64,000 bases of DNA from Ekhidna lutea (lineage in GTDB: Bacteria; Bacteroidota; Bacteroidia; Cytophagales; Cyclobacteriaceae), in assembly GCF_900188325.1 (NCBI RefSeq), contig NZ_FZPD01000005.1:434001-498000 (forward strand), in the 5' to 3' direction. Below the pieces are notes generated by a model. It was not told the DNA's origin. It saw only the letters and a list, made by a program, of their open reading frames with translations, and made no database searches. Made by a program: the position numbers and the translations under genes. This document shows, in pieces, positions 1 to 64,000 of this stretch. Every line of letters begins with the position of its first letter. The stretch's first letter is position 1.

Positions 1-128
1 ATTCCGACCTCAAGCATCCGTTTATTCTTCATTTATTCTTCATTTCTGACCTTTGGCTCACCCGTTATTATTTACCTTGGACTGGCTTTCATTATGAATT
101 TCAGAAAGCATTTGCGGAGGAGAAATAA
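1..128 (+). CDS. C-terminal end of an unidentified protein (5' truncated)
   Basis: An open reading frame enters from the left edge and stops with TAA at 126-128, giving about 41 residues that end in FHYEFQKAFAEEK. It is rich in aromatic residues (LWLTRYYLPWTGF), which could be a short amphipathic or membrane-associated tail. No family is recognisable from this piece. It converges on the glycosyltransferase gene on the other strand, with only 15 bases between the two stops. The reading frame is seen directly; that it is a real gene is inferred from its uninterrupted frame and the tight convergent packing. Confidence 0.5.
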   Translation, partial: SDLKHPFILHLFFISDLWLTRYYLPWTGFHYEFQKAFAEEK

Positions 129-143
129 TACACTTTGGTATTA

Positions 144-1130
144 TTAAAGCTGATCAAATTTCCTTTTTCCTCGAAAAAAGTAATCGAAAACAATAAGTTT
201 TAACACTGACGGTGATGATGTTACTGTGCGCTTTCGTATCGTTTTAATAAGATTGAATAGTACTGCGATATGAGCTTTAAAAATAGCCAAACTGTGGGCT
301 AATTCACCACCAATCATAAATTTAAAAGCGGCTACCCAATCAAGGACAATCCTGGGAGGTAAGCTCAGTATCAGTTTAGCCAATGGAAGGTTCTTAATCA
401 GTAGGTAAAGTCCGTTTCTAAAGTTGAGATATGTTTTAAATGGGCTTCCTTTTGCCAACGTACCACCACCAACGTGGTAAACGGTAGACGATGGAATTGA
501 CTTTATCTTAAAATCAAGACTGTGTATTCGCCAACACAGGTCAATCTCTTCCATATGGGCAAAGAAATCTCTATCAAATCCTCCTGTTTCAATGAATGTT
601 TTTGATCTTATAAGCATACATGCACCTGAAGACCAGAATATATCTATTTGCTCATTGTATTGGCCTGAATCAGCTTCAAGGTGATTAAAAATACGCCCAC
701 GACAATAAGGATATCCCAGCAGGTCAATAAAACCACCGCAGGCACCTGCATATTCGAATAAGCTTTTATGATTGTAATCTTTGATCTTAGGCTGACAGGC
801 AGCATAGTCGTCATTTTCTTCGAGGAATTGGATCAATGGCGGCAACCAGTTTTCCGTTACTTCCACATCTGAATTGAGTAAAAGAAAATAATCTGCATGA
901 ACCTGTTTTAAAGCTTCATTATAACCTCCGGCATATCCGTGATTTTTATCAAGCGTTATAAGCTTAATCTGCGGGAAGTGAGATTGAAGAAAGCTGATCG
1001 AGTCGTCTGTTGAAGCATTGTCAGCAACTATTATTTCAGCTTCAGTAGAATGGTTTATTACCGTAGGTAAGAACTTTTCAAGATAGTCCTTGCCATTATA
1101 ATTAAGTATGACAACTGCTGTGGTGGCCAT
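144..1130 (-). CDS. Glycosyltransferase family 2 (rhamnosyltransferase-like)
   Basis: A 328-residue GT-A fold glycosyltransferase. The N-terminus VVILNYNGKDYL is the usual beta-strand that starts GT2 enzymes, followed by VADNASTDDS for nucleotide binding and LLNSDVEV near residue 88, the DXD-like metal site. A middle SSGACMLIRS block and the FFAHMEEIDLCWR motif (residues about 190-202) match the WbbL/rhamnosyltransferase-type subgroup that builds cell-surface polysaccharides. The C-terminal hundred residues are hydrophobic and basic and probably lie on the inner membrane. The start codon directly abuts the stop of ybaB, so the two are probably cotranscribed. The sugar and acceptor cannot be told from sequence. 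Confidence 0.88.
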   Translation of the reverse strand: MATTAVVILNYNGKDYLEKFLPTVINHSTEAEIIVADNASTDDSISFLQSHFPQIKLITLDKNHGYAGGYNEALKQVHADYFLLLNSDVEVTENWLPPLIQFLEENDDYAACQPKIKDYNHKSLFEYAGACGGFIDLLGYPYCRGRIFNHLEADSGQYNEQIDIFWSSGACMLIRSKTFIETGGFDRDFFAHMEEIDLCWRIHSLDFKIKSIPSSTVYHVGGGTLAKGSPFKTYLNFRNGLYLLIKNLPLAKLILSLPPRIVLDWVAAFKFMIGGELAHSLAIFKAHIAVLFNLIKTIRKRTVTSSPSVLKLIVFDYFFRGKRKFDQL

Positions 1131-1463
1131 TTACATCATACCTGAAAGATCCATGCCTGGAATGTTAGGCATTAGGCCTTCTGTTGATTTCTTGATGTGC
1201 TCTTTCCCTTTTTCATCTGCTTCGCCTACAGCTTTATTTACTGCCGCAATTACCAGGTCACGCATCATATTTTTGTCTGTGCTGTTTACTAGCGAATCGT
1301 CAATTTCTAATCCGATTAACTCTTTGTTACCGTTAGCGGTTGCTTTCACAAGACCACCACCGGACTCTCCTTCAGCTGTTATGTCTTTTAATTGATCCTG
1401 AGCCTCCTTCATTTTGGATTGCATCTCCTTCACTTTTCCCATCATTTTCATCATATCAAACAT
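1131..1463 (-). CDS. YbaB/EbfC family nucleoid-associated protein
   Basis: A 110-residue protein of the YbaB/EbfC family, small dimeric DNA-binding proteins of the nucleoid. The Met-rich start MFDMMKMMGKVKEMQSKMKE forms the N-terminal helix of the tweezer-like dimer. The core GGGLVKATANGNKELIGLEID is the conserved beta-hairpin, and the C-terminal helix holds AAVNKAVGEADEKGKEHIKK. Length fits the family. It lies 6 bases after the CHU_C protein and directly before the glycosyltransferase. In many bacteria ybaB pairs with dnaX/recR; that linkage is absent here. Confidence 0.93.
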   Translation of the reverse strand: MFDMMKMMGKVKEMQSKMKEAQDQLKDITAEGESGGGLVKATANGNKELIGLEIDDSLVNSTDKNMMRDLVIAAVNKAVGEADEKGKEHIKKSTEGLMPNIPGMDLSGMM

Positions 1464-1469
1464 ATCCTT

Positions 1470-3092
1470 CTATTTTTTTATCAATGCAAAAGTACCTTTT
1501 TGTGACCGGATATCTCCGTCTGCTGTTTCAAAGATTATTTCATACAGATAAGTTCCCTCATTGGCCAAGGAGCCATTGATTGTGCCATCCCACCCGGGTG
1601 ATGGTTGGTCTGAGGTATAAATGAGCTGACCCCATCTCGTATAGATGTTAGTTGTTGCTATTTCCGTTGGAAGTCCAAATAATTCAAGGGTATCATTAAG
1701 TCCATCACCATTTGGAGTGAAAGCATTGGGAACATAAATGACCAATTCATGTCTAACTGTAACAGCATTTGATCGAAGTGTTACTCCATTTGAATACGTA
1801 GATGTAGCTGTAATAAATTGCCTGGGGCTGCCATCTTGAGCGTTGAGACGGATGGTGAACTCTTCTGTAGCAATAACTTCTGAAGTTTGAGAAAATGAAT
1901 TTCCGGACTGATAGGCATTTTGCGGTGCTTCAGTGAAGGAATTAGTCGGTGGAATAAAGGAAACATTATATTCATTTGTCTCAATTCCTTTAGCATCAAC
2001 GAGTGGTGGGTTTGTTTCTGCTGAATAGAGAATCTGATTACAACTGTCAGTGTAATCAATTTTGTAGAAATATTGCCTGCCATTGGACCCAATACGATCT
2101 GTGAATGATCCGGTTTGATCTGGTCGCTCTTCAAACGTTCCTCCTTGAATCCGTCGATAGATTTTGAATGTGCCTACATTAACATCATCAAGATTGATAT
2201 AAATACCGGAAGAGTCATATGTTGAATACAGCTCTTCAAAAGGAGATAATGAGAGATCGGTAGATTCGGAACAAAAATCCGAACTGGATTCGGAGGTATC
2301 GTTGCAAGGGTCATAAGCCTCTACATTCAGACAAAAAGAGGCCTTTTCAAATGGTATATCATAAAATATCTGTGTGGTCTGATCCAGATATCCATCAAAA
2401 ATGGTTGAGGTAGCAGTTTGTATAATATTTACCCGATAATTTGTGAGCGTATCGATGCTGCTTAACTCTAAATATAAAGTAAATACATCCTTACAGGTTT
2501 CCTTTATTGATGCATCCAAGATTTCCGGAGCATCTAGTGTCGGGATTGGCACAATATCTTCCGTGTAACTCGAACAAATCTCATCGGCATGATTAAAAAA
2601 GCCTTTGAGCGAGATGGTAGTTACATTTGAACTCCCAAAAGTATATTCAGCTGTTTCGTTTTGCTGCAGTGTTACTGAGTCTGTAGCGGTGAAATACACC
2701 CGAAGACTGTCGTAGTAGTTGTCAATAGAAGTGACCGAAATTTGCTGTCCGTTACATTTCTGAATTTCTACCTCCGGCTTCCTTGATTCCAGCGCTTCCA
2801 CAAATAAAGTATCTCTTTTGTCAACCCCATCCTGGCCAACTATCTGAATAATCTGGTATACTCCTGGATCCTGGTAGGTGAACGTTTGGCTATTGGTGAT
2901 GCTAGCACCATCAAAGTAGTAGTACTGTCTTGTAATATCTCCAAAAGAGTCAAGCTCCGTGATATTTACTGTCATCGGGTTACAACCGCGATCAAATTCA
3001 ACAGAAAACCGCCCTTTGCTGCTAAGAACCTGTGCATGGTTCATTAGCGGTACAAACAACAAACATATAATATGTATCCAGCGGTGCATCAA
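1470..3092 (-). CDS. Secreted PKD-like protein with T9SS CHU_C C-terminal domain
   Basis: A 540-residue exported protein. Residues 1-20 form a signal peptide ending in MNHAQ. Residues about 28-100 look like a PKD domain (FTYQDPGVYQIIQIVGQDG). The middle contains Cys-rich and fibronectin-like beta regions. The last 90 residues carry the gliding-motility-associated CHU_C domain: YVPNAFTPNGDGLNDTLEL, then IYTRWGQLIYTS, GWDGTINGS and GTYLYEIIFE. In known systems this domain directs secretion through the type IX system and cell-surface attachment, so this is probably a surface protein. A specific ligand cannot be named. It lies between hisS and ybaB on the same strand. Confidence 0.88.
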   Translation of the reverse strand: MMHRWIHIICLLFVPLMNHAQVLSSKGRFSVEFDRGCNPMTVNITELDSFGDITRQYYYFDGASITNSQTFTYQDPGVYQIIQIVGQDGVDKRDTLFVEALESRKPEVEIQKCNGQQISVTSIDNYYDSLRVYFTATDSVTLQQNETAEYTFGSSNVTTISLKGFFNHADEICSSYTEDIVPIPTLDAPEILDASIKETCKDVFTLYLELSSIDTLTNYRVNIIQTATSTIFDGYLDQTTQIFYDIPFEKASFCLNVEAYDPCNDTSESSSDFCSESTDLSLSPFEELYSTYDSSGIYINLDDVNVGTFKIYRRIQGGTFEERPDQTGSFTDRIGSNGRQYFYKIDYTDSCNQILYSAETNPPLVDAKGIETNEYNVSFIPPTNSFTEAPQNAYQSGNSFSQTSEVIATEEFTIRLNAQDGSPRQFITATSTYSNGVTLRSNAVTVRHELVIYVPNAFTPNGDGLNDTLELFGLPTEIATTNIYTRWGQLIYTSDQPSPGWDGTINGSLANEGTYLYEIIFETADGDIRSQKGTFALIKK

Positions 3093-3119
3093 TCAGATAT
3101 ACGAACAACTTTCGTAAAG

Positions 3120-4475
3120 TTAACCTTTAAACTCCCGGATTATTTCATCCAGCGTCATGGGTTTTTGATTGCCAGACTTCATGTCTTTTAACATGAATTT
3201 GCCTGTTTTTACTTCATCATCACCAATAATCAGTGTAAATGGGGTTTGAATTTTATCTGCGTAATTGAATTGCTTTTTAATTTTATCTGATTCAGGATAC
3301 AGGTCAGCCTTAATTCCAGCCTCACGAAGTTTCATTACTACGGTTTGACTGTGAAGCAGGTTTGATTCACTGAAGTGAACAATGAGGACTTCCAGTCTTT
3401 GGGTAATTTCCTCTGGAAAAAGATCAAGCTCTTCCATAACATCATATATCCGATCCAGGCCAAATGAAATGCCTATACCTGATATGCCCTGCAATCCGAA
3501 AACACCAGTAAGATTGTCGTATCGACCACCTCCACAAATACTTCCCATTTGTACACTTGTAGGCTTCACTTCGTAGATCATCCCGGTATAATAGGAGAGA
3601 CCCCTTGCCAGGCTTAAATCCAATTCGATTTTAAGATTTTTATCTGCAAATTGATCCAGCGCTTCAAAGTATTGGATGATTTCTTTAACGCCCTTGTTGC
3701 CAGGGTCAATGGCACTTACTTTTTCAATGAGGTGCTCCCTGCTATTGGAGGTTAGTAGTTCCATCACTTCTCTCATTTTAACATTGTCCCCTCCAAGGAC
3801 AAGGACATTCTCAATCACTCGTTCTTCACCTATCTTATCCAGCTTGTCTATCTCCGCACAGAATGCCACGGCCTGATCCTTTAGCTCCACGTATTCTGCA
3901 AGCATGAAAAGGATTTCTCGATGGTTGATTTTTATTACATAATCTTCTAAGCCCAGATCATTGAAGACATCATTGAATAATAGTGTGAGCTCAGCTTCAT
4001 TCCAGATACCACGACTACCAATAATATCGGCATCACATTGATAAAACTCTCTATATCTACCTTTTTGTGGTCTGTCTGCCCGCCATACCGGTTGTATCTG
4101 GAAGCGCTTGAAAGGAAATGAAATCTCATGCTGATTCATCACTACATATCTTGCAAAAGGGACCGTGAGATCATAGCGTAAGCCTTTATCCGCGATTTTG
4201 TTTGTCAGGTGCTTACTTCCCAGTTCATAATCTGAGGGGTTGGTTTTACTTAGGTAGTCTCCTGAGTTTAAAATTTTGTAAAGCAGTTGGTCACCTTCAT
4301 CTCCGTATTTTCCTGTCAGAACGGATAAGTTTTCCATGGATGGTGTTTCAAGCTGGCTGAATCCATATTTGATAAAGTTCTGCTTGATTTTATCAATTAT
4401 ATAGGTACGTTTCGCAGAAACTTCAGGACCGAAATCGCGTGTGCCTCGAGGTAGAGTGGGCTTACTTTTAGACAT
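3120..4475 (-). CDS. hisS: Histidyl-tRNA synthetase
   Basis: A 451-residue class II aminoacyl-tRNA synthetase that charges tRNA-His. Motif 1 begins near PRGTRDFGPEVSAKR. Motif 2 contains the FQIQPVWRADRPQKGRYREFYQCDADIIG stretch. The histidine-specific block LARGLSYYTGMIYE is present, as is motif 3, GGGRYDNLTGVFG...GISFGLDRIYDVM. The C-terminal anticodon-binding domain (residues about 350-445) follows. Full length for the family. It is divergent from the Lys/Ala-rich gene, and that gene's promoter begins 11 bases upstream of the hisS start codon. Confidence 0.97.
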   Translation of the reverse strand: MSKSKPTLPRGTRDFGPEVSAKRTYIIDKIKQNFIKYGFSQLETPSMENLSVLTGKYGDEGDQLLYKILNSGDYLSKTNPSDYELGSKHLTNKIADKGLRYDLTVPFARYVVMNQHEISFPFKRFQIQPVWRADRPQKGRYREFYQCDADIIGSRGIWNEAELTLLFNDVFNDLGLEDYVIKINHREILFMLAEYVELKDQAVAFCAEIDKLDKIGEERVIENVLVLGGDNVKMREVMELLTSNSREHLIEKVSAIDPGNKGVKEIIQYFEALDQFADKNLKIELDLSLARGLSYYTGMIYEVKPTSVQMGSICGGGRYDNLTGVFGLQGISGIGISFGLDRIYDVMEELDLFPEEITQRLEVLIVHFSESNLLHSQTVVMKLREAGIKADLYPESDKIKKQFNYADKIQTPFTLIIGDDEVKTGKFMLKDMKSGNQKPMTLDEIIREFKG

Positions 4476-4485
4476 TCAATTTTCG

Positions 4486-4518
4486 TTTTGGACAAAACTA
4501 CATAATAACCTAAATTTG
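4486..4518 (+). promoter_or_regulatory. Bacteroidota-type promoter of the Lys/Ala-rich protein gene
   Basis: TTTG at 4487-4490 lies 20 bases before TAAATTTG at 4511-4518, a full match to the Bacteroidota primary sigma consensus (TTTG, 19-21 bases, TAnnTTTG). Transcription would start near 4525, about 24 bases before the ATG at 4549. This supports the ATG at 4549 over the longer frame that opens inside hisS. Confidence 0.7.
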
Positions 4519-4548
4519 CGGCTCATTTCACATAAGAAGACCAGAGCA

Positions 4549-4938
4549 ATGGCCGTAACAAGATTAGAAAGAAAAGGAAGAAAAAATAAAAATGTCGCTA
4601 AGAATAGGGTGAACACGATGAAACGTTTGAATTCGGTTCCCACTATCAAGAATGTTGACATAGACGAGATAAAAGCAGAATTCGAGCAAAAAGCTAAGTC
4701 TAAAAAAGCTGCCCCAAAAGCTGAAAAAGCTGAGGCACCTAAGAAAGAAGCTACACCGAAAGCTGCTAAAGCAGAAACGGTTGAAGCACCGAAAAAGGAA
4801 ACCAAAAAAGCTGCTCCTAAGAAAAAAGCTGAACCAAAAGCAGCTGAGAAAAAGGAAGCTAAGCCTAAAGCTGAAAAAAAAGAAACTAAGAAAGCTGCAC
4901 CGAAGAAAGCAGCTCCTAAGAAAAAAGAGGATAAGTAA
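4549..4938 (+). CDS. Lys/Ala/Pro-rich histone H1-like basic protein
   Basis: A 129-residue highly basic protein. The first ~50 residues (MAVTRLERKGRKNKNVAKNR, then TIKNVDIDEIKAEFEQKAK) may form a small ordered head. The remainder is a low-complexity tail of repeated KKAAPK, PKAEK and KKET units, like eukaryotic histone H1 and bacterial H1-like or AlgP-type tails. Such tails bind DNA or RNA nonspecifically, so a nucleoid role is a reasonable inference. The frame extends upstream into hisS, but the promoter at 4486-4518 requires the ATG at 4549. A strong terminator follows, so it is monocistronic. Confidence 0.8.
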   Translation: MAVTRLERKGRKNKNVAKNRVNTMKRLNSVPTIKNVDIDEIKAEFEQKAKSKKAAPKAEKAEAPKKEATPKAAKAETVEAPKKETKKAAPKKKAEPKAAEKKEAKPKAEKKETKKAAPKKAAPKKKEDK

Positions 4939-4965
4939 TTATCCTTTATTATCAAGCCAAACATT

Positions 4966-4995
4966 CCCCTGATGGTAACGTCAGGGGTTTTTTTT
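4966..4995 (+). terminator. Intrinsic terminator of the Lys/Ala-rich gene
   Basis: CCCCTGA (4966-4972) pairs perfectly with TCAGGGG (4981-4987) over an 8-base loop and is followed by eight T residues. It lies 28 bases after the stop codon. Confidence 0.88.
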
Positions 4996-5001
4996 ATGCA
5001 T

Positions 5002-5028
5002 AAAAAAAGCGCCGAGTATTCGACGCTT
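5002..5028 (-). terminator. Intrinsic terminator of the lipoprotein gene at 5054-5935
   Basis: On the minus strand AAGCGTCGA (5028-5020) pairs with TCGGCGCTT (5015-5007), with one G-U pair, and is followed by a T run (the A run 5002-5008 on the plus strand). It sits 26 bases past the lipoprotein stop and back to back with the plus-strand terminator. Confidence 0.82.
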
Positions 5029-5053
5029 CTCTGATTAGGTAGATTAAGTGTAT

Positions 5054-5935
5054 TTATTCTTGAGTAATACGCTCTCTTATTCTTTTCACCTCAAGTGTAA
5101 TATCTCGCATCACATCTTTGGTAAGTATAAAATCGGGATCGCTCTCCATTTTTTCTTCAATGTCCTGAAGGTCACCCTTGTAAAGCCTGTCTAAAATAGA
5201 CAATTCGGTAATCATATCCGCAATGGTGTCATCAAACGGAAGATCATTTAATACCTGTAGAATATCCAGAAGCGCCTGTTCTTCACCAATTACAATTTCA
5301 ACTAATGGCTCCAGTAGTTTTTGATTTTCAGGAGTGTTTGGGTAAGTCTCCAGTGTTATTACTGCCTGATAAAGCCCCTCAACAAAACTACCTGTCAGAG
5401 CAAGGCCAGCCATGGTAAGGTGATGGTCTTCTTCCATTTTCAGACTGGTTTCCAGAAATAACTTCCCTAAGATTCTCCCGATTTCTTCCTCATTTTGTGA
5501 GCTGATGTGTCCCCTGAATTCGTTAAGGTCGTCTTCATTATAGATTGCAGAGTCACCAAGGAATTCAGCAATGGTGTGGGAAGCCTTTAGGTAATCTATG
5601 CAATCCTCTTCATGACCATATGCTGCCAGATAACTAATGTCTGATGCGTAAATACCCATATTCAGGGCCATTTTATCTCTATTGTTTTTATATGATTCTA
5701 TGTTATCCAGTGAATTGATATGTGCTCTGTCAAATTCTGCACCAATGGATTTTAAAGTGAAAGGGACTAACGATGGATCAGGAAAATCTTCCATTAACTG
5801 CTCCAGGTCATGCATTGTTTTCTCTTCGGCCAACTCCTCTTTGGATTTTTCATCCTTTCCAGACGATGAACTGGTACATCCTGATAAGAAAATTAAAAGA
5901 GATAAAATAGTAAGTACTTTGTTAGATGACTTCAT
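5054..5935 (-). CDS. Predicted lipoprotein of unknown function, helical
   Basis: A 293-residue protein beginning MKSSNKVLTILSLLIFLSGC, a lipoprotein signal peptide with lipobox LSGC. A further upstream in-frame ATG would put ten polar residues before the signal, so the ATG at 5933-5935 is preferred. The mature part is acidic and mostly helical, with repeated leucine-rich amphipathic stretches (LGKLFLETSLKMEED, ALLDILQVLNDLPFDDTIADMI). No family is recognised with certainty. It probably sits in the cell envelope. It ends in its own terminator and is preceded by a 100-base gap from the next lipoprotein gene. Confidence 0.75.
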   Translation of the reverse strand: MKSSNKVLTILSLLIFLSGCTSSSSGKDEKSKEELAEEKTMHDLEQLMEDFPDPSLVPFTLKSIGAEFDRAHINSLDNIESYKNNRDKMALNMGIYASDISYLAAYGHEEDCIDYLKASHTIAEFLGDSAIYNEDDLNEFRGHISSQNEEEIGRILGKLFLETSLKMEEDHHLTMAGLALTGSFVEGLYQAVITLETYPNTPENQKLLEPLVEIVIGEEQALLDILQVLNDLPFDDTIADMITELSILDRLYKGDLQDIEEKMESDPDFILTKDVMRDITLEVKRIRERITQE

Positions 5936-6035
5936 AGGTTGTGTGTGTATCGATTCTCTATTCAAGTTTAATGGTTTTTGCGTTAATAAATCTTTGATTT
6001 AAGATTTAAAGTATGCTTTTATGGATTTAATAACA

Positions 6036-6551
6036 CTAATCCCCCAGGTCATATAATATACCCGGAGTATCGTATATCTCCTCGTCTAAGTAAACCTCCA
6101 GTTTGGTCTCAACAGAAAAACTACTAGCATTAAAAATGAAGTTTTCCTCGCCTTCATTAAAAAAGATTTTTACCGTTGGAGGAGTGATCACTACATCAAT
6201 CATTGTTTCTGTAGAATCAGAGTTCTTTATATTAAGCGGAAGTGAGTCATCATCTTCCAAGTTTTCAGTTCCTGCGACCTTCCATGTGATAGAAGAACCG
6301 TTTGAGAATTGTAAATTCAGTTTTTGAAATGTATTAGGGACTTTGAAGCTGAACCAGGCAGGACCATCGGCCTGAAGCCGGTTCAACTTGCCTCTTCTTT
6401 TACTTGATACGCTAGATTTAACGTCATCGTTTATATAGGTGCCGGATTCACTTTTCTCTAGTTTGAGACTAGTTGAGCGACTTTCACCACCAGAGGAGCT
6501 GCAGGCCAAAAACAGACCTGCAACTACCCAAATAGAATATTTTGATATCAT
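6036..6551 (-). CDS. Predicted lipoprotein of unknown function, beta-rich
   Basis: A 171-residue protein with a short signal peptide and lipobox LACS at residues 14-17, followed by a Ser/Gly-rich linker. The rest alternates hydrophobic and polar residues (PAWFSFKVPNTFQKLNLQFS, then MIDVVITPPTVKIFF), which suggests a beta-sandwich. I do not recognise a family. It lies 20 bases after the DUF4199 gene on the same strand and is likely cotranscribed with it. Confidence 0.7.
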   Translation of the reverse strand: MISKYSIWVVAGLFLACSSSGGESRSTSLKLEKSESGTYINDDVKSSVSSKRRGKLNRLQADGPAWFSFKVPNTFQKLNLQFSNGSSITWKVAGTENLEDDDSLPLNIKNSDSTETMIDVVITPPTVKIFFNEGEENFIFNASSFSVETKLEVYLDEEIYDTPGILYDLGD

Positions 6552-6571
6552 AGAGGAAAGTTAGATAGAAT

Positions 6572-7075
6572 CTATTTCCTCTTCAATATCAGAGCTGAAA
6601 TTAGTGTCACAATTAGCCCAACAGGGAATATCTCTGTGAAAGTTACTGCTGCCATCACATGTGGTTGCTGGTAGGTCTCAATCCATTCATTGATGTCCTC
6701 AATCTGCTTTTGTTTTTCTTCTTCGCTAATATCCAATTGTTCTACCATCTCTACTTGCGAGGCTCCATATTTATCTGCAAAATCCGGAGCGAAGGCAGGC
6801 AAATAAATCATCCAGCCGATCACATAGATGACGGAGGCTACAAGGGTTATTCCAAGTCCGTTTAAGAATCCCTCTTTGAATGATAGTGATCCTTTTTCAT
6901 CACGAATGCTTTTGACACCCATAAATACTGCAGTTAAGGCTGCAACCATAATGGCATACCCTACAATTTCACCACCTGCAAAATCTGTCGAATCAAATCC
7001 AAGTGTGATGAACCATGACGCTACAATCAGCCCACCGCTGATCAATCCGTACTTAAGTGCTACTTTTTTATTCAT
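6572..7075 (-). CDS. DUF4199 family integral membrane protein
   Basis: A 167-residue inner-membrane protein with four predicted membrane segments: residues about 8-27, 37-55, 74-96 and 138-163. The central SFKEGFLNGLGITLVASVIYVIGWMIY block and the charged loop with EMVEQLDISEEEKQKQIEDI are typical of DUF4199, a Bacteroidota family of unknown role. It is followed by a lipoprotein gene and preceded by a membrane-anchored LuxR-type gene, all on the minus strand. The association with the regulator may be functional, but no reaction can be assigned. Confidence 0.85.
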   Translation of the reverse strand: MNKKVALKYGLISGGLIVASWFITLGFDSTDFAGGEIVGYAIMVAALTAVFMGVKSIRDEKGSLSFKEGFLNGLGITLVASVIYVIGWMIYLPAFAPDFADKYGASQVEMVEQLDISEEEKQKQIEDINEWIETYQQPHVMAAVTFTEIFPVGLIVTLISALILKRK

Positions 7076-7145
7076 ATTTTTTTTGGTTCAAATCACCGGC
7101 TATTTGTCCGGATTTACTTCATTCTTTTGGGTGATTTAATCAAAA

Positions 7146-7574
7146 TCATCCTTTTGGAGTAGGAATCAACGCCAGATCTCTTGCCTTTTGAATTGCTTGC
7201 GTTCTGCGTTTGACATTAAGTTTAGTATAAATATTAGAGATGTGAGTTTTGGCTGTATTAAGTGAAACAAAAAGCTTATCTGCCACCTCCTGATTGGAAA
7301 ACCCCTGGGCCAATAACTCAAGCACCTCTACCTCACGTTTACTCAATCCAAGTTTACTTCCATCGTATTTTTCAGAGGTATTTTTATTGAAAAGTTTCAT
7401 TCCCAGCCATATTCCAAAAACGAGAAATAGCAATCCTATAATACCACCAAAAAGCTCCATTTGGATATCTCGTACCATTGCTTTGTAGTGAATGACCTGA
7501 AGAAGAACCATTAATAGTCCCATGACACCACCATAAATCCAATAGATTCTATTTAACTTCTGTAGCCTTTTCAA
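7146..7574 (-). CDS. Membrane-anchored LuxR-type transcriptional regulator
   Basis: A 142-residue protein with two membrane segments (about residues 11-28 and 41-60), followed by a LuxR/FixJ-type helix-turn-helix (about 75-138): LSKREVEVLELLAQGFSNQEVADKLFVSLNTAKTHISNIYTKLNVKRRTQAI. It has no receiver or autoinducer domain, so any signal must be sensed in the membrane part or through a partner. The neighbouring DUF4199 membrane protein is an obvious candidate target or partner. It is divergent from the doxX-like gene across a 38-base gap. Confidence 0.88.
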   Translation of the reverse strand: MKRLQKLNRIYWIYGGVMGLLMVLLQVIHYKAMVRDIQMELFGGIIGLLFLVFGIWLGMKLFNKNTSEKYDGSKLGLSKREVEVLELLAQGFSNQEVADKLFVSLNTAKTHISNIYTKLNVKRRTQAIQKARDLALIPTPKG

Positions 7575-7612
7575 AATCTTTAATAATTTTCACACCGAAA
7601 TAATCAAAGCCT

Positions 7613-8014
7613 ATGCTAACCAAGATCGCTTATTTTATTGCTCGATTTGCCGCTGCTATTATAATGGGACAGACACTTTATTTCAAATTTACAAGTTCTC
7701 CTGAGTCCATCTATATTTTTACAACTGTAGGCATGGAACCATGGGGACGATGGCTGGTGGGCATTCTTGAATTGGTAGCAGCCGTTACGCTTGTCATCCC
7801 ACGGACCGCATGGCTTGGAGGGGCATTAGCTGTTGGGCTTATGATTGGAGCTATTGGCATGCACCTGACCGTACTTGGAATAGAAGTAATGGGTGATAAA
7901 GGACAGCTATTTTATTATGCTATGATCATATTTCTTTGCGGTCTCTATGTTGTGTTTAACAATAGAGAAAAGATTTTTAATGAAGTATTACCTAAAATTT
8001 TGAACCGAAAATGA
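7613..8014 (+). CDS. DoxX family membrane protein
   Basis: A 133-residue protein with four membrane helices (about 7-25, 45-64, 68-90 and 98-115). The N-terminal RFAAAIIMGQTLYFKF and the central GRWLVGILELVAAVTLVIPRTAWLGG match the DoxX/DoxD-like fold. Family members have been linked to quinone-dependent oxidation and oxidative stress, but many are uncharacterised. The gene overlaps the next one by four bases (ATGA), which indicates translational coupling. Confidence 0.82.
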   Translation: MLTKIAYFIARFAAAIIMGQTLYFKFTSSPESIYIFTTVGMEPWGRWLVGILELVAAVTLVIPRTAWLGGALAVGLMIGAIGMHLTVLGIEVMGDKGQLFYYAMIIFLCGLYVVFNNREKIFNEVLPKILNRK

Positions 8015-8580
8015 AAAAATCTATTTGGGTTTTAGCAATTGTTGCAAGCGCTTGCGGAAATTCAAATTCTACCTATACGTCTGTTGAGGGTAGTCAAATT
8101 CCAGTCGATGCAATTGTGCAGGATTATGCTGCGATACCCAATTTGCAAAAAGCTATAGTTAAAGCCGGAGATGTAACAATTGGTGAGGGAGATTTTCTTA
8201 ATGGCCTGTATCATGGAACGTGGACCAGCTATGATTCTGAAGGAAAGGTCCAATCTATCACCACCTACTATGAGGGTGCCAGGAATGGTGTTGAATTGAT
8301 TTTTGACAATCAGGGATACGTGCAGACCAAAGCATCGTACCACAATGATCAATTGAGTGGTGAGTACCTGATGTTTAACAGAAGAAAGTTGATCGAGCGG
8401 AAAAATTACAGCGGTGGGATTCTAAATGGGATACAGCAAAAATTTTATGTAAATGGAACGGTGATGGAAGAGTCCTATTATGAAAAAGGAAAAATCCACG
8501 GCGTTGCACGGTGGTATGATCAGGAGGGGAACTTAACTATCGAGTACGAATATGATATGGGACAGCTGGTTGAAGAGTAA
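8011..8580 (+). CDS. MORN-like repeat lipoprotein (YwqK-type)
   Basis: A 189-residue protein with a signal peptide and lipobox ASAC at residues 12-15. From about residue 55 it has repeated units of the MORN-variant type: GEGDFLNGLYHGTWTSYDSE, YYEGARNGVELIFDNQG, YHNDQLSGEYLMFN, YSGGILNGIQQKFYVNGT and YYEKGKIHGVARWYDQEG. These repeats are common in Bacteroidota surface lipoproteins and in YwqK-type proteins, and are thought to form an extended beta scaffold. It is translationally coupled to the DoxX-like gene. A specific partner is not evident. Confidence 0.85.
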   Translation: MKKSIWVLAIVASACGNSNSTYTSVEGSQIPVDAIVQDYAAIPNLQKAIVKAGDVTIGEGDFLNGLYHGTWTSYDSEGKVQSITTYYEGARNGVELIFDNQGYVQTKASYHNDQLSGEYLMFNRRKLIERKNYSGGILNGIQQKFYVNGTVMEESYYEKGKIHGVARWYDQEGNLTIEYEYDMGQLVEE

Positions 8581-8616
8581 TTACACTCTTCAACTAACCT
8601 TCCATTATTGCTCGCT

Positions 8617-9045
8617 TTACTGATCGTCAGATTCTTCAGGATCTTCTTGCTGCCTTTCGAATGAATGTGTGGTAATACAGCCGGAAGCTTCATTGGTGGT
8701 CGAAAGAGTCAGTGTAGTGCTGTTGACAGTGACGTCAAATGTTTCACATTCTAGTTCACCATCTTCTTCAACACAAAGCGTCAACCCACCATCTGTATTC
8801 CATGTGCCTGTACGAATTGGAAGCCCTTCCTGGTAGGTGTAAGTTCCGTCTGCACTGAGAATCAGCCGGAAGCACCGCGTCTCATCGCATGTCAGATTAT
8901 TACTCGAGTTGTTTGTGTCACATTCTGTAACGGACACATTAGTGCCTACCCAGACCCCTACATATGAGCCTGACCTGTCATCATCCTTACATCCGGGAGT
9001 AAAGATTATCGTGATTGTTGCAAGAACTGTTAGAAATTTTTTCAT
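8617..9045 (-). CDS. Lipocalin-like small lipoprotein
   Basis: A 142-residue protein starting MKKFLTVLATITIIFTPGC, a lipoprotein signal with lipobox TPGC. The ATG at 9043-9045 is preferred because the upstream in-frame ATG adds an aromatic leader. The mature part reads GVWVGTNVSVTEC, SADGTYTYQEG, GTWNTDGG and TVNSTTLTLS, the strand pattern of Bacteroidota lipocalin-like domains (a G-W motif, then a turn-rich barrel). Five Cys in the mature domain may form disulfides. The ligand is unknown. It converges on the MORN-repeat gene 36 bases away. Confidence 0.75.
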   Translation of the reverse strand: MKKFLTVLATITIIFTPGCKDDDRSGSYVGVWVGTNVSVTECDTNNSSNNLTCDETRCFRLILSADGTYTYQEGLPIRTGTWNTDGGLTLCVEEDGELECETFDVTVNSTTLTLSTTNEASGCITTHSFERQQEDPEESDDQ

Positions 9046-9090
9046 AAAGTAAAAGTAAATCAAAATTGGCTGAATAATATTGCTTTGAAT

Positions 9091-9300
9091 ATGAGTGGAC
9101 TGGCATTTTCGAGTATGCGGGTAGGTAAAAAGTACCGACTTGTCAACTATGGTGAAAAGAGTGAATTTACCTTGATAGAGGTGGTGGGCAGAAATGACTA
9201 TCGGCTCAAGGATCTGTTTTCGATGGAGAACTACCTAATGAGCGACCTTACTCAGTATGGAAAGGGTGAAGATTTTGAACTTAGGGAAATCTATGACTAA
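9091..9300 (+). CDS. Small hypothetical protein upstream of ddl
   Basis: A 69-residue soluble protein (MSGLAFSSMRVGKKYRLVNY...). The segment GKKYRLVNYGEKSEFTLIEVVGRNDYRLKDLFSMENYLMSDLTQYGKG looks like a small beta-barrel or SH3-like fold and resembles short proteins I associate with Cytophagales genomes, but I cannot name a family. The ATG at 9091 is preferred over a TTG six bases upstream. It ends 30 bases before ddl in the same direction, so the two probably share a transcript. Confidence 0.65.
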   Translation: MSGLAFSSMRVGKKYRLVNYGEKSEFTLIEVVGRNDYRLKDLFSMENYLMSDLTQYGKGEDFELREIYD

Positions 9301-9330
9301 AACGGTATTTAATTATCTAGAAATGAATTT

Positions 9331-10362
9331 ATGAGAAATCTTCTGATCCTTTGCGGTGGCCAATCTCCCGAACATGAAATTTCCGTTCGGTCTACAAAGA
9401 ATATTCTGGCTGCTATTGACCGCTCTAAATATTCGATCACACTGATCGGTATTTCTAAAGCCGGCATGTGGAAACATCTTGACGAAGGTCAGCTTTTAGA
9501 AACCGTAGATGAGCAGGGAGAGGGGGTTAAGATTGTGCCTGGAGCTTCTCATTGCTTCGAAACTCAACATGGGAAACTACCTGGTTTTGATGTGTGTTTT
9601 CCGATTTTGCATGGACCCAATGGTGAGGATGGTACTATTCAGGGCTTACTACGCTTGATGAATATCCCTTTTGTAGGTCCGTCAGTACTTGCCTCTGCAG
9701 CTTCTATGGACAAAGATGTCACTAAGAGACTTTTGCGAGATTCAGGACTGATGGTAGCCAACTGGATACTAATACATAAAGGAGAAGGAACTCCTTCTTT
9801 TGAGGAGGTAGAAAAGCAGTTGGGATCAGTAGTTTTTGTAAAGCCTGCCAATATGGGGTCATCTGTAGGTGTACATCGGGTGACCAATAAAGAAGAGTGG
9901 GATGTCGCTATCAGTGATGCATTGGCGTACGATAAAAAAGTGTTGGTAGAGCAGGCCATTAACGGCCGAGAATTAGAATGCGCAGTATTAGGAAACGATA
10001 ATCCCAAAGCCACAGGGGTAGGTGAGGTGCAGTCAGGCGATTTTTATTCTTACGAGGAAAAGTATGCTTCCGGGTCTGATGCAGAGATTGTAATTCCTGC
10101 TAAGATTGATGAAAAATATCTTCCTGCATTGAAACAAACAGCTGTCAAAGCTTACAAAGTGCTTGATTGTGAAGGCTTGGCAAGGGTAGATATGTTTTTA
10201 ACCGAAGAAGGAACCATCCTGGTGAATGAGATAAATACGATTCCTGGTTTTACAAGCATAAGCATGTATCCTAAACTTTGGGAAGAAGAAGGTCTGAGCT
10301 ACGCAGATTTGATAGATCGATTGATTGAACTGGCGATTGAAAGAGGCACTGGCTGCCGTTAA
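9331..10362 (+). CDS. ddl: D-alanine--D-alanine ligase
   Basis: A 343-residue ATP-grasp ligase that joins two D-Ala for peptidoglycan precursors in the cytoplasm. The N-terminal LCGGQSPEHEISVRSTKNI is the family signature, followed by PILHGPNGEDGTIQGLLRL. The ATP-grasp segments VFVKPANMGSSVGVHRV (around residue 170) and the metal/substrate end EINTIPGFTSISMYPKLWEEEG are complete. The GSSVG glycine loop and the final NxxPG are intact, so it should be active. It is separated from the usual mur cluster and sits downstream of a small conserved gene. Confidence 0.96.
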   Translation: MRNLLILCGGQSPEHEISVRSTKNILAAIDRSKYSITLIGISKAGMWKHLDEGQLLETVDEQGEGVKIVPGASHCFETQHGKLPGFDVCFPILHGPNGEDGTIQGLLRLMNIPFVGPSVLASAASMDKDVTKRLLRDSGLMVANWILIHKGEGTPSFEEVEKQLGSVVFVKPANMGSSVGVHRVTNKEEWDVAISDALAYDKKVLVEQAINGRELECAVLGNDNPKATGVGEVQSGDFYSYEEKYASGSDAEIVIPAKIDEKYLPALKQTAVKAYKVLDCEGLARVDMFLTEEGTILVNEINTIPGFTSISMYPKLWEEEGLSYADLIDRLIELAIERGTGCR

Positions 10363-10443
10363 AGAAGTGGTTTGAGGTTTGCCCGAGAAGGTGAAACTTT
10401 CAGGCAAACACTATTGATGTGTACAAAGTGCGTTAAGAAGAAC

Positions 10444-10545
10444 TCAGTACTTGTTCTTCTTTTCTTTCTTCTCAGCTTTTTTCTCCTTGGCCGTCTTAGC
10501 AGGAGCTTTTTTTACAGCTTTTTTGGCGTCTTGTCCTTTTCCCAT
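10444..10545 (-). CDS. 33-residue Lys/Ala-rich small basic protein
   Basis: Reading the minus strand from the ATG at 10543-10545 gives MGKGQDAKKAVKKAPAKTAK followed by EKKAEKKEKKNKY and a TGA at 10444-10446. Nearly half of the residues are lysine, in a pattern like the tail of the H1-like protein at 4549-4938. TAGCTTTC about 20 bases upstream is a 7-of-8 match to the Bacteroidota -7 box. Very small Lys-rich proteins of this type occur in Bacteroidota, but function is unknown; nucleic-acid binding is an inference. It is convergent with ddl. Confidence 0.6.
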   Translation of the reverse strand: MGKGQDAKKAVKKAPAKTAKEKKAEKKEKKNKY

Positions 10546-10674
10546 GGTTTCTATTGATTTTAAGAAAGCTAATGTCGCTATTTCCGAGTGAGGAAATGAT
10601 AAAGTTCTGTGAATTTATTTTCACAAACCTGGAATGCATTTCATGTGGATATGAAGCAAGGTAATGACATATTT

Positions 10675-11205
10675 TTATTCATTAAATTCTTTAGGATATT
10701 CTACAGTTCCACTTACATCCTTTAGTCCATTTTCGATTAATTCAATAGCCATACAATTCTCTTTTGGTACTTCAAACGGCAATTCTATTTTGTAATTATC
10801 TGCTTGTTTATACCCGAATCTTGGATAATACTTTTCGTGACCTAGTAGAACTATTGATTGATACCCTAATTCTTTAGCTCTTTTATGAGCTTCTTTTATC
10901 AACATTCCTCCAATCCCTTTTCCTTGATATTCCGGAAGGACAGAGACAGGTGCAAGTGCTAATGAGTCGAACTCATTTTCTCCATTTTTAATTTTCAGTT
11001 TTGTCAATAAAATATGTCCAACAATATTATTCTCAAACTCTGCTACTAATGACAATTCGGGAATAAAAGCATCTGATTTTCTCAATCTATCCACTAAAAA
11101 CTGCTCTTTGTGGTCGGTCATTTGTTCCGGTTCAAATGCTTTTTCAATCAAGTTAAAAACGGTATGAAAATCATTAGGTTCTTCCTTACGTATCGTTAAA
11201 TTCAT
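10675..11205 (-). CDS. GNAT family N-acetyltransferase (YhbS-like)
   Basis: A 176-residue acetyltransferase using acetyl-CoA. The ATG at 11203-11205 gives MNLTIRKEEPNDFHTVFNLI, the normal GNAT start. The upstream extension to 11265 is Cys/Lys-rich and unlikely. Motif A, VLPEYQGKGIGGMLIKEAHKRA, holds the Q/RxxGxG/A pyrophosphate loop, and LGHEKYYPRFGYK matches the C-terminal block of YhbS-type members. The substrate is unknown. The gene looks more AT-rich than its neighbours and is flanked by noncoding DNA on both sides, so recent acquisition is possible. Confidence 0.87.
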   Translation of the reverse strand: MNLTIRKEEPNDFHTVFNLIEKAFEPEQMTDHKEQFLVDRLRKSDAFIPELSLVAEFENNIVGHILLTKLKIKNGENEFDSLALAPVSVLPEYQGKGIGGMLIKEAHKRAKELGYQSIVLLGHEKYYPRFGYKQADNYKIELPFEVPKENCMAIELIENGLKDVSGTVEYPKEFNE

Positions 11206-11423
11206 CTTTATTTTTTCGTTCTTGTTGCATTTCGATTGCATACACAACAATAATGTAATGCGCACAGCGCGTCTAGGATCTTGTTTAGTCTAAGGTGCTC
11301 ATAGCCATTAAACCTACCTTAAGGCGACAATTAAGTGTTTGTAGTCGATTGCACAAGGCTATAACAGGCACTTTAAATATATAAAAACGGTTTAGTTACT
11401 TGCCAGATAGCGGGTATGCTATT

Positions 11424-11993
11424 TTAACCATTCGCGAACTGCACAATTTCATCAATGGCCATCCGATCCCTTAGGCCATTTGCGTAGTGGACCTTGCGTA
11501 TAATCCCTCGCTCATCCATCAGGAATTCGGCTGGAATGGTTTTGATAGATTCATTCCCACTCATCCAGTGAATCGGAAGTCCTTTTTTCTTCGCTTCGAA
11601 CACTTTTTGGAAGAAGCTTGTGAAATGACTTTTTGCGGATTTAATACCAGAATTTTCTACGCCGTATGCATCATACCAAACTTTGTCAGGGTCAGCTATG
11701 AGTGGGATAGGAGAGATGGTCTTGTGAAAGTTGCTTGAAAGCAAAAGTTCTTTTTTTGATTCGAAAAAGAAGATCATCTCCATTCTCTTGGCCTTAAGCG
11801 CTTCATGATGCTTTAGCAAATTGTGAACTCTGGTATTGCAAAATGGGCATCCGGCATGTCGAAAGAATGCGATGAGTACTTTCTTCCCCTTGTAATCCGT
11901 AAGGTCGATTTCTCGATCGAAGATGTCTGTAAGCTTAAATGCGGGTGCCGGAGCATTCAGGTCAAGGGTTATTCTCCCTTCAGAATTTGTCAT
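11424..11993 (-). CDS. AhpC/TSA-type peroxiredoxin-like protein
   Basis: A 189-residue thioredoxin-fold protein. APAPAFKLTDIFDREIDLTDYKGKKVLIAFFRHAGCPFCNTRVHNLL has the typical approach strand and a CPFC active site (about residues 49-52), with AhpC/TSA-like spacing. The C-terminus EFLMDERGIIRKVHYANGLRD fits peroxiredoxin-like family 2 proteins. It probably reduces peroxides or acts as a thiol oxidoreductase in the cytoplasm; no signal peptide is present. It stands alone between a GNAT gene and a rhodanese gene. Confidence 0.83.
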   Translation of the reverse strand: MTNSEGRITLDLNAPAPAFKLTDIFDREIDLTDYKGKKVLIAFFRHAGCPFCNTRVHNLLKHHEALKAKRMEMIFFFESKKELLLSSNFHKTISPIPLIADPDKVWYDAYGVENSGIKSAKSHFTSFFQKVFEAKKKGLPIHWMSGNESIKTIPAEFLMDERGIIRKVHYANGLRDRMAIDEIVQFANG

Positions 11994-12096
11994 TTGAAAT
12001 ATGTTGGTAACAGATATGACTACCTACGTATGAAATGATTCAGCTAGATTTTATTAAAGCTTTCATTACCCAATACTTCAATCTAAAAAGGCGAAT

Positions 12097-12393
12097 TTAA
12101 AGTCCGTATTTCTCCAGACTCATCCAGCCACCACCGTTCATCACCTTAAAGCCTTGGGCTTTAAGCATGCGTTTGACTTGTCCACTTCTCATGCCTGAAG
12201 CACAGCAAGTGATAATAGGCTTTGTTTTATCCAGTTGGCCCATGTAACTGGGAATGCTGTCCATAGGGATGTTTTTACTGGTGCGGAGATGCCCACCTTC
12301 ATATTCAGTTTTGGTTCGAACGTCAATGATGGTAGCGTCTTCCTGAATGAATTGTTTTATTTTTTTACTTTTTCCTGTGAGTAGTCCTAGCAT
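12097..12393 (-). CDS. Single-domain rhodanese-like protein
   Basis: A 98-residue rhodanese domain. ATIIDVRTKTEYEGGHLRTSKNIPMDSIP is the conserved N-terminal strand-loop, and ITCCASGMRSGQVKRMLKAQGF holds the active loop CASGMRS with catalytic Cys near residue 71, a six-residue loop typical of sulfurtransferases. The C-terminus VMNGGGWMSLEKYGL closes the fold. It likely moves sulfane sulfur in the cytoplasm. An adjacent Cys precedes the catalytic one. It lies 50 bases after the trmN6-like gene on the same strand. Confidence 0.9.
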   Translation of the reverse strand: MLGLLTGKSKKIKQFIQEDATIIDVRTKTEYEGGHLRTSKNIPMDSIPSYMGQLDKTKPIITCCASGMRSGQVKRMLKAQGFKVMNGGGWMSLEKYGL

Positions 12394-12442
12394 GGTTGTT
12401 AATTCTGATTCTAACCTAAAAGTAACCTCGGATTAAAAAAGT

Positions 12443-13180
12443 TCAAAGAGGTGAATTATATGCTAAATAATAATCCTTTAACAACTCCCAACTTTCTTTT
12501 GTGTATTTGCGATCTGAATCCCGGATAATCATTTCAGTAGTTGATTCCTGCCCTTTTGAAAACCTGAAATGTGTCATTACCCGAAATACAGGATGATTTT
12601 TTTGATTTCTTACAATCACCTGGCGGATAGGAAAGAGTTCTTTGGTTAATGCCATGGTTTTGAATGCTTTCATCTCTTGCTCCGGGTAGATGAGGTAGAA
12701 ACTACCATCCGGATCGAGTAAGCGAATAGCGTGATCAAGCAAATCTTCAGCTTCTAAGCTACTTGAATGAAGCGCTTGATTCTTGCCGCTATCAGCACCT
12801 TGCTTACTGTTCTTGAAGAAAGGAGGATTGCAAATGATCAGATCATATTTCTCATCTGTTTGGAAATCCTGAATAGAAGTTTGATGACCGGATAGTCTGT
12901 CGCTCCATTTCGATTCCTTAAAATTTTGAGTGGCTTCCCCGAAGGCTTGTTCGTTGATCTCTACTGTATCAATCCGACTTAATTCACTTACCTGCGCCAG
13001 CATTAGAGACAGGAGGCCTGTTCCTGTCCCAATGTCGAGAATCTGAGAAGGCTCCTTTTTAAATTTCTGAATTTCACTTGCTACCCAACCTCCAAAAAGA
13101 CATCCATCAGTAGTCACCTTCATTCCTGACTGAGCTTGTTCTATTCGGAATTGTTTGAACTGAAAGTAGGTATTGGGCAT
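12443..13180 (-). CDS. tRNA1(Val) (adenine(37)-N6)-methyltransferase family
   Basis: A 245-residue class I SAM-dependent methyltransferase of the TrmN6/YfiC family. The ATG at 13178-13180 gives MPNTYFQFKQFRIEQAQSGM, the typical start with the QFxIxQ block. Motif I is ILDIGTGTGLLSLMLAQ and motif IV is YDLIICNPPFF, whose NPPF tetrad marks N6-adenine or similar exocyclic amino methylation. E. coli YfiC modifies A37 of tRNA1-Val; the same role is inferred here. A palindromic repeat lies immediately upstream (13199-13269). Confidence 0.88.
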   Translation of the reverse strand: MPNTYFQFKQFRIEQAQSGMKVTTDGCLFGGWVASEIQKFKKEPSQILDIGTGTGLLSLMLAQVSELSRIDTVEINEQAFGEATQNFKESKWSDRLSGHQTSIQDFQTDEKYDLIICNPPFFKNSKQGADSGKNQALHSSSLEAEDLLDHAIRLLDPDGSFYLIYPEQEMKAFKTMALTKELFPIRQVIVRNQKNHPVFRVMTHFRFSKGQESTTEMIIRDSDRKYTKESWELLKDYYLAYNSPL

Positions 13181-13198
13181 GGAGCGAAGATATATCAA

Positions 13199-13269
13199 CG
13201 TCATTGCGAGTAACGAAGGAAATGAAGCAATCTCGATATTAAGATTGCTTCACTACGTTCGCAATGACG
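13199..13269. repeat. REP-like palindromic intergenic repeat
   Basis: CGTCATTGCGA (13199-13209) is the exact inverse of TCGCAATGACG (13259-13269), and inside it GAAGCAATCT pairs with AGATTGCTTC around an AT-rich centre. The outer TCATTGCGA and inner GAAGCAATC motifs are the known widespread bacterial palindromic repeat type. It occupies nearly the whole gap between the permease stop at 13275 and the trmN6-like start. Confidence 0.8.
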
Positions 13270-13274
13270 GTTAA

Positions 13275-15890
13275 TTAATCATTTCTCAGGTTTGTTGCAG
13301 GATTAATTCGTGTGATCTTGTTTACCTGCCAGTAGATGGCAGCTCCACCCAACAGTAAAGTGACTGATATGCTGAGGAAGATTTCAAGTACTCCCACACC
13401 ATCACCGTATTTGTTGAATATCGAAACCAATACATTGTCATAAAACAGGTAGGAGGCCGGGATGGCGATCAATAAGGCTATGGCCCATAATTTAAGAAAA
13501 AGACCGGCCAGTGAGCCATACAAATTTCGTTTGGTTGCGCCCAGAGTTTTTCTAATGGCCACCTCCTTGGTTCGATTCTCTGTAGCATAAATCACCATAC
13601 CCAGTAAACCCAAACAGGAAATGGAGATAGCCAGGATGGCCAAAAAACCGAATATTTGAATTCCAACTCTAAAGAAATGGTAGGCATTATCGATTTCGGT
13701 CTCCAGTAGGGTGGCCTTAAAAGGGACGTTTGGAAAAAGCTGGTCCCAGTGCTTAGCCAACAGCTTAGAAGCAGCTAGCTTGTTTTCCATTGGAAGCTTT
13801 ACCATGCAATAGGTGAGTTGATCCGGATCAATACGAAGCATCATGGGTTCCATGCTTTCATTCAGTGGTTCATGATTGTAATTCTCAATGATACCTACCA
13901 CGTGAGCTCTATGCCCGCCACTGAGTAAAATATTCAAGGTGTCCGTAAAATTCATTTGCTTTAGCCTTCTAATCATCTCTTCATTAACCACCACTTTCTC
14001 AGGGGTATTTGCACCTGTAGTTAACGACTCTCCCCAGAGGAGCTCAAGATTCATGTGATTGATGAATTGGTCATCTACAAATACCTGCTTGAATCGCATA
14101 GAGTCTTGATTTTCGGGGTGATGAGCGTACACCTGATTATAAAGAGATGTTCCAGGGATACTCGAACTAAAGCTAACCGCCTCAATCCGTGAATCTGTGA
14201 TTAATTCTGTTTTGAGCAGCTCAGTTTCCATTCCCTGGGTGTAGATGATAAAGGTATCTTCTGTAGTGAATGGCAACTGAAACGATCTGCTTTCATGGTA
14301 CTGTTTGAGGAGAACGCCAATGCCGATCATGAACCCGAGGGTCAGCGTAAATTGAAAGACCATTAACCCTTTTCGTATACCGGAGATAGATACTTTTTTC
14401 GAAGCATCTGATCGCAAGGCCTGTATCGGGGATATTTTCGCAAAAAAAAAAGCGGGTCCAAGACCTGTCAGAATTCCGGTAAGAACTGCAAAGCCTATGA
14501 AAACTAGAATGAGTGTTGGCGAGATATCAAAAACCAATGCATTTCCTCCAGCGACCATGCTTGCAAAACCTGTTTTGATCTCATTGAAGATGAATGCTGA
14601 GATGAAAAGTGAAGACAAACAGATGAGTGTGGTTTCTACCAGGAATTGATTAATAATATGTTTACGATGGCTGCCCATCACCTTTCGAATCCCCACTTCT
14701 TTTGAGCGCTTGAGGGCTATGGCAATCGACATGTTGGCGTAGTTGAAGCAGGCAGGTATCAATATGAGTAATGAAATGCCAAAGAATACCAGCATGGTAG
14801 GCATATCAAACTGAATACCTATTCCGTCATTGAGGAGCTCACCCGGGGTGATGTCCAGTAGGGACTGCAGGTGATAGGTTGCCTCCCTGTTTTCATTTTG
14901 GAATTCAATTAATCCTGCTTTACCTATATCATTCATCCGGCTCTGCACCTCTTCTGCTTTCCCTTTTTCAATGGCGAAATAGTAATAGCTATGCGTAAAA
15001 GTGGTCCAGATGGATGTTTGATAGTTGGCATCAAACTTCTCAGAAAGTGCAAAACCAGTTATTATATCAAACCTTAGATGAGTCCTTTTGGGAAATGCTT
15101 TGAGAACACCAGCTACCTGCAGCTGTCCCCATTCTTCTGTCATCAGGGTTTTTCCGAGGGCCTCCTGCTCACCAAATAGCTTGGTGGCCAATTCTTTGGT
15201 AATGATCACCTTCCCGGGTTCATTCAGCACTTCCGGAGTGCCGGACTCCATCTCAAAAGCAAAAACATCAAAGAATGAGGGCTCGGTATGATATCCATAA
15301 GTTCGGATGTTATTGCCATGATGGTCAATCAGTGCAGTGAAACTTTCATCGATATGAACGGATTTGTAGATGGACGGAATCACCTCATCCATTCGGTAGG
15401 TAAGTGCGGGAGGAGAGGAGGAGTACTTTTCCCTATCTCCTTCAAGTTCCACCGTGGTGGTTACCCGGTACACATCCTCTGCATTTGGGTGATAGTTGTC
15501 AAACTGTTTGAGTTCCACATACATGGCCATTGCCAGTAAGGCAATGGACATACCTATTGATAGCCCCAGCACATTGATAAGCGTAAACGCACGTTGCTTT
15601 TTAAGATTTCTAAGGGAGATTTTCAGATAATTTTTGAACATCGTCATTGAGTTTTTGTGATAAAAGGAAGAGTAAGCGGCTTTTGACTTCCGCTTTTTTA
15701 GTCCATAAGAAAATAGTAGAGAAAGTACCTGCACCCAGTATATGATGTCCGCTTTCAGTTTTCCTGATTGTTCAAGGGTTAGTCCATAGACCTCATCCAG
15801 GTCTCCTTGAATGTCTTCCAGGTCAGCCTTTCCGGCGTGCCATTTCAGTAGCCGCTGGGCAAGAATCGGTGGGTGTTTGTCCGCTCTCAT
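13275..15890 (-). CDS. ABC transporter permease with PadR-linked prefix domain (MacB/FtsX type)
   Basis: An 871-residue inner-membrane protein. Residues about 6-85 are the permease prefix domain (LLKWHAGKADLEDIQGDLDE, YGLTLEQSGKLKAD). Then follow two copies of the MacB/FtsX unit: a first membrane helix near residue 105, a periplasmic MacB_PCD domain, a three-helix FtsX bundle (about 370-500), a second helix near 510, a second periplasmic domain and the last FtsX bundle. The conserved RSKEVGIRKVMGSHRKHII and NRTKEVAIRKTLGATKRNL segments contact the ATPase. No ATPase is encoded in the window. It follows a paralogue by 3 bases and shares the PadR operon. Substrate unknown. Confidence 0.92.
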   Translation of the reverse strand: MRADKHPPILAQRLLKWHAGKADLEDIQGDLDEVYGLTLEQSGKLKADIIYWVQVLSLLFSYGLKKRKSKAAYSSFYHKNSMTMFKNYLKISLRNLKKQRAFTLINVLGLSIGMSIALLAMAMYVELKQFDNYHPNAEDVYRVTTTVELEGDREKYSSSPPALTYRMDEVIPSIYKSVHIDESFTALIDHHGNNIRTYGYHTEPSFFDVFAFEMESGTPEVLNEPGKVIITKELATKLFGEQEALGKTLMTEEWGQLQVAGVLKAFPKRTHLRFDIITGFALSEKFDANYQTSIWTTFTHSYYYFAIEKGKAEEVQSRMNDIGKAGLIEFQNENREATYHLQSLLDITPGELLNDGIGIQFDMPTMLVFFGISLLILIPACFNYANMSIAIALKRSKEVGIRKVMGSHRKHIINQFLVETTLICLSSLFISAFIFNEIKTGFASMVAGGNALVFDISPTLILVFIGFAVLTGILTGLGPAFFFAKISPIQALRSDASKKVSISGIRKGLMVFQFTLTLGFMIGIGVLLKQYHESRSFQLPFTTEDTFIIYTQGMETELLKTELITDSRIEAVSFSSSIPGTSLYNQVYAHHPENQDSMRFKQVFVDDQFINHMNLELLWGESLTTGANTPEKVVVNEEMIRRLKQMNFTDTLNILLSGGHRAHVVGIIENYNHEPLNESMEPMMLRIDPDQLTYCMVKLPMENKLAASKLLAKHWDQLFPNVPFKATLLETEIDNAYHFFRVGIQIFGFLAILAISISCLGLLGMVIYATENRTKEVAIRKTLGATKRNLYGSLAGLFLKLWAIALLIAIPASYLFYDNVLVSIFNKYGDGVGVLEIFLSISVTLLLGGAAIYWQVNKITRINPATNLRND

Positions 15891-15893
15891 CGG

Positions 15894-18512
15894 TTATTCG
15901 TATCTCAGTTTAGTTGCCGGATTGGCCTTCGTTACTTTGGATGCTTGCCAATAGATGGATGTCAGGCCAACGAGGAATAGAAATAGAACACTTCCGAGTA
16001 TTTCCAGAATTCCTAGCCCTGTTCCATAGCGGATAAGAAAGTATAACAGGACTTTATCATAAAATATATAAGAGACCGGGATGGCAATGAGTGCCGAGAT
16101 CATGATCAATTTCAGGAAATCCTTGGTGAGCAGGTAATACAAACTGTAGTTGGTGGCGCCCATGATCTTGCGAACCGCAATCTCCTTGGTTCGGTTTTCG
16201 GTTGTATAGGTGACCATTCCCAATAGTCCCAAACATGAAATGGTTATTGCGAGGGTACTCAATACACCAAAAAACTTCATTTGTACCCGAAGAAACCAGT
16301 AAGCATCTTCTATATCATCGTCCAGGAATGATGCATGAAAGTTAATTTCCTGGTCTATCCCTTGCCAGATTGCTTCAAGCTCACTAATGGTTCGCTTAAT
16401 GTTTGATGAGCTCACAGTCAGCAATGCAAAATGACTATTCGCTACAGAATATCGCATCATTAATGGGTTGATAAGCTCGTTGAGCGGCTCGTAATTGAAG
16501 TCTTTTAAAATCCCCACAATTCTGCAATTGGTGCCATCAGGGAGTGTAAACCGAAGGGTGTCTTTTTGAATATTGAACACTTTCATTGCTTCAATGAATT
16601 GTTCATTAACCAACACAAGCTCTTCATTTTGATTGGATCGTTGCAACGATTCACTCTCTCCCCATTTTAGCTCCATGTTCAGGTTCTCGATGAATTGATC
16701 ACCAATGAAAACTACATTCGCCTGGATGGTGTCCTGATCATTGGAAGTTACATCTATGAAGCCATTAAGTGAGACACCTGGAAGGCTGGATGCGGTAGTA
16801 ATTGCTTTTACGTCCGGATGATTGCCAAGCTCGTGGATTGCAACCTGCTTTTCTATTCTTTCAAATGGGATGGATAGAATGTTTTCAGACTGAAACCCAT
16901 GGTTGGTATTGAGTGCATAGGTATGTTGTCGAGCCATGGCTGCTATGCCGATCACAAACACCAGTGAGAGAAAAAATTGAAAAACGAAAAGTCCCTTTTT
17001 GAAACCAGAAACATTGTTCTTTCCATTTTTTATCTCTCCTTTCATAGTTTGAATGGGGTTGAGTTTTGAAAAGTATTGCGCCGGAAAAAGACCTGCCATC
17101 AATCCAACCAGGATGGAAAATATCAAAAATGTGAGGATCTGTGCAAGGTTGGGATTGGTGTCCAGCATATCACCACCAATGATCATACCCAAAAACTCTT
17201 GCTTCATGGGATAAAGAATTAGCAACGAGCCAGTAAGGGCAATGACAGAAAGTAAGATGGTTTCGATGAGAAATTGCGCTTTGATTTGATGTTTCTCCGC
17301 ACCCACCACTTTACGTATCCCTATTTCTTTGGCACGCTTTAGGGCGCGGGCTATTGACATGTTCGTATAGTTGAATACCGCAGGTAGAAGTACCAAAAGG
17401 CCGATGGTAAGGAAAAACAACATGGAGGGCTCATCCCAGCCGATACCGAGTGCCTGGCTGATATTCCAGCGAGGCACCACTCCCTCCAGATTAATGTATT
17501 CAAGCTCAATTTCTCTTTCCGGGTTGAATGAAGCTGCATGTGTAGAGACCTGATTTAATGCTTGTTCTAGGTTGTCTTCTGATTGTTCTTCATCGAGCAG
17601 CACATACGCATAATTCCACTTGAAATCGATCCATTCGTTTGCAGCATTGCGAGCTGTCATCTGAGAGTGATTATCAATTGAGCCAAGTATCTGGAAGTAG
17701 AAATGTGTTTGTTTAGGGTTTTCCATTACACCTGTTACATTGAACACCCCATAATCTGTTTCCAGGCTTTTGCCAATAGGATCTTCATCTCTGAAAAGTG
17801 TTTCGGCTACCTCTTGTGTAAGAACGATGCTGGAGGGGGAGGCCAGGGCTGTTTTCTGGTCGCCTTTGATTAGCTTGAAGCTAAAGACATCCAAAAACGA
17901 TTGTTCGGTGAAATAACCCTGAAACTTCATCTTGTTGCCGTGGTGGTTTATTTCAGGACTAAAGCCCGGCCGGATGGTTACGGCCTTTTCGACGAATGGA
18001 TATTGGTCTTCGAGATACTCTCCCATCGCATAGAAAGTGGAGGCAAACGTTCGGCTGTCTTCCTGATCAGCTACATAAGTGTTGATCTGGAAGATTCGCT
18101 CTTTATTTTCTTGCCATGAATCAGATTGGTAGATAGCTACAGAAATGGATAGTGCTAAGAGGCAGATCGACATACCCAGTGCCAGACCCAGCATGTTTAA
18201 CGAGGTGAATAATTTGTGCTTCGAGAAATTTCGAATAGCAATTTTGAAATAGTTTTTGAACATTGCAGTTGAGTTTTTGTGATAGAAAGGGGAGTAGGCG
18301 GCTTTTGACTTCCGCTTTTTTAGTCCATAAGAAAAAAGTAGAGAAAGTACCTGATACCAGTATTTGATGCCTGCTTTCAGCTTGCCTGATTGTTCAAGGG
18401 TTAGTCCATAGACCTCATCCAGGTCTCCTTGAATGTCTTCCAGGTCTGCCTTTCCAGCATGCCATTTTAGTAGCTTTTCAGCAAGAATAGGTGGGTTTGA
18501 AGAGCGTTTCAT
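15894..18512 (-). CDS. ABC transporter permease with PadR-linked prefix domain (paralogue)
   Basis: An 872-residue protein with the same architecture as the gene downstream: prefix domain (residues about 8-87), two FtsX bundles and two MacB-type periplasmic domains. The coupling segments are RAKEIGIRKVVGAEKHQIKA and NRTKEIAVRKIMGATNYSL. Its N-terminal ~95 residues are nearly identical to those of the neighbour, while the rest is clearly diverged. The ATG overlaps the PadR stop by four bases, so the regulator and both permeases form one operon. Such proteins act as mechanotransmission-type exporters or lipoprotein handlers; the partner ATPase must be elsewhere. Confidence 0.92.
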   Translation of the reverse strand: MKRSSNPPILAEKLLKWHAGKADLEDIQGDLDEVYGLTLEQSGKLKAGIKYWYQVLSLLFSYGLKKRKSKAAYSPFYHKNSTAMFKNYFKIAIRNFSKHKLFTSLNMLGLALGMSICLLALSISVAIYQSDSWQENKERIFQINTYVADQEDSRTFASTFYAMGEYLEDQYPFVEKAVTIRPGFSPEINHHGNKMKFQGYFTEQSFLDVFSFKLIKGDQKTALASPSSIVLTQEVAETLFRDEDPIGKSLETDYGVFNVTGVMENPKQTHFYFQILGSIDNHSQMTARNAANEWIDFKWNYAYVLLDEEQSEDNLEQALNQVSTHAASFNPEREIELEYINLEGVVPRWNISQALGIGWDEPSMLFFLTIGLLVLLPAVFNYTNMSIARALKRAKEIGIRKVVGAEKHQIKAQFLIETILLSVIALTGSLLILYPMKQEFLGMIIGGDMLDTNPNLAQILTFLIFSILVGLMAGLFPAQYFSKLNPIQTMKGEIKNGKNNVSGFKKGLFVFQFFLSLVFVIGIAAMARQHTYALNTNHGFQSENILSIPFERIEKQVAIHELGNHPDVKAITTASSLPGVSLNGFIDVTSNDQDTIQANVVFIGDQFIENLNMELKWGESESLQRSNQNEELVLVNEQFIEAMKVFNIQKDTLRFTLPDGTNCRIVGILKDFNYEPLNELINPLMMRYSVANSHFALLTVSSSNIKRTISELEAIWQGIDQEINFHASFLDDDIEDAYWFLRVQMKFFGVLSTLAITISCLGLLGMVTYTTENRTKEIAVRKIMGATNYSLYYLLTKDFLKLIMISALIAIPVSYIFYDKVLLYFLIRYGTGLGILEILGSVLFLFLVGLTSIYWQASKVTKANPATKLRYE

Positions 18513-18835
18513 TTAACAGAAAGGTTGACTTTAGATCCTGCCCAAAGCTGATCTCTGAGCGCTTTCATATTACTGAGTTCAGCTTTGGCGCTATCCGTAA
18601 TTTCGAAATAGCGCTTGCGTCTGCCGCCCCTCTCGTTGGTAGGCTCACCAAGGTAAGAGGAGATGTATCCTTTTTCTTCCAATCGGGTGAGTGTAGAGTG
18701 CAGTGCACCGATACTCAACTTTCGATTGGCTCGTTTAGAAATGTCATTGAGTATAGCTACGCCATACGCATCTTTTGACAGATTGGCGATGGTCAGTAAG
18801 ACCAGTTCTTCAAATTCACCGATGTATCCTTTCAT
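18509..18835 (-). CDS. PadR family transcriptional regulator
   Basis: A 108-residue winged-helix regulator. EFEELVLLTIANLSKDAYGVAILNDI is the PadR N-terminal helix pair, followed by SIGALHSTLTRLEEKGYISSYLGEP, the recognition helix and wing, and GGRRKRYFEITDSAKAEL. It has only a short dimerisation tail, as in PadR subgroup 2. Its stop overlaps the start of the permease (ATGA). In this operon type PadR probably represses the permeases and itself. No clear operator is visible in the 146-base upstream gap. Confidence 0.93.
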   Translation of the reverse strand: MKGYIGEFEELVLLTIANLSKDAYGVAILNDISKRANRKLSIGALHSTLTRLEEKGYISSYLGEPTNERGGRRKRYFEITDSAKAELSNMKALRDQLWAGSKVNLSVK

Positions 18836-18850
18836 AGGTTGATTTTAATG

Positions 18851-18876
18851 TCCATTTCGACAGGCTCAATGTGACA
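18851..18876. repeat. Short dispersed repeat fragment upstream of padR
   Basis: The stretch between padR and the S4 gene contains TTTCGACAGGCTCAATGTGACA, a known dispersed repeat type in many bacterial genomes (reverse TTGAGCCTGTCGAAA). No partner arm is seen, so it is probably a remnant. It lies within about 40 bases of the padR start codon. Confidence 0.4.
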
Positions 18877-18981
18877 AGTTAGATTACTTTCTACTTTTAA
18901 GAATTAATAATACGGCAAGGTTAATAGATATGTTTCTGTTTTTAAGAATAAATATCAGAAAATTGGTTTTAGTTTTGCTTC

Positions 18982-19191
18982 ATGCAAACATTCGAACTGG
19001 AAGGACACGACTTTATAGAACTCAATAAACTACTGAAAATCATGCAGTTGGTAGGTTCAGGAGGGGAGGCTAAGCAATTTATTGATGAAGGGCTGGTTCA
19101 GGTAAATGGACAGGTTGAAAAGCAACGAAGAAAGAAGCTTCGCAAAGGAGATAAAGTGCTTTTTGAAGGGGGCGAGGTTGTGATAGCCTAG
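18982..19191 (+). CDS. Small S4 RNA-binding domain protein
   Basis: A 69-residue single S4 domain. ELNKLLKIMQLVGSGGEAKQFIDEGLVQVNGQVEKQRRKKLRKGDKV is the alpha-L RNA-binding motif, as in YbcJ/YaaA-type proteins. These bind rRNA or tRNA; a role in ribosome maintenance is inferred. A perfect -7 box TAGTTTTG at 18970-18977 lies only 4 bases before the ATG, so the transcript may be nearly leaderless, although no good -33 element is visible. Its TAG overlaps the stop codon of the convergent VOC gene by 4 bases. Confidence 0.9.
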   Translation: MQTFELEGHDFIELNKLLKIMQLVGSGGEAKQFIDEGLVQVNGQVEKQRRKKLRKGDKVLFEGGEVVIA

Positions 19192-19553
19192 GAATTAAAT
19201 TCGGCAATATGCCACAGAACTCCGGATGGATCATAAACAAATCCTTCCCGACCCCAATCAAATGAAGTTGGCTCAACCAACTTTACTCCTTTAAATTTTT
19301 GATCAAGGTTTTTCGCTTTTAATACTTCCCAATAGTCGGAGAGGTTGTCTACCTGCAATACCAGCATGGAATTTTCAATCCAATCCTTTACAAAGAAATC
19401 CTGGAGATAGAATCCAACTTTATTCATATGAAAGAAAGAAAGCTTGGGTGAGGTTATTATTTCATTAAAACCCCATTCTTTATAAAAGTTACGCGATTGC
19501 GAATAATCTCGTGCGCCAATAAATGGTCGGATAGACTGGATGGTGGTGTCCAT
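19188..19553 (-). CDS. VOC family (glyoxalase/bleomycin resistance-like) protein
   Basis: A 121-residue single VOC module. The ATG at 19551-19553 gives MDTTIQSIRPFIGARDYSQS, the usual first beta strand and helix. The longer upstream frame would run into the divergent oxygenase gene. SFFHMNKVGFYLQDF and REGFVYDPSGVLWHIAEFN are the paired beta-alpha-beta-beta-beta halves; DPSGVLWHIAE carries the conserved C-terminal His and Glu metal positions. The substrate is unknown. Convergent stop overlap with the S4 gene. Confidence 0.82.
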   Translation of the reverse strand: MDTTIQSIRPFIGARDYSQSRNFYKEWGFNEIITSPKLSFFHMNKVGFYLQDFFVKDWIENSMLVLQVDNLSDYWEVLKAKNLDQKFKGVKLVEPTSFDWGREGFVYDPSGVLWHIAEFNS

Positions 19554-19606
19554 GATAGTTGGTGATAAGTGATGTTCATGTAATTTCGTATACTTTTTTG
19601 TGAAAA

Positions 19607-20236
19607 TTGAATTTTTATTCGGTAGAAAAGTGGATTGACTGGGTTGATCAGCTTTCATTAAATGATTATGTCGTTATTGACAATTTTCTCTCACCTGAGT
19701 TGTATCAGGCGGTTAGAGGGTTTTTGTTGCAAAAGCTTGAGGTAGATGAATTCAAGCGTGCAGGACTTGGGTCTGCTTTTAATAATCAGAAAGATACTTC
19801 CATCCGAGGGGATTTTACCTATTGGCTGGATAAAGACAGGGACACATTGTTGACTCCAGCTTTTGATTTGATCGAAGAAATCAAGTTTGCCCTCAATCGA
19901 TACTGTTTTCTTAGTTTAACTGGGTATGAATTCCATTTAGCTTGCTATCCTGCGGGGACTTTTTACAAGCGTCATGTAGATCAGTTTCAAGATCGTAGCA
20001 ACCGAATGATCTCGGTAATTATCTACCTCAATGAAGGATGGAAACAAGGGGATGGGGGAGAACTTAAGATCTACAAAGAAGACGAAGAGCTACTCATTGA
20101 TCCGATCGCTGGTAGATGTGTCATGTTCAAAAGTGCGGATGTACCCCACGAAGTAATGAAAACGAATGTAGGTCGCTACAGTCTGACAGGTTGGATGCTT
20201 TATCAGCCGAGTGGGGTGGGGTATATTTTGGGGTGA
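19607..20236 (+). CDS. 2-oxoglutarate/Fe(II)-dependent dioxygenase, prolyl hydroxylase-like
   Basis: A 209-residue double-stranded beta-helix oxygenase. The Fe ligands are visible as the H-X-D of RHVDQF (about residue 127) and the distal His of ADVPHEVM, followed by the 2-oxoglutarate-binding Arg in GRYSLTGW. YPAGTFYKRHVDQFQDRSNRMISVIIYLNEGW and GGELKIY match the P4H/SM-20 type family. The start is a TTG: an in-frame stop lies 6 bases upstream and no ATG fits before the conserved LSLNDYVVIDNFLSP. The target residue or protein is unknown. Confidence 0.86.
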   Translation: MNFYSVEKWIDWVDQLSLNDYVVIDNFLSPELYQAVRGFLLQKLEVDEFKRAGLGSAFNNQKDTSIRGDFTYWLDKDRDTLLTPAFDLIEEIKFALNRYCFLSLTGYEFHLACYPAGTFYKRHVDQFQDRSNRMISVIIYLNEGWKQGDGGELKIYKEDEELLIDPIAGRCVMFKSADVPHEVMKTNVGRYSLTGWMLYQPSGVGYILG

Positions 20237-20252
20237 TGTTTCGAGCTTATAG

Positions 20253-20415
20253 TTTTTGGAAAGTTTAAAACTTTTCAAAAGGTTAAAAAGGTTAATGAAA
20301 ACCTTAGTAATCGATCAGAAGTGATTTATCAGATAGATTGACTACCTGTGTCTCTTGCTCCATCAGCTAAAGATAGTTATTTGCAACTTTATGAAAGTTT
20401 CAAACTTTCCAAAAG
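20253..20415. repeat. Inverted-repeat element between convergent genes
   Basis: TTTTTGGAAAGTTTAAAAC (from 20253) and its near-inverse GAAAGTTTCAAACTTTCCAAAA (20393-20414) bound about 160 bases of noncoding DNA between the oxygenase stop and the flavoprotein stop. Each end is itself partly palindromic (AAAGTTT/AAACTTT). The inside is AT-rich, with no ORF. It may be a MITE remnant or a bidirectional terminator-like structure. Confidence 0.6.
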
Positions 20416-20419
20416 CTCA

Positions 20420-21619
20420 CTAAACACTCTCCGAAATCACCCACCCCGCACTCCAGCAGGCCTGAAAATTGAAACCTCCGGTGAGGGCATCTATGTCCAA
20501 CACTTCGCCAGCCAGGTAGAGATTTGGAAACCTCCGGCATTCAAATGTGTTCAGATCAACCTCAGACAGCTTTACACCACCAGCCGTTACAAACTCTTCC
20601 TTGAATGTACTCTTACCATTCACTTCGTATCGTCCCTGTCCCAGCTCTTCCACCAGCTTATTTATCATTTTTTTTGAGAGTTCTCCGAAAGGGGTTTGGT
20701 CACTTACTTCACAATACTGCGTCATTCGTTCCCAGAATCTCTTGGGCAAATCAAATAGCGGGTAGTTGACCACTTTTCGTTTGGGGTTAGACTGTTTGTA
20801 GCTGAGGATGTGACTTCTGATATCCTCCGGTTTCATGGCTACAATAAAGTTCACCAAAACCTCAAAGTGATAATTCTTCTTTGCCAGCTCATAAGCACCC
20901 CATGCAGAGAGCTTCAGAATGGCAGGCCCACTCAATCCCCAGTGAGTAATGAGCAAAGGTCCTTCCTCGGCGAGCTTTGTTCCGACTACTTTAACAGAGG
21001 CTTTTTCAAAGGACACTCCTTGTAAGTCCTGAATTCGTTCATCCTTGATATTGAAGGTAAACAAGGACGGAACTATTTCAGTCATTTCCAGCCCTGCTTC
21101 TTCCAACACTTCCCAAGTAGCAGGAGAGGAGCCGGTGGCAACTACCACTTTGTCCGCAAAGATTTCTTGCTTGGAAGTGGTAATCTTCCATTGATTTTCG
21201 ATTTGTTCCAGTTGGGTTACTCCTTCATTTAAACGGAGAGTTATTTTGTGTTTTTCAGCTGCTTTAACAAAACAATCAATGATGGTTTGAGAGTTATCCG
21301 TAACCGGAAACATGCGTTTGTCTGCTTCTGCCTTCGTCTGTACACCATGTTCTTCAAGCCAACTCGTCATGTCTTCAGTAGAAAATGTCTTGAAAAGTGA
21401 ATGAAGTTTTTTACTTCCCCGGGGATAGAATTTCACTAACTCGGATGGGAGCGACCGCTCATTGGTTACGTTGCATCTGCCTCCTCCTGAGACCTTCACT
21501 TTCTGAAGAATCTTTCCTGATTTTTCAAGAATAGAGACCTGATAATTCGGATGCTTTTCAGCAATATTAATGGCGGTAAAGAAACCTGCAGCGCCTCCTC
21601 CTATGACGATTACTTTCAC
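20420..21619 (-). CDS. NAD(P)/FAD-dependent oxidoreductase (HI0933/BaiN-like)
   Basis: A 399-residue flavoprotein. VIVIGGGAAGFFTAINIAEKHP is the N-terminal FAD dinucleotide-binding GxGxxG motif. KVKVSGGGRCNVTNE is the signature of the HI0933/YhiN family. VVVATGSSPATW is the second nucleotide-binding motif, and TAGGVKLSEVDLNTFECRRFPNLYLAGEVLDIDALTGGFNFQACWSAGWVI is the conserved C-terminus. BaiN acts in bile-acid dehydroxylation, but most members have unknown substrates. The gene lies alone and is divergent from the aminotransferase. Confidence 0.92.
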   Translation of the reverse strand: MKVIVIGGGAAGFFTAINIAEKHPNYQVSILEKSGKILQKVKVSGGGRCNVTNERSLPSELVKFYPRGSKKLHSLFKTFSTEDMTSWLEEHGVQTKAEADKRMFPVTDNSQTIIDCFVKAAEKHKITLRLNEGVTQLEQIENQWKITTSKQEIFADKVVVATGSSPATWEVLEEAGLEMTEIVPSLFTFNIKDERIQDLQGVSFEKASVKVVGTKLAEEGPLLITHWGLSGPAILKLSAWGAYELAKKNYHFEVLVNFIVAMKPEDIRSHILSYKQSNPKRKVVNYPLFDLPKRFWERMTQYCEVSDQTPFGELSKKMINKLVEELGQGRYEVNGKSTFKEEFVTAGGVKLSEVDLNTFECRRFPNLYLAGEVLDIDALTGGFNFQACWSAGWVISESV

Positions 21620-21679
21620 ATACCAAATAAAGGTAATTGTGGTAAATCGAGATTAAATTCATGGACTTATTTGAAGAAT

Positions 21680-22486
21680 ATGGCCTATTGTTATTTCAGC
21701 GGAGAAATCGTAGAAGAATCCAAAGCTTTCATTCCAATAAACAACCAAGGGGCACACCGTGGCTTTGGGATGTTTGATTTTTTCAGGGAGCGAGATGGAA
21801 AGCTGACTTTTATGGAAGATCACCTGGATCGATTTGAAAACGGGCAGAAGCTTATGAGATTCGATTCAATTATTCCAAAAGATAAAATTCGTGAAGCCGT
21901 TCATTCACTGCAGCAGAAAAATCATTTCAACAATTCCGCATTTAAGCTGATGATCCTGGGAGATGGGAGTGATTCGGATGACAGATATACGCCACTCTTC
22001 TTCATTCTGCATCTTGATTTAAATAGTCACCAAATGCCGGTATCATCCAATGTAATCACGTATGAGTACCTGCGTGCGTATCCGGAAATCAAATCGATCA
22101 ATTACCTGACAAGCAATATGTTACATGTCAGGAAAAAAGAGGCTCGTGCTATTGATGTTGTATATCACAAGGATGGGCTAATTAGTGAGGCTTCCAGAAG
22201 TAGTGTGTTTATCGTGAAAGATAGCAAAATCATGACCCCAGGGAAACAGATTCTTGACGGAATCACACGCAAACATGTGTTGAGCTTTGCGAATGATATT
22301 TCTCCAACCCTGATCACAGATGTTTCATTTCAGGATTTTTTAAATGCTGATGAGGTATTCCTAACCAGCACTTTGAAAGAAGTACTACCCATTGTAAAAA
22401 TTGATGGACAGAAAGTCGGAGATGGTCAGGTGGGTTCTGTAACTAAAAAGATACAGGAACGATTTACTGACCACCTCCAGGCCTAA
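21680..22486 (+). CDS. Aminotransferase class IV
   Basis: A 268-residue PLP enzyme of the fold-type IV group (branched-chain and D-amino-acid aminotransferases, aminodeoxychorismate lyase). The ATG at 21680 gives MAYCYFSGEIVEESKAFIP, with GAHRGFGMFDFFRERDGKLTFMEDHLDRF as the N-terminal signature. The catalytic Lys appears as the KS of AYPEIKSINYLTSNMLHVRKK, in the position where family members have K-x-x-N-Y. DGLISEASRSSVFIVKD binds the cofactor. Which substrate it uses is unclear. It abuts the convergent permease gene without a gap. Confidence 0.9.
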   Translation: MAYCYFSGEIVEESKAFIPINNQGAHRGFGMFDFFRERDGKLTFMEDHLDRFENGQKLMRFDSIIPKDKIREAVHSLQQKNHFNNSAFKLMILGDGSDSDDRYTPLFFILHLDLNSHQMPVSSNVITYEYLRAYPEIKSINYLTSNMLHVRKKEARAIDVVYHKDGLISEASRSSVFIVKDSKIMTPGKQILDGITRKHVLSFANDISPTLITDVSFQDFLNADEVFLTSTLKEVLPIVKIDGQKVGDGQVGSVTKKIQERFTDHLQA

Positions 22487-24853
22487 TCATTCATCTTTCA
22501 GGCACTTGGATGGGTTGACATTTGCTGCTCGCAAAGCTTGAGAGCTCACGGTCAGCCAGGCAATCATCAGGGAGATAATGGCAGTTCCCACAAAGATCCA
22601 GAAGCTTAAATCAATTTTATAAGCAAAGCTTTCCAGCCATTTATCCATAAAGTAGTAGGAGATCGGGATGGCAATAATGATTGAAATACCTACCAGTCTG
22701 GTAAAGTCTTTCGAAAGCATCATAACAATATTTGAAACAGACGCTCCCAATACTTTTCTAATGCCTATTTCTTTAAGTCTTCGCTCTGCTGTGAAAGTGG
22801 CTAGTCCGAATAAACCAAGACATGAAATGAGGATGGCGAACCCCGCAAAGTAGGAGGAGAGTGTCCCAATACGTGTTTCTGATTCGTATAATTCCTGATA
22901 GCTTTTATCCAAAAATTCATACTCAAAAATGAATCCCGGACAGAAGGTTTCGTATAATTCCTGCACTTTGGTCATGGCAAGTACTTCTTTGCCGGCTTCT
23001 AAACGCACAGCGGTATTCCAGGTATTCCCTAACCAAAAGAATGCCGGATCAACCTCACGATGAATTGACTGATAGTGGAAATCCTTTAACACGCCAACGA
23101 TTTGCAAGTCGTGCTCCTCCCAAAGTTTAATGGTTTCTCCAATAGCTTCCTCCGGTGTAAAACCCATCACTTTTACTGCCGCTTCGTTCATCACAATTTT
23201 CGTACTGTCTGCCCCAAATTGCTTATCAAACCATCGCCCAGCGATCAACTCCATCCCCATGGTTTTTTGGAATTCATGATCTACCCGAATGTTCTCGAAT
23301 AGGATTCGTTCTTCCGGTTGTTTCGTTCGCCAATCCAATCCACTAGTATTGTTCATTTGATGAAGTAGTGTGTGACTGGTGCCAGCTGCAGATGCTACTC
23401 CGGGGATTTTTCTTAATTCAGTGAAAAAGGCATCTCTTTTGTCTTGAATCGTACCTTCCTGGCTGAAAAAGACCACATTATCACGATCGTATCCAAGGTT
23501 TTTGGTTAGTGCATAGCTGGTTTGCTTATGAATTACAATTACACCCACGATTAAGATGATGGTGATGGTAAACTGAAAGATTACCAGTCCTTTTCTGGCC
23601 CAAATTTCACCAGCAGAGCTTTTAATTTCTCCTTTAAGCACTTTCACCGGATTGAAATGGGTGAGATAGAGTGCCGGGTAACTTCCGGCTAAGAAACCAG
23701 TCATAATAACCGTTGCAATCGAAAAAGTGATGATCTGAGGGGTCAACTCAAGCGAAATTTCTTTATCGGTAATAAAGTTGAATTGAGGCAAAAGAAGCAA
23801 CACAAAAAGATATGCCAGTACCATCGAGAAAATGGTGATTAAAAGAGATTCCCCAATGAATTGTTTGATCAACGTTTGTCTATCCGCACCAATGGCTTTT
23901 CTTACACCTACTTCATGTGCGCGTTTAGAAGCGCGAGCCGTGGAAAGATTCATAAAATTGATGCAAGCAATGACCAGTATGAAAATGGCAATGATGGAAA
24001 AAAGCCTCACATACTCAATCCGACCACCATCCTGGACACCATTGGTGTACTTTCCGTAGAGATACTGCTCTGAATACTTTTTCAAGAATAGATCGACATT
24101 GCTATCACCGTCCTCATTTTTACTTTTTACATATCCGGATATCTTTTCGGTAACTGCTTGTTGCTCAGCTCCTTCTTCTAAAATTACATAGGTGTGCGGA
24201 CCATTGTTTCCCCAGCTTTTCACCCATTCATTATCATCTTTGAAATCTTCAAATGGTAGGACAAAGTCGAATCTGTAAGTGGAGTTTTTGGGGATGTTTT
24301 CGAAAACTCCAGTAACAATAAAATCCCGATCGTTTTCGTAGCGTAGTGTTTCACCAACTGCACTCTCTACATCACCAAAGAATTTTTCTGCCAGGTTTCT
24401 TGAAATGCAAATGGATGATTTGTCTTTCAAAACATCATCAGGATTTCCGGCCAAAAGTGGATACGTGAAAATGTTGAAATAATCCTCACCAACATGAAAG
24501 CTCTCCTCTTTGAAGTACTTATCGTTATTGTAAGTAAGCAATGACTTGCCAACCCAGGTGGTTGTTGCCGCATATTTGATGTCAGGAAAATCAATTTTCA
24601 GATTCTCAGCAAGTATTCCAGGAGTAGAATTTGTTGCAAACATTTCATTGGAATAGGTCTGAAATTCCATGACCCGGAAGAGCCGGTCATCCTTTTCGTG
24701 AAATTTATTTATGCTCAATTCATCCTGTACCCAGAGGTAGATGAAAAAGGCACAAGTGAGCCCGGTTGTTAGCCCAATAAGGTTAACGAGGGAAGATACT
24801 CTGTGACGGAAAAAATTGCGTAGGGTGATTCTAAGGTAATATTTGAGCTTCAT
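22487..24853 (-). CDS. ABC transporter permease (MacB/FtsX type)
   Basis: A 788-residue inner-membrane protein with two MacB_PCD/FtsX units but without the PadR-linked prefix domain. It starts directly with MKLKYYLRITLRNFFRHRVSSLVNLIGLTTGL. Coupling segments RASKRAHEVGVRKAIGADRQTLIKQ and RRLKEIGIRKVLGASVSNIVMM are present, and the final bundle ends at the C-terminus NPSKCLKDE. This subgroup is abundant in Bacteroidota and usually works with a MacB-like ATPase, which is not in the window. It is divergent from the sulfur operon. Confidence 0.92.
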   Translation of the reverse strand: MKLKYYLRITLRNFFRHRVSSLVNLIGLTTGLTCAFFIYLWVQDELSINKFHEKDDRLFRVMEFQTYSNEMFATNSTPGILAENLKIDFPDIKYAATTTWVGKSLLTYNNDKYFKEESFHVGEDYFNIFTYPLLAGNPDDVLKDKSSICISRNLAEKFFGDVESAVGETLRYENDRDFIVTGVFENIPKNSTYRFDFVLPFEDFKDDNEWVKSWGNNGPHTYVILEEGAEQQAVTEKISGYVKSKNEDGDSNVDLFLKKYSEQYLYGKYTNGVQDGGRIEYVRLFSIIAIFILVIACINFMNLSTARASKRAHEVGVRKAIGADRQTLIKQFIGESLLITIFSMVLAYLFVLLLLPQFNFITDKEISLELTPQIITFSIATVIMTGFLAGSYPALYLTHFNPVKVLKGEIKSSAGEIWARKGLVIFQFTITIILIVGVIVIHKQTSYALTKNLGYDRDNVVFFSQEGTIQDKRDAFFTELRKIPGVASAAGTSHTLLHQMNNTSGLDWRTKQPEERILFENIRVDHEFQKTMGMELIAGRWFDKQFGADSTKIVMNEAAVKVMGFTPEEAIGETIKLWEEHDLQIVGVLKDFHYQSIHREVDPAFFWLGNTWNTAVRLEAGKEVLAMTKVQELYETFCPGFIFEYEFLDKSYQELYESETRIGTLSSYFAGFAILISCLGLFGLATFTAERRLKEIGIRKVLGASVSNIVMMLSKDFTRLVGISIIIAIPISYYFMDKWLESFAYKIDLSFWIFVGTAIISLMIAWLTVSSQALRAANVNPSKCLKDE

Positions 24854-24970
24854 GGCAGGCTGTTTAATTAAAGATGACTGAGATAAAGAAAAGTTGCATT
24901 TTGATGCTAATTGTACTGTGGTTTTTGACCTGGGTTACAAACTGATGAGAATATTTTTTCTGAAAAAGTT

Positions 24971-25002
24971 TTTGGAAGTTCGAAAACTTTGATTCAGCTT
25001 TG
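24971..25002 (+). promoter_or_regulatory. Possible promoter of the SAM riboswitch / sulfur operon
   Basis: TTTG at 24971-24974 lies exactly 20 bases before CAGCTTTG at 24995-25002, a 7-of-8 match to the -7 box TAnnTTTG. Transcription would begin near 25009, about 20 bases before the riboswitch. It is the best-placed match in the gap, but not a perfect one. Confidence 0.4.
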
Positions 25003-25027
25003 GCCCATCTTTTCAGAAATGAAGAGT

Positions 25028-25130
25028 AAAATTTATAAAGAAGCACGGAGAGACAGGCTCGTTGATGTGCTAGCAACCTGGTAACCAAACCAAGGTGCTA
25101 ATTCCTGAACTTTTAAAGTGAATATAAATT
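25028..25130 (+). promoter_or_regulatory. SAM-I (S-box) riboswitch
   Basis: The S-box core is visible: AAGAAGCACGGAGAGACAGG (25038-25057), GCTAGCAACC (25069-25078) and AAGGTGCTAATTCC (25092-25105). The helices fit the known fold. P1 is AATTTATA (25030-25037) with TATAAATT (25123-25130), P2 is AGCAC with GTGCT, P3 is the short CCTGG region and P4 is ACTTTTAAAGT. S-box RNAs bind S-adenosylmethionine and turn off methionine genes. The 3' strand of P1 ends at the base before the ATG of a Cys-rich leader ORF. The controlled operon starts with a homocysteine-forming enzyme, as expected. Confidence 0.88.
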
Positions 25131-25211
25131 ATGAAAAACGCACACAAACACTTTCAGGACATCCAATTACTCAACACGCACACAAGATCTATGTGCTGTT
25201 GCTGCTGTTAA
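25131..25211 (+). CDS. Putative leader peptide ending in five cysteines
   Basis: A 26-residue ORF, MKNAHKHFQDIQLLNTHTRS followed by MCCCCC and TAA at 25209-25211. The five Cys codons (TGC TGT TGC TGC TGT) directly precede the stop. It begins at the base after the SAM-I riboswitch and ends 68 bases before the metZ-like gene. Poly-Cys short ORFs upstream of sulfur genes are known in mycobacteria, where they act as cysteine-responsive attenuators. The same role is inferred here from position and sequence. The peptide itself probably has no function once made. A weak CCTCT/AGAGG hairpin (25219-25232) follows but lacks an adjacent T run. Confidence 0.7.
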   Translation: MKNAHKHFQDIQLLNTHTRSMCCCCC

Positions 25212-25279
25212 TTTTTAGCCTCTAAACAGAGGTCCGTCCCTACATTTTTCTTTTACCAATTTCTTAAATCCCGTTCAAA

Positions 25280-26488
25280 ATGAATTTTGAAACGCAAGCA
25301 ATTCGCACACAATTGTCGAATGCTTCTCAGAAGGAGCATTCTGCACCGGTCTATCTTACCAGCTCATTCACCTTCGATAATGCCGAGGAGGCCAGAGCGA
25401 AATTTAATGACGAGATTCCTGGGAATATTTACTCCCGTTATTCCAACCCGAACACAGACGAGTTCATTCAGAAACTTTGCCTGCTGGAAGGAGCAGAGGA
25501 TGGATTAGCTACCGCAACAGGCATGTCCGCGATGTTCACCAGTATGGCTGGATTGCTTCAGCATGGAGATCATGTGTTGGCATCCAGAGCCTTGTTTGGG
25601 TCCACTCATCAGCTTTTCACCAAAGTATTTCCAAAGTGGGGCATTGAACATTCCTATTTCAATCTGCATCGACCTGAGAAGTGGGAAAGTCTAATTACTC
25701 CGAAGACGAAAATGATTTTTGTGGAGACACCTTCCAATCCGGGATTGGATATTGTGGATCTGGAGTATCTGGGGCAACTGGCTGAAAAGCACAATCTGAT
25801 TTTGAATGTAGACAATTGCTTTGCAACTCCATACCTACAAAACCCAATTGAATGGGGCGCACACATTGTCACTCATTCTGCAACTAAATTCATCGATGGG
25901 CAGGGTAGGACGCTTGGAGGCGCCATTGTTGGAAAAAAGGATTTGATTGAAGAACTGCGATTCTTTGCTCGTCACACAGGGCCAAGTCTTTCACCATTCA
26001 ATGCCTGGGTCCTGAGTAAAAGCTTAGAGACCTTGGCAGTAAGAATGGAAAAGCATTGTGAAAATGCCTTCAAAATCGCCTCCTACCTGGAAGGTCATGA
26101 AGAATTGGAATTGGTGAAGTATCCATTTTTGGAAAGCCATCCACAGTGTGAGCTTGCCAAAAAACAGATGAAGCATGGTGGAGCTATCGTTACATTCATT
26201 GTAAAAGGAGGATTGGAAAGAGGAGTAAGATTCCTGGATAGTTTGAATATGCTGAGTCTAACACCCAACCTAGGTGATACACGAACAACCGTTACACATC
26301 CGGCGAGTACCACTCATAGTAAACTAACGGAGGAGGAACGTGCAAGTGTTGGAATAGCACCTGGACTGGTTCGAATTTCTGTCGGACTGGAAAATGTAAA
26401 CGATATCCTGGGTGATATAGAACAAGCATTGCAGGCAAGCAAGGAAAAGACGGTAAACCCACGAATTGAAAATTTGATCAAAGTATGA
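25280..26488 (+). CDS. metZ: O-succinyl/O-acetylhomoserine sulfhydrylase (MetZ-like)
   Basis: A 402-residue PLP enzyme of the Cys/Met metabolism family, which makes homocysteine directly from sulfide and an activated homoserine. SRYSNPNTDEFIQKLCLLEGAEDGLATATGMSAM is the N-terminal region. VDNCFATPYLQ holds the PLP-nitrogen Asp. HSATKFIDGQGRTLGGAIVG contains the Schiff-base Lys and is very like MetZ. The C-terminal SLGDTRTTVTHPAS-type block (NLGDTRTTVTHPAST) is complete. MetZ and MetY are not fully separable by sequence alone. It is the first large gene after the riboswitch, and its stop overlaps a second short Cys ORF. Confidence 0.88.
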   Translation: MNFETQAIRTQLSNASQKEHSAPVYLTSSFTFDNAEEARAKFNDEIPGNIYSRYSNPNTDEFIQKLCLLEGAEDGLATATGMSAMFTSMAGLLQHGDHVLASRALFGSTHQLFTKVFPKWGIEHSYFNLHRPEKWESLITPKTKMIFVETPSNPGLDIVDLEYLGQLAEKHNLILNVDNCFATPYLQNPIEWGAHIVTHSATKFIDGQGRTLGGAIVGKKDLIEELRFFARHTGPSLSPFNAWVLSKSLETLAVRMEKHCENAFKIASYLEGHEELELVKYPFLESHPQCELAKKQMKHGGAIVTFIVKGGLERGVRFLDSLNMLSLTPNLGDTRTTVTHPASTTHSKLTEEERASVGIAPGLVRISVGLENVNDILGDIEQALQASKEKTVNPRIENLIKV

Positions 26489-26565
26489 GGCAACTAAAAT
26501 CCATTACCAGTTTCTGTTGCATGTGTTTTTACATGCGTATCAATCCTATTGAAATGTCACCTTAA
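26485..26565 (+). CDS. Second putative leader peptide with a Cys-Cys-Met-Cys cluster
   Basis: A 26-residue ORF, MRQLKSITSFCCMCFYMRIN then PIEMSP, whose ATG overlaps the metZ stop (ATGA). Cys codons are at 26515-26520 and 26524-26526. It ends 28 bases before a strong terminator. Its last codons contain GTCACC (26556-26561), which can pair with GGTGAC (26598-26603) in the 5' arm of that terminator. This is the arrangement of a classical attenuator: stalling at Cys codons would leave GTCACC free and block the terminator. It is therefore read as a cysteine-sensing leader for the sulfite reductase genes. No other function is visible. Confidence 0.65.
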   Translation: MRQLKSITSFCCMCFYMRINPIEMSP

Positions 26566-26626
26566 AAGAGATATTTGTAAAATAAAATACAAACCCTGGT
26601 GACTGAAGAAGACACCAGGGTTTTTT
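26556..26626 (+). terminator. Intrinsic terminator, probably an attenuator before sulfite reductase
   Basis: CCCTGGTG (26594-26601) pairs perfectly with CACCAGGG (26613-26620) and is followed by TTTTTT (26621-26626). A second hairpin, TTTGTA/TACAAA (26574-26579 with 26588-26593), lies just before it. The alternative pairing of GTCACC (26556-26561) with GGTGAC (26598-26603) would enclose that hairpin and destroy the terminator. The terminator stands between metZ and the sulfite reductase, so the downstream genes need readthrough or their own promoter, which is not clear. Confidence 0.8.
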
Positions 26627-26650
26627 ATTACCTAATAAAAAAAGAAAACT

Positions 26651-28774
26651 ATGTCAACCATATCCATATCAAAAGAAGCACAGGAAGATATCTCAGAGCT
26701 AAAATCCAGGATTGGAAATTTTCATCTGGGGCTCATTCCTGAAGAACGATTTAAAGCATTTCGCCTCACACGTGGGGTTTATGGTCAGCGCCAGCAGGGA
26801 GTACAAATGTTGAGAATAAAACTTCCTTATGGTAAAATCACACCGGATCAATTACGTGTAGTTGCGGAGATTTCAGATGAATACACCAATGGAAATCTGC
26901 ATCTTACCACGAGGCAAAACATTCAGTTACATCATATTCCACTGGACGATACTCCTGCTATTTGGAACAAACTAGAGCGTGTGGGAGTCACCTTGCGAGA
27001 AGCTTGTGGGAACACTGTAAGGAATGTTACTGCATCGCCAACAGCAGGTATTGATCCTAATGAACCATTTGATGTGACACCCTATGCGGATGCTACATTC
27101 AAATATTTCCTCAGAAATCCGGTCTGCCAGGATATGGGTAGAAAAATCAAGATTGCCTTTTCTTCCAGCGATCAGGATGATGCTTTCACATACATTCATG
27201 ATTTTGGATTTATACCGAAGATAAAAAGTGGAATTCGAGGCTTTAAGGTAGTAGTTGGTGGGGGCCTTGGCGCACAAACCTTCTTCGGCCAGATAGCTTA
27301 TGAGTTTTTACCCGAGGAGAAGATCATACCATTCGTTGAAGCCGGATTACGCGTTTTTGACCGGCACGGTGAAAGAGAGCGTAGGCACAAAGCACGATTG
27401 AAGTTTCTGCTTGATCCGAAAAAAGGAATTGGTTTAGATGAGTTCCTCAGATTGATTGATGAGGAGTATAAGTCTTTACCAAATCAGGTTTACCCGATAT
27501 CTCACGAGGAAGAAACGTTTCATGCTTTTAAGCGGCCACACGCCAACTTTAAAATAGATGATGTAGATGCATTTAGGAATTGGAAGCGAACCAATGTGAC
27601 TGAACAGAAGCAAAAAGGATATTACGCTGTAAAAATCAAAGTGCCTCTCGGAAATATCTCATCAACGATTGCGAGGAAGATTGCATTAATTGCTGAAGCT
27701 TATGCATCTACAGATATTAGAATCACGATCAATCAGGGGCTACTATTTCGATATGTCAGTGTGGAAAGTTTACCAGCATTATATACGGCACTTGGTGAGT
27801 TGGATCTCAATAAACCAGGTTTTGATACGCTGGCCGATGTTACCGCATGCCCGGGGACAGACACCTGCAATTTAGGAGTAACGAATAGTACCCAACTTGC
27901 TACGGAGCTGGAAAAGGTTATTCAAACAGAATATGTACACCTTATAGACGAGTCTCAGATCAAGATAAAGATAAGCGGATGTATGAATTCCTGTGGTCAG
28001 CACATGATTGCCAATATTGGATTTCATGGAAGCAGTATCAAAAATGGAGATCATGTGGTGCCGGCCATGCAGGTGGTCATTGGAGGAGGTATCGAACCTG
28101 ACCATCAGGGGTACATCGCAGAGAAAGTGATCAAGCTTCCGACTAAGCGAATTCCTGATGCTGTGCGCATTCTGTTGGATGATTTTGAAGCCAATGCGGA
28201 GGAAACCGAATACTTCAATCAATATTTCAGAAGCGAAGGAAAGAAGTATTTCTATGAGTTGCTAAAGCCACTTGCAGATCTTTCCTCCATTCAAAATAAT
28301 GAATATCTGGATTGGGGAGGAGCGGAGGAGTTTACCCCGGAAGTTGGAGTGGGAGAATGTGCCGGAGTTGTCTTGGATTTGGTCAGTACGATCATCGGTG
28401 ATGCTAAGGAAAAGATTCAGTACGCTCGAGAAGATTTTGAAAAAGAGAAGTGGGCAAATGCCATCTATCATAGCTACAGTGCTTTTGTGATAGGAGCTAA
28501 AGCTTTGCTACTCAGCGAAGATGTTCAGTGCAATACCCATAAAGCCATTATCGAGGATTTTGAGAAGCATTTCGAAAGTCATCCGGAATTGCCAGTAGCA
28601 ACCCAATTCTCGAAGGAAGTACTTAGAATAAATAGGTATGCGCCTAATGCGGCATTTGCCCGAGTGTATTTGACTGGCGCAGAAGATTTCATCAATCGGA
28701 TATTGAAGATCAGACGTCAGTCAGAGGAAGGAGCCAATGAAAAATTAGTGGTTAAAGATTATTACAAAGCATAA
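26651..28774 (+). CDS. Sulfite reductase (ferredoxin-type), siroheme/4Fe-4S, with C-terminal helical extension
   Basis: A 707-residue enzyme reducing sulfite to sulfide. FRLTRGVYGQRQQGVQMLRIKLPYGKIT and HLTTRQNIQLHHIP are the first nitrite/sulfite reductase half. The cluster and siroheme ligands are C400, C406, C444 and C448 in ACPGTDTC and SGCMNSC, fully conserved. Residues from about 560 (VGVGECAGVV) onwards form an extra helical part with AIYHSYSAFVIGAKALLL, which resembles a HEPN domain; the enzyme without it would be of normal length (~540). No flavoprotein subunit is nearby, so ferredoxin is the likely donor. Siroheme genes follow immediately, so sulfite is a better guess than nitrite. 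Confidence 0.9.
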   Translation: MSTISISKEAQEDISELKSRIGNFHLGLIPEERFKAFRLTRGVYGQRQQGVQMLRIKLPYGKITPDQLRVVAEISDEYTNGNLHLTTRQNIQLHHIPLDDTPAIWNKLERVGVTLREACGNTVRNVTASPTAGIDPNEPFDVTPYADATFKYFLRNPVCQDMGRKIKIAFSSSDQDDAFTYIHDFGFIPKIKSGIRGFKVVVGGGLGAQTFFGQIAYEFLPEEKIIPFVEAGLRVFDRHGERERRHKARLKFLLDPKKGIGLDEFLRLIDEEYKSLPNQVYPISHEEETFHAFKRPHANFKIDDVDAFRNWKRTNVTEQKQKGYYAVKIKVPLGNISSTIARKIALIAEAYASTDIRITINQGLLFRYVSVESLPALYTALGELDLNKPGFDTLADVTACPGTDTCNLGVTNSTQLATELEKVIQTEYVHLIDESQIKIKISGCMNSCGQHMIANIGFHGSSIKNGDHVVPAMQVVIGGGIEPDHQGYIAEKVIKLPTKRIPDAVRILLDDFEANAEETEYFNQYFRSEGKKYFYELLKPLADLSSIQNNEYLDWGGAEEFTPEVGVGECAGVVLDLVSTIIGDAKEKIQYAREDFEKEKWANAIYHSYSAFVIGAKALLLSEDVQCNTHKAIIEDFEKHFESHPELPVATQFSKEVLRINRYAPNAAFARVYLTGAEDFINRILKIRRQSEEGANEKLVVKDYYKA

Positions 28775-28776
28775 CT

Positions 28777-29529
28777 ATGAGTGAACACAAACTAACATTA
28801 GTTGGGACAGGCCCGGGGGATCCGGATCTGATCACCATCAAAGGAGTAAAAGCACTCGAACAAGCAGATGTGGTGCTGTATGATGCATTGGTTTCTCCCG
28901 AGTTACTACGGTTTGCTCCTTGTGCGGAGCATATACCTGTTGGCAAGCGAGCAGGGAAAGCAAGCCTTTCTCAGGAAACAATCAACAGCTTAATTGTAGA
29001 TAAAGCATTGAATAAAGGACATGTCGTGAGGCTAAAGGGCGGAGATCCATTTGTCTTTGGTCGTGGGTTTGAAGAGCTGCAGTATGCAGAGCAACATGGC
29101 ATAGATACAGAGGTAGTCATCGGGATTAGCAGCATCATGCTGCCAGGGCTTTATGGCATCCCACTTACTTGCCGAGGGGTGAATCAGGGTTTTTCAATCC
29201 TGACTGCTACCTCTGCAGATGGTTCTGTTAGTGGGGAAGTGGGAAAAGCGGCCAAAACAGCCTCAACCGCTTTGATATTTATGGGTTTGTCAAAGCTGGA
29301 TGAGGTAGTTACTCACTATCTAAATGAAGGTCGGGGAGATTTGCCTGTTGCTATCATCAGCAATGGCTCGCTCGCTGAGGCACAGGTGATTGCTGGTACG
29401 GTGAATTCGATTGTCGATGAAGCCCGAGATCAAAAGCCAACATCCCCGGCCCTCTTAATTTTTGGAGAAGGTGCAGCTTATGCTGGCCGAACCAATTATC
29501 AGACTATTAAAAAAGCGGAAGTAATATGA
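28777..29529 (+). CDS. cobA: Uroporphyrinogen-III C-methyltransferase
   Basis: A 250-residue SAM-dependent methyltransferase that makes precorrin-2, the siroheme precursor, by methylating uroporphyrinogen III at C2 and C7. LVGTGPGDPDLITIKGVKALEQADVVLYDALV is the SUMT N-terminal signature and VRLKGGDPFVFGRGFEELQ the second. The C-terminal PVAIISNGSLAEAQVIAGTV fits too. It starts two bases after the sulfite reductase stop and overlaps the next gene by four bases, so siroheme supply is coupled to its user. Full length for the family. Confidence 0.96.
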   Translation: MSEHKLTLVGTGPGDPDLITIKGVKALEQADVVLYDALVSPELLRFAPCAEHIPVGKRAGKASLSQETINSLIVDKALNKGHVVRLKGGDPFVFGRGFEELQYAEQHGIDTEVVIGISSIMLPGLYGIPLTCRGVNQGFSILTATSADGSVSGEVGKAAKTASTALIFMGLSKLDEVVTHYLNEGRGDLPVAIISNGSLAEAQVIAGTVNSIVDEARDQKPTSPALLIFGEGAAYAGRTNYQTIKKAEVI

Positions 29530-30116
29530 CAACAGGAAATTCTTTATTCCCGGTTTTTATAAAACTGGATCAAATACACACACTTATTGTAGGTGGTGGA
29601 AGTGTTGGGCTGGAAAAATTAGATGCCTTGCTTCGAAACGATCACGAAGCTCAGGTGACCATTGTGTCAAAAAAGATAAACAGAGAAATACGCCAGAGGC
29701 AAGGATTATCAAGGCAGATCAAATTGATAGAGCGCCCATTCAGAAAAAGTGATTTGAAAGGGAAGGATCTGGTCATTTTGGCTACCGATGATCAAAGACT
29801 TCATTCACGGATTAGGTCAATCGCTCGAAAGAAGCATCTATTGATAAATGTGGCAGATACTCCTCACTTATGTGATTTCTATTTAGGATCGACCGTCAAA
29901 AAAGGGGATTTAAAAATTGGAATCAGCACGAATGGAAAGTCTCCGACTTTTTCAAAACGATTGAAGGAAGTGTTGAATGAAACATTGCCGGATGAAACGG
30001 ATTTGCTGCTTCAGAACTTAAAGGTCATTCGTGATCGGTTGAAAGGAGACTTCTCTTTCAAAGTGAAAGCATTAAATGGAATTACGAAATCATTGATTGA
30101 TAGAAATGAAGTCTAG
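29526..30116 (+). CDS. Precorrin-2 dehydrogenase / siroheme synthase N-terminal domain
   Basis: A 196-residue protein corresponding to the N-terminal part of CysG/Met8. LFPVFIKLDQIHTLIVGGGSVGLEKLDALLRN is the NAD-binding Rossmann start. VILATDDQRLHSRIRSIARKKHLLINVADTPHLCDFYLGSTVKKGDLKIGISTNGKSPTFSKRLKEVL is the conserved catalytic core, with the Asp of NVADTPHLCDF in the usual position. It oxidises precorrin-2 to sirohydrochlorin and may also insert iron. With cobA it completes siroheme synthesis. The overlap with cysH is 11 bases. Confidence 0.93.
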   Translation: MTTGNSLFPVFIKLDQIHTLIVGGGSVGLEKLDALLRNDHEAQVTIVSKKINREIRQRQGLSRQIKLIERPFRKSDLKGKDLVILATDDQRLHSRIRSIARKKHLLINVADTPHLCDFYLGSTVKKGDLKIGISTNGKSPTFSKRLKEVLNETLPDETDLLLQNLKVIRDRLKGDFSFKVKALNGITKSLIDRNEV

Positions 30117-30777
30117 TAAACAAGAAAATTTGGTTCGGTTAAATGAGCGCTACCATCCCTTAAGTCCGCTTGAGCGGATGGAGCGCCTCTTTTCAGAATT
30201 TGATCACGATCGTATTCTAATGACTTCTTCTTTTGGAACCACCTCGGCTATCCTTCTTGATATGATCAGTAAGGTTGCACCGAATCACCCGGTCTACTTG
30301 GTCAATACCGGATATTTATTTGAAGAAACACTTCAATACAAAGAGGAGATCAAACAAAAGCTTAGGTTGAATATTGTGGAGGTTGGCGCTCAGGAAAATA
30401 AGCATCGGTTCACGCAGGACAATCAAACCTGGAAATACCAAAATGACTTATGCTGCTTTATCAATAAGGTAGATCCGACCGACCAGTTGAAGAAGGGGAA
30501 GGATATATGGATTTCGGGACTGCTCAGGTTTCAGAATGCAAACCGCCAACACCTTCGAATCTTCGAACCGAGAGATGAGTTACTCAAATTTCACCCGATC
30601 ATTGATATGACTCCAGAGGAGGTGAGTTTGTATCACACCATTTATGAGTTACCACAGAACAAACTCTATTATCAGGGGTACGGATCAGTGGGCTGTACGC
30701 ATTGCACCGAAAAAGGAGACCAGCGAGAGGGGAGGTGGTTAAATCAGGGAAAGACCGAGTGTGGGTTACATTTGTAA
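30106..30777 (+). CDS. cysH: Phosphoadenylyl/adenylyl-sulfate reductase with 4Fe-4S motif
   Basis: A 223-residue cytoplasmic reductase that forms sulfite from activated sulfate. The ATG at 30106 (MKSSKQENLVRLN) is preferred over a TTG nine bases upstream. TSSFGTTSAILLDMI is the PP-motif nucleotide loop. Cys116-Cys117, Cys197 and Cys200 (DLCC and CTHC) are the 4Fe-4S ligands typical of APS-type reductases, and the C-terminal ECGLH carries the catalytic Cys219. The iron-sulfur ligands point to adenylyl sulfate as the likely substrate. It is the last gene of the operon. The sulfate adenylyltransferase is not in the window. Confidence 0.94.
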   Translation: MKSSKQENLVRLNERYHPLSPLERMERLFSEFDHDRILMTSSFGTTSAILLDMISKVAPNHPVYLVNTGYLFEETLQYKEEIKQKLRLNIVEVGAQENKHRFTQDNQTWKYQNDLCCFINKVDPTDQLKKGKDIWISGLLRFQNANRQHLRIFEPRDELLKFHPIIDMTPEEVSLYHTIYELPQNKLYYQGYGSVGCTHCTEKGDQREGRWLNQGKTECGLHL

Positions 30778-30780
30778 GAT

Positions 30781-30815
30781 CAACCCTGTTAGGGTTTTTA
30801 ACCCTAACAGGGTTG
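30781..30815. repeat. Perfect 16-bp palindromic hairpin repeat between cysH and pth
   Basis: CAACCCTGTTAGGGTT (30781-30796) and AACCCTAACAGGGTTG (30800-30815) are perfectly complementary with a TTT loop. It fills the gap between two convergent stops. Its AGGGTT/AACCCT centre resembles the AGGTTTT/AAAACCT palindrome at 38368-38398, so the two look like members of one REP-type family. It could also stop transcription from both sides, though it lacks a trailing T run. Confidence 0.8.
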
Positions 30816-30820
30816 GGAAT

Positions 30821-31378
30821 CTAATTAAAATGATTCATCGTTCGCTCCAATCCGATGGTGCAAAATGATTTGACTGCATCAATGGCTTGATCCATGTTTA
30901 AAACCAGCTCATCCATTTCCTGTTTAGAAAAAGGACTAAGGACATAGTCTACTTGCTGACCTTTGTGAAAGTCATCGCCTACTCCAAAGCGCAAACGGGG
31001 ATAGTTGGCACCCCCTGTCAACTGCTCAATGTTTTTTAAGCCATTGTGACCGCCGGCTGATCCTTTGGGTTTGAGACGGATCTTTCCATAAGGTAAGGCA
31101 ATGTCATCAGTGATGACCAGCATGTTTTCTTTTGGAATTTTGTGTTCCTGGAGGTAGTGATTTACTGCTTTACCACTGAGGTTCATATAGGTGGTAGGCT
31201 TAATCAAATGAAGTGTACGGCCTTTATGCTTTACTTCAGAAGTATAAGCCAACTTATTCATTTCAAACTTTACTCCTTCTTCATCAGCCCATCTATCCAA
31301 TACAAGAAAACCAATGTTATGACGAGTCAATTCATACTCGGGTCCTATATTTCCCAGTCCTACGATTAAGTACTTCAT
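30821..31378 (-). CDS. pth: Peptidyl-tRNA hydrolase
   Basis: A 185-residue enzyme that frees tRNA from prematurely released peptidyl-tRNA. YLIVGLGNIGPEYELTRHNIGFLVLDRWA contains the catalytic His of TRHNIGF. KPTTYMNLSGKAV and the DDIALPYGKIRLKPKGSAGGHNGLKNIE motif complete the active site. Complete length. It follows rplY across a strong terminator, so expression probably depends on partial readthrough. rplY-pth is a frequent gene pair. Confidence 0.97.
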   Translation of the reverse strand: MKYLIVGLGNIGPEYELTRHNIGFLVLDRWADEEGVKFEMNKLAYTSEVKHKGRTLHLIKPTTYMNLSGKAVNHYLQEHKIPKENMLVITDDIALPYGKIRLKPKGSAGGHNGLKNIEQLTGGANYPRLRFGVGDDFHKGQQVDYVLSPFSKQEMDELVLNMDQAIDAVKSFCTIGLERTMNHFN

Positions 31379-31390
31379 AATTTAACATGC

Positions 31391-31420
31391 AAAAAAAAAT
31401 CCCCTGCCAGCTGGCAGGGG
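31391..31420 (-). terminator. Strong palindromic terminator between rplY and pth
   Basis: The minus-strand hairpin CCCCTGCCAG/CTGGCAGGGG (31420-31401) is perfectly palindromic and is followed by a T run (the A run at 31391-31399). It lies 25 bases after the rplY stop and 13 bases before the pth start, so pth may be expressed at a lower level. Confidence 0.88.
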
Positions 31421-31445
31421 ACTAAAATAATTATTTTGAAATGAA

Positions 31446-32111
31446 TTAAGATTCAGCTGGTGCTTCTGCTGCTGCCGCATCACCACCTTCAGCTCCTTCA
31501 ACTGCTCCTTCTCCTTCTTCACCTTCCAGTTCTTCCTCTTCCTCAGTGTCTTTTCCTTTAAGTGCTCTTGGTACCTCGATACCTGCAAGCGTTACAAGAG
31601 GGCTATTCAAAATTTCGTATTCTCCTATTTCAAGCTCACCTACTTTGATTGATTTACCTAAGCCAAGCTTAGATACATCAACCTCAATGTATTCTGGCAT
31701 ATTCTTAGGAAGAGCTTTGATCTGCAAGTATTTCACTTTTCTGATCAACTTACCTCCTTGCTGGATTCCAGGTGCGATACCTACCGGGTGAACAGGGATG
31801 TTCATTTTGATAGGTGTACCTCTGAATAGCTGCAAAAAGTCAGCGTGCATGATGATTTCACTCACCGGGTGGAACTGAACATCCTGGATAATAGCCTCGA
31901 ATGGCTCAGGTTCCCCTTCAATTGTTAACATAGCGAAATGCGCTTCGTCAGTGTATACAAGGTCTCGAAACAAGATCATTGGAGCGTAGAAGTGAATCTG
32001 GTGGTCTCCGCCGTATACTACACACGGTACCATTCCTTCTTCTCTTAAGCGCTTCGCTTCTGTCTTGCCGAGATTTGCTCTTTTATACCCTATAATCTCA
32101 ACAGTTTTCAT
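31446..32111 (-). CDS. rplY: 50S ribosomal protein L25/CTC family
   Basis: A 221-residue two-domain L25 protein. MKTVEIIGYKRANLGKTEAKRLREEGMVPCVVYGGDHQIHFYAPM is the 5S-rRNA-binding N-terminal domain. HADFLQLFRGTPIKMNIPVHPVGIAPGIQQGGKL starts the CTC-type beta-barrel. An acidic Glu/Ala-rich tail (EEEEELEGEEGEGA) ends the protein, a common Bacteroidota feature. It is transcribed after prs with 23 bases between them and is followed by a strong terminator. Confidence 0.96.
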   Translation of the reverse strand: MKTVEIIGYKRANLGKTEAKRLREEGMVPCVVYGGDHQIHFYAPMILFRDLVYTDEAHFAMLTIEGEPEPFEAIIQDVQFHPVSEIIMHADFLQLFRGTPIKMNIPVHPVGIAPGIQQGGKLIRKVKYLQIKALPKNMPEYIEVDVSKLGLGKSIKVGELEIGEYEILNSPLVTLAGIEVPRALKGKDTEEEEELEGEEGEGAVEGAEGGDAAAAEAPAES

Positions 32112-32134
32112 AATTGAATTTGATTTAAATATGT

Positions 32135-33064
32135 TTATTTAATAAATAATGAACTAATTGATTCGTGATCGTGGATCTTACGAATTGCTTTTGCAAACAA
32201 ATCAGCCACGGTCAGTACTTTGATTTTTGAGCTTTCCTGCTTTTGCGGAATTGTATCAGTGATGATCAATTCCTCTAGAGCGGATTCTTCAATGTTTTTG
32301 TAGGCATTTCCTGAAAGCACTCCATGTGTAGCAATTGCCCGCACTGAGTTTGCTCCTTTTTCTTTTAATAAAGTAGAAGCTTTACTGATGGTGCCTGCTG
32401 TATCGACCATATCGTCAACCAGAACAACATCTTTTCCTTCTACATCCCCAATGACCTGCATAGAGGCAATTTCATTGGCTCTTTTCCGATGCTTATCGCA
32501 AATGACCATATCCACCTCAAATAACTTGGCATACGCCCGAGCTCTGGCAGTTCCGCCTACATCAGGAGAAGCAATAATCATGTTGTCCAGCTTGAGACTT
32601 TTTAAGTAGGGGTAGAAGATCGCTGAACCATCCAGATGGTCTACAGGAATGTCAAAAAATCCCTGAATTTGTCCAGCGTGTAAATCGCAAGTCATGATTC
32701 GGTCTGCGCCAGCTGATGTAATAACGTTCGCGGCAAGCTTAGCGGCAATGGAAACTCTTGGCTTGTCTTTTCGATCCTGACGTGCATATCCAAAATATGG
32801 AACTACTACAGTGACATATTTTGCACTCGCTCTTCGAGCCGCATCAATCATTAAAAGGAGTTCCCAGACATTGTCAGCAGGAGGGACGGTAGGTTGGATG
32901 ATGAAAACGTCTGATCCTCTTACGGATTCTGTGAAATAGACACCCATCTCACCATCACTAAAGGTTTGTTTTTCGCTCTGACCCAGCGGCTTGCCGTAGT
33001 TATTAGCAATTGCATTAGCTAATTCTGGGTGCGCTGATCCGGAGAAAATCTTTACTGATGACAT
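32135..33064 (-). CDS. prs: Ribose-phosphate pyrophosphokinase
   Basis: A 309-residue class I PRPP synthase that makes phosphoribosyl pyrophosphate from ribose 5-phosphate and ATP for nucleotide, His and Trp synthesis. KIFSGSAHPELANAIANNYG and FSDGEMGVYFTESVRGSDVFIIQPT are the N-terminal signatures. CDLHAGQIQGFFDIPVDHL is the metal/ATP region, and DVVLVDDMVDTAGTISKA is the PRPP loop. Complete. It is upstream of rplY in the same direction and downstream of tRNA-Gln, from which a terminator separates it. Confidence 0.97.
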   Translation of the reverse strand: MSSVKIFSGSAHPELANAIANNYGKPLGQSEKQTFSDGEMGVYFTESVRGSDVFIIQPTVPPADNVWELLLMIDAARRASAKYVTVVVPYFGYARQDRKDKPRVSIAAKLAANVITSAGADRIMTCDLHAGQIQGFFDIPVDHLDGSAIFYPYLKSLKLDNMIIASPDVGGTARARAYAKLFEVDMVICDKHRKRANEIASMQVIGDVEGKDVVLVDDMVDTAGTISKASTLLKEKGANSVRAIATHGVLSGNAYKNIEESALEELIITDTIPQKQESSKIKVLTVADLFAKAIRKIHDHESISSLFIK

Positions 33065-33070
33065 CTTTAC

Positions 33071-33103
33071 CTAAAATAAATCCCGCCTTCGTTAGCGGGA
33101 TTT
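33071..33103 (-). terminator. Intrinsic terminator between tRNA-Gln and prs
   Basis: On the minus strand AAATCCCGC (33103-33095) pairs with GCGGGATTT (33086-33078) over an 8-base loop, followed by a T-rich stretch (TATTTTAG). It lies downstream of tRNA-Gln and just ahead of the prs start codon, so it probably ends the tRNA transcript. Confidence 0.7.
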
Positions 33104-33128
33104 GAAATCGTGTTCCCTTCGGAACTAG

Positions 33129-33201
33129 TTGGCCTACTAGGGCTCGAACCTAGACTCTTCTGGACCAAAACCAGACGTGTTGCCAGTTACACCATAGGCC
33201 A
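33129..33201 (-). tRNA. tRNA-Gln (anticodon TTG)
   Basis: The minus strand folds as a complete cloverleaf of 73 bases. The acceptor stem is TGGCCTA with TAGGCCA plus discriminator A, the D stem is GTGT with ACAC, the anticodon stem is TCTGG with CCAGA around the loop TTTTGGT, the variable loop is AGAGT and the T stem is CTAGG with CCTAG around TTCGAGC. The anticodon TTG reads CAA/CAG. The CCA end is not encoded. A terminator follows at 33071-33103. Confidence 0.96.
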
Positions 33202-33254
33202 ATGTTGATTGCTTTTTTAGAAGTGCCAACCTCACTTATGTACTTACCTAACTC

Positions 33255-33308
33255 AACACATTTAAAATGTGTTGCCTCCCGATAGCTATCGGGAACACCA
33301 TAGGCCAA
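33255..33308 (-). pseudogene. tRNA-Gln 5' fragment interrupted by a palindromic repeat
   Basis: On the minus strand, TGGCCTATGGTGTT (33308-33295) repeats the acceptor and D-stem start of the intact tRNA-Gln. It is then broken by TCCCGATAGCTATCGGGA (33294-33277), an 18-base perfect palindrome, and continues as GGCAACAC. After that, AAATGTGTT (33265-33273) and AACACATTT (33255-33263) form a second inverted repeat. The anticodon and T arms are missing. It cannot be a working tRNA and looks like a duplicated tRNA end invaded by a short palindromic repeat. Confidence 0.65.
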
Positions 33309-33309
33309 T

Positions 33310-33731
33310 ACCGGAAAATTTTTAAGTGTTTGTCCTTCACTTCCGTTTAAACGGACGGCAAAATTAGATCAAAAAAGTAAAAATAAAAACGATATGATAG
33401 AATTGTGTCTTGAAATTTAAGATGATTATTTGATTCGATTTGTTATTGACCGTTTCTAGTATATGACAACATATGAAGATCAAAAGTAATTATTACTATT
33501 TTATATGAATAAGGTTGATTATGGTATTCAGTTAAATTCTAACCATACAATAACATTGCATATTTTATTGCCGTAATATCCTTGATAATGTCATTAATGA
33601 GTTGGATTTCTTTAAAGGATAAGAAAGGGTCTATCATTTCAAGAGTTAATTTTTGTATTGTTTCACTTTGCCTATGTATTCATGTCTGTTTCTATACAAG
33701 TTGGAGCTTTCTATAATTAGGAGATAGTAAA
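33310..33731. other. AT-rich intergenic region without recognisable gene
   Basis: About 420 AT-rich bases between the tRNA fragment and the orphan gene. I see no ORF with coding character, no tRNA and no strong hairpin. It should hold the promoter of the gene at 33732, but no clear TAnnTTTG box with a proper -33 element stands out. Confidence 0.5.
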
Positions 33732-34658
33732 ATGCGGTCTCTCAAAATTCATCTCACATTTCTATTCCTATTATCCTACTACTTCCTGTTTTGTCAGGAT
33801 GGTGCTTCTGAAAAGCTTGGATTTATACAAAGAAGCGTTACTGAGGTAGATTCTGCTGTGCTAATTGAAAATATTAGGCAATTTCTATCTCATGAGATTG
33901 ATGGTAACTCACCAATTTGGTTTGATGGGAGTATTGTATTGAAATCAGGGTATAAAATCGATGGACTTAAAGTGAAGTTTAATCCATTTGACAACAGCGT
34001 TTACATAAATGAAAATGTTGCTTGGTACAAAGTGTCCAATAATGCAATTGCGGGATTCAACATTAAGAAGGAGCAAAGAGAAATGGTATTTAGGAAGGGG
34101 TATAGTCTCCCTTTTCAGGGATTGATTGAAGTCACCACTGCTCTTCGTCATCAAGACATTATATCTTATCTGAAAGACTATTCTGATTATAATAAACTAG
34201 TTTTTAACTCATTAACAATCGAAAAAAGAGGCTTAAACCATAAACTCTCTATTGAATTGGAAACTAAATCCAGACAAACCATCTTCAAGTTTCGAAATTA
34301 TTTGATTGCGCATGATAATATCGCCAATGTTGATTCCGATTACAATATTCCTGAATTGAATGAAAACACTTACGTAGAAATTCTTTTTGAAACTGAATCC
34401 TTTGTAATTGTTAAGCATCATTTCAAGAAAGTAGCGCAGATAGGTTCGGTTTCTCTTAGTCAACACAAAGGAGTGTTTATGTTTGACGAAAAGGATTATT
34501 ATATGGCGGGGAATAAAAATATTCTTACTGAGTTTCTGTTCAATAAGGTATCACTAAAAAAAGCTTTTTATAATTCTGAAGTTAATGACTTTCCTCAGAT
34601 AAGAAATGTTGGTTCAGAGAGGAAACTTATGAATTGGCTAAGTCAGAATTACAATTGA
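33732..34658 (+). CDS. Orphan secreted protein of unknown function
   Basis: A 308-residue protein with an N-terminal signal (MRSLKIHLTFLFLLSYYFLF ending CQDG), so it is exported and possibly lipid-anchored at Cys21, although the lipobox is poor. The mature part has beta-rich segments (FDGSIVLKSGYKIDGLKVKFN, LTIEKRGLNHKLSIELE). No family is recognised. The gene is clearly more AT-rich than its neighbours, and the long AT-rich upstream gap fits an acquired or fast-evolving gene. It ends directly against the purL stop on the other strand. Confidence 0.65.
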   Translation: MRSLKIHLTFLFLLSYYFLFCQDGASEKLGFIQRSVTEVDSAVLIENIRQFLSHEIDGNSPIWFDGSIVLKSGYKIDGLKVKFNPFDNSVYINENVAWYKVSNNAIAGFNIKKEQREMVFRKGYSLPFQGLIEVTTALRHQDIISYLKDYSDYNKLVFNSLTIEKRGLNHKLSIELETKSRQTIFKFRNYLIAHDNIANVDSDYNIPELNENTYVEILFETESFVIVKHHFKKVAQIGSVSLSQHKGVFMFDEKDYYMAGNKNILTEFLFNKVSLKKAFYNSEVNDFPQIRNVGSERKLMNWLSQNYN

Positions 34659-37600
34659 CTACTTATTCTTCACCCACTCAAATGCATTTGCAAACGGTTC
34701 CATCCAGGGAGATACCTCTGCATTTTCCAATCCTTGCTTATATGGCCAGTTCCACGCAAATAAGGAACGCTCTAAATGTGGCATAATCGCCAGATGTCTA
34801 CCATCTTCTGAACAAAGGGCTGCCGTATCAAAGGAACTGCCATTGGTATTACCAGGAAATTCAGAAGAGGAGTACTTGACTGGAATTTTATAATCGCTCT
34901 CATTTTCAAGCATGAATCGTCCTTCTCCGTGCGCAAGCCAGATGCCTAGCTTTGATCCAACCATCGATTCCAGCATGATGGAGTTTGTTTTTTTGATATC
35001 CACACTTACAAATCCACACTCAAATTTCTCGGAACTGTTGTGATACATTTTTGGATGGTCGTCACCCATTTCAGGGTAGATTAATCCAAGTTCCATCATC
35101 AGCTGACAGCCATTGCAAACACCCAAACTCAAAGTGTCTTCTCTGGCATAGAAAGCATCGAGCGCTGCTTTTGCTTTTTCATTAAATAAGAAAGATCCTG
35201 CCCAGCCTTTTGCTGATCCCAACACATCGGAGTTAGAGAAACCTCCTACAAACACGATCAGGTTTACTTCACTCAAATCTTCACGACCAGTGATCAGGTC
35301 AGTCATATGAACGTCCTTAACATCAAAACCGGCAAGCCAAAGTGCATACGCCATTTCGCGATCACTGTTTACGCCTTGCTCACGAATGATTGCGGCTTTC
35401 ACCCCTGACTTTCCTTTTCGATTAAAGTCTAAATTGTAAGTTGAAGCCTTTCCGTCAAATTGTTTTGGGAGTGAATAGGATAGGGGCTGACTGAACCTAT
35501 TTTTAGTTCGTTCTTGCGAAACTTCAGGTTTGGTCTGTTTCAGGTCTAATAGCGCTGAAGGCTTAAACCATGCACTCTGATATTTTTTAATATCAAATTC
35601 CTTTGTAAATGACCCATTCGTAACCGAAACACTTCGTTCAGCTTTCAATTTTCCGATTTCACTCCATTTCAAACCAGAGTTTTCAATGGTTTTGATTGCA
35701 TCTTCTTCTACCTGAAGTAAAACGCCAGGTTTTTCAGAGAACAGGACTCTCACCGTATCCGATTCTCCGAGTGACGACAAGTCAACATCAAGACCTCCTT
35801 TGGTATTAGGAAAGTTCATCTCAAGTAAGGCAGTAATCAATCCTCCGGCGGATATATCATGACCTGCAATAACAAGACCTTGATTGATCAATTCCTGAAC
35901 GGTATTGAAAGCAAGAGCCACAACCTCTGATTTAGCCTCTGGAGTTTTTACTCCCAATTTCGATTGCGATTGCGCAAACGATGAGCCTCCTAGCTCAAAA
36001 TCAGATCCGGAAAAATCAAGGTAAATGATTTTGGAATCCTTCTGACGATAATCAATAGTCGGACTCACCGTTTTGTTGATATCAGAAACTTCTCCTACAG
36101 AGCTAATAATCACTGTTCCTGGTGCATAAACTTTCTCGCCATCCGGATACTTCTGAGTCATCGACATGGAGTCTTTTCCGGTTGGCACATTGATGCCCAA
36201 CTCACATGCAAAATCACTAATGGCTTTTACACCTTCATAGAGACGAGCATTCTCTCCTTCATTCTTAGCAGGCCACATCCAGTTAGCACTGAGTGAAACA
36301 CCTTTTAGTCCATGCGTTAATGGCGCCCACACGAGATTGGCGAGTGCTTCAGTGATTGATAGTCTGCTTCCAGCTCCTGCATTGATCAATCCGGGAACAG
36401 GAGAGTGTCCAATAGAAGTCGCAATCCCTTTATTCGACTTAAAGTCAAGCGCCATCACAGCTACATTGTTGAGTGGCAATTGAAGTTCTCCGCACGTTTG
36501 CTGAGTTGCAACTCTTCCGGTCACACATCGGTCTACTTTATTGGTGAGCCAGTCTTTACAAGCAACAGCCTCCAATTGCAGTACCGCTTCAAGGTATTCT
36601 TCAATTTTACTTTCAGCGTATGATACCTCTTCGTAGCTAGAGCTTTGTGTTTTGTCCTCCAGTATTGTCTTTGGAGAAGAACCGAACAGGTGATGCAGCT
36701 TTAAATCAAAAGGAGAGGCCTCACCATTGTTCTCAAACTTCAACTCATTATTATCCCCAGCTTCGCCTACCTCATAGTAAGGCGCTCGTTCTCTTTCTGA
36801 AACCCTTTTTAAGTATTCAGCATCCTGTTCTTTGATGACCAATCCCATACGTTCCTGAGACTCGTTACCTAGCACTTCCTTAGCTGAGAGTGTTTCGTCA
36901 CCAACAGGAAGCTTCTTCAGATTAATTGTTCCACCAGTTTCCTCTACCAACTCGGATAGACAGTTTAAGTGTCCTCCTGCACCGTGATCATGAATGGAAG
37001 TAATGGTATTGTCTTCAAGTTCCACCATCGCTCTTACAGCATTGGCTACCCGTTTTTGCATTTCCGGGTTGGATCGCTGCACGGCATTCAGCTCGAGAGC
37101 TTGATTGAAAGCACCTGTATCCACTGAAGAAACCGCACTTCCTCCCATACCAATACGGTAGTTGTCGCCACCCATCACAACAATCTTTTCGCCGGCCTTC
37201 ACATGCTTTTTCTGAGCATCTTTTTTCTTACCGTATCCTACACCTCCAGCCTGCATAATCACTTTATCATAGCCGAATTTCTTTCCACCTTCTTCATGTT
37301 CGAACGTCAACACACTACCACAAATGAGAGGCTGACCAAACTTATTTCCATAATCACTGGCACCATTTGATGCTTTGGTTAAAATCTCCTGAGGTGTTTG
37401 GTAAAGCCATTTCCTGGCGGACTTTTCCCACCCTCTTCCTTCCTCTGTTCGGGAATAGGAGGTCATATACACCGCTGTTCCAGCTAACGGAATACTACCT
37501 TGTCCTCCGGCCATCCGGTCTCTGATTTCTCCACCGGAACCTGTGGCTGCTCCGTTGAATGGTTCCACAGTAGTAGGGAAATTGTGGGTCTCCGCTTTAA

Positions 37601-38327
37601 GCGAGATTACTGATTCAAATTCTTTGGTGTCGAACCAATCCGGTTTGTCTTGGGTGGCTGGTGCAAACTGCTCAATCTTCGGACCCTGAATAAAGGCCAC
37701 ATTGTCTTTGTAGGCTGAAACCAGATAGTTCGGATGCTCTTTTGAGGTCTTTTTGATCCATTGGAAAAGGGAGAGCTCCTGTTCCTGACCATCAATAATA
37801 AAGGTTCCGTTGAATATTTTATGTCGGCAGTGTTCCGAGTTGATCTGGGAAAATCCAAAGACTTCAGAATCAGTAAGTGGCCTTTCGATTTCTTTTGCAA
37901 CTCCGTCCAGATATTCAATTTCTTCCTGACTCAGAGCGAGTCCTTCCTGCTGATTGTAAGCAGCGATATCATGGATGTGCTCAATCGGTTGAGGCGCTCG
38001 ATCCAGTGTGAAAATTGATTGATCCAGCCCTTCATAAACTTGCTGTAACATCGGGTCGAAAGCTCCGGATGAGGTCTCTGAAATATACGTTTCAATTCGG
38101 TAAATCGTCTCAATTCCTGCATTATGCGCAATATCCGAAGCGTTGGTACTCCATGGCGATATCATCTCTTTCCTTGGACCAATGAATTTGCCAGATATGT
38201 TATCTGTGCTTACTGCTTTGGCGCCTGAAAACAACCAGGTCAGCTTGTTAATTTGATCAGATGAGAGTTTGTCTGAAACACCTACAGCAATTACAGCGTC
38301 TTCAGAATTTTGGAAGAATTGAATCAT
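34659..38327 (-). CDS. purL: Phosphoribosylformylglycinamidine synthase
   Basis: A 1222-residue large-type FGAM synthase, fourth step of purine synthesis, converting FGAR, glutamine and ATP to FGAM. The FGAR-AT N-terminal domain is followed by FGFSQINSEHCRHKIFNG, LKAETHNFPTTVEPFNGAATGSGGEIRD and the second AIRS-like half with VPTGKDSMSM. The C-terminal class I glutaminase has the nucleophile in LGVCNGCQLMM and the partner in FAHGEGR-like WLAHGEGRF plus IMPHLERS. All blocks are intact. It is not in a pur operon here. Confidence 0.97.
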   Translation of the reverse strand: MIQFFQNSEDAVIAVGVSDKLSSDQINKLTWLFSGAKAVSTDNISGKFIGPRKEMISPWSTNASDIAHNAGIETIYRIETYISETSSGAFDPMLQQVYEGLDQSIFTLDRAPQPIEHIHDIAAYNQQEGLALSQEEIEYLDGVAKEIERPLTDSEVFGFSQINSEHCRHKIFNGTFIIDGQEQELSLFQWIKKTSKEHPNYLVSAYKDNVAFIQGPKIEQFAPATQDKPDWFDTKEFESVISLKAETHNFPTTVEPFNGAATGSGGEIRDRMAGGQGSIPLAGTAVYMTSYSRTEEGRGWEKSARKWLYQTPQEILTKASNGASDYGNKFGQPLICGSVLTFEHEEGGKKFGYDKVIMQAGGVGYGKKKDAQKKHVKAGEKIVVMGGDNYRIGMGGSAVSSVDTGAFNQALELNAVQRSNPEMQKRVANAVRAMVELEDNTITSIHDHGAGGHLNCLSELVEETGGTINLKKLPVGDETLSAKEVLGNESQERMGLVIKEQDAEYLKRVSERERAPYYEVGEAGDNNELKFENNGEASPFDLKLHHLFGSSPKTILEDKTQSSSYEEVSYAESKIEEYLEAVLQLEAVACKDWLTNKVDRCVTGRVATQQTCGELQLPLNNVAVMALDFKSNKGIATSIGHSPVPGLINAGAGSRLSITEALANLVWAPLTHGLKGVSLSANWMWPAKNEGENARLYEGVKAISDFACELGINVPTGKDSMSMTQKYPDGEKVYAPGTVIISSVGEVSDINKTVSPTIDYRQKDSKIIYLDFSGSDFELGGSSFAQSQSKLGVKTPEAKSEVVALAFNTVQELINQGLVIAGHDISAGGLITALLEMNFPNTKGGLDVDLSSLGESDTVRVLFSEKPGVLLQVEEDAIKTIENSGLKWSEIGKLKAERSVSVTNGSFTKEFDIKKYQSAWFKPSALLDLKQTKPEVSQERTKNRFSQPLSYSLPKQFDGKASTYNLDFNRKGKSGVKAAIIREQGVNSDREMAYALWLAGFDVKDVHMTDLITGREDLSEVNLIVFVGGFSNSDVLGSAKGWAGSFLFNEKAKAALDAFYAREDTLSLGVCNGCQLMMELGLIYPEMGDDHPKMYHNSSEKFECGFVSVDIKKTNSIMLESMVGSKLGIWLAHGEGRFMLENESDYKIPVKYSSSEFPGNTNGSSFDTAALCSEDGRHLAIMPHLERSLFAWNWPYKQGLENAEVSPWMEPFANAFEWVKNK

Positions 38328-38367
38328 GGAAGGAACCTCGTTTTGAAGTCCGCAAAATTAAGGATTT

Positions 38368-38398
38368 GACCTGAGAGGTTTTCAAAACCTGTCAGGTC
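38368..38398. repeat. Palindromic hairpin repeat upstream of purL
   Basis: GACCTGA-G-AGGTTTT (38368-38382) pairs with AAAACCT-G-TCAGGTC (38384-38398) around a single C, with one G-G mismatch. Five T follow on the plus strand. Its centre resembles the palindrome at 30781-30815. It lies 41 bases upstream of the purL start. Confidence 0.7.
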
Positions 38399-38420
38399 TT
38401 TTTACTTTAATTACAGCATC

Positions 38421-38562
38421 CGATTAAGATTTTCTGGAAGCTTCAAAACCACCCCATCCCTAAAGGGTGTTGCTAAAAAGGGCCTTCCTGCACGAAGCAT
38501 CGGCAAAGGCAGGAATTAAAGGGTATTATCAAACTGAATTACCATTTCGAAAATCTTAATCG
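38421..38562. repeat. 142-bp element with 14-bp perfect terminal inverted repeats
   Basis: CGATTAAGATTTTC (38421-38434) is the exact inverse of GAAAATCTTAATCG (38549-38562). Inside, TTCCTGC and GCAGGAA (near 38485-38515) form a further hairpin. No ORF is present and no target-site duplication is obvious. The features fit a miniature inverted-repeat element lying between purL and a thioredoxin-like gene. Confidence 0.65.
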
Positions 38563-38576
38563 TATTTCGATATTTT

Positions 38577-39107
38577 TTACTTCAACAATTTCCGAATGCT
38601 TTTTTTCAATGTGCCTACAGTCATTACTGAATAGCCGATCACCACCTTGTCAATGATGCCCTCACGGTTCACCACAAAGTGAGTAGGATATGATCGGACA
38701 TTCATTTCCACACAAAAGTCTTTGACATCCGGAATGGACTCATAGATAAACTCACGCTTTTCAAGAAACTTACGTACTTGAGACTCATCGTCAAAAGTAG
38801 GAGCCAGGAATATGATACCTTCATCTTGAAATTCTTCTACCATTTCATTCATTTCTGGCATCTCCATGATACACGGTCTGCATCGGGTAAACCAGAAGTT
38901 TACCAAGAATATCTTGCCCTTTAGCTGCTCTTTGGTAAATGTTTCTCCATCAAGGGTTGCCAGTTCGAACTCTGGAAAGGGCTGGCCTTTCATTCGCTTT
39001 ACTTCTTTTTTAGCGTCAGCTACTTGTTTGATTTGTTCCTTCGTTGGTTGTTGTGCTGTAATCAACAAAGGGAGGAGGGTTACAGCTAGCAGAAGTAATT
39101 TTTTCAT
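38577..39107 (-). CDS. TlpA-like periplasmic thioredoxin-family protein
   Basis: A 176-residue exported protein with a signal peptide (MKKLLLLAVTLLPLLITAQ). The domain FPEFELATLDGETFTKEQLKGKIFLVNFWFTRCRPCIMEMPEMNEM has the AhpC/TSA-TlpA approach and active site C-R-P-C near residues 76-79. SYPTHFVVNREGIIDKVVIGY is the cis-Pro region. It likely reduces or exchanges periplasmic disulfides, perhaps for cytochrome maturation or secreted proteins. It lacks neighbours that would tell the target. Confidence 0.9.
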   Translation of the reverse strand: MKKLLLLAVTLLPLLITAQQPTKEQIKQVADAKKEVKRMKGQPFPEFELATLDGETFTKEQLKGKIFLVNFWFTRCRPCIMEMPEMNEMVEEFQDEGIIFLAPTFDDESQVRKFLEKREFIYESIPDVKDFCVEMNVRSYPTHFVVNREGIIDKVVIGYSVMTVGTLKKSIRKLLK

Positions 39108-39151
39108 TTGGTGGTTTATTTAAAATGAGCTGCGATTAGTAAATCAATATT

Positions 39152-39223
39152 TTCAAAAATGATTCCCATAATCTCCTCTTGGGAGGAGAAGAGGTGGGTA
39201 AGCTAAAAGATATCATTTTTGAA
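39152..39223. repeat. 72-bp MITE-like inverted repeat with internal hairpin
   Basis: TTCAAAAATGAT (39152-39163) is the exact inverse of ATCATTTTTGAA (39212-39223). Between them CTCCTC (39173-39178) and GAGGAG (39183-39188) form a hairpin, followed by AGAGGTGGGTA. A related inverted piece, ACCCACCGC...CTCTTGGGAGGAGGGG, occurs at about 39260-39298. The pair resembles dispersed repeats of the CTCCTCTTGGGAGG-GTGGG type. Confidence 0.55.
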
Positions 39224-39316
39224 TAGATTAATTTTAGGCAGAAAACAATATGAAAACCCACCGCTGCGGCGGACTGCCCCGGCTCTTGGGAGGAGGGGAT
39301 TAATTGAGTTTTCTAT

Positions 39317-40111
39317 TCAAACTGTATTTTTCATTATCAATTTAGCTATTTCAGGTTTAACAAGTTGATGATGCTTCATCGGAAGAATATCTACTTCAAA
39401 TTCACCCATTGTTTTTATGATAGGCAAAATCTTTGCCGGTTTGATGATGTGATCCTTCTCTCCCAGGATAATTCTACGCTTGAATTGCGCTGTTTTAAAC
39501 TCTTTGGCCAATTGTTTTTTGCCATAGCCTAAAGTCTTGAAATGATTCCATGAAATGTAAACGCGTTTTCGGTTTTCAGGATTTCCCAACTCTTTTTGAA
39601 CAAAATCTCTGAGGTAGCTGCTTACAATCTTGTATTTATCATTAAAACGAAGCAACTGTTCAAGTTTTTTAGGATTTAGCATAAAATACTTAAAGAGCCA
39701 GCGGGTTGATGGATTTGTTGCCAGTTTAAACCAAATAGTTAGGAAAACACCATCAGGAGCAATGAGAATTAACTCCTGGGTTTGGGTTGGAAAGGAAAGT
39801 GCAGAAGAGATTGCAAATCGGCCACCCAAACTAAACCCGACAATTGTAAACTCCTTTATGTTTTCGTTTTGAAGGAATTTCTGCAGGTATTGTGCCCACT
39901 CATTTTTGGTTAGATTTCCATAGTCTCGGGAGCTTTTGCCATGATAAAAGATGTCAAAAGCATAGATTGTATAATCATCACCCAAAGTTTTCGACCAACT
40001 TTCAAATATTTTATTATCCTGCCCAAATCCGTGAAAAGCCAATAATATTCTTTCTCCTCCTGGATAGATGGAATAATGTAACTGTCCATTGGTTGATTCA
40101 ACTTTCGTCAT
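39317..40111 (-). CDS. Alpha/beta hydrolase
   Basis: A 264-residue hydrolase. LLAFHGFGQDNKIFESW is the oxyanion-hole HG region, FDIFYHGKSS follows, and VGFSLGGRFAISSAL is the nucleophile elbow with Ser near residue 104. ILGEKDHIIKP carries the acid Asp and MKHHQLVKPEIA the catalytic His. No signal peptide. The substrate is unknown. Divergent from the tetR gene, with 91 bases between this start and the efflux operator. Confidence 0.85.
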   Translation of the reverse strand: MTKVESTNGQLHYSIYPGGERILLAFHGFGQDNKIFESWSKTLGDDYTIYAFDIFYHGKSSRDYGNLTKNEWAQYLQKFLQNENIKEFTIVGFSLGGRFAISSALSFPTQTQELILIAPDGVFLTIWFKLATNPSTRWLFKYFMLNPKKLEQLLRFNDKYKIVSSYLRDFVQKELGNPENRKRVYISWNHFKTLGYGKKQLAKEFKTAQFKRRIILGEKDHIIKPAKILPIIKTMGEFEVDILPMKHHQLVKPEIAKLIMKNTV

Positions 40112-40201
40112 TTGGGAAGGTAAAATACCTGCGAATATTAGTATCTGAAAAAATCTTTAAAAAAGATGAACTATATCTCTCCTTTCTCGTTGATTTGCAC
40201 G

Positions 40202-40233
40202 ATGGAAACTTTTAAAACAACCAAAGTTTCCAT
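40202..40233 (+). promoter_or_regulatory. Predicted TetR operator of the efflux operon
   Basis: ATGGAAACTTT (40202-40212) and AAAGTTTCCAT (40223-40233) form perfect 11-base arms around a 10-base spacer, ending at the tetR start. A perfect palindrome of about 30 bases beside a tetR gene is the usual autoregulatory site. TTGATTTG (40190-40197) just upstream could be the -7 box (7 of 8), which would place the operator over the transcription start. Confidence 0.72.
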
Positions 40234-40907
40234 TGTATTATCAGTTTATTAACAGATCGATAAAGAAAAATTTGGAAGCAAAAGGGAAAATACTGGAAAG
40301 TGCGCAGGAGTTGTTTATCCAATATGGCATTAGGAGTGTGACGATGGACGATGTTGCGAGAGCTGCCTCAATGTCTAAAAAGACACTTTACCAATACTTC
40401 GATAATAAAGATGGATTGGTGTTGGATGTAGCTGTTGATCATTTCAAAAAAGAAACAGAAGAGTTTAAAGGAATTTTTGAGGAGTCCAAAGATGCCATTC
40501 ATGAGGTACTGCTTGTATCTCAGTGTTTGAGAAAGCACGTGTTTAGAATGAATCCATCACTGCTATACGATATGCAGAAGTATCATGGAGCAGCCTGGGA
40601 CAAATACCTTGAATTCAAGCAATCAACTATTCGTGGGCACATCATGGACAACATCGAAAGAGGTCAGAGAGAGGGTTTCTTCCGAAAAGAAATTAACGCA
40701 AAAATCCTCTCCATTCTTCGTGTAGAAAATGTCCAAATGGCATTGAATACCCGGTCATTTATACAGGAAGGATTTGATATCCCAAGCGTACAGTTGCAAA
40801 TCCTTGATCATTTTATTCATGGACTACTTACTGACAAGGGAAGATCGAAATATCAGGAATACATAAAACAAGAAGAATCAAACGAATCACATAATCTGAC
40901 TTTATGA
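40233..40907 (+). CDS. TetR/AcrR family repressor of the efflux operon
   Basis: A 224-residue regulator. AKGKILESAQELFIQYGIRSVTMDDVARAASMSKKTLYQYFDNKDGLVLDV is the TetR DNA-binding domain. The remaining 160 residues are the helical ligand/dimer part. No ATG precedes the domain, so a TTG is used: either 40233, next to the operator, or 40272 (MEAKGKIL...). The latter would give a more typical short N-terminus. It overlaps the tolC-like gene by four bases and therefore leads the efflux operon. The inducing compound is unknown. Confidence 0.9.
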   Translation: MYYQFINRSIKKNLEAKGKILESAQELFIQYGIRSVTMDDVARAASMSKKTLYQYFDNKDGLVLDVAVDHFKKETEEFKGIFEESKDAIHEVLLVSQCLRKHVFRMNPSLLYDMQKYHGAAWDKYLEFKQSTIRGHIMDNIERGQREGFFRKEINAKILSILRVENVQMALNTRSFIQEGFDIPSVQLQILDHFIHGLLTDKGRSKYQEYIKQEESNESHNLTL

Positions 40908-42247
40908 GAGGACTATTAACACTATTAATATTTACAATCTTTTCTTTCATAGTGAAAGCACAGGAAAGCAAGAGCCTTTCTTTGGAGGATTGTATCAACT
41001 ATGCGCTTGAGAATAATGAGCAGTTGAAAATAAAGCAATTAGAAAGGGAAATTGCCGACGCAGAGGTTAGGAAAACCGTATCAATGGGTTTACCTCAAGC
41101 CAATGTAAACGGAGGTTTGAATTACAATTTCGAGCCGCAAAAAAGCTTAATTGACATAAGCACATTTGATCCTAGTGTACCCGAGGGCACTGAGCAGGAA
41201 GTTTCATTTGTTCAGTCTTATGATGGAAACATTGGATTATCGGTTGATCAGCTCATTTTTGATGGTTCGTACTTTGTAGGACTCCAGGCAGCAAGAACTT
41301 ATAAGGAATTGTCTACCAAGGAGCACAATAAATCTCAAATTGACATTGTTGAAACAGTCAGCAAAGCATATTACAATGCGTTGATTGCTGAAGAACAACT
41401 TGAACTGTTAGAGAAAAACATCGGCAGACTGGATACACTTCTCAGAGAAACAAGACAAATGTATGAAGCCGGATTTGCTGAGAAAGTGGATGTGGATCGT
41501 ATCAGAGTGAACTACAATAACCTCAAGGTTGAGTTCAGTCGAACGAAACAACTAAAGGATATCAGTAGGAAACTGTTGAAATTTCAGATGGGAATGAACT
41601 TAAACCAACCCATTCAACTATCAGAAAATCTTGAAGACGTAGAAGTTACGATTCCATTGATTCCATCAGAGAGTTTTGATTACAGCCAGCGAATTGAATT
41701 TTCACAATTACAGACGAATCGTAGCTTGGCTTTTCTGGATATGAAAAACAACAAGGTGCAGTATCTGCCAAAAATTTATGCACGCTTGGGGTATGGATGG
41801 AACACAGCTACATCTCAAAGTAGTCAGCTTTTCGATTCTGATCGATGGTTGAGCAATGGGGTTTTAGGCGTGACAGCTTCAATTCCAATTTTTGATGGCT
41901 TTTTAAAAAGCAACAAAATTCAACAAAACAAACTGCAGGTAAAGCAGATTGAAAATCAGATGTCATTTCTTAAAAAGAATATAGATCTGGAGATAGAGCA
42001 ATCGGAGATTACACTAGACAGTCAATTGGAAACTCTTGATGTACAGAAACAAAACGTTGAGCTGGCACAAGAAGTGTACGACATTACCAAAATCAAATAT
42101 CAGGAAGGTGTTGGCTCGAATCTTGAGGTTATCGATGCTGACGCATCCCTCAAAGAAGCTCAGACTAATTACTTAAATGCCTTGTACCAGGCGATAGTAA
42201 CACAAATAGAACTTAAAAAAGCATTAGGAACTCTTTATAAAAACTAA
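40904..42247 (+). CDS. TolC family outer-membrane efflux channel
   Basis: A 447-residue outer-membrane factor with a signal peptide ending IVKAQ. LSLEDCINYALENNEQLKIKQLEREIADAEVRK is the N-terminal coiled-coil, and the two OEP repeats follow (residues about 25-225 and 240-445). The second ends in VYDITKIKYQEGVGSNLEVIDADASLKEAQTNYLNALYQ, the standard motif. It forms the trimeric duct for the RND pump. It is coupled to tetR by ATGA and lies 4 bases before the adaptor gene. Confidence 0.95.
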   Translation: MRGLLTLLIFTIFSFIVKAQESKSLSLEDCINYALENNEQLKIKQLEREIADAEVRKTVSMGLPQANVNGGLNYNFEPQKSLIDISTFDPSVPEGTEQEVSFVQSYDGNIGLSVDQLIFDGSYFVGLQAARTYKELSTKEHNKSQIDIVETVSKAYYNALIAEEQLELLEKNIGRLDTLLRETRQMYEAGFAEKVDVDRIRVNYNNLKVEFSRTKQLKDISRKLLKFQMGMNLNQPIQLSENLEDVEVTIPLIPSESFDYSQRIEFSQLQTNRSLAFLDMKNNKVQYLPKIYARLGYGWNTATSQSSQLFDSDRWLSNGVLGVTASIPIFDGFLKSNKIQQNKLQVKQIENQMSFLKKNIDLEIEQSEITLDSQLETLDVQKQNVELAQEVYDITKIKYQEGVGSNLEVIDADASLKEAQTNYLNALYQAIVTQIELKKALGTLYKN

Positions 42248-42251
42248 GATC

Positions 42252-43424
42252 ATGCGAAAGATCAACATACTCATAATAACCATTTTTTCAACTCTCATGG
42301 TAGCCTGTGGGGGATCAGAAGACAATAGCAGCCTTGCACAGAAAAAGGCCAAGCTTGATTCTTTGAAGACGCAGTTTTCTACGCTTCGAACGGATATCAA
42401 GACATTGGAAGATGAAATTGCCAGAATAGACCCGGAAGCAAGAGCCAATGAAATACTCGTGGCAACTACTGTACCCGGCAAGAAGGACTTTGTACATACC
42501 CTCCAGCTTAGAGCCAATGTGGAGTCTAAGAAAAATGTGATGCTAAGCGCGGAAACCATGGGTGTAGTGAGGAATGTATATGTGACCGAAGGCCAAAAGG
42601 TATCGAAGGGTGATCTGTTGGTTTCAATGGATGCAGATATTCTGACTAATTCAATCAAAGAAGTGGAAACACAACTTGAGCTTGCGGAAGAGGTGTTCAA
42701 CAGACAGTCGAAACTGTGGAAGCAGAAGATTGGGACTGAAATGCAGTATCTGCAGGCCAAGAGCAATTATGAATCATTACAAAGAAAGAAAAGCACATTA
42801 CAAGCTCAACTTAACCAGGCTAGGGTACGAGCTCCTTTCTCGGGCACCATTGATTTAGTCAATGCTAAAACCGGTGAAATGGTACAACCTGGCACTCCGT
42901 TGGTTCGATTGGTTAATCCAAGTGAGATGTACATCAAAGCTGATGTTTCAGAGGCTTATTTAGGACGTTTCCAGGTTGGAGATCCATTGACAGTTGAGAT
43001 TCCGGGTGAAGACAAGTCGTATAAAACGACCGTGAAGTCTGTGAGTAACGTGCTAAACACTAACAACAGAACATTCCAGCTGGAGGCTAAATTGCCGAAG
43101 ACTGAATCATTCGTGTTCAGACCAAATCAGGTGACGGTTCTTACCATTGCTGATTATAAAAGTGAAGACGCAGTTGTGATCCCTTCCAATGTGATCTTGT
43201 CCGGAAACGATGGAAAGTTTGTCTATGTAGTGAAAAACGGAAATGCTCAAAACATAGCATCTAAAGTGTCTATAACAACTGGTAAATCACAAAACAATCA
43301 GACAGAAGTGCTTTCCGGTTTGACTGGAAATGAAGCAGTAATTACCAAGGGATATCGAGAGGTTTCCAATGGAGCTGCTGTCAAAGTCGATGGAAAAGGC
43401 ACTTCCTCAGTTGCTTCAAAATAA
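42252..43424 (+). CDS. RND efflux periplasmic adaptor (HlyD/AcrA family) lipoprotein
   Basis: A 390-residue membrane fusion protein. A lipoprotein signal ends VACGG near residue 17. A coiled-coil follows, starting around residue 30 (QKKAKLDSLKTQFSTL), and then the biotinyl-lipoyl half motif (VMLSAETMGVVRNVYVTEGQKVSKGDLLVSMD). The second half, APFSGTIDLVNAKTGEMVQPGTPLVRLV, and the beta-barrel and membrane-proximal domains complete it. It bridges the pump and the TolC channel. The short extra coiled-coil before the lipoyl domain is typical of Bacteroidota members. Confidence 0.94.
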   Translation: MRKINILIITIFSTLMVACGGSEDNSSLAQKKAKLDSLKTQFSTLRTDIKTLEDEIARIDPEARANEILVATTVPGKKDFVHTLQLRANVESKKNVMLSAETMGVVRNVYVTEGQKVSKGDLLVSMDADILTNSIKEVETQLELAEEVFNRQSKLWKQKIGTEMQYLQAKSNYESLQRKKSTLQAQLNQARVRAPFSGTIDLVNAKTGEMVQPGTPLVRLVNPSEMYIKADVSEAYLGRFQVGDPLTVEIPGEDKSYKTTVKSVSNVLNTNNRTFQLEAKLPKTESFVFRPNQVTVLTIADYKSEDAVVIPSNVILSGNDGKFVYVVKNGNAQNIASKVSITTGKSQNNQTEVLSGLTGNEAVITKGYREVSNGAAVKVDGKGTSSVASK

Positions 43425-43451
43425 TTTTCAAGTCATTTAAAACATTGTAGA

Positions 43452-46400
43452 ATGTCTGAAAACACTAACGATAAACCTAGAAAGAAGGTAATAAAGACGT
43501 TTGGTCTTACCGACCTGGCGTTGAACAATAAAACCACGGTATTCTTCCTGACGGTGATGATCGCCATCATGGGAGTTACCACCTATCTCAATTTGCCAAA
43601 GGATAGTTATCCTGAAATTGAGCAGCCAATTGTGTACATCGGGACACCATACCCGGGAAATACACCATTGGATATGGAAAATTTGGTTACCCGTCCCATT
43701 GAGAAAGAGCTAAACACGATTTCTGAAATTGATGAGATCAAGTCCACATCAGTTCAGGGGTATTCCACGATTATCGCCGAGTTTACTGCAGATTCTGACA
43801 TTGAAGATGCCCTTCAAAAAGCAAAGGATGCTGTAGACAGAGCTAAACCTGAACTGCCAACAGATTTACCAACAGATCCGAATGTTTTTGAGATGAATTT
43901 CTCAGAGTTCCCGATCATGAATGTCAACTTATCGGGAGATTATTCCAAAGAAGAGTTGGAAAGCTACGCGGAGGATATCAAGGATGAGATTGAGAAAATC
44001 TCTGAGGTTTCTAAGGTAGAGATCACCGGAGTAGAGGAGAAAGAGGTAAAGATTAAAGTGAATCCGTTTAAAATGGAGGCACGTGAGGTGAGTTTTGGAG
44101 ATATTGAATCAGCAATTGCACAAGAAAACATGACCCTCTCAGGAGGTGACGTGTTGGTTGATGGCACGAGAAGATCGGTTCGAGTAGTTGGTGAATTTAC
44201 TGCTCCGGCTCAGCTACTAGATGTAGTGGTGAAAAGTGAAAACGATGCGATTGTCTATTTACGTGACATAGCAGATGTTTCTTTTGACTACAAGGAAAAG
44301 AGCAGTTACGCAAGACTGATGAAGAAGCCTGTAGTGTCTGTGGATGTGATCAAACGAAGCGGGGAAAACCTGTTGATTGCCACTGATAAGATCAGCGTTG
44401 TTTTGGATGAAGCCAGAAAACGTCTTCCAAAAGATATTGAAGTGGTAATTACCAATGACCAGTCTCAAATGACCAGGGACATGGTAAGCTCATTAGAGAA
44501 TAACATTATTTCCGGAGTAATTCTGGTTGTGTTGGTACTCTTGTTTTTCCTTGGATCAAGAAATGCCCTTTTCGTAGGGATTGCGATTCCATTGTCCATG
44601 TTTATCGCCTTTAATATTATTGGTGCTATGGGCTATACCGTCAACATGATGATTCTTTTCTCCTTGATCATGGCATTGGGTATGCTGGTAGATAATGGAA
44701 TTGTAGTGGTTGAGAACGTATATCGTAAAATGGAAGAAGGCCTGAAACCACTTGTTGCGGCGGCACAAGGAGTAGGTGAGGTGGCCTTACCTATTATTGC
44801 TTCTACGGGGACTACCCTTGCAGCATTCCTGCCGTTGATGATGTGGCCGGGGATGATGGGAGAGTTTATGAAGCTTCTTCCTTTGGGCTTGATCATCACT
44901 TTATCGTCCTCATTATTTGTTGCGTTGGTCATCAACCCGGTATTGATTTCCACTTTTATGCGTGTGCAAAAAGGAAAACCTGAAATCAACTTCAAGCGAT
45001 TCTGGATAATTGTTGGAATTGCGTTGGGATTAGGTTTATTGATTGTTTTAGCAGGTGGAACAGCATTTGGTAATCTACTTATCGCATTGGGTCTTATTAT
45101 GGTTGTGAGTACATTCATACTCGAGCCACTTTCACGTAGGTTCCAATCCAACTTTCTACCAAGGTTAGAAAATGGGTATTCATCCTTCTTAAAGTTTGTT
45201 CTAGGTGGAAAAAAACCTTACGTATTTTTCGCAGGAACGGTATTCTTATTGATTCTGTCTTTCGTTTTGATGGGCATGTTTCCACCAAACGTGCTTTACT
45301 TCCCGGAGAATAAGCCGAAATATGTCAACGTATTCATCGAGCATCCTATTGGTACCGACATTGAGATGACCAATGAATTTGCTGAAAATGTTGAGTCCAA
45401 AGTGATCAACTATCTTCAGCCGTATTCGCCAATTGTGGAGTCAGTGATTACAAAGGTTGGTGAGGATACGGCAGATCCGAATGATCCGAGCGCATTCGGT
45501 GCAAGTGATACACCGAACAAATCTCGAATCACCGTAAACTTTGTGGAATACAAAGAGCGATATGATGAGGAAGCTGGTGAGTATATAGATACTGAAGAGA
45601 TAATGAACGGTTTGCGAGATGAAGTGGGTCAGTATCCTGGTATAACTATTACGGTTGATAAGGATGCAGCGGGCCCTCCGGTGGGGAAACCGATTAATAT
45701 CGAAATCAGTGGTCCTGAATTTGAAACACTGGTGGATATATCAGAACGATTGAAAAAATTCATCAATGATACGGGCATTCAAGGCATTGAAAAGCTAAAA
45801 GCAGATCTGGAGACAGGTAAGCCTGAATTGGTTGTCAAAATCGATCGAGACAATGCAAGACGTTTCGGTCTGTCGACCGGGCAGATTGGTACTGAGATTC
45901 GTACCGCTCTTTTTGGTAAAGAGATATCTACCTATAAAGAAGGAGAGGATGATTATGAAATCCAGCTAAGATTGGAGGATAAATACCGATACAACGTGGA
46001 TGCCCTGATGAACAAGAACATCACGTTTAAAAATCAAAACACAGGGAAGACCCACATGGTGCCGATATCCTCTGTCGCCGAGGTAGAATTGGGCACCACA
46101 TACGGTTCAGTGAAGCGAAAAGACCTGGACAGGATGATTACGCTTAGTTCAAATGTACTCGGAGGCTATAACCCAACTGCTATCAATGATGAGTTGAAAG
46201 TAGCCCTTCAGGATTTTGAAATGCCATATGGGTATACATACAAGTTTGGTGGAGAGCAGGAAGAGCAGGCGAAAGAGATGGCATTCTTAAGCAATGCATT
46301 GATGTTGGCAGTGGGATTGATCTTTATCATTATCGTTTCACAATTCAATAAGGTTACTACTCCTATTATCATCATGACTTCTGTACTCTTAAGTACAACA

Positions 46401-46877
46401 GGTGTGTTCTTTGGTTTGGTACTCTTCAATATGGATTTTGTGGTAATTATGACCATGCTGGGAATTATATCCCTCGCTGGAATTGTGGTGAACAATGCCA
46501 TTGTATTGATTGACTTTATTGAGCTCAAAAGAGAAGCGAGAAGACAGGAAACGGGAGTTGATAGACTAGATATGGAAGAAATCATTCTTTCCATCCGTGA
46601 AGCGGGTGCAACACGTCTGAGACCAGTACTTCTGACAGCTATCACTACGGTGCTTGGATTGATTCCATTAGCGGTCGGTATAAATATCGATTTCGTCAGA
46701 TTCTTCTCGGAATACAACGCAGATTTCTACATGGGAGGTGATAATGTGGTGTTCTGGGGCCCAATGTCCTGGACGATCATTTTTGGTCTAACCTTTGCGA
46801 CCTTCCTTACGTTAGTAATCGTACCAGTAATGTATTTATTCTTCGCAAGAATTAATCGACGGTTAGGTTTAAGTTAA
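43452..46877 (+). CDS. RND efflux pump inner-membrane transporter (AcrB/HAE-type)
   Basis: A 1141-residue pump. It starts FGLTDLALNNKTTVFFLTVMIAIMGVTTYLNLPKDSYPEIEQP, then has two large periplasmic loops and twelve membrane helices in two halves. The proton-relay segment GMLVDNGIVVVENVYRKME carries the conserved Asp pair position, and the second half has LSLAGIVVNNAIVLIDFIELKREARRQETG. EAGATRLRPVLLTAITTVLGLIPLA is the RND signature. Substrate is not evident. It is the last gene of the operon and is followed by a terminator. Confidence 0.96.
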   Translation: MSENTNDKPRKKVIKTFGLTDLALNNKTTVFFLTVMIAIMGVTTYLNLPKDSYPEIEQPIVYIGTPYPGNTPLDMENLVTRPIEKELNTISEIDEIKSTSVQGYSTIIAEFTADSDIEDALQKAKDAVDRAKPELPTDLPTDPNVFEMNFSEFPIMNVNLSGDYSKEELESYAEDIKDEIEKISEVSKVEITGVEEKEVKIKVNPFKMEAREVSFGDIESAIAQENMTLSGGDVLVDGTRRSVRVVGEFTAPAQLLDVVVKSENDAIVYLRDIADVSFDYKEKSSYARLMKKPVVSVDVIKRSGENLLIATDKISVVLDEARKRLPKDIEVVITNDQSQMTRDMVSSLENNIISGVILVVLVLLFFLGSRNALFVGIAIPLSMFIAFNIIGAMGYTVNMMILFSLIMALGMLVDNGIVVVENVYRKMEEGLKPLVAAAQGVGEVALPIIASTGTTLAAFLPLMMWPGMMGEFMKLLPLGLIITLSSSLFVALVINPVLISTFMRVQKGKPEINFKRFWIIVGIALGLGLLIVLAGGTAFGNLLIALGLIMVVSTFILEPLSRRFQSNFLPRLENGYSSFLKFVLGGKKPYVFFAGTVFLLILSFVLMGMFPPNVLYFPENKPKYVNVFIEHPIGTDIEMTNEFAENVESKVINYLQPYSPIVESVITKVGEDTADPNDPSAFGASDTPNKSRITVNFVEYKERYDEEAGEYIDTEEIMNGLRDEVGQYPGITITVDKDAAGPPVGKPINIEISGPEFETLVDISERLKKFINDTGIQGIEKLKADLETGKPELVVKIDRDNARRFGLSTGQIGTEIRTALFGKEISTYKEGEDDYEIQLRLEDKYRYNVDALMNKNITFKNQNTGKTHMVPISSVAEVELGTTYGSVKRKDLDRMITLSSNVLGGYNPTAINDELKVALQDFEMPYGYTYKFGGEQEEQAKEMAFLSNALMLAVGLIFIIIVSQFNKVTTPIIIMTSVLLSTTGVFFGLVLFNMDFVVIMTMLGIISLAGIVVNNAIVLIDFIELKREARRQETGVDRLDMEEIILSIREAGATRLRPVLLTAITTVLGLIPLAVGINIDFVRFFSEYNADFYMGGDNVVFWGPMSWTIIFGLTFATFLTLVIVPVMYLFFARINRRLGLS

Positions 46878-46884
46878 ATAGTAC

Positions 46885-46914
46885 AATCCCCTCGGGTTTC
46901 TGAGGGGATTTTTT
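46885..46914 (+). terminator. Intrinsic terminator of the efflux operon
   Basis: AATCCCCTC (46885-46893) pairs with GAGGGGATT (46902-46910) over an 8-base loop, followed by T residues to 46914. It lies 8 bases after the pump stop and 6 bases before the start of the next gene, so that gene should need its own start or readthrough. Confidence 0.88.
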
Positions 46915-46919
46915 ATGAT

Positions 46920-47237
46920 ATGTTTTCTAATAATTTTAAATATCTAAGGAAGTCAAGAGGCAAGTCACAAGTTGCAATTGCAAAAATTTTGGACGTAAAT
47001 AAGAATACTATTCAAAATTACGAAACCGGAAAATCAGAACCTGATGTAAGCGTTTTGATTCGAATTGCAAAATACTTTAATGTCGATTACAACTCTTTAT
47101 TAGAAACTGATCTTGCATCTGGTACCGAAGAAGATACTAGTGAACTCCTTGATCGAGCAGAGATTATAAGACGAATCAGGTTAATTGAAAATCAATTGAC
47201 TGAATTAAAGGAGAAAATATCTGGCTTTAAGCATTAG
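46920..47237 (+). CDS. XRE-family helix-turn-helix regulator with coiled-coil tail
   Basis: A 105-residue protein. FKYLRKSRGKSQVAIAKILDVNKNTIQNYETGKSEPDVSVLIRIAKYFNVDYNSLLETDL is a Cro/C1-type HTH (residues about 6-62). The C-terminal part RAEIIRRIRLIENQLTELKEKI is a short coiled-coil, likely for dimerisation. It is AT-rich and starts right behind the efflux terminator. It may regulate its neighbour, the metallophosphoesterase, 6 bases downstream, but targets are unknown. Confidence 0.88.
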   Translation: MFSNNFKYLRKSRGKSQVAIAKILDVNKNTIQNYETGKSEPDVSVLIRIAKYFNVDYNSLLETDLASGTEEDTSELLDRAEIIRRIRLIENQLTELKEKISGFKH

Positions 47238-47243
47238 GTTAAT

Positions 47244-48476
47244 ATGAGTCGCATATACTTCGCCATATTTCTTGTCTCCATTTACCTGGTATTGGATGTC
47301 TACGTTTTCATAGCTGTTCGTTCACTCGCTGAAGGGTTGTCTCCGATTTGGAGGAGGTTGGTTCTTGTGAGTTATTGGGTGGTAAGCATTCTGTCTTTAG
47401 CTGGGGTCCTTCTGTATCGTCAGATCAATCCTAAGGTATTCGCAGATCTAAGGCTCTACATTACGACATTCTTCTTCATTCTATTCATGGGAAAGCTGTT
47501 TGCCACGGTCTTCTTGATGCTGGAAGACATCCGAAGAGGGATTACCTGGATTGTGAATCTGTTTCCCTTTGTTGAAGAAAAGCATTCAACCTCACGCTCT
47601 GAGTTCATGCAGAAGTCAGCCATCATTGCAGGAGCAGTTCCTATTGCCGCCATGAGCTTTGGAGTTATTTCCGGCGCACATGATTACAGGGTACGAAAAC
47701 GGGTGGTTTATTCACCTAACCTACCAAAAGCCTTTGATGGTATACGAGTCGCTCAGATTTCAGATATACACACGGGTAGCTTTTTCAATAAAACAGCAGT
47801 GGAAGGAGGGATTGATCTACTCAATGCCCAGAAGCCGGATTTGGCTTTTTTTACCGGAGATCTGGTGAATAATAAGAGCGAGGAGGCAAAGGAGTATTTG
47901 GATATTTTCAAACGAGTGAGAGCACCGCTTGGTGTTTACTCGGTGATGGGAAATCACGATTACGGTGATTATACTAGTTGGTCATCCGAGGCAGCTAAGC
48001 AAAAGGATATAAAAAACCTCCATGATATGCACAGGTACATGGGCTATGACTTGTTGCTCAATGAAAATCGAACCATCAAAGTGGATGGAGAAGAAATTGC
48101 CATACTTGGTTGTGAAAACTGGGGAGCAGGACGCTTTTCAAAATACGGCAATATGGAGCAGACAATTGCCGGGGCAGAAGAAAAACCATACAAGCTTTTG
48201 CTTTCTCATGACCCAAGCCACTGGGACGCCCAGATTAGACAGGAATATCAGGACATAGATCTTATGCTTGCAGGACATACACACGGCATGCAATTCGGGG
48301 TGGAGATAGGGAATTTCCGGTGGAGTCCAGTGCAGTACAGGTACAAGCAGTGGGCTGATTTGTATCAGGAAGGAAATCAATCACTTTATGTTAATCGAGG
48401 CTATGGGTTTATTGGTTATCCGGGAAGAATTGGTATACTTCCGGAGATTACGATTTTAGAATTGAAAAGAACTTAG
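47244..48476 (+). CDS. Membrane-anchored metallophosphoesterase
   Basis: A 410-residue protein. The first 150 residues contain about four membrane helices (starting MSRIYFAIFLVSIYLVLDVYVFI, later FMQKSAIIAGAVPIAAMSFGVISG). The catalytic part has ISDIHTGSF, FTGDLVNNK, VMGNHDYGDYT, LLSHDPSHWD and LAGHTHGMQFG, the five metallophosphatase motifs with all metal ligands. It resembles the YkuE group; a phospholipid or nucleotide substrate is possible but unproven. It is cotranscribed with the XRE gene. Confidence 0.92.
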   Translation: MSRIYFAIFLVSIYLVLDVYVFIAVRSLAEGLSPIWRRLVLVSYWVVSILSLAGVLLYRQINPKVFADLRLYITTFFFILFMGKLFATVFLMLEDIRRGITWIVNLFPFVEEKHSTSRSEFMQKSAIIAGAVPIAAMSFGVISGAHDYRVRKRVVYSPNLPKAFDGIRVAQISDIHTGSFFNKTAVEGGIDLLNAQKPDLAFFTGDLVNNKSEEAKEYLDIFKRVRAPLGVYSVMGNHDYGDYTSWSSEAAKQKDIKNLHDMHRYMGYDLLLNENRTIKVDGEEIAILGCENWGAGRFSKYGNMEQTIAGAEEKPYKLLLSHDPSHWDAQIRQEYQDIDLMLAGHTHGMQFGVEIGNFRWSPVQYRYKQWADLYQEGNQSLYVNRGYGFIGYPGRIGILPEITILELKRT

Positions 48477-48560
48477 GATAGGGGAGATACGGAGTGAGTT
48501 GTTATTACGTATATCTTCATGTCATAGGATGATAGGTGATTTTACAGGTGATTAGGTGAA

Positions 48561-48586
48561 AAAGGGGCTCTCAGCCCCTTTTTCTT
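48561..48586 (+). terminator. Intrinsic terminator after the metallophosphoesterase
   Basis: AAAGGGGCT (48561-48569) pairs with AGCCCCTTT (48573-48581) over a CTC loop and is followed by a T-rich tail (TTTCTTTT). It lies 85 bases after the stop. Confidence 0.85.
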
Positions 48587-48647
48587 TTAAATGGCGGAGC
48601 GTTACTGCCATGGATTTCCTTATCTTTTCGCTAAAATCAAGGATTCA

Positions 48648-49973
48648 ATGACAAAAAAGCTGAATCAGGTTCGACAATTCATTGAGGTTGACCTATGGCG
48701 TTTAAGACTAAAATCTCTCCCTAAGAGAAAACGCTTCTTATATGGATTTATCAGAGTCTGGGTAATAGCAATAAAGGAGTTCATCGCTGACAAGTGTGCT
48801 GAAAAAGCTTCTGCGCTCACTTATTTATCAATGCTCTCATTGGTTCCGGTCCTTGCACTAATTTTTGGAATCGCCAAAGTATTTGGAATCCGAGAGTTGA
48901 TGGAAAAGGAGCTTGAAAGATACTTCTCTGGCCAGACTGAAGTTCTTAATCAGGTACAGCCTTTTGTAGACAAAATGCTGGATACACAAAGTGGTGGTAT
49001 AGTTGTTGGAGCTTCCGCTGTTTTTCTTATATACACTGTTATTCGGCTACTCATGAACATTGAAAATGCATTCAATGATATGTGGGATATAAAGAAAAAC
49101 AGGAGGTGGGAGCGAAAAATATCAGATTATGTGGCAGTGATTTTGTTAGGGCCGGTTTTATTGATTGTTGCAAGTAGTTCAACCCTTTTTGTAAAGGATG
49201 CTATACAGGGGTTCGTTACAAACCTGGAGTTTCTTGGGCAATTAAAATCGGGCATTATTTTTCTGTTAAAGTTGTTGCCTTATACCATATTGTGGTTCTT
49301 GCTTTTTGGTATATACCTAATATTCCCCAATACACGTGTTAAATTTTGGCCGGCACTTTTTGCAGGTATAGTAGCAGGGACACTTTATCAGTTGAACCAA
49401 CAGGCCTTTATTTCCTTGCAGTTTGCTTTTTCTCGTTACCATGCCATTTATGGTAGCATCGCATTCCTTCCTTTGTTTCTTATCTGGCTTCAAATTAGCT
49501 GGCTTATAGTGCTCTTTGGTGCGGAAATTTGCTACGGTGCTCAATACATCAATCAGTGGGAGATGAACTCTGAGAAACTAAAAATAAGTTTGAGCCATCG
49601 AAAAAAACTTGTTCTTCTCTTACTGTATCGGATTGTTAAGAAATTTGAGAAACGCGATGGCCAGGGACCTCTCACATTAAATGACCTTGGTGGGATGGTC
49701 AATATTCCGCGAAGATACCTGGCTGATATCTGCTATGATCTTGAAAAATCAGGACTTATAATTAGAGTCGAAGCTGAAGAAGTAGCTTATCAGCCAAGTT
49801 TTGATATCCATAAGATGGATTTATTTACTATTCTGGATAAGTATGAAAAAGAGGGAATGGGGGATTTCGATCCTCGTAAAACGAAAGCTTTTGTTGCGAT
49901 CGAAGATGCATTAGAAAAGATTGAAGACAAGTGGAAATCAAGCGAAAGCAATGTCCTTTTAAAAGACTTATGA
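48648..49973 (+). CDS. YihY/virulence factor BrkB family membrane protein
   Basis: A 441-residue integral membrane protein. The ATG at 48648 (MTKKLNQVRQFIEV) is preferred over the frame opening at 48591 because the earlier part shows no conserved character and overlaps the terminator region. DKCAEKASALTYLSMLSLVPVLALIFGI is the family signature at the first helix. Six helices follow, with YTVIRLLMNIENAFNDMWDIKKNRRW and FAFSRYHAIYGSIAFLPLFLIWLQISWLIVLFGAEI. The C-terminal ~130 residues (LLYRIVKKFEKRDGQGPLTLNDLGGMVNIPRRYLADICYDLEKSG) look like a winged-helix domain. Former RNase BN assignment of this family is not supported. Confidence 0.9.
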   Translation: MTKKLNQVRQFIEVDLWRLRLKSLPKRKRFLYGFIRVWVIAIKEFIADKCAEKASALTYLSMLSLVPVLALIFGIAKVFGIRELMEKELERYFSGQTEVLNQVQPFVDKMLDTQSGGIVVGASAVFLIYTVIRLLMNIENAFNDMWDIKKNRRWERKISDYVAVILLGPVLLIVASSSTLFVKDAIQGFVTNLEFLGQLKSGIIFLLKLLPYTILWFLLFGIYLIFPNTRVKFWPALFAGIVAGTLYQLNQQAFISLQFAFSRYHAIYGSIAFLPLFLIWLQISWLIVLFGAEICYGAQYINQWEMNSEKLKISLSHRKKLVLLLLYRIVKKFEKRDGQGPLTLNDLGGMVNIPRRYLADICYDLEKSGLIIRVEAEEVAYQPSFDIHKMDLFTILDKYEKEGMGDFDPRKTKAFVAIEDALEKIEDKWKSSESNVLLKDL

Positions 49974-50462
49974 TTTTCGCTGCTTAAATGACCAGGTAAA
50001 TTCAAATTCTGAAACAATCGTTCCGTCCCTCATTTTACCAACCGTTTTAAATGTAGCTTCGGCTGATTCACCTGTTTTGATACAATTTTCAACTGCTTCA
50101 AAAGCCTTAGCTCCATCTTCACAGGTGAAGTAAACTCTATCAGTGGCTTTCTTGCTAAATGTAGCTTTTAAATCAACGATTATAAATGCTACAGAAGGTT
50201 TTTGTCCCGTGATGGCAAGTAGGCAAGGCGTAGCTGTCGATAACTCTGCAGCCATGCTTTGTACCGCGAAGTAGGTAGACTTGAATGGGTTTTTTGTCAG
50301 ATACTTAAAGGGAACTGATGTTACACATTTCTTTCCAGTCAGCTCTCTAACCCTTAATCCGGCTATCCAACCCATCGGTAGACTTTTTACAAGAAAGAGT
50401 GGAAATTTGAAATTACTGGTTACCTGGCGGGCCAGCTTGTGCTGCTTCGGATTAAGTTGCAT
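49968..50462 (-). CDS. DUF4442 (hotdog-fold) protein
   Basis: A 164-residue protein of the DUF4442 family, related to PaaI-type hotdog thioesterases. Visible parts are PLFLVKSLPMGWIAGLRVRELTGKKCVTSVPFKYLTKNPFKSTYFAVQSMAAELSTATPCL (the helix and front strands) and VGKMRDGTIVSEFEFTWSFKQR. Enzymatic activity has not been shown for most members. It overlaps the BrkB stop by 6 bases (convergent) and the upstream coiled-coil gene by 11 bases, so it ends the minus-strand Sia-type operon. Confidence 0.78.
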   Translation of the reverse strand: MQLNPKQHKLARQVTSNFKFPLFLVKSLPMGWIAGLRVRELTGKKCVTSVPFKYLTKNPFKSTYFAVQSMAAELSTATPCLLAITGQKPSVAFIIVDLKATFSKKATDRVYFTCEDGAKAFEAVENCIKTGESAEATFKTVGKMRDGTIVSEFEFTWSFKQRKS

Positions 50463-50970
50463 TAAATTGTCCGTTTTCTTCCTTCTGAAGGATTTTGCTT
50501 TTCTCTTTATTCATAAAGTAATTTTCAAGTGCACCTTCAGAGAATTTGATAAGCAAAAAGAGTGCGCCAAGAATTCCTAAACTAACAAATTGGGTGTCAA
50601 AATATTCATCAATGATTGGTTCAAGTAGAAGTTGTTCAAGAATAAACAACACTACGGCAACCGTAAGAAGTATTGTGGAAGCTTTTCTGCCAACTTTAGC
50701 TTTCGCTAGTTGGGTTACAGTATCTGCTAACTGTACGTTCTTGTCTTTGATTTCGTCATTTTGCTCACGGATTTGCATATTAGCATTATCCAGTTTCTTC
50801 TGTAATCGATCAGAAACCCTGGTAATTACTTTGGCTTGAGCGACGAGCTCCTCGTATTCATCCGAAAAAGAATCCAGGTCTTCTTTGTAGATCGCATGCG
50901 TTTCAATCTTAGATCTGAATTTTCTAAGACTGTCTATTTCGTCATAATAAAGCTCATGGTTTTTATTCAT
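50452..50970 (-). CDS. Coiled-coil protein with two C-terminal membrane helices
   Basis: A 172-residue protein. Residues 1-95 form a long amphipathic coiled-coil (VSDRLQKKLDNANMQIREQNDEIKDKNVQLADTVTQLAK), then two membrane helices (about 98-117 and 126-145). The very C-terminus is basic and cytoplasmic. No named family. It follows siaC by 14 bases on the minus strand and is probably part of the same partner-switching module, perhaps as its membrane scaffold. Confidence 0.75.
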   Translation of the reverse strand: MNKNHELYYDEIDSLRKFRSKIETHAIYKEDLDSFSDEYEELVAQAKVITRVSDRLQKKLDNANMQIREQNDEIKDKNVQLADTVTQLAKAKVGRKASTILLTVAVVLFILEQLLLEPIIDEYFDTQFVSLGILGALFLLIKFSEGALENYFMNKEKSKILQKEENGQFNAT

Positions 50971-50984
50971 CTATTTAGTTGCGG

Positions 50985-51374
50985 TCACAAGTCATCTTCT
51001 TCTATTTCGTAGAAGTTAAAATTTAAATCAAGCAGATCGCTATAGTCTTCGCCTGCCTCCATCATATCATCATCACCTTCCTCGAAATACCAGTTTATAG
51101 TAATCTTTCTTCCACTGTTTTCAATTTTACTTAATCGCTTGAAGACATCAAAGAGACACTTCGAAGAGCTCGTATTAAAATACTCAAATGCAATATTTGT
51201 CGTTATTTCATCCCCGCCAGAAACGGCGTATTCATCAAGGTTGTCAAGCACACGCTGATAAAACTGAATAGAGTTTTCAGGACTTGACCTACCCCTCATT
51301 TCCAATAAACCCTCATCAGGATCAAAATTGATCAATGGGGTTGTTCTTGTTGGTTCGATGAATACTTTTTCCAT
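50985..51374 (-). CDS. SiaC family regulatory phosphoprotein (DUF1987)
   Basis: A 129-residue DUF1987 protein. FIEPTRTTPLINFDPDEGLLEMRGRSSPENSIQFYQRVL is the SiaC N-terminal half and EYFNTSSSKCLFDVFKRL the phosphorylation site. Thr68 of the NTSSSK motif matches the numbering and context of the phosphorylated Thr in Pseudomonas SiaC. In Pseudomonas the phosphorylation state set by SiaB kinase and SiaA phosphatase decides whether SiaC activates the diguanylate cyclase SiaD. No SiaD-like cyclase is nearby, so the output here is unknown. It lies between siaB and the coiled-coil gene. Confidence 0.9.
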   Translation of the reverse strand: MEKVFIEPTRTTPLINFDPDEGLLEMRGRSSPENSIQFYQRVLDNLDEYAVSGGDEITTNIAFEYFNTSSSKCLFDVFKRLSKIENSGRKITINWYFEEGDDDMMEAGEDYSDLLDLNFNFYEIEEDDL

Positions 51375-51412
51375 AAATCTCTCTACGGTTTGTTGGTTTA
51401 TACTTTCTGGTC

Positions 51413-51976
51413 CTACGCTTCTAATCTTGGCAATCTAATTTGAAATGTGAAGTAGCTAACTTTATCGGTAACCGGTTGAAACTTATATCTAAGTTTCTGA
51501 CCACCCGTTTTTCTTGCAATATCTATAAAGCCTAACCCTCCCGTTCCTTTGTCTGAAAATTCTTGCTCAGCAAGTACTTTTTTATATAATGCTCTTAATT
51601 CATCTGCATCTACTGCATTGATATCATCAAGTCTTTTTTGAATTTCTTTTGTCTTAGAGGAAGGTATATAGTTGCCCGTTTGAAGACTATAGAATCTTTT
51701 ACGAGCGGAGATCATAATCAAGGCCGAATTTGAATCATAGCTACTCACTTTCATGTCATCAGCATTCACCTCATCCAAATGATAATAGAGGTTTTGAATA
51801 CATTCTGTAGCTACATTGTAGAATTTTTTCTTCACTTTCCTGTTTTCCTCTAACTCCTCAAGTCTTTCTTCCAATGTCCCTATCATGGCAGTTACCAGAT
51901 CAAAGGTCAATTCACCCTTGAACATTAGAATAATGTTTTGGTCATAAATGTTTTTGTAGCTCCTCAGATAATCCAT
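51413..51976 (-). CDS. SiaB family protein kinase (DUF6272)
   Basis: A 187-residue protein. NIILMFKGELTFDLVTAMIGTLEERLEEL is the N-terminus, KKKFYNVATECIQNLYYHLDEV the GHKL-like N box with its conserved Glu-Asn pair, and DKGTGGLGFIDIARKTGGQKLRYKF the glycine-rich nucleotide lid. It is the presumed kinase of SiaC (next gene). The promoter region of the divergent kinase operon lies upstream, 408 bases without a gene. Confidence 0.88.
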   Translation of the reverse strand: MDYLRSYKNIYDQNIILMFKGELTFDLVTAMIGTLEERLEELEENRKVKKKFYNVATECIQNLYYHLDEVNADDMKVSSYDSNSALIMISARKRFYSLQTGNYIPSSKTKEIQKRLDDINAVDADELRALYKKVLAEQEFSDKGTGGLGFIDIARKTGGQKLRYKFQPVTDKVSYFTFQIRLPRLEA

Positions 51977-52384
51977 AAATAGGGGTAATTTTCTTTGGGC
52001 TGGAAAAGTAAGAACTTATGACTAATTAAACCAAATGTTTAATCACCTAAAACTTCACGGTGATTATCAATTGTTTAAGGTTGTCAGCACTCCAACCCAC
52101 GATTATTCCAAATGTAAAACTATGATCTTTATTAGACTTACGGGATTAAAAATTACGAAAAGGCAAATTAGGTTTTCTTTATTATTTTAGTATAGGAAGT
52201 AAACGCCAAAATGATACTAGGTAATTTGATTAGCTGTTTCTAATGGAAAATATGTATAAAAATGTAATATTTCCAATAAACCTTTTTTTACTATAGATTT
52301 GAGGGACTTGCTAATAGGATTTTTTTAATTCATTAAGGCAATAGAGATTAACTAGTTAAGAGTTTAACCAACTATGATCAAGGT
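51977..52384. promoter_or_regulatory. Divergent regulatory region with a promoter for the histidine kinase
   Basis: This 408-base AT-rich gap separates siaB (minus) from the histidine kinase (plus). TTTC near 52270-52273 and the full -7 match TAGATTTG at 52294-52301 are about 20 bases apart, giving a plausible promoter with a ~75-base leader. On the minus side AACATTTG (complement of 52032-52039) is a weaker candidate for siaB. No ORF or strong hairpin is visible. Confidence 0.5.
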
Positions 52385-54283
52385 ATGTTAAAGAAGGATT
52401 TATATGCCAATGTCTACATTCTAACGGCATTGGTCTTGATAGGGGCGGTCGCATATTACGTCTTTGTCCTCCAAAAAGAGATAACCAACTCATTTAATCA
52501 AGATCCTAAAGTCGTTCAGGTTGCTGCAAATCAGTCAACCATGGGGCAACAAATTGTGAAGGCAGCTCTTGGAATGGGCTACTCTGAAACACAAAAGAAT
52601 TTTGATTTTTTCAAAAATGAATTGAGGAGGGTGTACCCGCAATGGCAAAAGGGACATCAGGCATTAATCAATGGCGATGCAGACCTCAATCTTACACAAC
52701 CATCACAAACAGATGAGTACGTGGCTTTGCAGGAAGAGCTAAAGTTTCTGTTCTTCGATATGAATACAAACACATCCAATATTTTGGATGTAAACTTCAC
52801 CGATAATAGAACAAGTATAAATTTCCTTGCGCTTCGGAGGTCAATCGAGGCACTGGTAAATACAGTGAGAAGATATGACGCTGCTTCAACTGATATAACA
52901 GATTATTTTGTTGAAAATGCACAAAATAGGGGAGCTAGTCTGGGGCTGGCAGAGTATGTAGGATTTTCAGTTTTTGTCGGTATTTTCCTTATACAAGGGT
53001 TTTTCATTTTTAGACCCCTGGTTAAACTTGCAAGTGAGAATTACTTGTCAGCAAACAAGGCTTTCGTAAAAGTGAAGAAATCTGAGCAGCAGCTGAAAAT
53101 CAACTTCCAAAAACAAAAGCTTATTAACAAGAAGCTTTACTTATCTCGAAAAGAACTCGAGGAGAAAAACCTTAAGCTCGAGGAATCAGAGGCTAAGTTG
53201 CTCAAATCATCAGAAGAGCAGATTAAAATTAATGAACGTCTGATTGCAGCACAGGATGAACTGAACCTTGCGTATAAGAAATTACAGGATTCCGAAGTTG
53301 AAATTAGGGAACTGGCAGATAAGCAATTACAAGATAATGAGAAGCTTTTCCTTGCAGAGAAAAAATTACAATCATTGCTTGAAAATGAGCAAAAATCAAA
53401 AGAAGAGCTTTCAAAAGCACTTGACTCGCTGAAAGGAGCTCAATCTCAGTTGGTGCACTCAGAAAAAATGGCATCATTAGGTCAGCTTACAGCTGGTATT
53501 GCTCATGAGATTAACAACCCGATTAACTTTATTTCGAGTGGTATGGTTTCCTTGAAGATGTCGATTGAGGCTATGAGAGAGATTTCAGAGGAGTATACTC
53601 GGTTGGATGACGGAGATGATCCGGAAGATGTACTGGAAGGAGTGAGAGAGCTCAAAGAAGAACACGAATATGATGAGATAGTGGATGAACTAGATGATTT
53701 GATAAATGACATCAATTACGGAGTTTCTAGAACTATTGAAATCGTTAAGGGACTTAGAGTATTCTCCAGATTGGATGAAGAGGAAGCTAAGAATGCAAAT
53801 GTCAATGAAAACATTGATGCAACACTGACACTGCTTCGTAACAAAACAAAAGGCAAGATCGAAATCACCAAGCATTACGATGAAAGCATGCATGAGATCG
53901 AATGTTACCCTGGACAGCTTAACCAGGTTTTTATGAACATTTTGAATAATGCTGTGCAGGCAATGCCTGATGAAAAGAAAGATGCTGAAATAACCATCTA
54001 TACCGAAGAGGCAGACAATGAAGTGTTTGTAAGAATAAAAGATAACGGAGTAGGTATACCGGATGAAATTAAAAATAGAATTTGGGAGCCATTCTTTACG
54101 ACCAAGGAGGTAGGTGTAGGAACAGGTTTGGGAATGTCTATTACCTATGGTATTATTGAAAAGCATGGTGGAAAAATTGAACTTGCAAGTGAGGTTGGTA
54201 AAGGAACAGAGTTTGTCATAACTCTACCGAAGAAAATAACCCCTATTAAGAAGAAAGAGCAAGAGGTAGCAGAGAGTAATTAA
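52385..54283 (+). CDS. Membrane sensor histidine kinase with PilJ-like input domain
   Basis: A 632-residue kinase. A membrane helix (about 8-28) and a second (about 195-217) flank a periplasmic helical domain similar to the type IV pili sensor N-terminus ([35 protein letters not shown]). A long coiled-coil (220-360) leads to HisKA, with the phospho-acceptor His374 in [17 protein letters not shown]. The HATPase has [45 protein letters not shown]. It probably phosphorylates the response regulator 26 bases downstream. Confidence 0.93.
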
Positions 54284-54309
54284 TTTAAACAACTTAAGAC
54301 CAAGTGAGG

Positions 54310-55557
54310 ATGGAAGAGATTCATGACCAGCAACAGATTGATCGACCAACAAAAAAGAAAAAGTTTTCACTTTTATATGTGGATGATGAGGCAACAAACC
54401 TTCGGGTTTTTAAAGCGAACTTTAGAAAGTTCTTTAATGTCTACACTTCCACTAACCCAATAGAAGCGATTGATATTTTAAATCAGGAAGAGATTCAGGT
54501 GATCGTTACTGATCAGCGAATGCCTGAAATGACCGGAACTCAGTTTCTGGAAAAGATACTTCCTGATCACCCTGATGTTATAAAAATCATCCTTACAGGC
54601 TTTACAGATATTGAAGCAATTAAGGATGGAATTAATCGTTGTGGTATTTTCAAATACATCACCAAACCATGGAATTTTGATGAAATGAAAGGTGTGCTTG
54701 AGCGGGCCATTGAGACCTATCAGCAGGCAGCTGAGAGTGAAGAACACATCAAAGAACTAGAGGATAGCAATGTTGAGTTGGAAAGTAGGGTAAGGGAAAG
54801 AACCCAAGAGTTAAATAAAATCAACAAGCGATTGATTGACAGCATTAGATACGCTGGTTTACTCCAGCAAAGTATGCTGCCAAATGACAGATACCTCAGT
54901 AGACAGTTTCATGATCACTTTGTGATTTTTGAGACGAAATATCTTTTTAGTGAAGAGTTTGTATGGACGACCAGACTAAATTTCAGGTCGGAAGATTATA
55001 CTGTTGTCTCTTTGATCGAGTTTGATGGTAAAGGAATAGTCGGGTCATTGAAAACGCTTATTGCGGATTCTGTTCTAAATTACCTCACGCATGATCGTAA
55101 AATCTTCCATTCAGGAGAAATAATAAATGAGCTCAAGTATGAGCTGGATGCTGCGGGATCTGACGAACTTCAGTGTGATTTAAAAGTTTCCGTTGCAGTA
55201 TTTGATCATAACGCAAATACATTACAATTTAGCGGGATCAATCAGGATATGATTGTCTTCAATGGAACTAAATCAACCTTATTAAAAGGTGATGAAGGCG
55301 ATCATTTTGAAGATGCCATAGCGGATAAGATAGGCATTGAGCCTGACGCGTCTTATTACATGTATTCAAATGGATATTACAACCAGATGAATGAAGATGG
55401 TGTCAAATTCTCTTACGAGAAATTTGAAGAGATGCTCAAATCCGTGCAAGGCAAATCGATGGGAGAGCAGAGAGAATTTTTAATGAGTAATCTGCAAACC
55501 TGGAAAGCAGGATCGAGCCTAAACGATGATATCTCTATCATAGGCTTTAAACTCTAA
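54310..55557 (+). CDS. Response regulator with degenerate PP2C/SpoIIE-like output domain
   Basis: A 415-residue protein (ATG at 54310 preferred over a GTG six bases upstream). The receiver spans residues about 18-135, with LLYVDDE, the phospho-acceptor Asp68 in VIVTDQRMPEM, and TKPWNF. A coiled-coil linker follows. The C-terminal ~230 residues resemble SpoIIE phosphatases in plan (SIRYAGLLQQSMLP is like the usual SISYAERIQRSTLP), but the metal-binding GGDFYWF and GDCTGHGVPGA of the neighbour are here SEEFVWT and IEFDGKGIVGS. Catalysis is therefore doubtful, and it may act as a pseudophosphatase that binds the SiaC-like protein. Confidence 0.85.
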   Translation: MEEIHDQQQIDRPTKKKKFSLLYVDDEATNLRVFKANFRKFFNVYTSTNPIEAIDILNQEEIQVIVTDQRMPEMTGTQFLEKILPDHPDVIKIILTGFTDIEAIKDGINRCGIFKYITKPWNFDEMKGVLERAIETYQQAAESEEHIKELEDSNVELESRVRERTQELNKINKRLIDSIRYAGLLQQSMLPNDRYLSRQFHDHFVIFETKYLFSEEFVWTTRLNFRSEDYTVVSLIEFDGKGIVGSLKTLIADSVLNYLTHDRKIFHSGEIINELKYELDAAGSDELQCDLKVSVAVFDHNANTLQFSGINQDMIVFNGTKSTLLKGDEGDHFEDAIADKIGIEPDASYYMYSNGYYNQMNEDGVKFSYEKFEEMLKSVQGKSMGEQREFLMSNLQTWKAGSSLNDDISIIGFKL

Positions 55558-55565
55558 TATTTGGG

Positions 55566-55805
55566 ATGGCTATAAAGGCGAGTAGTTTTAAGAATTGGTG
55601 TACAGTGAATATCAGTCCGCAATCGTGGACAAGGATATGCTTAAAAAGGGTAGATGAAATCAGGGAGAAGGGGCATACATTAAAAGAAATGGAAGACCTC
55701 AATCCAGATATAGAAATGGATGATGACCTTATGGAGTCCCTCAATACTGCTTTATCCGAACTTTATGAAATGACAGTAAATGAAGATTCACTGGCTCCTC
55801 ATTAA
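55566..55805 (+). CDS. Small acidic hypothetical protein after the response regulator
   Basis: A 79-residue protein, MAIKASSFKNWCTVNISPQS, with two Cys in the N-terminal part and an acidic, helical C-terminus (MDDDLMESLNTALSELYEMTVNE). No family recognised. It follows the response regulator by 8 bases on the same strand and converges with the SiaA-like gene, so it probably belongs to the kinase operon. It could be a small partner of the signalling proteins. Confidence 0.6.
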   Translation: MAIKASSFKNWCTVNISPQSWTRICLKRVDEIREKGHTLKEMEDLNPDIEMDDDLMESLNTALSELYEMTVNEDSLAPH

Positions 55806-55819
55806 TATGATCAACTTCC

Positions 55820-57751
55820 CTATTTAACCTCAAAGCCAAGCACGCAAACATCGTCCGTTTGACTTGTGTTTTTCGACCATTCGCTGAAGGTTTTCTCTAT
55901 GATTTTCTGTTGCTCTAATAATGGCTTATCAGAAGATTCCTCAATTAACTTATGAAAGTTTTTAGACATGAATTTCTTATCATTCTCTCCGCCAAATTGA
56001 TCCTGATAGCCATCAGATGAAAGAAAGATTCTATCCTTTGCATCTAATTGGATCACTTCTTTAACCAGCTGTGCATGCACCTCTTGTTCATCTCCCTCTA
56101 TTCCTCCCACCATCATTCTCGGAGTTTTGTATATTGTCAGCTTGTCATCACCATGCTTCATGAGCCTAAGTGGTATACCAGCTCCGGCATATTCCATTTT
56201 TAAGGTGTCAAGATCAATAACACAAATACCGATTTCCATTCCGTCTCTATTCACTTCATCTGTTTCACGCTGAAGCTCAAATTTTATTACTTTATCAAGG
56301 CGTGAGATTATTTTCTTTGGATCAAGATAGTTTTGATAGTAGACAATGTTAGTCAGCTGGTTGCTTCCCATAATAGACATGATAGCGCCAGGCACACCGT
56401 GTCCGGTACAGTCACCACATGCCACGATCATAAATTCATTGTTCCCTCGTCTTACTCGCTCAAACCAATAAAAATCACCTCCGATAATATCCTTGGGTCT
56501 GTACATTACAAAAGATTCAGGGAAGATGCTTCTAAGTGTACTAATAGGTGGGAGCGTTGAACGTTGAATACGCTCTGCGTAGCTAATACTATCTCTGATT
56601 TGAGATGAAACAGAAACCAGCTGATTTTTCTGCATCTCAATTTGAGTTTTTTGATCAATTAGCTGCTTATTTGTTTGTCTTTGTTCTTCTATTTGTCCGA
56701 TAAGGCTTTGAGATGTATTTGCCATCTGTTTGGCAAGCTTACCTATTTCGTCTTTGCTTCCTATTGGTAACTCAACATCCAAATTTCCTTTGCTCAATTC
56801 CTCTGCGGCAAGACTAAGTTTAACAATTGGTTTAACGAAGAAGTTAGCAGCTATCAAAGCTAATATGATAGTAAGAGCCAGTACTGGCAAAACGGCCCAG
56901 AGTATCTGCTCTCTAATTTGACTGAGCGGCGCGTAAGCTCGCTCCTTAGGCACACTTAATATTAGTGCCCAATCATTACCCGTAAACGACAGGTAGTTAG
57001 TTTCTCGGGTAACAAAATAGAGTGCGTCCTGTGTTTCCAGAAAGTTAACTCCAGGTTCATTCAATGAAGATATAAGCTCGAATTGTTCGTATTGTGTATT
57101 GAGAATATTAGAGGGGTCGATATTGGAATATAGTACTGTTCCTGCACCATCAATTAGATGGATATCTAAAGTTCGCGTAGTATCCGAACTCAGTGTATAC
57201 TCGTCTACAATTTTAAAAAGCTCGTCTACCAAAATCCGGCCAACAAGCACACCTATATCACTATTATCAGAGGCCTTTACCTTAGATGCAAAATGCATTA
57301 TAACCCTACCAACTGATTCTGATTTTGACACATCAACTGTTTCATTCTGCTCTGGTCCTAACTTGGTCCAGTAAAGTGAGTTGGGATGTTGTCTGCCTAT
57401 TGAAATTCTTTTACTATCTGCAATCCTAACTCGGTTCATGTCAAAGTAGGAAAAAGAGTAATACAGGTTATTAATATCCTCCAATTCCTGAAGTCGCTGA
57501 GTTAATATTTCAGGGTCCGCATTTGGATTTGTAAAATACAAATTTCGAGCTGCCATTCTCACATCATTGAGACGAGAATACATAAACCTTCCAATATCCG
57601 AACTAATCCCTTTGGATTGCTGCGTCATACTTCTAACAATCTCTTCCTTAAGGGTCTGCTCTACTTTTTGATCAGCGAAGAACGAGAGAACACCAGCAGT
57701 AAATAGAACCAGGAATAGGCAGAGAATGGTAAGTTTGGCGTATATGTTCAT
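55820..57751 (-). CDS. SiaA-like membrane PP2C phosphatase (Cache-HAMP-SpoIIE)
   Basis: A 643-residue protein. A membrane helix at about 6-26, an extracytoplasmic Cache-type sensor (30-275, with GILVGRILVDELFKIVDEY-like strands), a second helix (about 283-308), a HAMP domain (FFVKPIVKLSLAAEELSKGNLDVELP) and a coiled-coil lead to a SpoIIE-type PP2C domain. The metal ligands are intact: GGDFYWF, CGDCTGHGVPGAIMSIMG, SSDGYQDQFGG and the final TDDV. In the Sia pathway this phosphatase dephosphorylates SiaC. It lies 4 kb from siaB/siaC, on the same strand. Confidence 0.92.
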   Translation of the reverse strand: MNIYAKLTILCLFLVLFTAGVLSFFADQKVEQTLKEEIVRSMTQQSKGISSDIGRFMYSRLNDVRMAARNLYFTNPNADPEILTQRLQELEDINNLYYSFSYFDMNRVRIADSKRISIGRQHPNSLYWTKLGPEQNETVDVSKSESVGRVIMHFASKVKASDNSDIGVLVGRILVDELFKIVDEYTLSSDTTRTLDIHLIDGAGTVLYSNIDPSNILNTQYEQFELISSLNEPGVNFLETQDALYFVTRETNYLSFTGNDWALILSVPKERAYAPLSQIREQILWAVLPVLALTIILALIAANFFVKPIVKLSLAAEELSKGNLDVELPIGSKDEIGKLAKQMANTSQSLIGQIEEQRQTNKQLIDQKTQIEMQKNQLVSVSSQIRDSISYAERIQRSTLPPISTLRSIFPESFVMYRPKDIIGGDFYWFERVRRGNNEFMIVACGDCTGHGVPGAIMSIMGSNQLTNIVYYQNYLDPKKIISRLDKVIKFELQRETDEVNRDGMEIGICVIDLDTLKMEYAGAGIPLRLMKHGDDKLTIYKTPRMMVGGIEGDEQEVHAQLVKEVIQLDAKDRIFLSSDGYQDQFGGENDKKFMSKNFHKLIEESSDKPLLEQQKIIEKTFSEWSKNTSQTDDVCVLGFEVK

Positions 57752-57893
57752 AGATTGGGTTATCCGTTAGCGCAGTAAAAATAATGTGTTCCCATTGCTA
57801 ATCTACGTGATATATGCAATAAGTCCATAGAATAAATATAGCTCCATTCTTAAATTGAAGCTATTATCTTAGCATCACAAACGAAAACTACTG

Positions 57894-58337
57894 ATGAAAC
57901 AGCTTCTGTCCGCCTTTGCCCTGATTGTAATAGTAAGTGCCAATGCTCAAAACTTAACTACCTACCTCAGCAACAAATCTGTTGATGAAACCGTCACGCG
58001 ATTGGTAGAGATTATTAAAAAGAAGAAACTTGTCTACTTTGAGACCGTCGAGCACGATAAGGTTGCGCTTGATTATGGAGTAGAAATCCCACCTACCAGA
58101 ATGATATTGTTCGAAGATCCTAATCTAATGATCGAGCTCGTTTCTTGCAGGCAAACAACTGCTTTGGACTTACCAATGAAAATACTTGTTTGGCAAGAAG
58201 ACGAAGATGTATATATTGGATTTTTTGATCCGAAAGTGATGAAAAAACGTTTCCTGCTGCACGAATGTGAAGACATTATCACAAGTATGTCCCGATTAAA
58301 GATTCGTGTCGTTAATGAGGCCCTTAAGGGTGATTAG
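57894..58337 (+). CDS. DUF302 family secreted protein
   Basis: A 147-residue protein with signal peptide MKQLLSAFALIVIVSANAQ. The mature part fits DUF302: VDETVTRLVEIIKKKKLVYFETVEHDKVALDYGVEIPPTRMILFEDPNLMIELVSCRQTTALDLPMKILVWQEDEDVYIGFFDPKVM. The central proline-glycine turns and the LDLPxKxLVWQ motif are diagnostic. Function is unknown, probably periplasmic small-molecule binding. Its 3' end overlaps the convergent DUF2911 gene by 14 bases. Confidence 0.88.
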   Translation: MKQLLSAFALIVIVSANAQNLTTYLSNKSVDETVTRLVEIIKKKKLVYFETVEHDKVALDYGVEIPPTRMILFEDPNLMIELVSCRQTTALDLPMKILVWQEDEDVYIGFFDPKVMKKRFLLHECEDIITSMSRLKIRVVNEALKGD

Positions 58338-58887
58338 TGATCGGGACGGACCATCGTACCTTATCCCATCTGAATTTTAACGAATCATCAGCAAAGTAGA
58401 ATAGCATTCGCTCCTGGGACTGATTTGCATACCTGGGAGTAATCTTCATTCGTATGGCATCCAGGCTGTCTTTGTATTGATAGCTCCCCCATTGATCCCA
58501 TTCCTTATTAAAAATGAGCGTCCATTCGTATCGGTTTGGAATGGTGAATATTGAGTATTTTCCTGCTTCTAGTAAAAATGAGTCAATCTTCATATCACCG
58601 GCAATTTCAATAAATGTTGCGTGATTAGCACCTGTTCTCCAAAGCTCATCGTAGGGTACCAGAAAATCATCACCCTCTCCAAAAATTTTTCTGTCTTTGA
58701 CTCCCGGGCTACTGAATTCAATGTATGCACCAACACCTCCAATGCTTGTGCTATCGGATCGTAATGGAGATGGCCTTTTTTCAGGATCAGAAGTACAGTT
58801 CACACAGATTAAAGCAATTAAAGCAGATGAAACAATTATGACTGATTTTGAACGAAAAAATGTCCGATATTGGAATACTGATTTCAT
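58324..58887 (-). CDS. DUF2911 family lipoprotein
   Basis: A 187-residue protein with a lipoprotein signal ending CVNC (Cys near residue 30). The core YIEFSSPGVKDRKIFGEGDDFLVPYDELWRTGANHATFIEIAGDMKIDSFLLEAGKYSIFTIPNRYEWTLIFNKEWDQWG is the DUF2911 signature: PYDELWRTGANEAT-like and KYSLFTIP-like motifs. It is probably a surface or periplasmic beta-sandwich of unknown role. Convergent overlap with DUF302. Confidence 0.9.
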   Translation of the reverse strand: MKSVFQYRTFFRSKSVIIVSSALIALICVNCTSDPEKRPSPLRSDSTSIGGVGAYIEFSSPGVKDRKIFGEGDDFLVPYDELWRTGANHATFIEIAGDMKIDSFLLEAGKYSIFTIPNRYEWTLIFNKEWDQWGSYQYKDSLDAIRMKITPRYANQSQERMLFYFADDSLKFRWDKVRWSVPITNHP

Positions 58888-58973
58888 GTGGGTAGACGAT
58901 AACGTACTGAAAAATAGTAGGTTACAGATTTGGGTATATTATTTGCCAGTTGAATATAAAAACTATTAATCAT

Positions 58974-59231
58974 ATGGGAATCATAGGCATAGAAATACCC
59001 CAGCTAAATGAAGAACAGGATATTGAAGTAGAGGTACGTGTAAATGGGATAAAAAAACAGTATCAATACAGAGTTGAGATTTTTCATTGGGATGACTGCC
59101 CATATCCTACTGAAGACAGGGTGGAATGTATCCGCCAGTTAGTAAATGGATATGATAAGAATTGGGATCTTGCACATATCGGATTACCAACTGACGATTA
59201 TATTCCAATTACTTTCCGAAAAAAACGTTAG
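58974..59231 (+). CDS. Small hypothetical protein
   Basis: An 85-residue protein from the ATG at 58974 (MGIIGIEIPQLNEEQDIEVEVRV). A TTG start 24 bases further up is less likely. It is acidic, with beta-strand character and two Cys (DDCPYPTEDRVECIRQLV). I do not recognise a family. The end overlaps the convergent DUF3127 gene by four bases. Confidence 0.6.
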   Translation: MGIIGIEIPQLNEEQDIEVEVRVNGIKKQYQYRVEIFHWDDCPYPTEDRVECIRQLVNGYDKNWDLAHIGLPTDDYIPITFRKKR

Positions 59232-59593
59232 AACGGTAGATCATCATCTTGCGAAAAGTCCTCCTTTGCCCATTCCTGAGAAGGTGGTGGAGGAGTTTCC
59301 TGGCCTGCTGATGAAGACTTGGGATCTACTCGCCATGCCTGAAGGCTGTTAAAGTACTTAACCTGTCCCTGAGGGTCAGTCCACTTTCTGCCTTTCAGAT
59401 TAAAATTTACTGTTACATCATCACCTACATTGATGGAGTCTAACTGATCACAATTACTTTGAATCAGTTCAAATTTCACAAATTCCGGGTATTGGGGATT
59501 TTCAGCAAACTCCAATACAAATTCCCGTTTTTTAAATGTCTCTTTGATGGTTTGTGTGTCGTACTTCTCTACGATTTTGCCTTCTACTATCAT
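59228..59593 (-). CDS. DUF3127 family protein with SSB-like acidic tail
   Basis: A 121-residue protein. EGKIVEKYDTQTIKETFKKREFVLEFAENPQYPEFVKFELIQSNCDQLDSINVGDDVTVNFNLKGRKWTDPQGQVKYFNSLQAWRV is an OB-like beta-barrel of the DUF3127 type, related to single-strand DNA-binding folds. A Pro/Ser/Gln-rich linker leads to a C-terminus SQDDDLPF, very close to the DDDIPF tail by which SSB recruits DNA repair proteins. DNA or RNA binding is inferred. It is a single gene, convergent with a small hypothetical gene. Confidence 0.9.
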   Translation of the reverse strand: MIVEGKIVEKYDTQTIKETFKKREFVLEFAENPQYPEFVKFELIQSNCDQLDSINVGDDVTVNFNLKGRKWTDPQGQVKYFNSLQAWRVDPKSSSAGQETPPPPSQEWAKEDFSQDDDLPF

Positions 59594-59730
59594 AAGGATT
59601 TTATCAATTCAAGAAAATCTGAAAAAAACTCGAAGTTAGGATCAATTCGATGAATGCTCACGTTTTTTTATAATAAAACGTTTCTTCAGACCTAAACTAT
59701 TATACAAATTTGATGGTTCAATTTGCAGGA

Positions 59731-59865
59731 ATGACAAAGTCGAAGAAATATTTTCTAATTGGTGCCATCATTTTCGTGTTGATTATGATATTCATCCTTA
59801 TTGATTTCAGCACACGCACTGTTGCACCATGGCAAAAGGACAAAACCGAACGAGCTGATGAGTAA
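59731..59865 (+). CDS. 44-residue single-span membrane protein
   Basis: From the ATG at 59731, MTKSKKYFLIGAIIFVLIMI then FILIDFSTRTVAPWQKDKTERADE and TAA at 59863-59865. It has one membrane helix (about residues 8-25) with positive residues before it and charged residues after. An in-frame ATG at 59713 would add six residues. Its stop overlaps the start of the DUF2452 gene by 8 bases, which supports translation. No family assigned. Confidence 0.6.
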   Translation: MTKSKKYFLIGAIIFVLIMIFILIDFSTRTVAPWQKDKTERADE

Positions 59866-60331
59866 TAAAAAGATTGATATAGCAAAAATTGATCTTGAGA
59901 AAGAACGAGAAAAGATTTCTGATATTCCTGGGTTAATTGAATATGCGCATCATGCTGGAAGTGCCATTATAAAACCCGAAGATAAGGGTCGAATCAAAGG
60001 CAATGCTGTTGCTGCAATGCATGACCAAACTGATCGACAATTTCAACAGCTTTATGAGCAAATGCAAACACTGATTGAGCAAGCCAAATATCTTCAAAAC
60101 AGAGTGGAGGTATCTGAGCGAATCTATCAGGCACATGTTCCGTTTCAGCCGGTTATCGGTAAAGTTTATTATCTCTATAATAAAAGTGATGGCTCAGATT
60201 TGCTTTCTATGGTGAGCCCCGCTGAGTGGGGTAAAAATTTTCCTTATGAAGCTTTTGAGGCTGAAGTTAGGTTACTATCCGATCATACATGGGAGATCAT
60301 AAAAGCAAATAGTGAAACCTATAATTATTGA
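59858..60331 (+). CDS. DUF2452 family protein
   Basis: A 157-residue cytoplasmic protein. The ATG at 59858 gives MSNKKIDIAKIDLEKEREKI. PGLIEYAHHAGSAIIKPEDKGRIKGNAVAAMHDQTDRQFQQLYEQMQTLIEQAKYLQNRVEVSERIYQAHVPFQPVIGKVYYLYNKSDGSDLLSMVSPAEWG is the DUF2452 signature, with the conserved AHxxGSAxIKPxDxG motif. Function is unknown. The longer frame from 59801 lacks conserved character and coincides with the small membrane protein. Confidence 0.88.
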   Translation: MSNKKIDIAKIDLEKEREKISDIPGLIEYAHHAGSAIIKPEDKGRIKGNAVAAMHDQTDRQFQQLYEQMQTLIEQAKYLQNRVEVSERIYQAHVPFQPVIGKVYYLYNKSDGSDLLSMVSPAEWGKNFPYEAFEAEVRLLSDHTWEIIKANSETYNY

Positions 60332-60390
60332 AGTCAAGCTCTGATAAATCTAATTGAGAGCGTATTTCGTTTATGTAGAAAGAATTTTTG

Positions 60391-61164
60391 ATGAAGTATT
60401 ACCTCATATTAGTTGTTCTGTTTTTTGTCGCTTGTGAATCAAATTCACCTGAACCCGATTTTGATTGTGCAAATTCAGATTTAAGCCTCACTGTGGTATC
60501 TTCAGTTAAGTCTGATTGTAGCAAGCCGGGTTCAATTACAGTAGAGGCGATCGGAGGTAAGGAGGAGTATTTATACAGCCTGAATGGAGTTTCCTTTCAA
60601 AGATCTTCGGTGTTTGAGGATTTATTTGCAGGAGATTTTGAATTATTTGTAAAAGATGAGAATGAATGTTTAGCTAGTATTCCTTTTACACTTGAGTCAG
60701 AACCTGATGGAATCTCATTGAGTGTTAGTACAACCATATCAGAATGTTCGAATGCAACAGGTTCTATTACTGCACAAGCAACCGGAGGGGTAGGTATTCT
60801 TCAATTTTCACTAGATGGAAGCAGTTTTTCTGAGGAAAATTCTTTTGAGAATGTAGCGGCCGGAAGTCATGAAGTGTCTGTTATGGATGAAGATGGTTGT
60901 ATAATAAGCAAAGATGTTTCTGTAAAGACGGACGTCAGTCTTGAGAAAGATATTATGCCAATAATCGAAACGAATTGCGCAATCACCAATTGTCACAATG
61001 GATCTCGCTCTCCGACTCTCATTACTAATATCGAGATCATTTCAAATGCCGGCAGAATCAAATCTGAAACTCAGGAAGGTAGCATGCCAAGAGGTGGAAC
61101 CTTATCTCAACTGGAGATTGATCTCATAGCATGCTGGGCGGATGACGGAGCACCTAATAATTAA
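60391..61164 (+). CDS. SprB-repeat lipoprotein with C-terminal haem-type domain
   Basis: A 257-residue lipoprotein (signal MKYYLILVVLFFVAC with Cys15 in the lipobox). Two repeats of about 75 residues (GSITVEAIGGKEEYLYSLNG..., GSITAQATGGVGILQFSLDG...) are SprB-like. The last 70 residues have DIMPIIETNCAITNCHNG, C-X4-C-H, and EGSMPRGGTLSQLEIDLIACWADDG with a possible Met ligand. This matches the cytochrome c-like domains of Bacteroidota lipoproteins, where one extra residue separates the two Cys. Haem attachment is inferred, not certain. Paralogue of the next gene. Confidence 0.82.
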   Translation: MKYYLILVVLFFVACESNSPEPDFDCANSDLSLTVVSSVKSDCSKPGSITVEAIGGKEEYLYSLNGVSFQRSSVFEDLFAGDFELFVKDENECLASIPFTLESEPDGISLSVSTTISECSNATGSITAQATGGVGILQFSLDGSSFSEENSFENVAAGSHEVSVMDEDGCIISKDVSVKTDVSLEKDIMPIIETNCAITNCHNGSRSPTLITNIEIISNAGRIKSETQEGSMPRGGTLSQLEIDLIACWADDGAPNN

Positions 61165-61185
61165 TGGGTATCTACTTTTAATGTT

Positions 61186-61214
61186 GTTACATTAATTATG
61201 TAACTTTATGTAAC
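61186..61214 (+). promoter_or_regulatory. Cluster of ATGTAAC motifs, possible operator
   Basis: GTTACAT (61186-61192) and ATGTAAC (61198-61204) form a perfect 7-base inverted repeat around TAATT, and a third copy ATGTAAC follows at 61208-61214. The cluster lies 12 bases before the start of the second SprB-repeat lipoprotein gene. It may bind a dimeric regulator; no regulator candidate is in the neighbourhood. Confidence 0.4.
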
Positions 61215-61226
61215 ATCTAAGATCTA

Positions 61227-62024
61227 ATGGGTATGAAGAATTTATGTAATTATCTTTTTTTGGGATCATTATTTCTATTCATGGGCTGCTCAAATAATAG
61301 TGAGGAACCCGCTATTGATTGTGATCAAACAGATTTATCAGTTTCAATTGCTTCGTTAGTAAATCCAACATGTAGCACACAAGGGAGCATAACAGTAGGC
61401 GGTTCTGGCGGAACTACTCCCTATACCTACAGTATAGATGGAACAAACTTCCAATCTACCACAGAATTTAGTGGATTGGTGGCTGGAGATATTACGGTTA
61501 CAATTATGGATGCCGATGGCTGTACTGCCAACCTAAATACAACTATACAATCAGATGGCGGTATTGCTATTACTCTTTCTTCAACAAATTCAGATTGTCT
61601 TGATGCAACAGGATCAATAGAAGTAGCTGCTTCTGGTGGAGATGGGGCATACACCTATAGATTAGATGAGGGAAGTGGTCAAACGGAAAGTACTTTTAGT
61701 GGTGTCAGTACAGGAGATCATGAAATTACCGTGACAGACGGTTCGGGTTGCAACGCTACAAAATCAATTTATGTTAGCTCAAATATTAGCTTGAGCAATG
61801 ATATTATGCCTCTTCTACAGGCACAATGTACGTTTTCCGGGTGTCATAATGGAGATAATGGCTCAGATAGAAACTGGACGGAAAAGGATGATGTATTGAA
61901 TAAAGCAGAAGGCATAAAATCAAGAACTCAAAATGGATCAATGCCACGCTCTCCAGGTACGCTCACACAAGATCAAATTGATATGATTGCCTGCTGGGTA
62001 GATGATGGTGCTCAGGATAACTAG
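61227..62024 (+). CDS. SprB-repeat lipoprotein with C-terminal haem-type domain (paralogue)
   Basis: A 265-residue lipoprotein (lipobox FMGC near residue 20). Two SprB-like repeats (GSITVGGSGGTTPYTYSIDG and GSIEVAASGGDGAYTYRLDE) are followed by NDIMPLLQAQCTFSGCHNGDNGSDRNWTEKDDVLNKAEGIKSRTQNGSMPRSPGTLTQDQIDMIACWVDDG. C-X4-C-H and the SMP motif are conserved with the preceding gene; the intervening NGDNG-RNW segment is a common feature of this domain. It precedes YceI and a DUF5777 barrel, suggesting a shared envelope electron-transfer role. Confidence 0.84.
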   Translation: MGMKNLCNYLFLGSLFLFMGCSNNSEEPAIDCDQTDLSVSIASLVNPTCSTQGSITVGGSGGTTPYTYSIDGTNFQSTTEFSGLVAGDITVTIMDADGCTANLNTTIQSDGGIAITLSSTNSDCLDATGSIEVAASGGDGAYTYRLDEGSGQTESTFSGVSTGDHEITVTDGSGCNATKSIYVSSNISLSNDIMPLLQAQCTFSGCHNGDNGSDRNWTEKDDVLNKAEGIKSRTQNGSMPRSPGTLTQDQIDMIACWVDDGAQDN

Positions 62025-62026
62025 AC

Positions 62027-62569
62027 ATGATAAAAAAAATAGTATTTCTTATCTTCTTGTTCAGTTGTCTAGCTGGACTTAGTCAGAAATTTAAAAGTAG
62101 TTCGTCACTTATAAGCTTTTATTCTGAGGCTACATTGGAGGATATCACAGCATCAAATAAGTCAGCAAGTAGCTTAATTGACCTCAACAATAAGGCGATT
62201 GTAATAGTAGTTCCAATCAAATCATTTTCATTCAAGAAGAAATTAATGCAGGAGCATTTCAATGAGAATTACCTGGAATCTCACAAATATCCGAATGCTA
62301 CATTCAAAGGAAAAATTGTTGAATGGGATGGTTCCGTAGGAGAAACCGAAGCTACTGCTGAAGGTACACTTGAAATACATGGAATCACTAAGGAGGTGTC
62401 AATTGTCGGAGATATTAATTATCAGGGAGATAATATTCGTTTAAACACCACATTCCCAGTCCGTCTCGAGGACTTTAAAATAAAAATACCAAAAGCAGTT
62501 TTTTATAATATTGCTGAGGTAGTGGAAGTAACGGCTACTTTTGATTACAAGCCATATGAAAAGAATTAG
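62027..62569 (+). CDS. YceI family periplasmic protein
   Basis: A 180-residue protein with signal peptide MIKKIVFLIFLFSCLAGLSQ. KFKSSSSLISFYSEATLEDITASNKSASSLIDLNNKAIVIVVPIKSFSFKKKLMQEHFNENYLESHKYPNATFKGKI is a YceI lipocalin-type barrel, with the ESHKYPNATF motif. HGITKEVSI is the second typical piece. YceI proteins bind polyisoprenoids in some species. It follows the haem-type lipoprotein by two bases and overlaps the DUF5777 gene by 14 bases, so these form one operon. Confidence 0.92.
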   Translation: MIKKIVFLIFLFSCLAGLSQKFKSSSSLISFYSEATLEDITASNKSASSLIDLNNKAIVIVVPIKSFSFKKKLMQEHFNENYLESHKYPNATFKGKIVEWDGSVGETEATAEGTLEIHGITKEVSIVGDINYQGDNIRLNTTFPVRLEDFKIKIPKAVFYNIAEVVEVTATFDYKPYEKN

Positions 62570-63413
62570 CACATTCATTCTTACATTAATTGCACTCCAA
62601 GCTTTTAGTCAGGATGAACTTTTGGAGATACTCGAGTCTGAGCAAGGAGATGATAAAGGATATGCAACCGCAACATTTAAAAGTACACGAGTAATCAATG
62701 GACATTCAATAGAGACCAGGTCAAATGGGGTATTAGAATTTATTATTAGCCATCGGTTTGGTACACTTGATTCCGGATATGATGGTTTTTATGGGTTGGA
62801 TTTTTCAACTATCCGATTGGGATTGGAGTATGGCTTGACTGATAACCTAAACATAGGACTAGGCCGTGCTTCCTTTGATAAGTCGGTTGACTTCTTTGCA
62901 AAATACAGGATTGTACGTCAGTCTAACGATTTCCCTTTTACCGCTACTGCATTTGCCAGCATGGTACGTAAGACAGCTGATATTGTAGGGTTAGATGGTT
63001 TAGATAGAAATTACTACACTGCCCAAGTTCATTTAGGAAGAAAATTCAATTCAAACTTTAGCCTTCAGATTTCTCCAACACTCATCCAAAGGAATTTGGT
63101 GCCTACTAATGCCGATGACAACCTCTTAATAGCAATTGGAATAGGAAGCAGGTATAAGGTGTCTAATAGAATAGCGATTGTAACAGAATATTACCCTCAA
63201 CTTTCCAATAAATCAGACCAATTTCAAAATGCATTCGCTGTTGGAGTAGATATTGAAACTGGAGGACATGTTTTTCAGCTTCATTTCACAAATGCAGTGC
63301 AAATGAACGAGAAAGGTTTCATTGGCGAGACCACTGATGATTTTTGGGATGGTGAAATTCACTACGGGTTTAACATCACACGGGTATTTGATCTCAGACC
63401 TAATAGGCAGTAA
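62556..63413 (+). CDS. DUF5777 family outer-membrane beta-barrel protein
   Basis: A 285-residue exported protein. The ATG at 62556 (MKRISTFILTLIALQAFSQ, a signal peptide) is preferred over one 15 bases upstream. TFKSTRVINGHSIETRSNGVLEFIISHRFGTLDSGYDGFYGLDFSTIRLGLEYGLTDNLNIGLGRAS is the DUF5777 barrel start, followed by alternating strands ending in HYGFNITRVFDLRPNRQ. It is probably an outer-membrane barrel that works with the adjacent YceI and haem-type lipoproteins. Function unknown. Confidence 0.88.
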   Translation: MKRISTFILTLIALQAFSQDELLEILESEQGDDKGYATATFKSTRVINGHSIETRSNGVLEFIISHRFGTLDSGYDGFYGLDFSTIRLGLEYGLTDNLNIGLGRASFDKSVDFFAKYRIVRQSNDFPFTATAFASMVRKTADIVGLDGLDRNYYTAQVHLGRKFNSNFSLQISPTLIQRNLVPTNADDNLLIAIGIGSRYKVSNRIAIVTEYYPQLSNKSDQFQNAFAVGVDIETGGHVFQLHFTNAVQMNEKGFIGETTDDFWDGEIHYGFNITRVFDLRPNRQ

Positions 63414-63520
63414 TATTTCTACCTTCACATTGGCTTATTATTTTGTAGTCTATCAAAAAGATTAAATTGATCTAAAATAGGTTTATTTAGTCTCGTCATT
63501 GTTGTAGGTATATCAGGTGT

Positions 63521-64000
63521 ATGAAACAGGTACTATTTTTCCTTATTCTTTTTCTGGCCTTTCACATCGCCATATCCCAGGATACCGTGGTGACGACAAA
63601 AGGTGATACGATTGATTGCAAGATCACAAGAGTAACAGATGAGTTTATCCATTTTTCAGTTTTTGATAAGAGTGGAATACTGCTCATGAGATCCAGGATT
63701 CCTTTGGTAAATGTTCAACATTATGAGCAAAGCACTGAAGAACAAAAGGAGGAGCCGAGTCCACCTGTGATACCTGTAGAAGACAGAATAATATTGGATG
63801 AGTTTGAGCCATCCTTAATTAGGTTATCATTAAATACAGGCTATACCCATCAGTTTGAAGGTTATGACTATTGGCCTGATGCATACAAAAATCAGCTGCA
63901 ATCGTTATGGTATTTAGGAAGTGATGTACACTATTTCCCATCTGAGACCCTTGGGGTGGGACTTAAGTACAACTTTATCTTTACAAATGCTGAAGGAGAT
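63521..64000 (+). CDS. N-terminal part of a secreted beta-barrel-type protein (3' truncated)
   Basis: An ORF starts with ATG at 63521 and runs open to the window edge, 160 codons. It has a signal peptide (MKQVLFFLILFLAFHIAISQ), a KGDTIDCKITRVTDEFIHFSV segment typical of Bacteroidota proteins with a DTI-x-C-x-I turn, and a Pro/Glu-rich linker. Then comes FEPSLIRLSLNTGYTHQFEG, which looks like the first strands of an outer-membrane barrel. The rest lies outside the window. About 107 bases separate it from the DUF5777 gene. Confidence 0.75.
   Translation, partial: MKQVLFFLILFLAFHIAISQDTVVTTKGDTIDCKITRVTDEFIHFSVFDKSGILLMRSRIPLVNVQHYEQSTEEQKEEPSPPVIPVEDRIILDEFEPSLIRLSLNTGYTHQFEGYDYWPDAYKNQLQSLWYLGSDVHYFPSETLGVGLKYNFIFTNAEGD

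What the first reader, a model, noticed from the sequence alone, without database searches (positions are those of the whole stretch)
25028..25279. SAM-I riboswitch running directly into a poly-cysteine leader ORF before a metZ-like gene
The S-box core (AAGGTGCTAATTCC, GCTAGCAACC) is followed without a gap by a 26-codon ORF ending in five Cys codons and a stop, 68 bases ahead of the homocysteine-forming enzyme. Cysteine-sensing poly-Cys leaders are known in mycobacteria, and SAM-I is widespread, but I know of no described pairing of the two in Bacteroidota. It would let one transcript read both the end product (SAM) and the sulfur donor (Cys).
Basis: partly seen in the sequence, partly recalled or inferred. 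Interest (0 to 1): 0.88.

Follow-up and report, generated by a model that had tools for sequence, protein, structure and literature searches.

The report
SAM riboswitch gating a cysteine/methionine leader
A bacterial RNA switch that senses the methionine product SAM sits directly against the start of a tiny gene that ends in a run of cysteine codons (often with methionine codons among them), and many related bacteria keep this pairing ahead of sulfur-amino-acid genes, which suggests that one RNA reads several sulfur signals; no experiment has tested it yet.

Summary
RF00162 (SAM-I) matches 25030-25130 (75.8 bits, gathering 44.4). The next base starts a 26-codon ORF ending MCCCCC-stop, 68 nt before a metZ-like gene and a sulfate-reduction run.

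The pairing recurs. Of 110 SAM-I loci in 51 related genomes, a Cys-tailed ORF follows 44 of 73 not ahead of metH and 0 of 37 ahead of metH; the same ATGs read +1 or +2 give 0 and 4 of 73. In two wider samples of the class, metY loci have it in 5 of 5 and 0 of 6.

SAM-I aptamers of this type have a P1 ending in UAUAAA.., and an AUG follows at +4 to +16 in 58 of 63, against 19% by shuffling. The tail is enriched in Met as well as Cys.

Best reading: SAM pairs P1 over the leader's start; without SAM, ribosomes translate the leader and slow at Cys/Met codons, sparing downstream RNA from termination. Gating geometry is well supported; the downstream step is inferred. The parts are known singly; I found no report of the combination.

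The parts
25030..25130 (+). SAM-I (S-box) riboswitch aptamer
   Evidence: RF00162, 75.8 bits, gathering 44.4, model 1-108
25030..25037 (+). P1 5' strand AATTTATA
   Evidence: Rfam alignment; complementary to 25123-25130 at 8 of 8 positions (strands printed)
25123..25130 (+). P1 3' strand TATAAATT, also the region just upstream of the leader AUG
   Evidence: the UAUAAA type of P1 goes with an AUG at +4..+16 in 58 of 63 loci; the window itself is one of the five exceptions, because its AUG abuts P1 (offset 0)
25131..25211 (+). leader ORF, 26 codons, MKNAHKHFQDIQLLNTHTRSMCCCCC
   Evidence: similar position and frame in relatives
25191..25208 (+). tail of one Met and five Cys codons, ATG TGC TGT TGC TGC TGT
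   Evidence: sequence; Cys and Met enriched in leader tails
25212..25279 (+). 68-nt spacer, 18 C and 6 G, no intrinsic terminator found; short hairpin at 25219-25232
25280..26488 (+). metZ-like O-succinylhomoserine sulfhydrylase
   Evidence: NF006003 515.8 bits against cut-off 522
26651..28774 (+). sulfite reductase-like protein
   Evidence: PF01077 and PF03460
28777..29529 (+). tetrapyrrole methylase (siroheme pathway by context)
   Evidence: PF00590
29526..30116 (+). siroheme synthase-like protein
   Evidence: PF13241, PF14824
30097..30777 (+). PAPS reductase-like protein (start codon uncertain)
   Evidence: PF01507

Best explanation
A SAM-I riboswitch whose expression platform is an attenuator leader ORF. 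Shown by sequence comparison: SAM-I aptamer; AU-only P1 in the window and UAUAAA-type P1 in its kind; leader AUG mostly 7-11 nt after P1 (0 in the window); in-frame tail of Cys and often Met codons at the end of the ORF; genes of homocysteine synthesis and, in the window, sulfate reduction downstream. Inferred: with SAM bound, P1 is paired and covers the leader's initiation region, so the leader is not translated, the RNA beyond it stays naked and the operon is switched off, most likely by Rho-dependent termination. With SAM low, P1 opens and ribosomes translate the leader. If Cys- or Met-tRNA is short they stall at the tail, cover the stop codon and the start of the spacer, and keep RNA polymerase going, so the sulfur genes are made. 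With both charged, ribosomes leave quickly and expression is lower. The switch would thus read SAM by binding and Cys and Met by codons.
For: Position and frame: 44 of 73 loci not ahead of metH against 0 of 37 ahead of metH; +1 frame 0 of 73, +2 frame 4 of 73. Class sample: 5 of 5 metY loci, 0 of 55 metH, 0 of 10 CBL-like, 0 of 13 others. UAUAAA-type P1 and AUG at +4..+16: 58 of 63 against 19% in shuffled letters; GATRA-type P1 27 of 181 against 17%. A at -3 in 61%, -6 in 59%, -12 in 71% and -13 in 73% of 41 leaders, positions that a Flavobacterium johnsoniae study ties to initiation (passages of PMC6847099); at the usual offset -12/-13 fall in the P1 strand. Cys 248 of 690 residues in the last 15 against 12 elsewhere; Met 40 of 442 non-Cys tail residues against 8 of 1021, and again in two other sets. 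Codons mix TGT 165 and TGC 95. Body unconstrained in the pair counted. Rho is encoded. A published relative of the logic: an M. tuberculosis Mbox with translational platform, uORF and Rho (abstract and discussion of PMC12810186).
Against: No ligand, translation or expression data. The Rho step rests on the scarcity of terminators (terminator-like hairpins in 12 of 48 leader loci and 3 of 30 metH loci; none in the window) and a mild C excess in spacers (C/G 1.44 against 1.20 for metH spacers). The start region predicted open without ligand in the window is not general: mean pairing 0.39, below 0.3 in only 11 of 41. P1 of the UAUAAA type pairs 7.7 of 8 on average, but a strand from another locus pairs nearly as well (7.41), so there is little covariation. 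23 of 63 UAUAAA-type loci lack a tail of three Cys, so Cys sensing is not essential to the device. In the phylum sample 0 of 70 loci pass the test, among them 6 metY loci of the same class. The window's AUG is closer than usual and has A at -3 but not at -6, -12 or -13.
Confidence: 0.6

Rival explanations
1. Classical hairpin attenuation: the Cys tract is one arm of competing hairpins, and ribosome stalling chooses between an antiterminator and an intrinsic terminator.
For: In a few loci the tract pairs strongly with the spacer (L012 z -5.4, L070 z -5.2, L055 z -2.5). Over 48 leaders the mean z of the tract is below zero (-0.66, signed-rank p 3.6e-5).
Against: An upstream control arm behaves alike (mean z -0.40; paired test p 0.21; z below -2 in 3 leaders for the tract and 7 for the control). 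No terminator in the window; terminator-like hairpins in 12 of 48 leader loci.
Confidence: 0.15
2. The nascent or released Cys/Met-rich peptide is itself a chemical sensor, for example of copper or sulfide, and the codons matter only through the peptide.
For: Cys and Met, the two enriched residues, are both sulfur ligands.
Against: The assigned genes after the leader in the window belong to sulfur amino acid or sulfate-reduction pathways; 33 of the 44 leaders precede metY, metZ or metX as first large ORF, 11 are unassigned. Tail order and length vary freely, which suits codon counting better than a binding motif.
Confidence: 0.12
3. The riboswitch gates a leader ORF whose translation alone turns the operon on (polarity relief or coupling); the Cys tail adds little.
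For: Of the 23 UAUAAA-type loci without a three-Cys tail, 19 still have an ATG at +4..+12 (one opens only two codons), so the start site is kept without the tail. 9 of the 23 come from G010, G027, G029, G030 and G035, whose MetH proteins are 74-82% identical to G030's while the others are 62-71%.
Against: The Cys/Met tail is found in 40 of 63 UAUAAA-type loci although the body changes freely, which needs selection on those codons.
Confidence: 0.1
4. Not coding: a TGY-rich RNA or DNA repeat that happens to lie there.
For: The genome has 25 TGYTGYTGYTGY matches (reversed control pattern 3), and only a few lie in short ATG ORFs.
Against: Frame test 44 against 0 and 4 of 73; in-frame Met, Arg, Tyr or Pro between Cys codons; Cys concentrated in the last seven codons.
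Confidence: 0.02

Closest known systems
SAM-I riboswitch (RF00162)
   Same: The aptamer is a member by score and core sequence.
   Different: Its P1 is AU-only and adjoins a leader ORF; no terminator was found and the gene's own start is 149 nt away.
Polycysteine leaderless sORF attenuators of mycobacteria (Canestrari 2020; only title and a one-line mention seen in PMC13236596; the paper is not held)
   Same: Short ORF with a Cys run, reported as Cys-responsive attenuators of operons.
   Different: Title says leaderless and names no riboswitch; here an aptamer of about 100 nt precedes the AUG, and Met codons join the run.
Riboswitch-controlled uORFs of M. tuberculosis: B12 (PMC11260477, abstract and section list) and Mbox/pe20 (PMC12810186, abstract and discussion)
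   Same: An aptamer controls translation of an upstream ORF; Rho-dependent termination follows in the Mbox case.
   Different: Other ligands and lineage; no amino-acid attenuator codons are described in what I read.
SAM-I Xcc of Xanthomonas (PMC7270179, abstract)
   Same: A SAM-I riboswitch acting mainly on translation that also reads a tRNA signal for the same pathway.
   Different: There the platform binds uncharged initiator tRNA directly; here a translated leader would do the reading.
S-box plus T-box control of ubiG in Clostridium acetobutylicum (Andre 2008: title in the reference list and passages on the S-box part in PMC9943018; the T-box part recalled)
   Same: One sulfur operon under SAM and Cys-tRNA type signals.
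   Different: Separate elements, the S-box acting in antisense; no leader peptide.
uORFC-8-2 motif ahead of cysS in Rhodobacterales (passages of PMC8632094)
   Same: A uORF with tandem Cys codons proposed as attenuator.
   Different: Two Cys codons inside a stem with a terminator; no riboswitch.

Membership tests
SAM-I riboswitch RF00162 | score over the Rfam gathering threshold across the full model | tested here: met
   75.8 against 44.4 bits, 1-108
SAM-I riboswitch RF00162 | closed P1 stem | tested here: met
   AATTTATA/TATAAATT, complementary at 8 of 8 positions
SAM-I riboswitch RF00162 | binds SAM | not testable with these tools
   needs in-line probing or a reporter
Cys-responsive leader-peptide attenuator | short ORF ending in a run of Cys codons ahead of sulfur genes, recurring in frame | tested here: met
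Cys-responsive leader-peptide attenuator | competing hairpins or masked start that stalling resolves | tested here: inconclusive
   no pairing beyond the control arm and no terminator in the window
Cys-responsive leader-peptide attenuator | expression responds to Cys | not testable with these tools
   needs experiment
Mycobacterial polycysteine leaderless sORFs | leaderless start (AUG at the 5' end of the transcript) | tested here: inconclusive
   A full aptamer lies directly upstream of the AUG, which speaks against it; the transcription start was not mapped
Riboswitch-gated uORF | uORF start within reach of the aptamer's switching stem | tested here: met
   58 of 63 UAUAAA-type loci at +4..+16; window at offset 0
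Riboswitch-gated uORF | ligand changes uORF translation | not testable with these tools
   needs reporter fusions
T-box leader | Rfam T-box match | tested here: not met
   only SAM and one tRNA reach gathering scores in the window

The most novel reading that the evidence does not exclude
The switching stem of a SAM-I riboswitch is itself part of the ribosome-entry region of a Cys/Met attenuator leader, so that one leader RNA integrates SAM by binding with Cys- and Met-tRNA charging by codons; this device occurs in several families of the class Bacteroidia and has its own UAUAAA-type P1, distinct from the SAM-I form that controls metH.
Probability: 0.55. Interest if true: 0.85.

Novelty: new variant of a known kind. 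Interest (0 to 1): 0.74.

Why it matters
Riboswitches and leader-peptide attenuators are usually treated as alternatives. Here a metabolite aptamer appears to decide whether an attenuator is read at all, a two-stage gate in one RNA that weighs the end product against both sulfur amino acids. It also suggests how a riboswitch stem can act on initiation in bacteria whose mRNAs lack Shine-Dalgarno sequences. It is testable in one reporter series, and it predicts SAM/Cys/Met-responsive genes, including ferredoxin- and OsmC-like ones, from sequence alone.

Tried and rejected
Tried and rejected. (a) General pairing of the Cys tract with the spacer: not above an upstream control arm. (b) Intrinsic terminators as the platform: none in the window, 12 of 48 leader loci. 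(c) A start region open without ligand as a general property: true in the window, not general. (d) Conservation of the leader peptide: body not conserved in the one pair counted. (e) Stand-alone Cys leaders in this genome: of 25 TGY4 matches, some overlapping, my script found ATG ORFs reading the tract as Cys at four places: the two SAM-I leaders, L302 (38 aa, ends CCCCSFHD) and L299 (57 aa, Cys near its start). The last two were not followed up. (f) NCBIfam match for the leader peptide: none at E 10. Of these 28, 18 were tested with Rfam; 16 had RF00162 and L209 and L211 did not; 10 were not tested. That set was chosen by TGY runs, so it is independent evidence only for the SAM-I neighbour and for Met.

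Sets and rows dropped. 1 of the 111 RF00162 matches (G053:C469) was not fetched, leaving 110 (my note says 109, wrongly). Leader sets differ by criterion: 48 with three or more Cys and ATG at -15..+74, 46 of these with ATG at -8..+26, 41 with ATG at -1..+16, and 44 by the stricter tail test. L340 was dropped. The loci taken are part of the listed matches, the ones from the top of a capped list. The Met and Cys p-values treat residues as independent although loci are related.

Full report
What is there. The window holds a SAM-I riboswitch at 25030-25130 (RF00162, 75.8 bits). The base after it starts a 26-codon ORF, MKNAHKHFQDIQLLNTHTRSMCCCCC, with its stop at 25209-25211. A 68-nt spacer leads to a metZ-like gene, followed by genes with sulfite reductase, tetrapyrrole methylase, siroheme synthase and PAPS reductase domains.

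Recurrence. RF00162 was found in 51 of 59 genomes of relatives. I read 110 of the 111 listed matches with the DNA after them. The test: an ATG at -8 to +25 from the aptamer end that opens an ORF of 10-70 codons with at least three Cys in its last 12 residues. It was met at 44 of 73 loci not ahead of metH (metY 24 of 32, metZ 6 of 15, metX 3 of 7, unassigned 11 of 17, CBL-like 0 of 2) and at 0 of 37 loci ahead of metH. The same ATGs read one base on give 0 of 73 and two bases on 4 of 73. By genome it is 33 of 51.

Wider samples disagree in part. From a class-wide sample, 83 further loci gave 5 of 5 ahead of metY and 0 of 78 elsewhere (metH 55, unassigned 11, CBL-like 10, metX 1, metZ 1). The five come from families f1, f22 (two), f102 and f103. 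A phylum-wide set of 70 loci gave none by the same test. By the kinship column, 41 of these 70 lie outside the class; the other 29 include 6 metY loci (L125, L262, L266, L272, L273, L282). So metY loci of these two samples in the class stand at 5 of 11. Of the six misses, L273 has an ORF at +9 that ends ACCITRMR, and L125 an ORF ending MMCCCCCCMPFGA, but at +146. Among named records found by pattern, leaders next to RF00162 occur in Pontibacter, Rufibacter, Nafulsella turpanensis, Cesiribacter andamanensis, Mucilaginibacter, Thermoflexibacter ruber, Adhaeribacter rhizoryzae and a Chitinophagales MAG, among others (RF00162 in 16 of 18 tested).

Two forms of SAM-I. Over the 263 loci of the three sets, 63 have a P1 3' strand with UAUAAA, 181 with GATRA and 19 neither; 104 of the 105 metH loci are not of the UAUAAA form. 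In the UAUAAA form an ATG lies at +4..+16 in 58 of 63, against 19% in shuffled letters; in the GATRA form 27 of 181, against 17%. The Cys tail is found at 40 of 63 UAUAAA loci, 4 of 181 GATRA loci and 5 of 19 others. The UAUAAA stem is formed: 7.7 of 8 pairs on average, 60 of 63 with seven or more; since a strand from another locus pairs nearly as well (7.41), this is conservation and not covariation. In 41 leaders A stands at -3 (61%), -6 (59%), -12 (71%) and -13 (73%). Work on Flavobacterium johnsoniae reports adenines at -3 and -6 as favourable to initiation, names -12 and -13 beside them, and finds start regions less paired (passages of PMC6847099). At the usual offset -12 and -13 lie inside the P1 strand, so a SAM-stabilised P1 would hide them. 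The window's own AUG is at offset 0, one of the five exceptions, and has A at -3 only.

The tail. In 46 leaders Cys makes 248 of 690 residues among the last 15 and 12 in the rest. Met makes 40 of 442 non-Cys tail residues and 8 of 1021 elsewhere; the 31 window ORFs of 200 aa or more have 2.1% Met. The Met excess repeats in 25 pattern-found leaders (22 of 222 against 1 of 452) and in the five class leaders (13 of 47 against 1 of 131). It is not in every leader: 27 of 46, 16 of 25 and 5 of 5 have a Met in the last 15. In the 46, 33 Met-Cys junctions go with 40 tail Met residues. Cys codons are mixed, TGT 165 and TGC 95. The body is not conserved in the pair counted: 15 nonsynonymous and 2 synonymous codon differences between L025 and L027, with an identical Cys run. 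This looks like regulatory codons rather than a working peptide.

Loci without the tail. 23 of 63 UAUAAA loci fail the Cys test; 19 of them still have an ATG at +4..+12, though one opens only two codons, and four have CC at or near the end (L046, L091, L106, L273). 9 of the 23 come from G010, G027, G029, G030 and G035, whose MetH proteins are 74-82% identical to G030's where the others are 62-71%; G030's metY leader, however, passes the test (NCCICRFF). So the gated ORF seems more basic than the Cys tail, or the tail was lost in part of that group.

Mechanism. The SAM step is inferred from geometry and from a SAM-I switch reported to act mainly on translation (PMC7270179, abstract). The next step is less certain. 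The Cys tract pairs with the spacer no better than an upstream control arm does. Terminator-like hairpins occur in 12 of 48 leader loci, some of them inside the leader ORF, in 3 of 30 metH loci, and not in the window. Rho is encoded. I therefore favour translation-dependent protection from Rho, as in the M. tuberculosis Mbox-uORF case (PMC12810186), with stalling at the terminal Cys/Met codons keeping the region after the stop codon covered. That last point follows the logic of tnaC, recalled and not looked up here.

Literature. My ten searches listed no paper that describes a SAM riboswitch joined to a Cys leader in Bacteroidota. The library lacks most subscription papers. PMC7366714 (passages) mentions leader-peptide-like short ORFs in long 5' UTRs of Bacteroides thetaiotaomicron. 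PMC8632094 (passages) describes a two-Cys uORF ahead of cysS in Rhodobacterales.

Verdict. Real, recurrent and coherent, though not universal. The parts are known singly; their fusion through P1, with Met codons added, is a new variant of a known kind.

Noticed in passing
L010, L066, L070, just after the leader stop: A similar bulged hairpin (roughly GCCTATGA.. GTGACRGG.. GGTTAYGGCT; L070 more divergent) after the Cys leader in three genomes; no U run follows it, function unknown.
   Followed up: no
L057, L069, L075, L090 (ahead of metZ); L173, L183, L244: A small ferredoxin-like gene ([21 protein letters not shown]...; named by eye) is the first gene after the leader.
   Followed up: no
L026, L039, L043, L064, L070: An OsmC-like gene (named by eye) follows the leader, in four of them ahead of metY.
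   Followed up: no
L055: A SAM-I locus with two Cys-tailed ORFs in a row, at +8 and at +160, ahead of a sulfite reductase-like gene.
   Followed up: no
L125 (G324): Cys/Met-tailed ORF (MMCCCCCCMPFGA) 146 nt after a SAM-I aptamer, in a genome outside the order.
   Followed up: no
window 33129-33201: tRNA gene on the minus strand, Rfam 62.9 bits.
   Followed up: no
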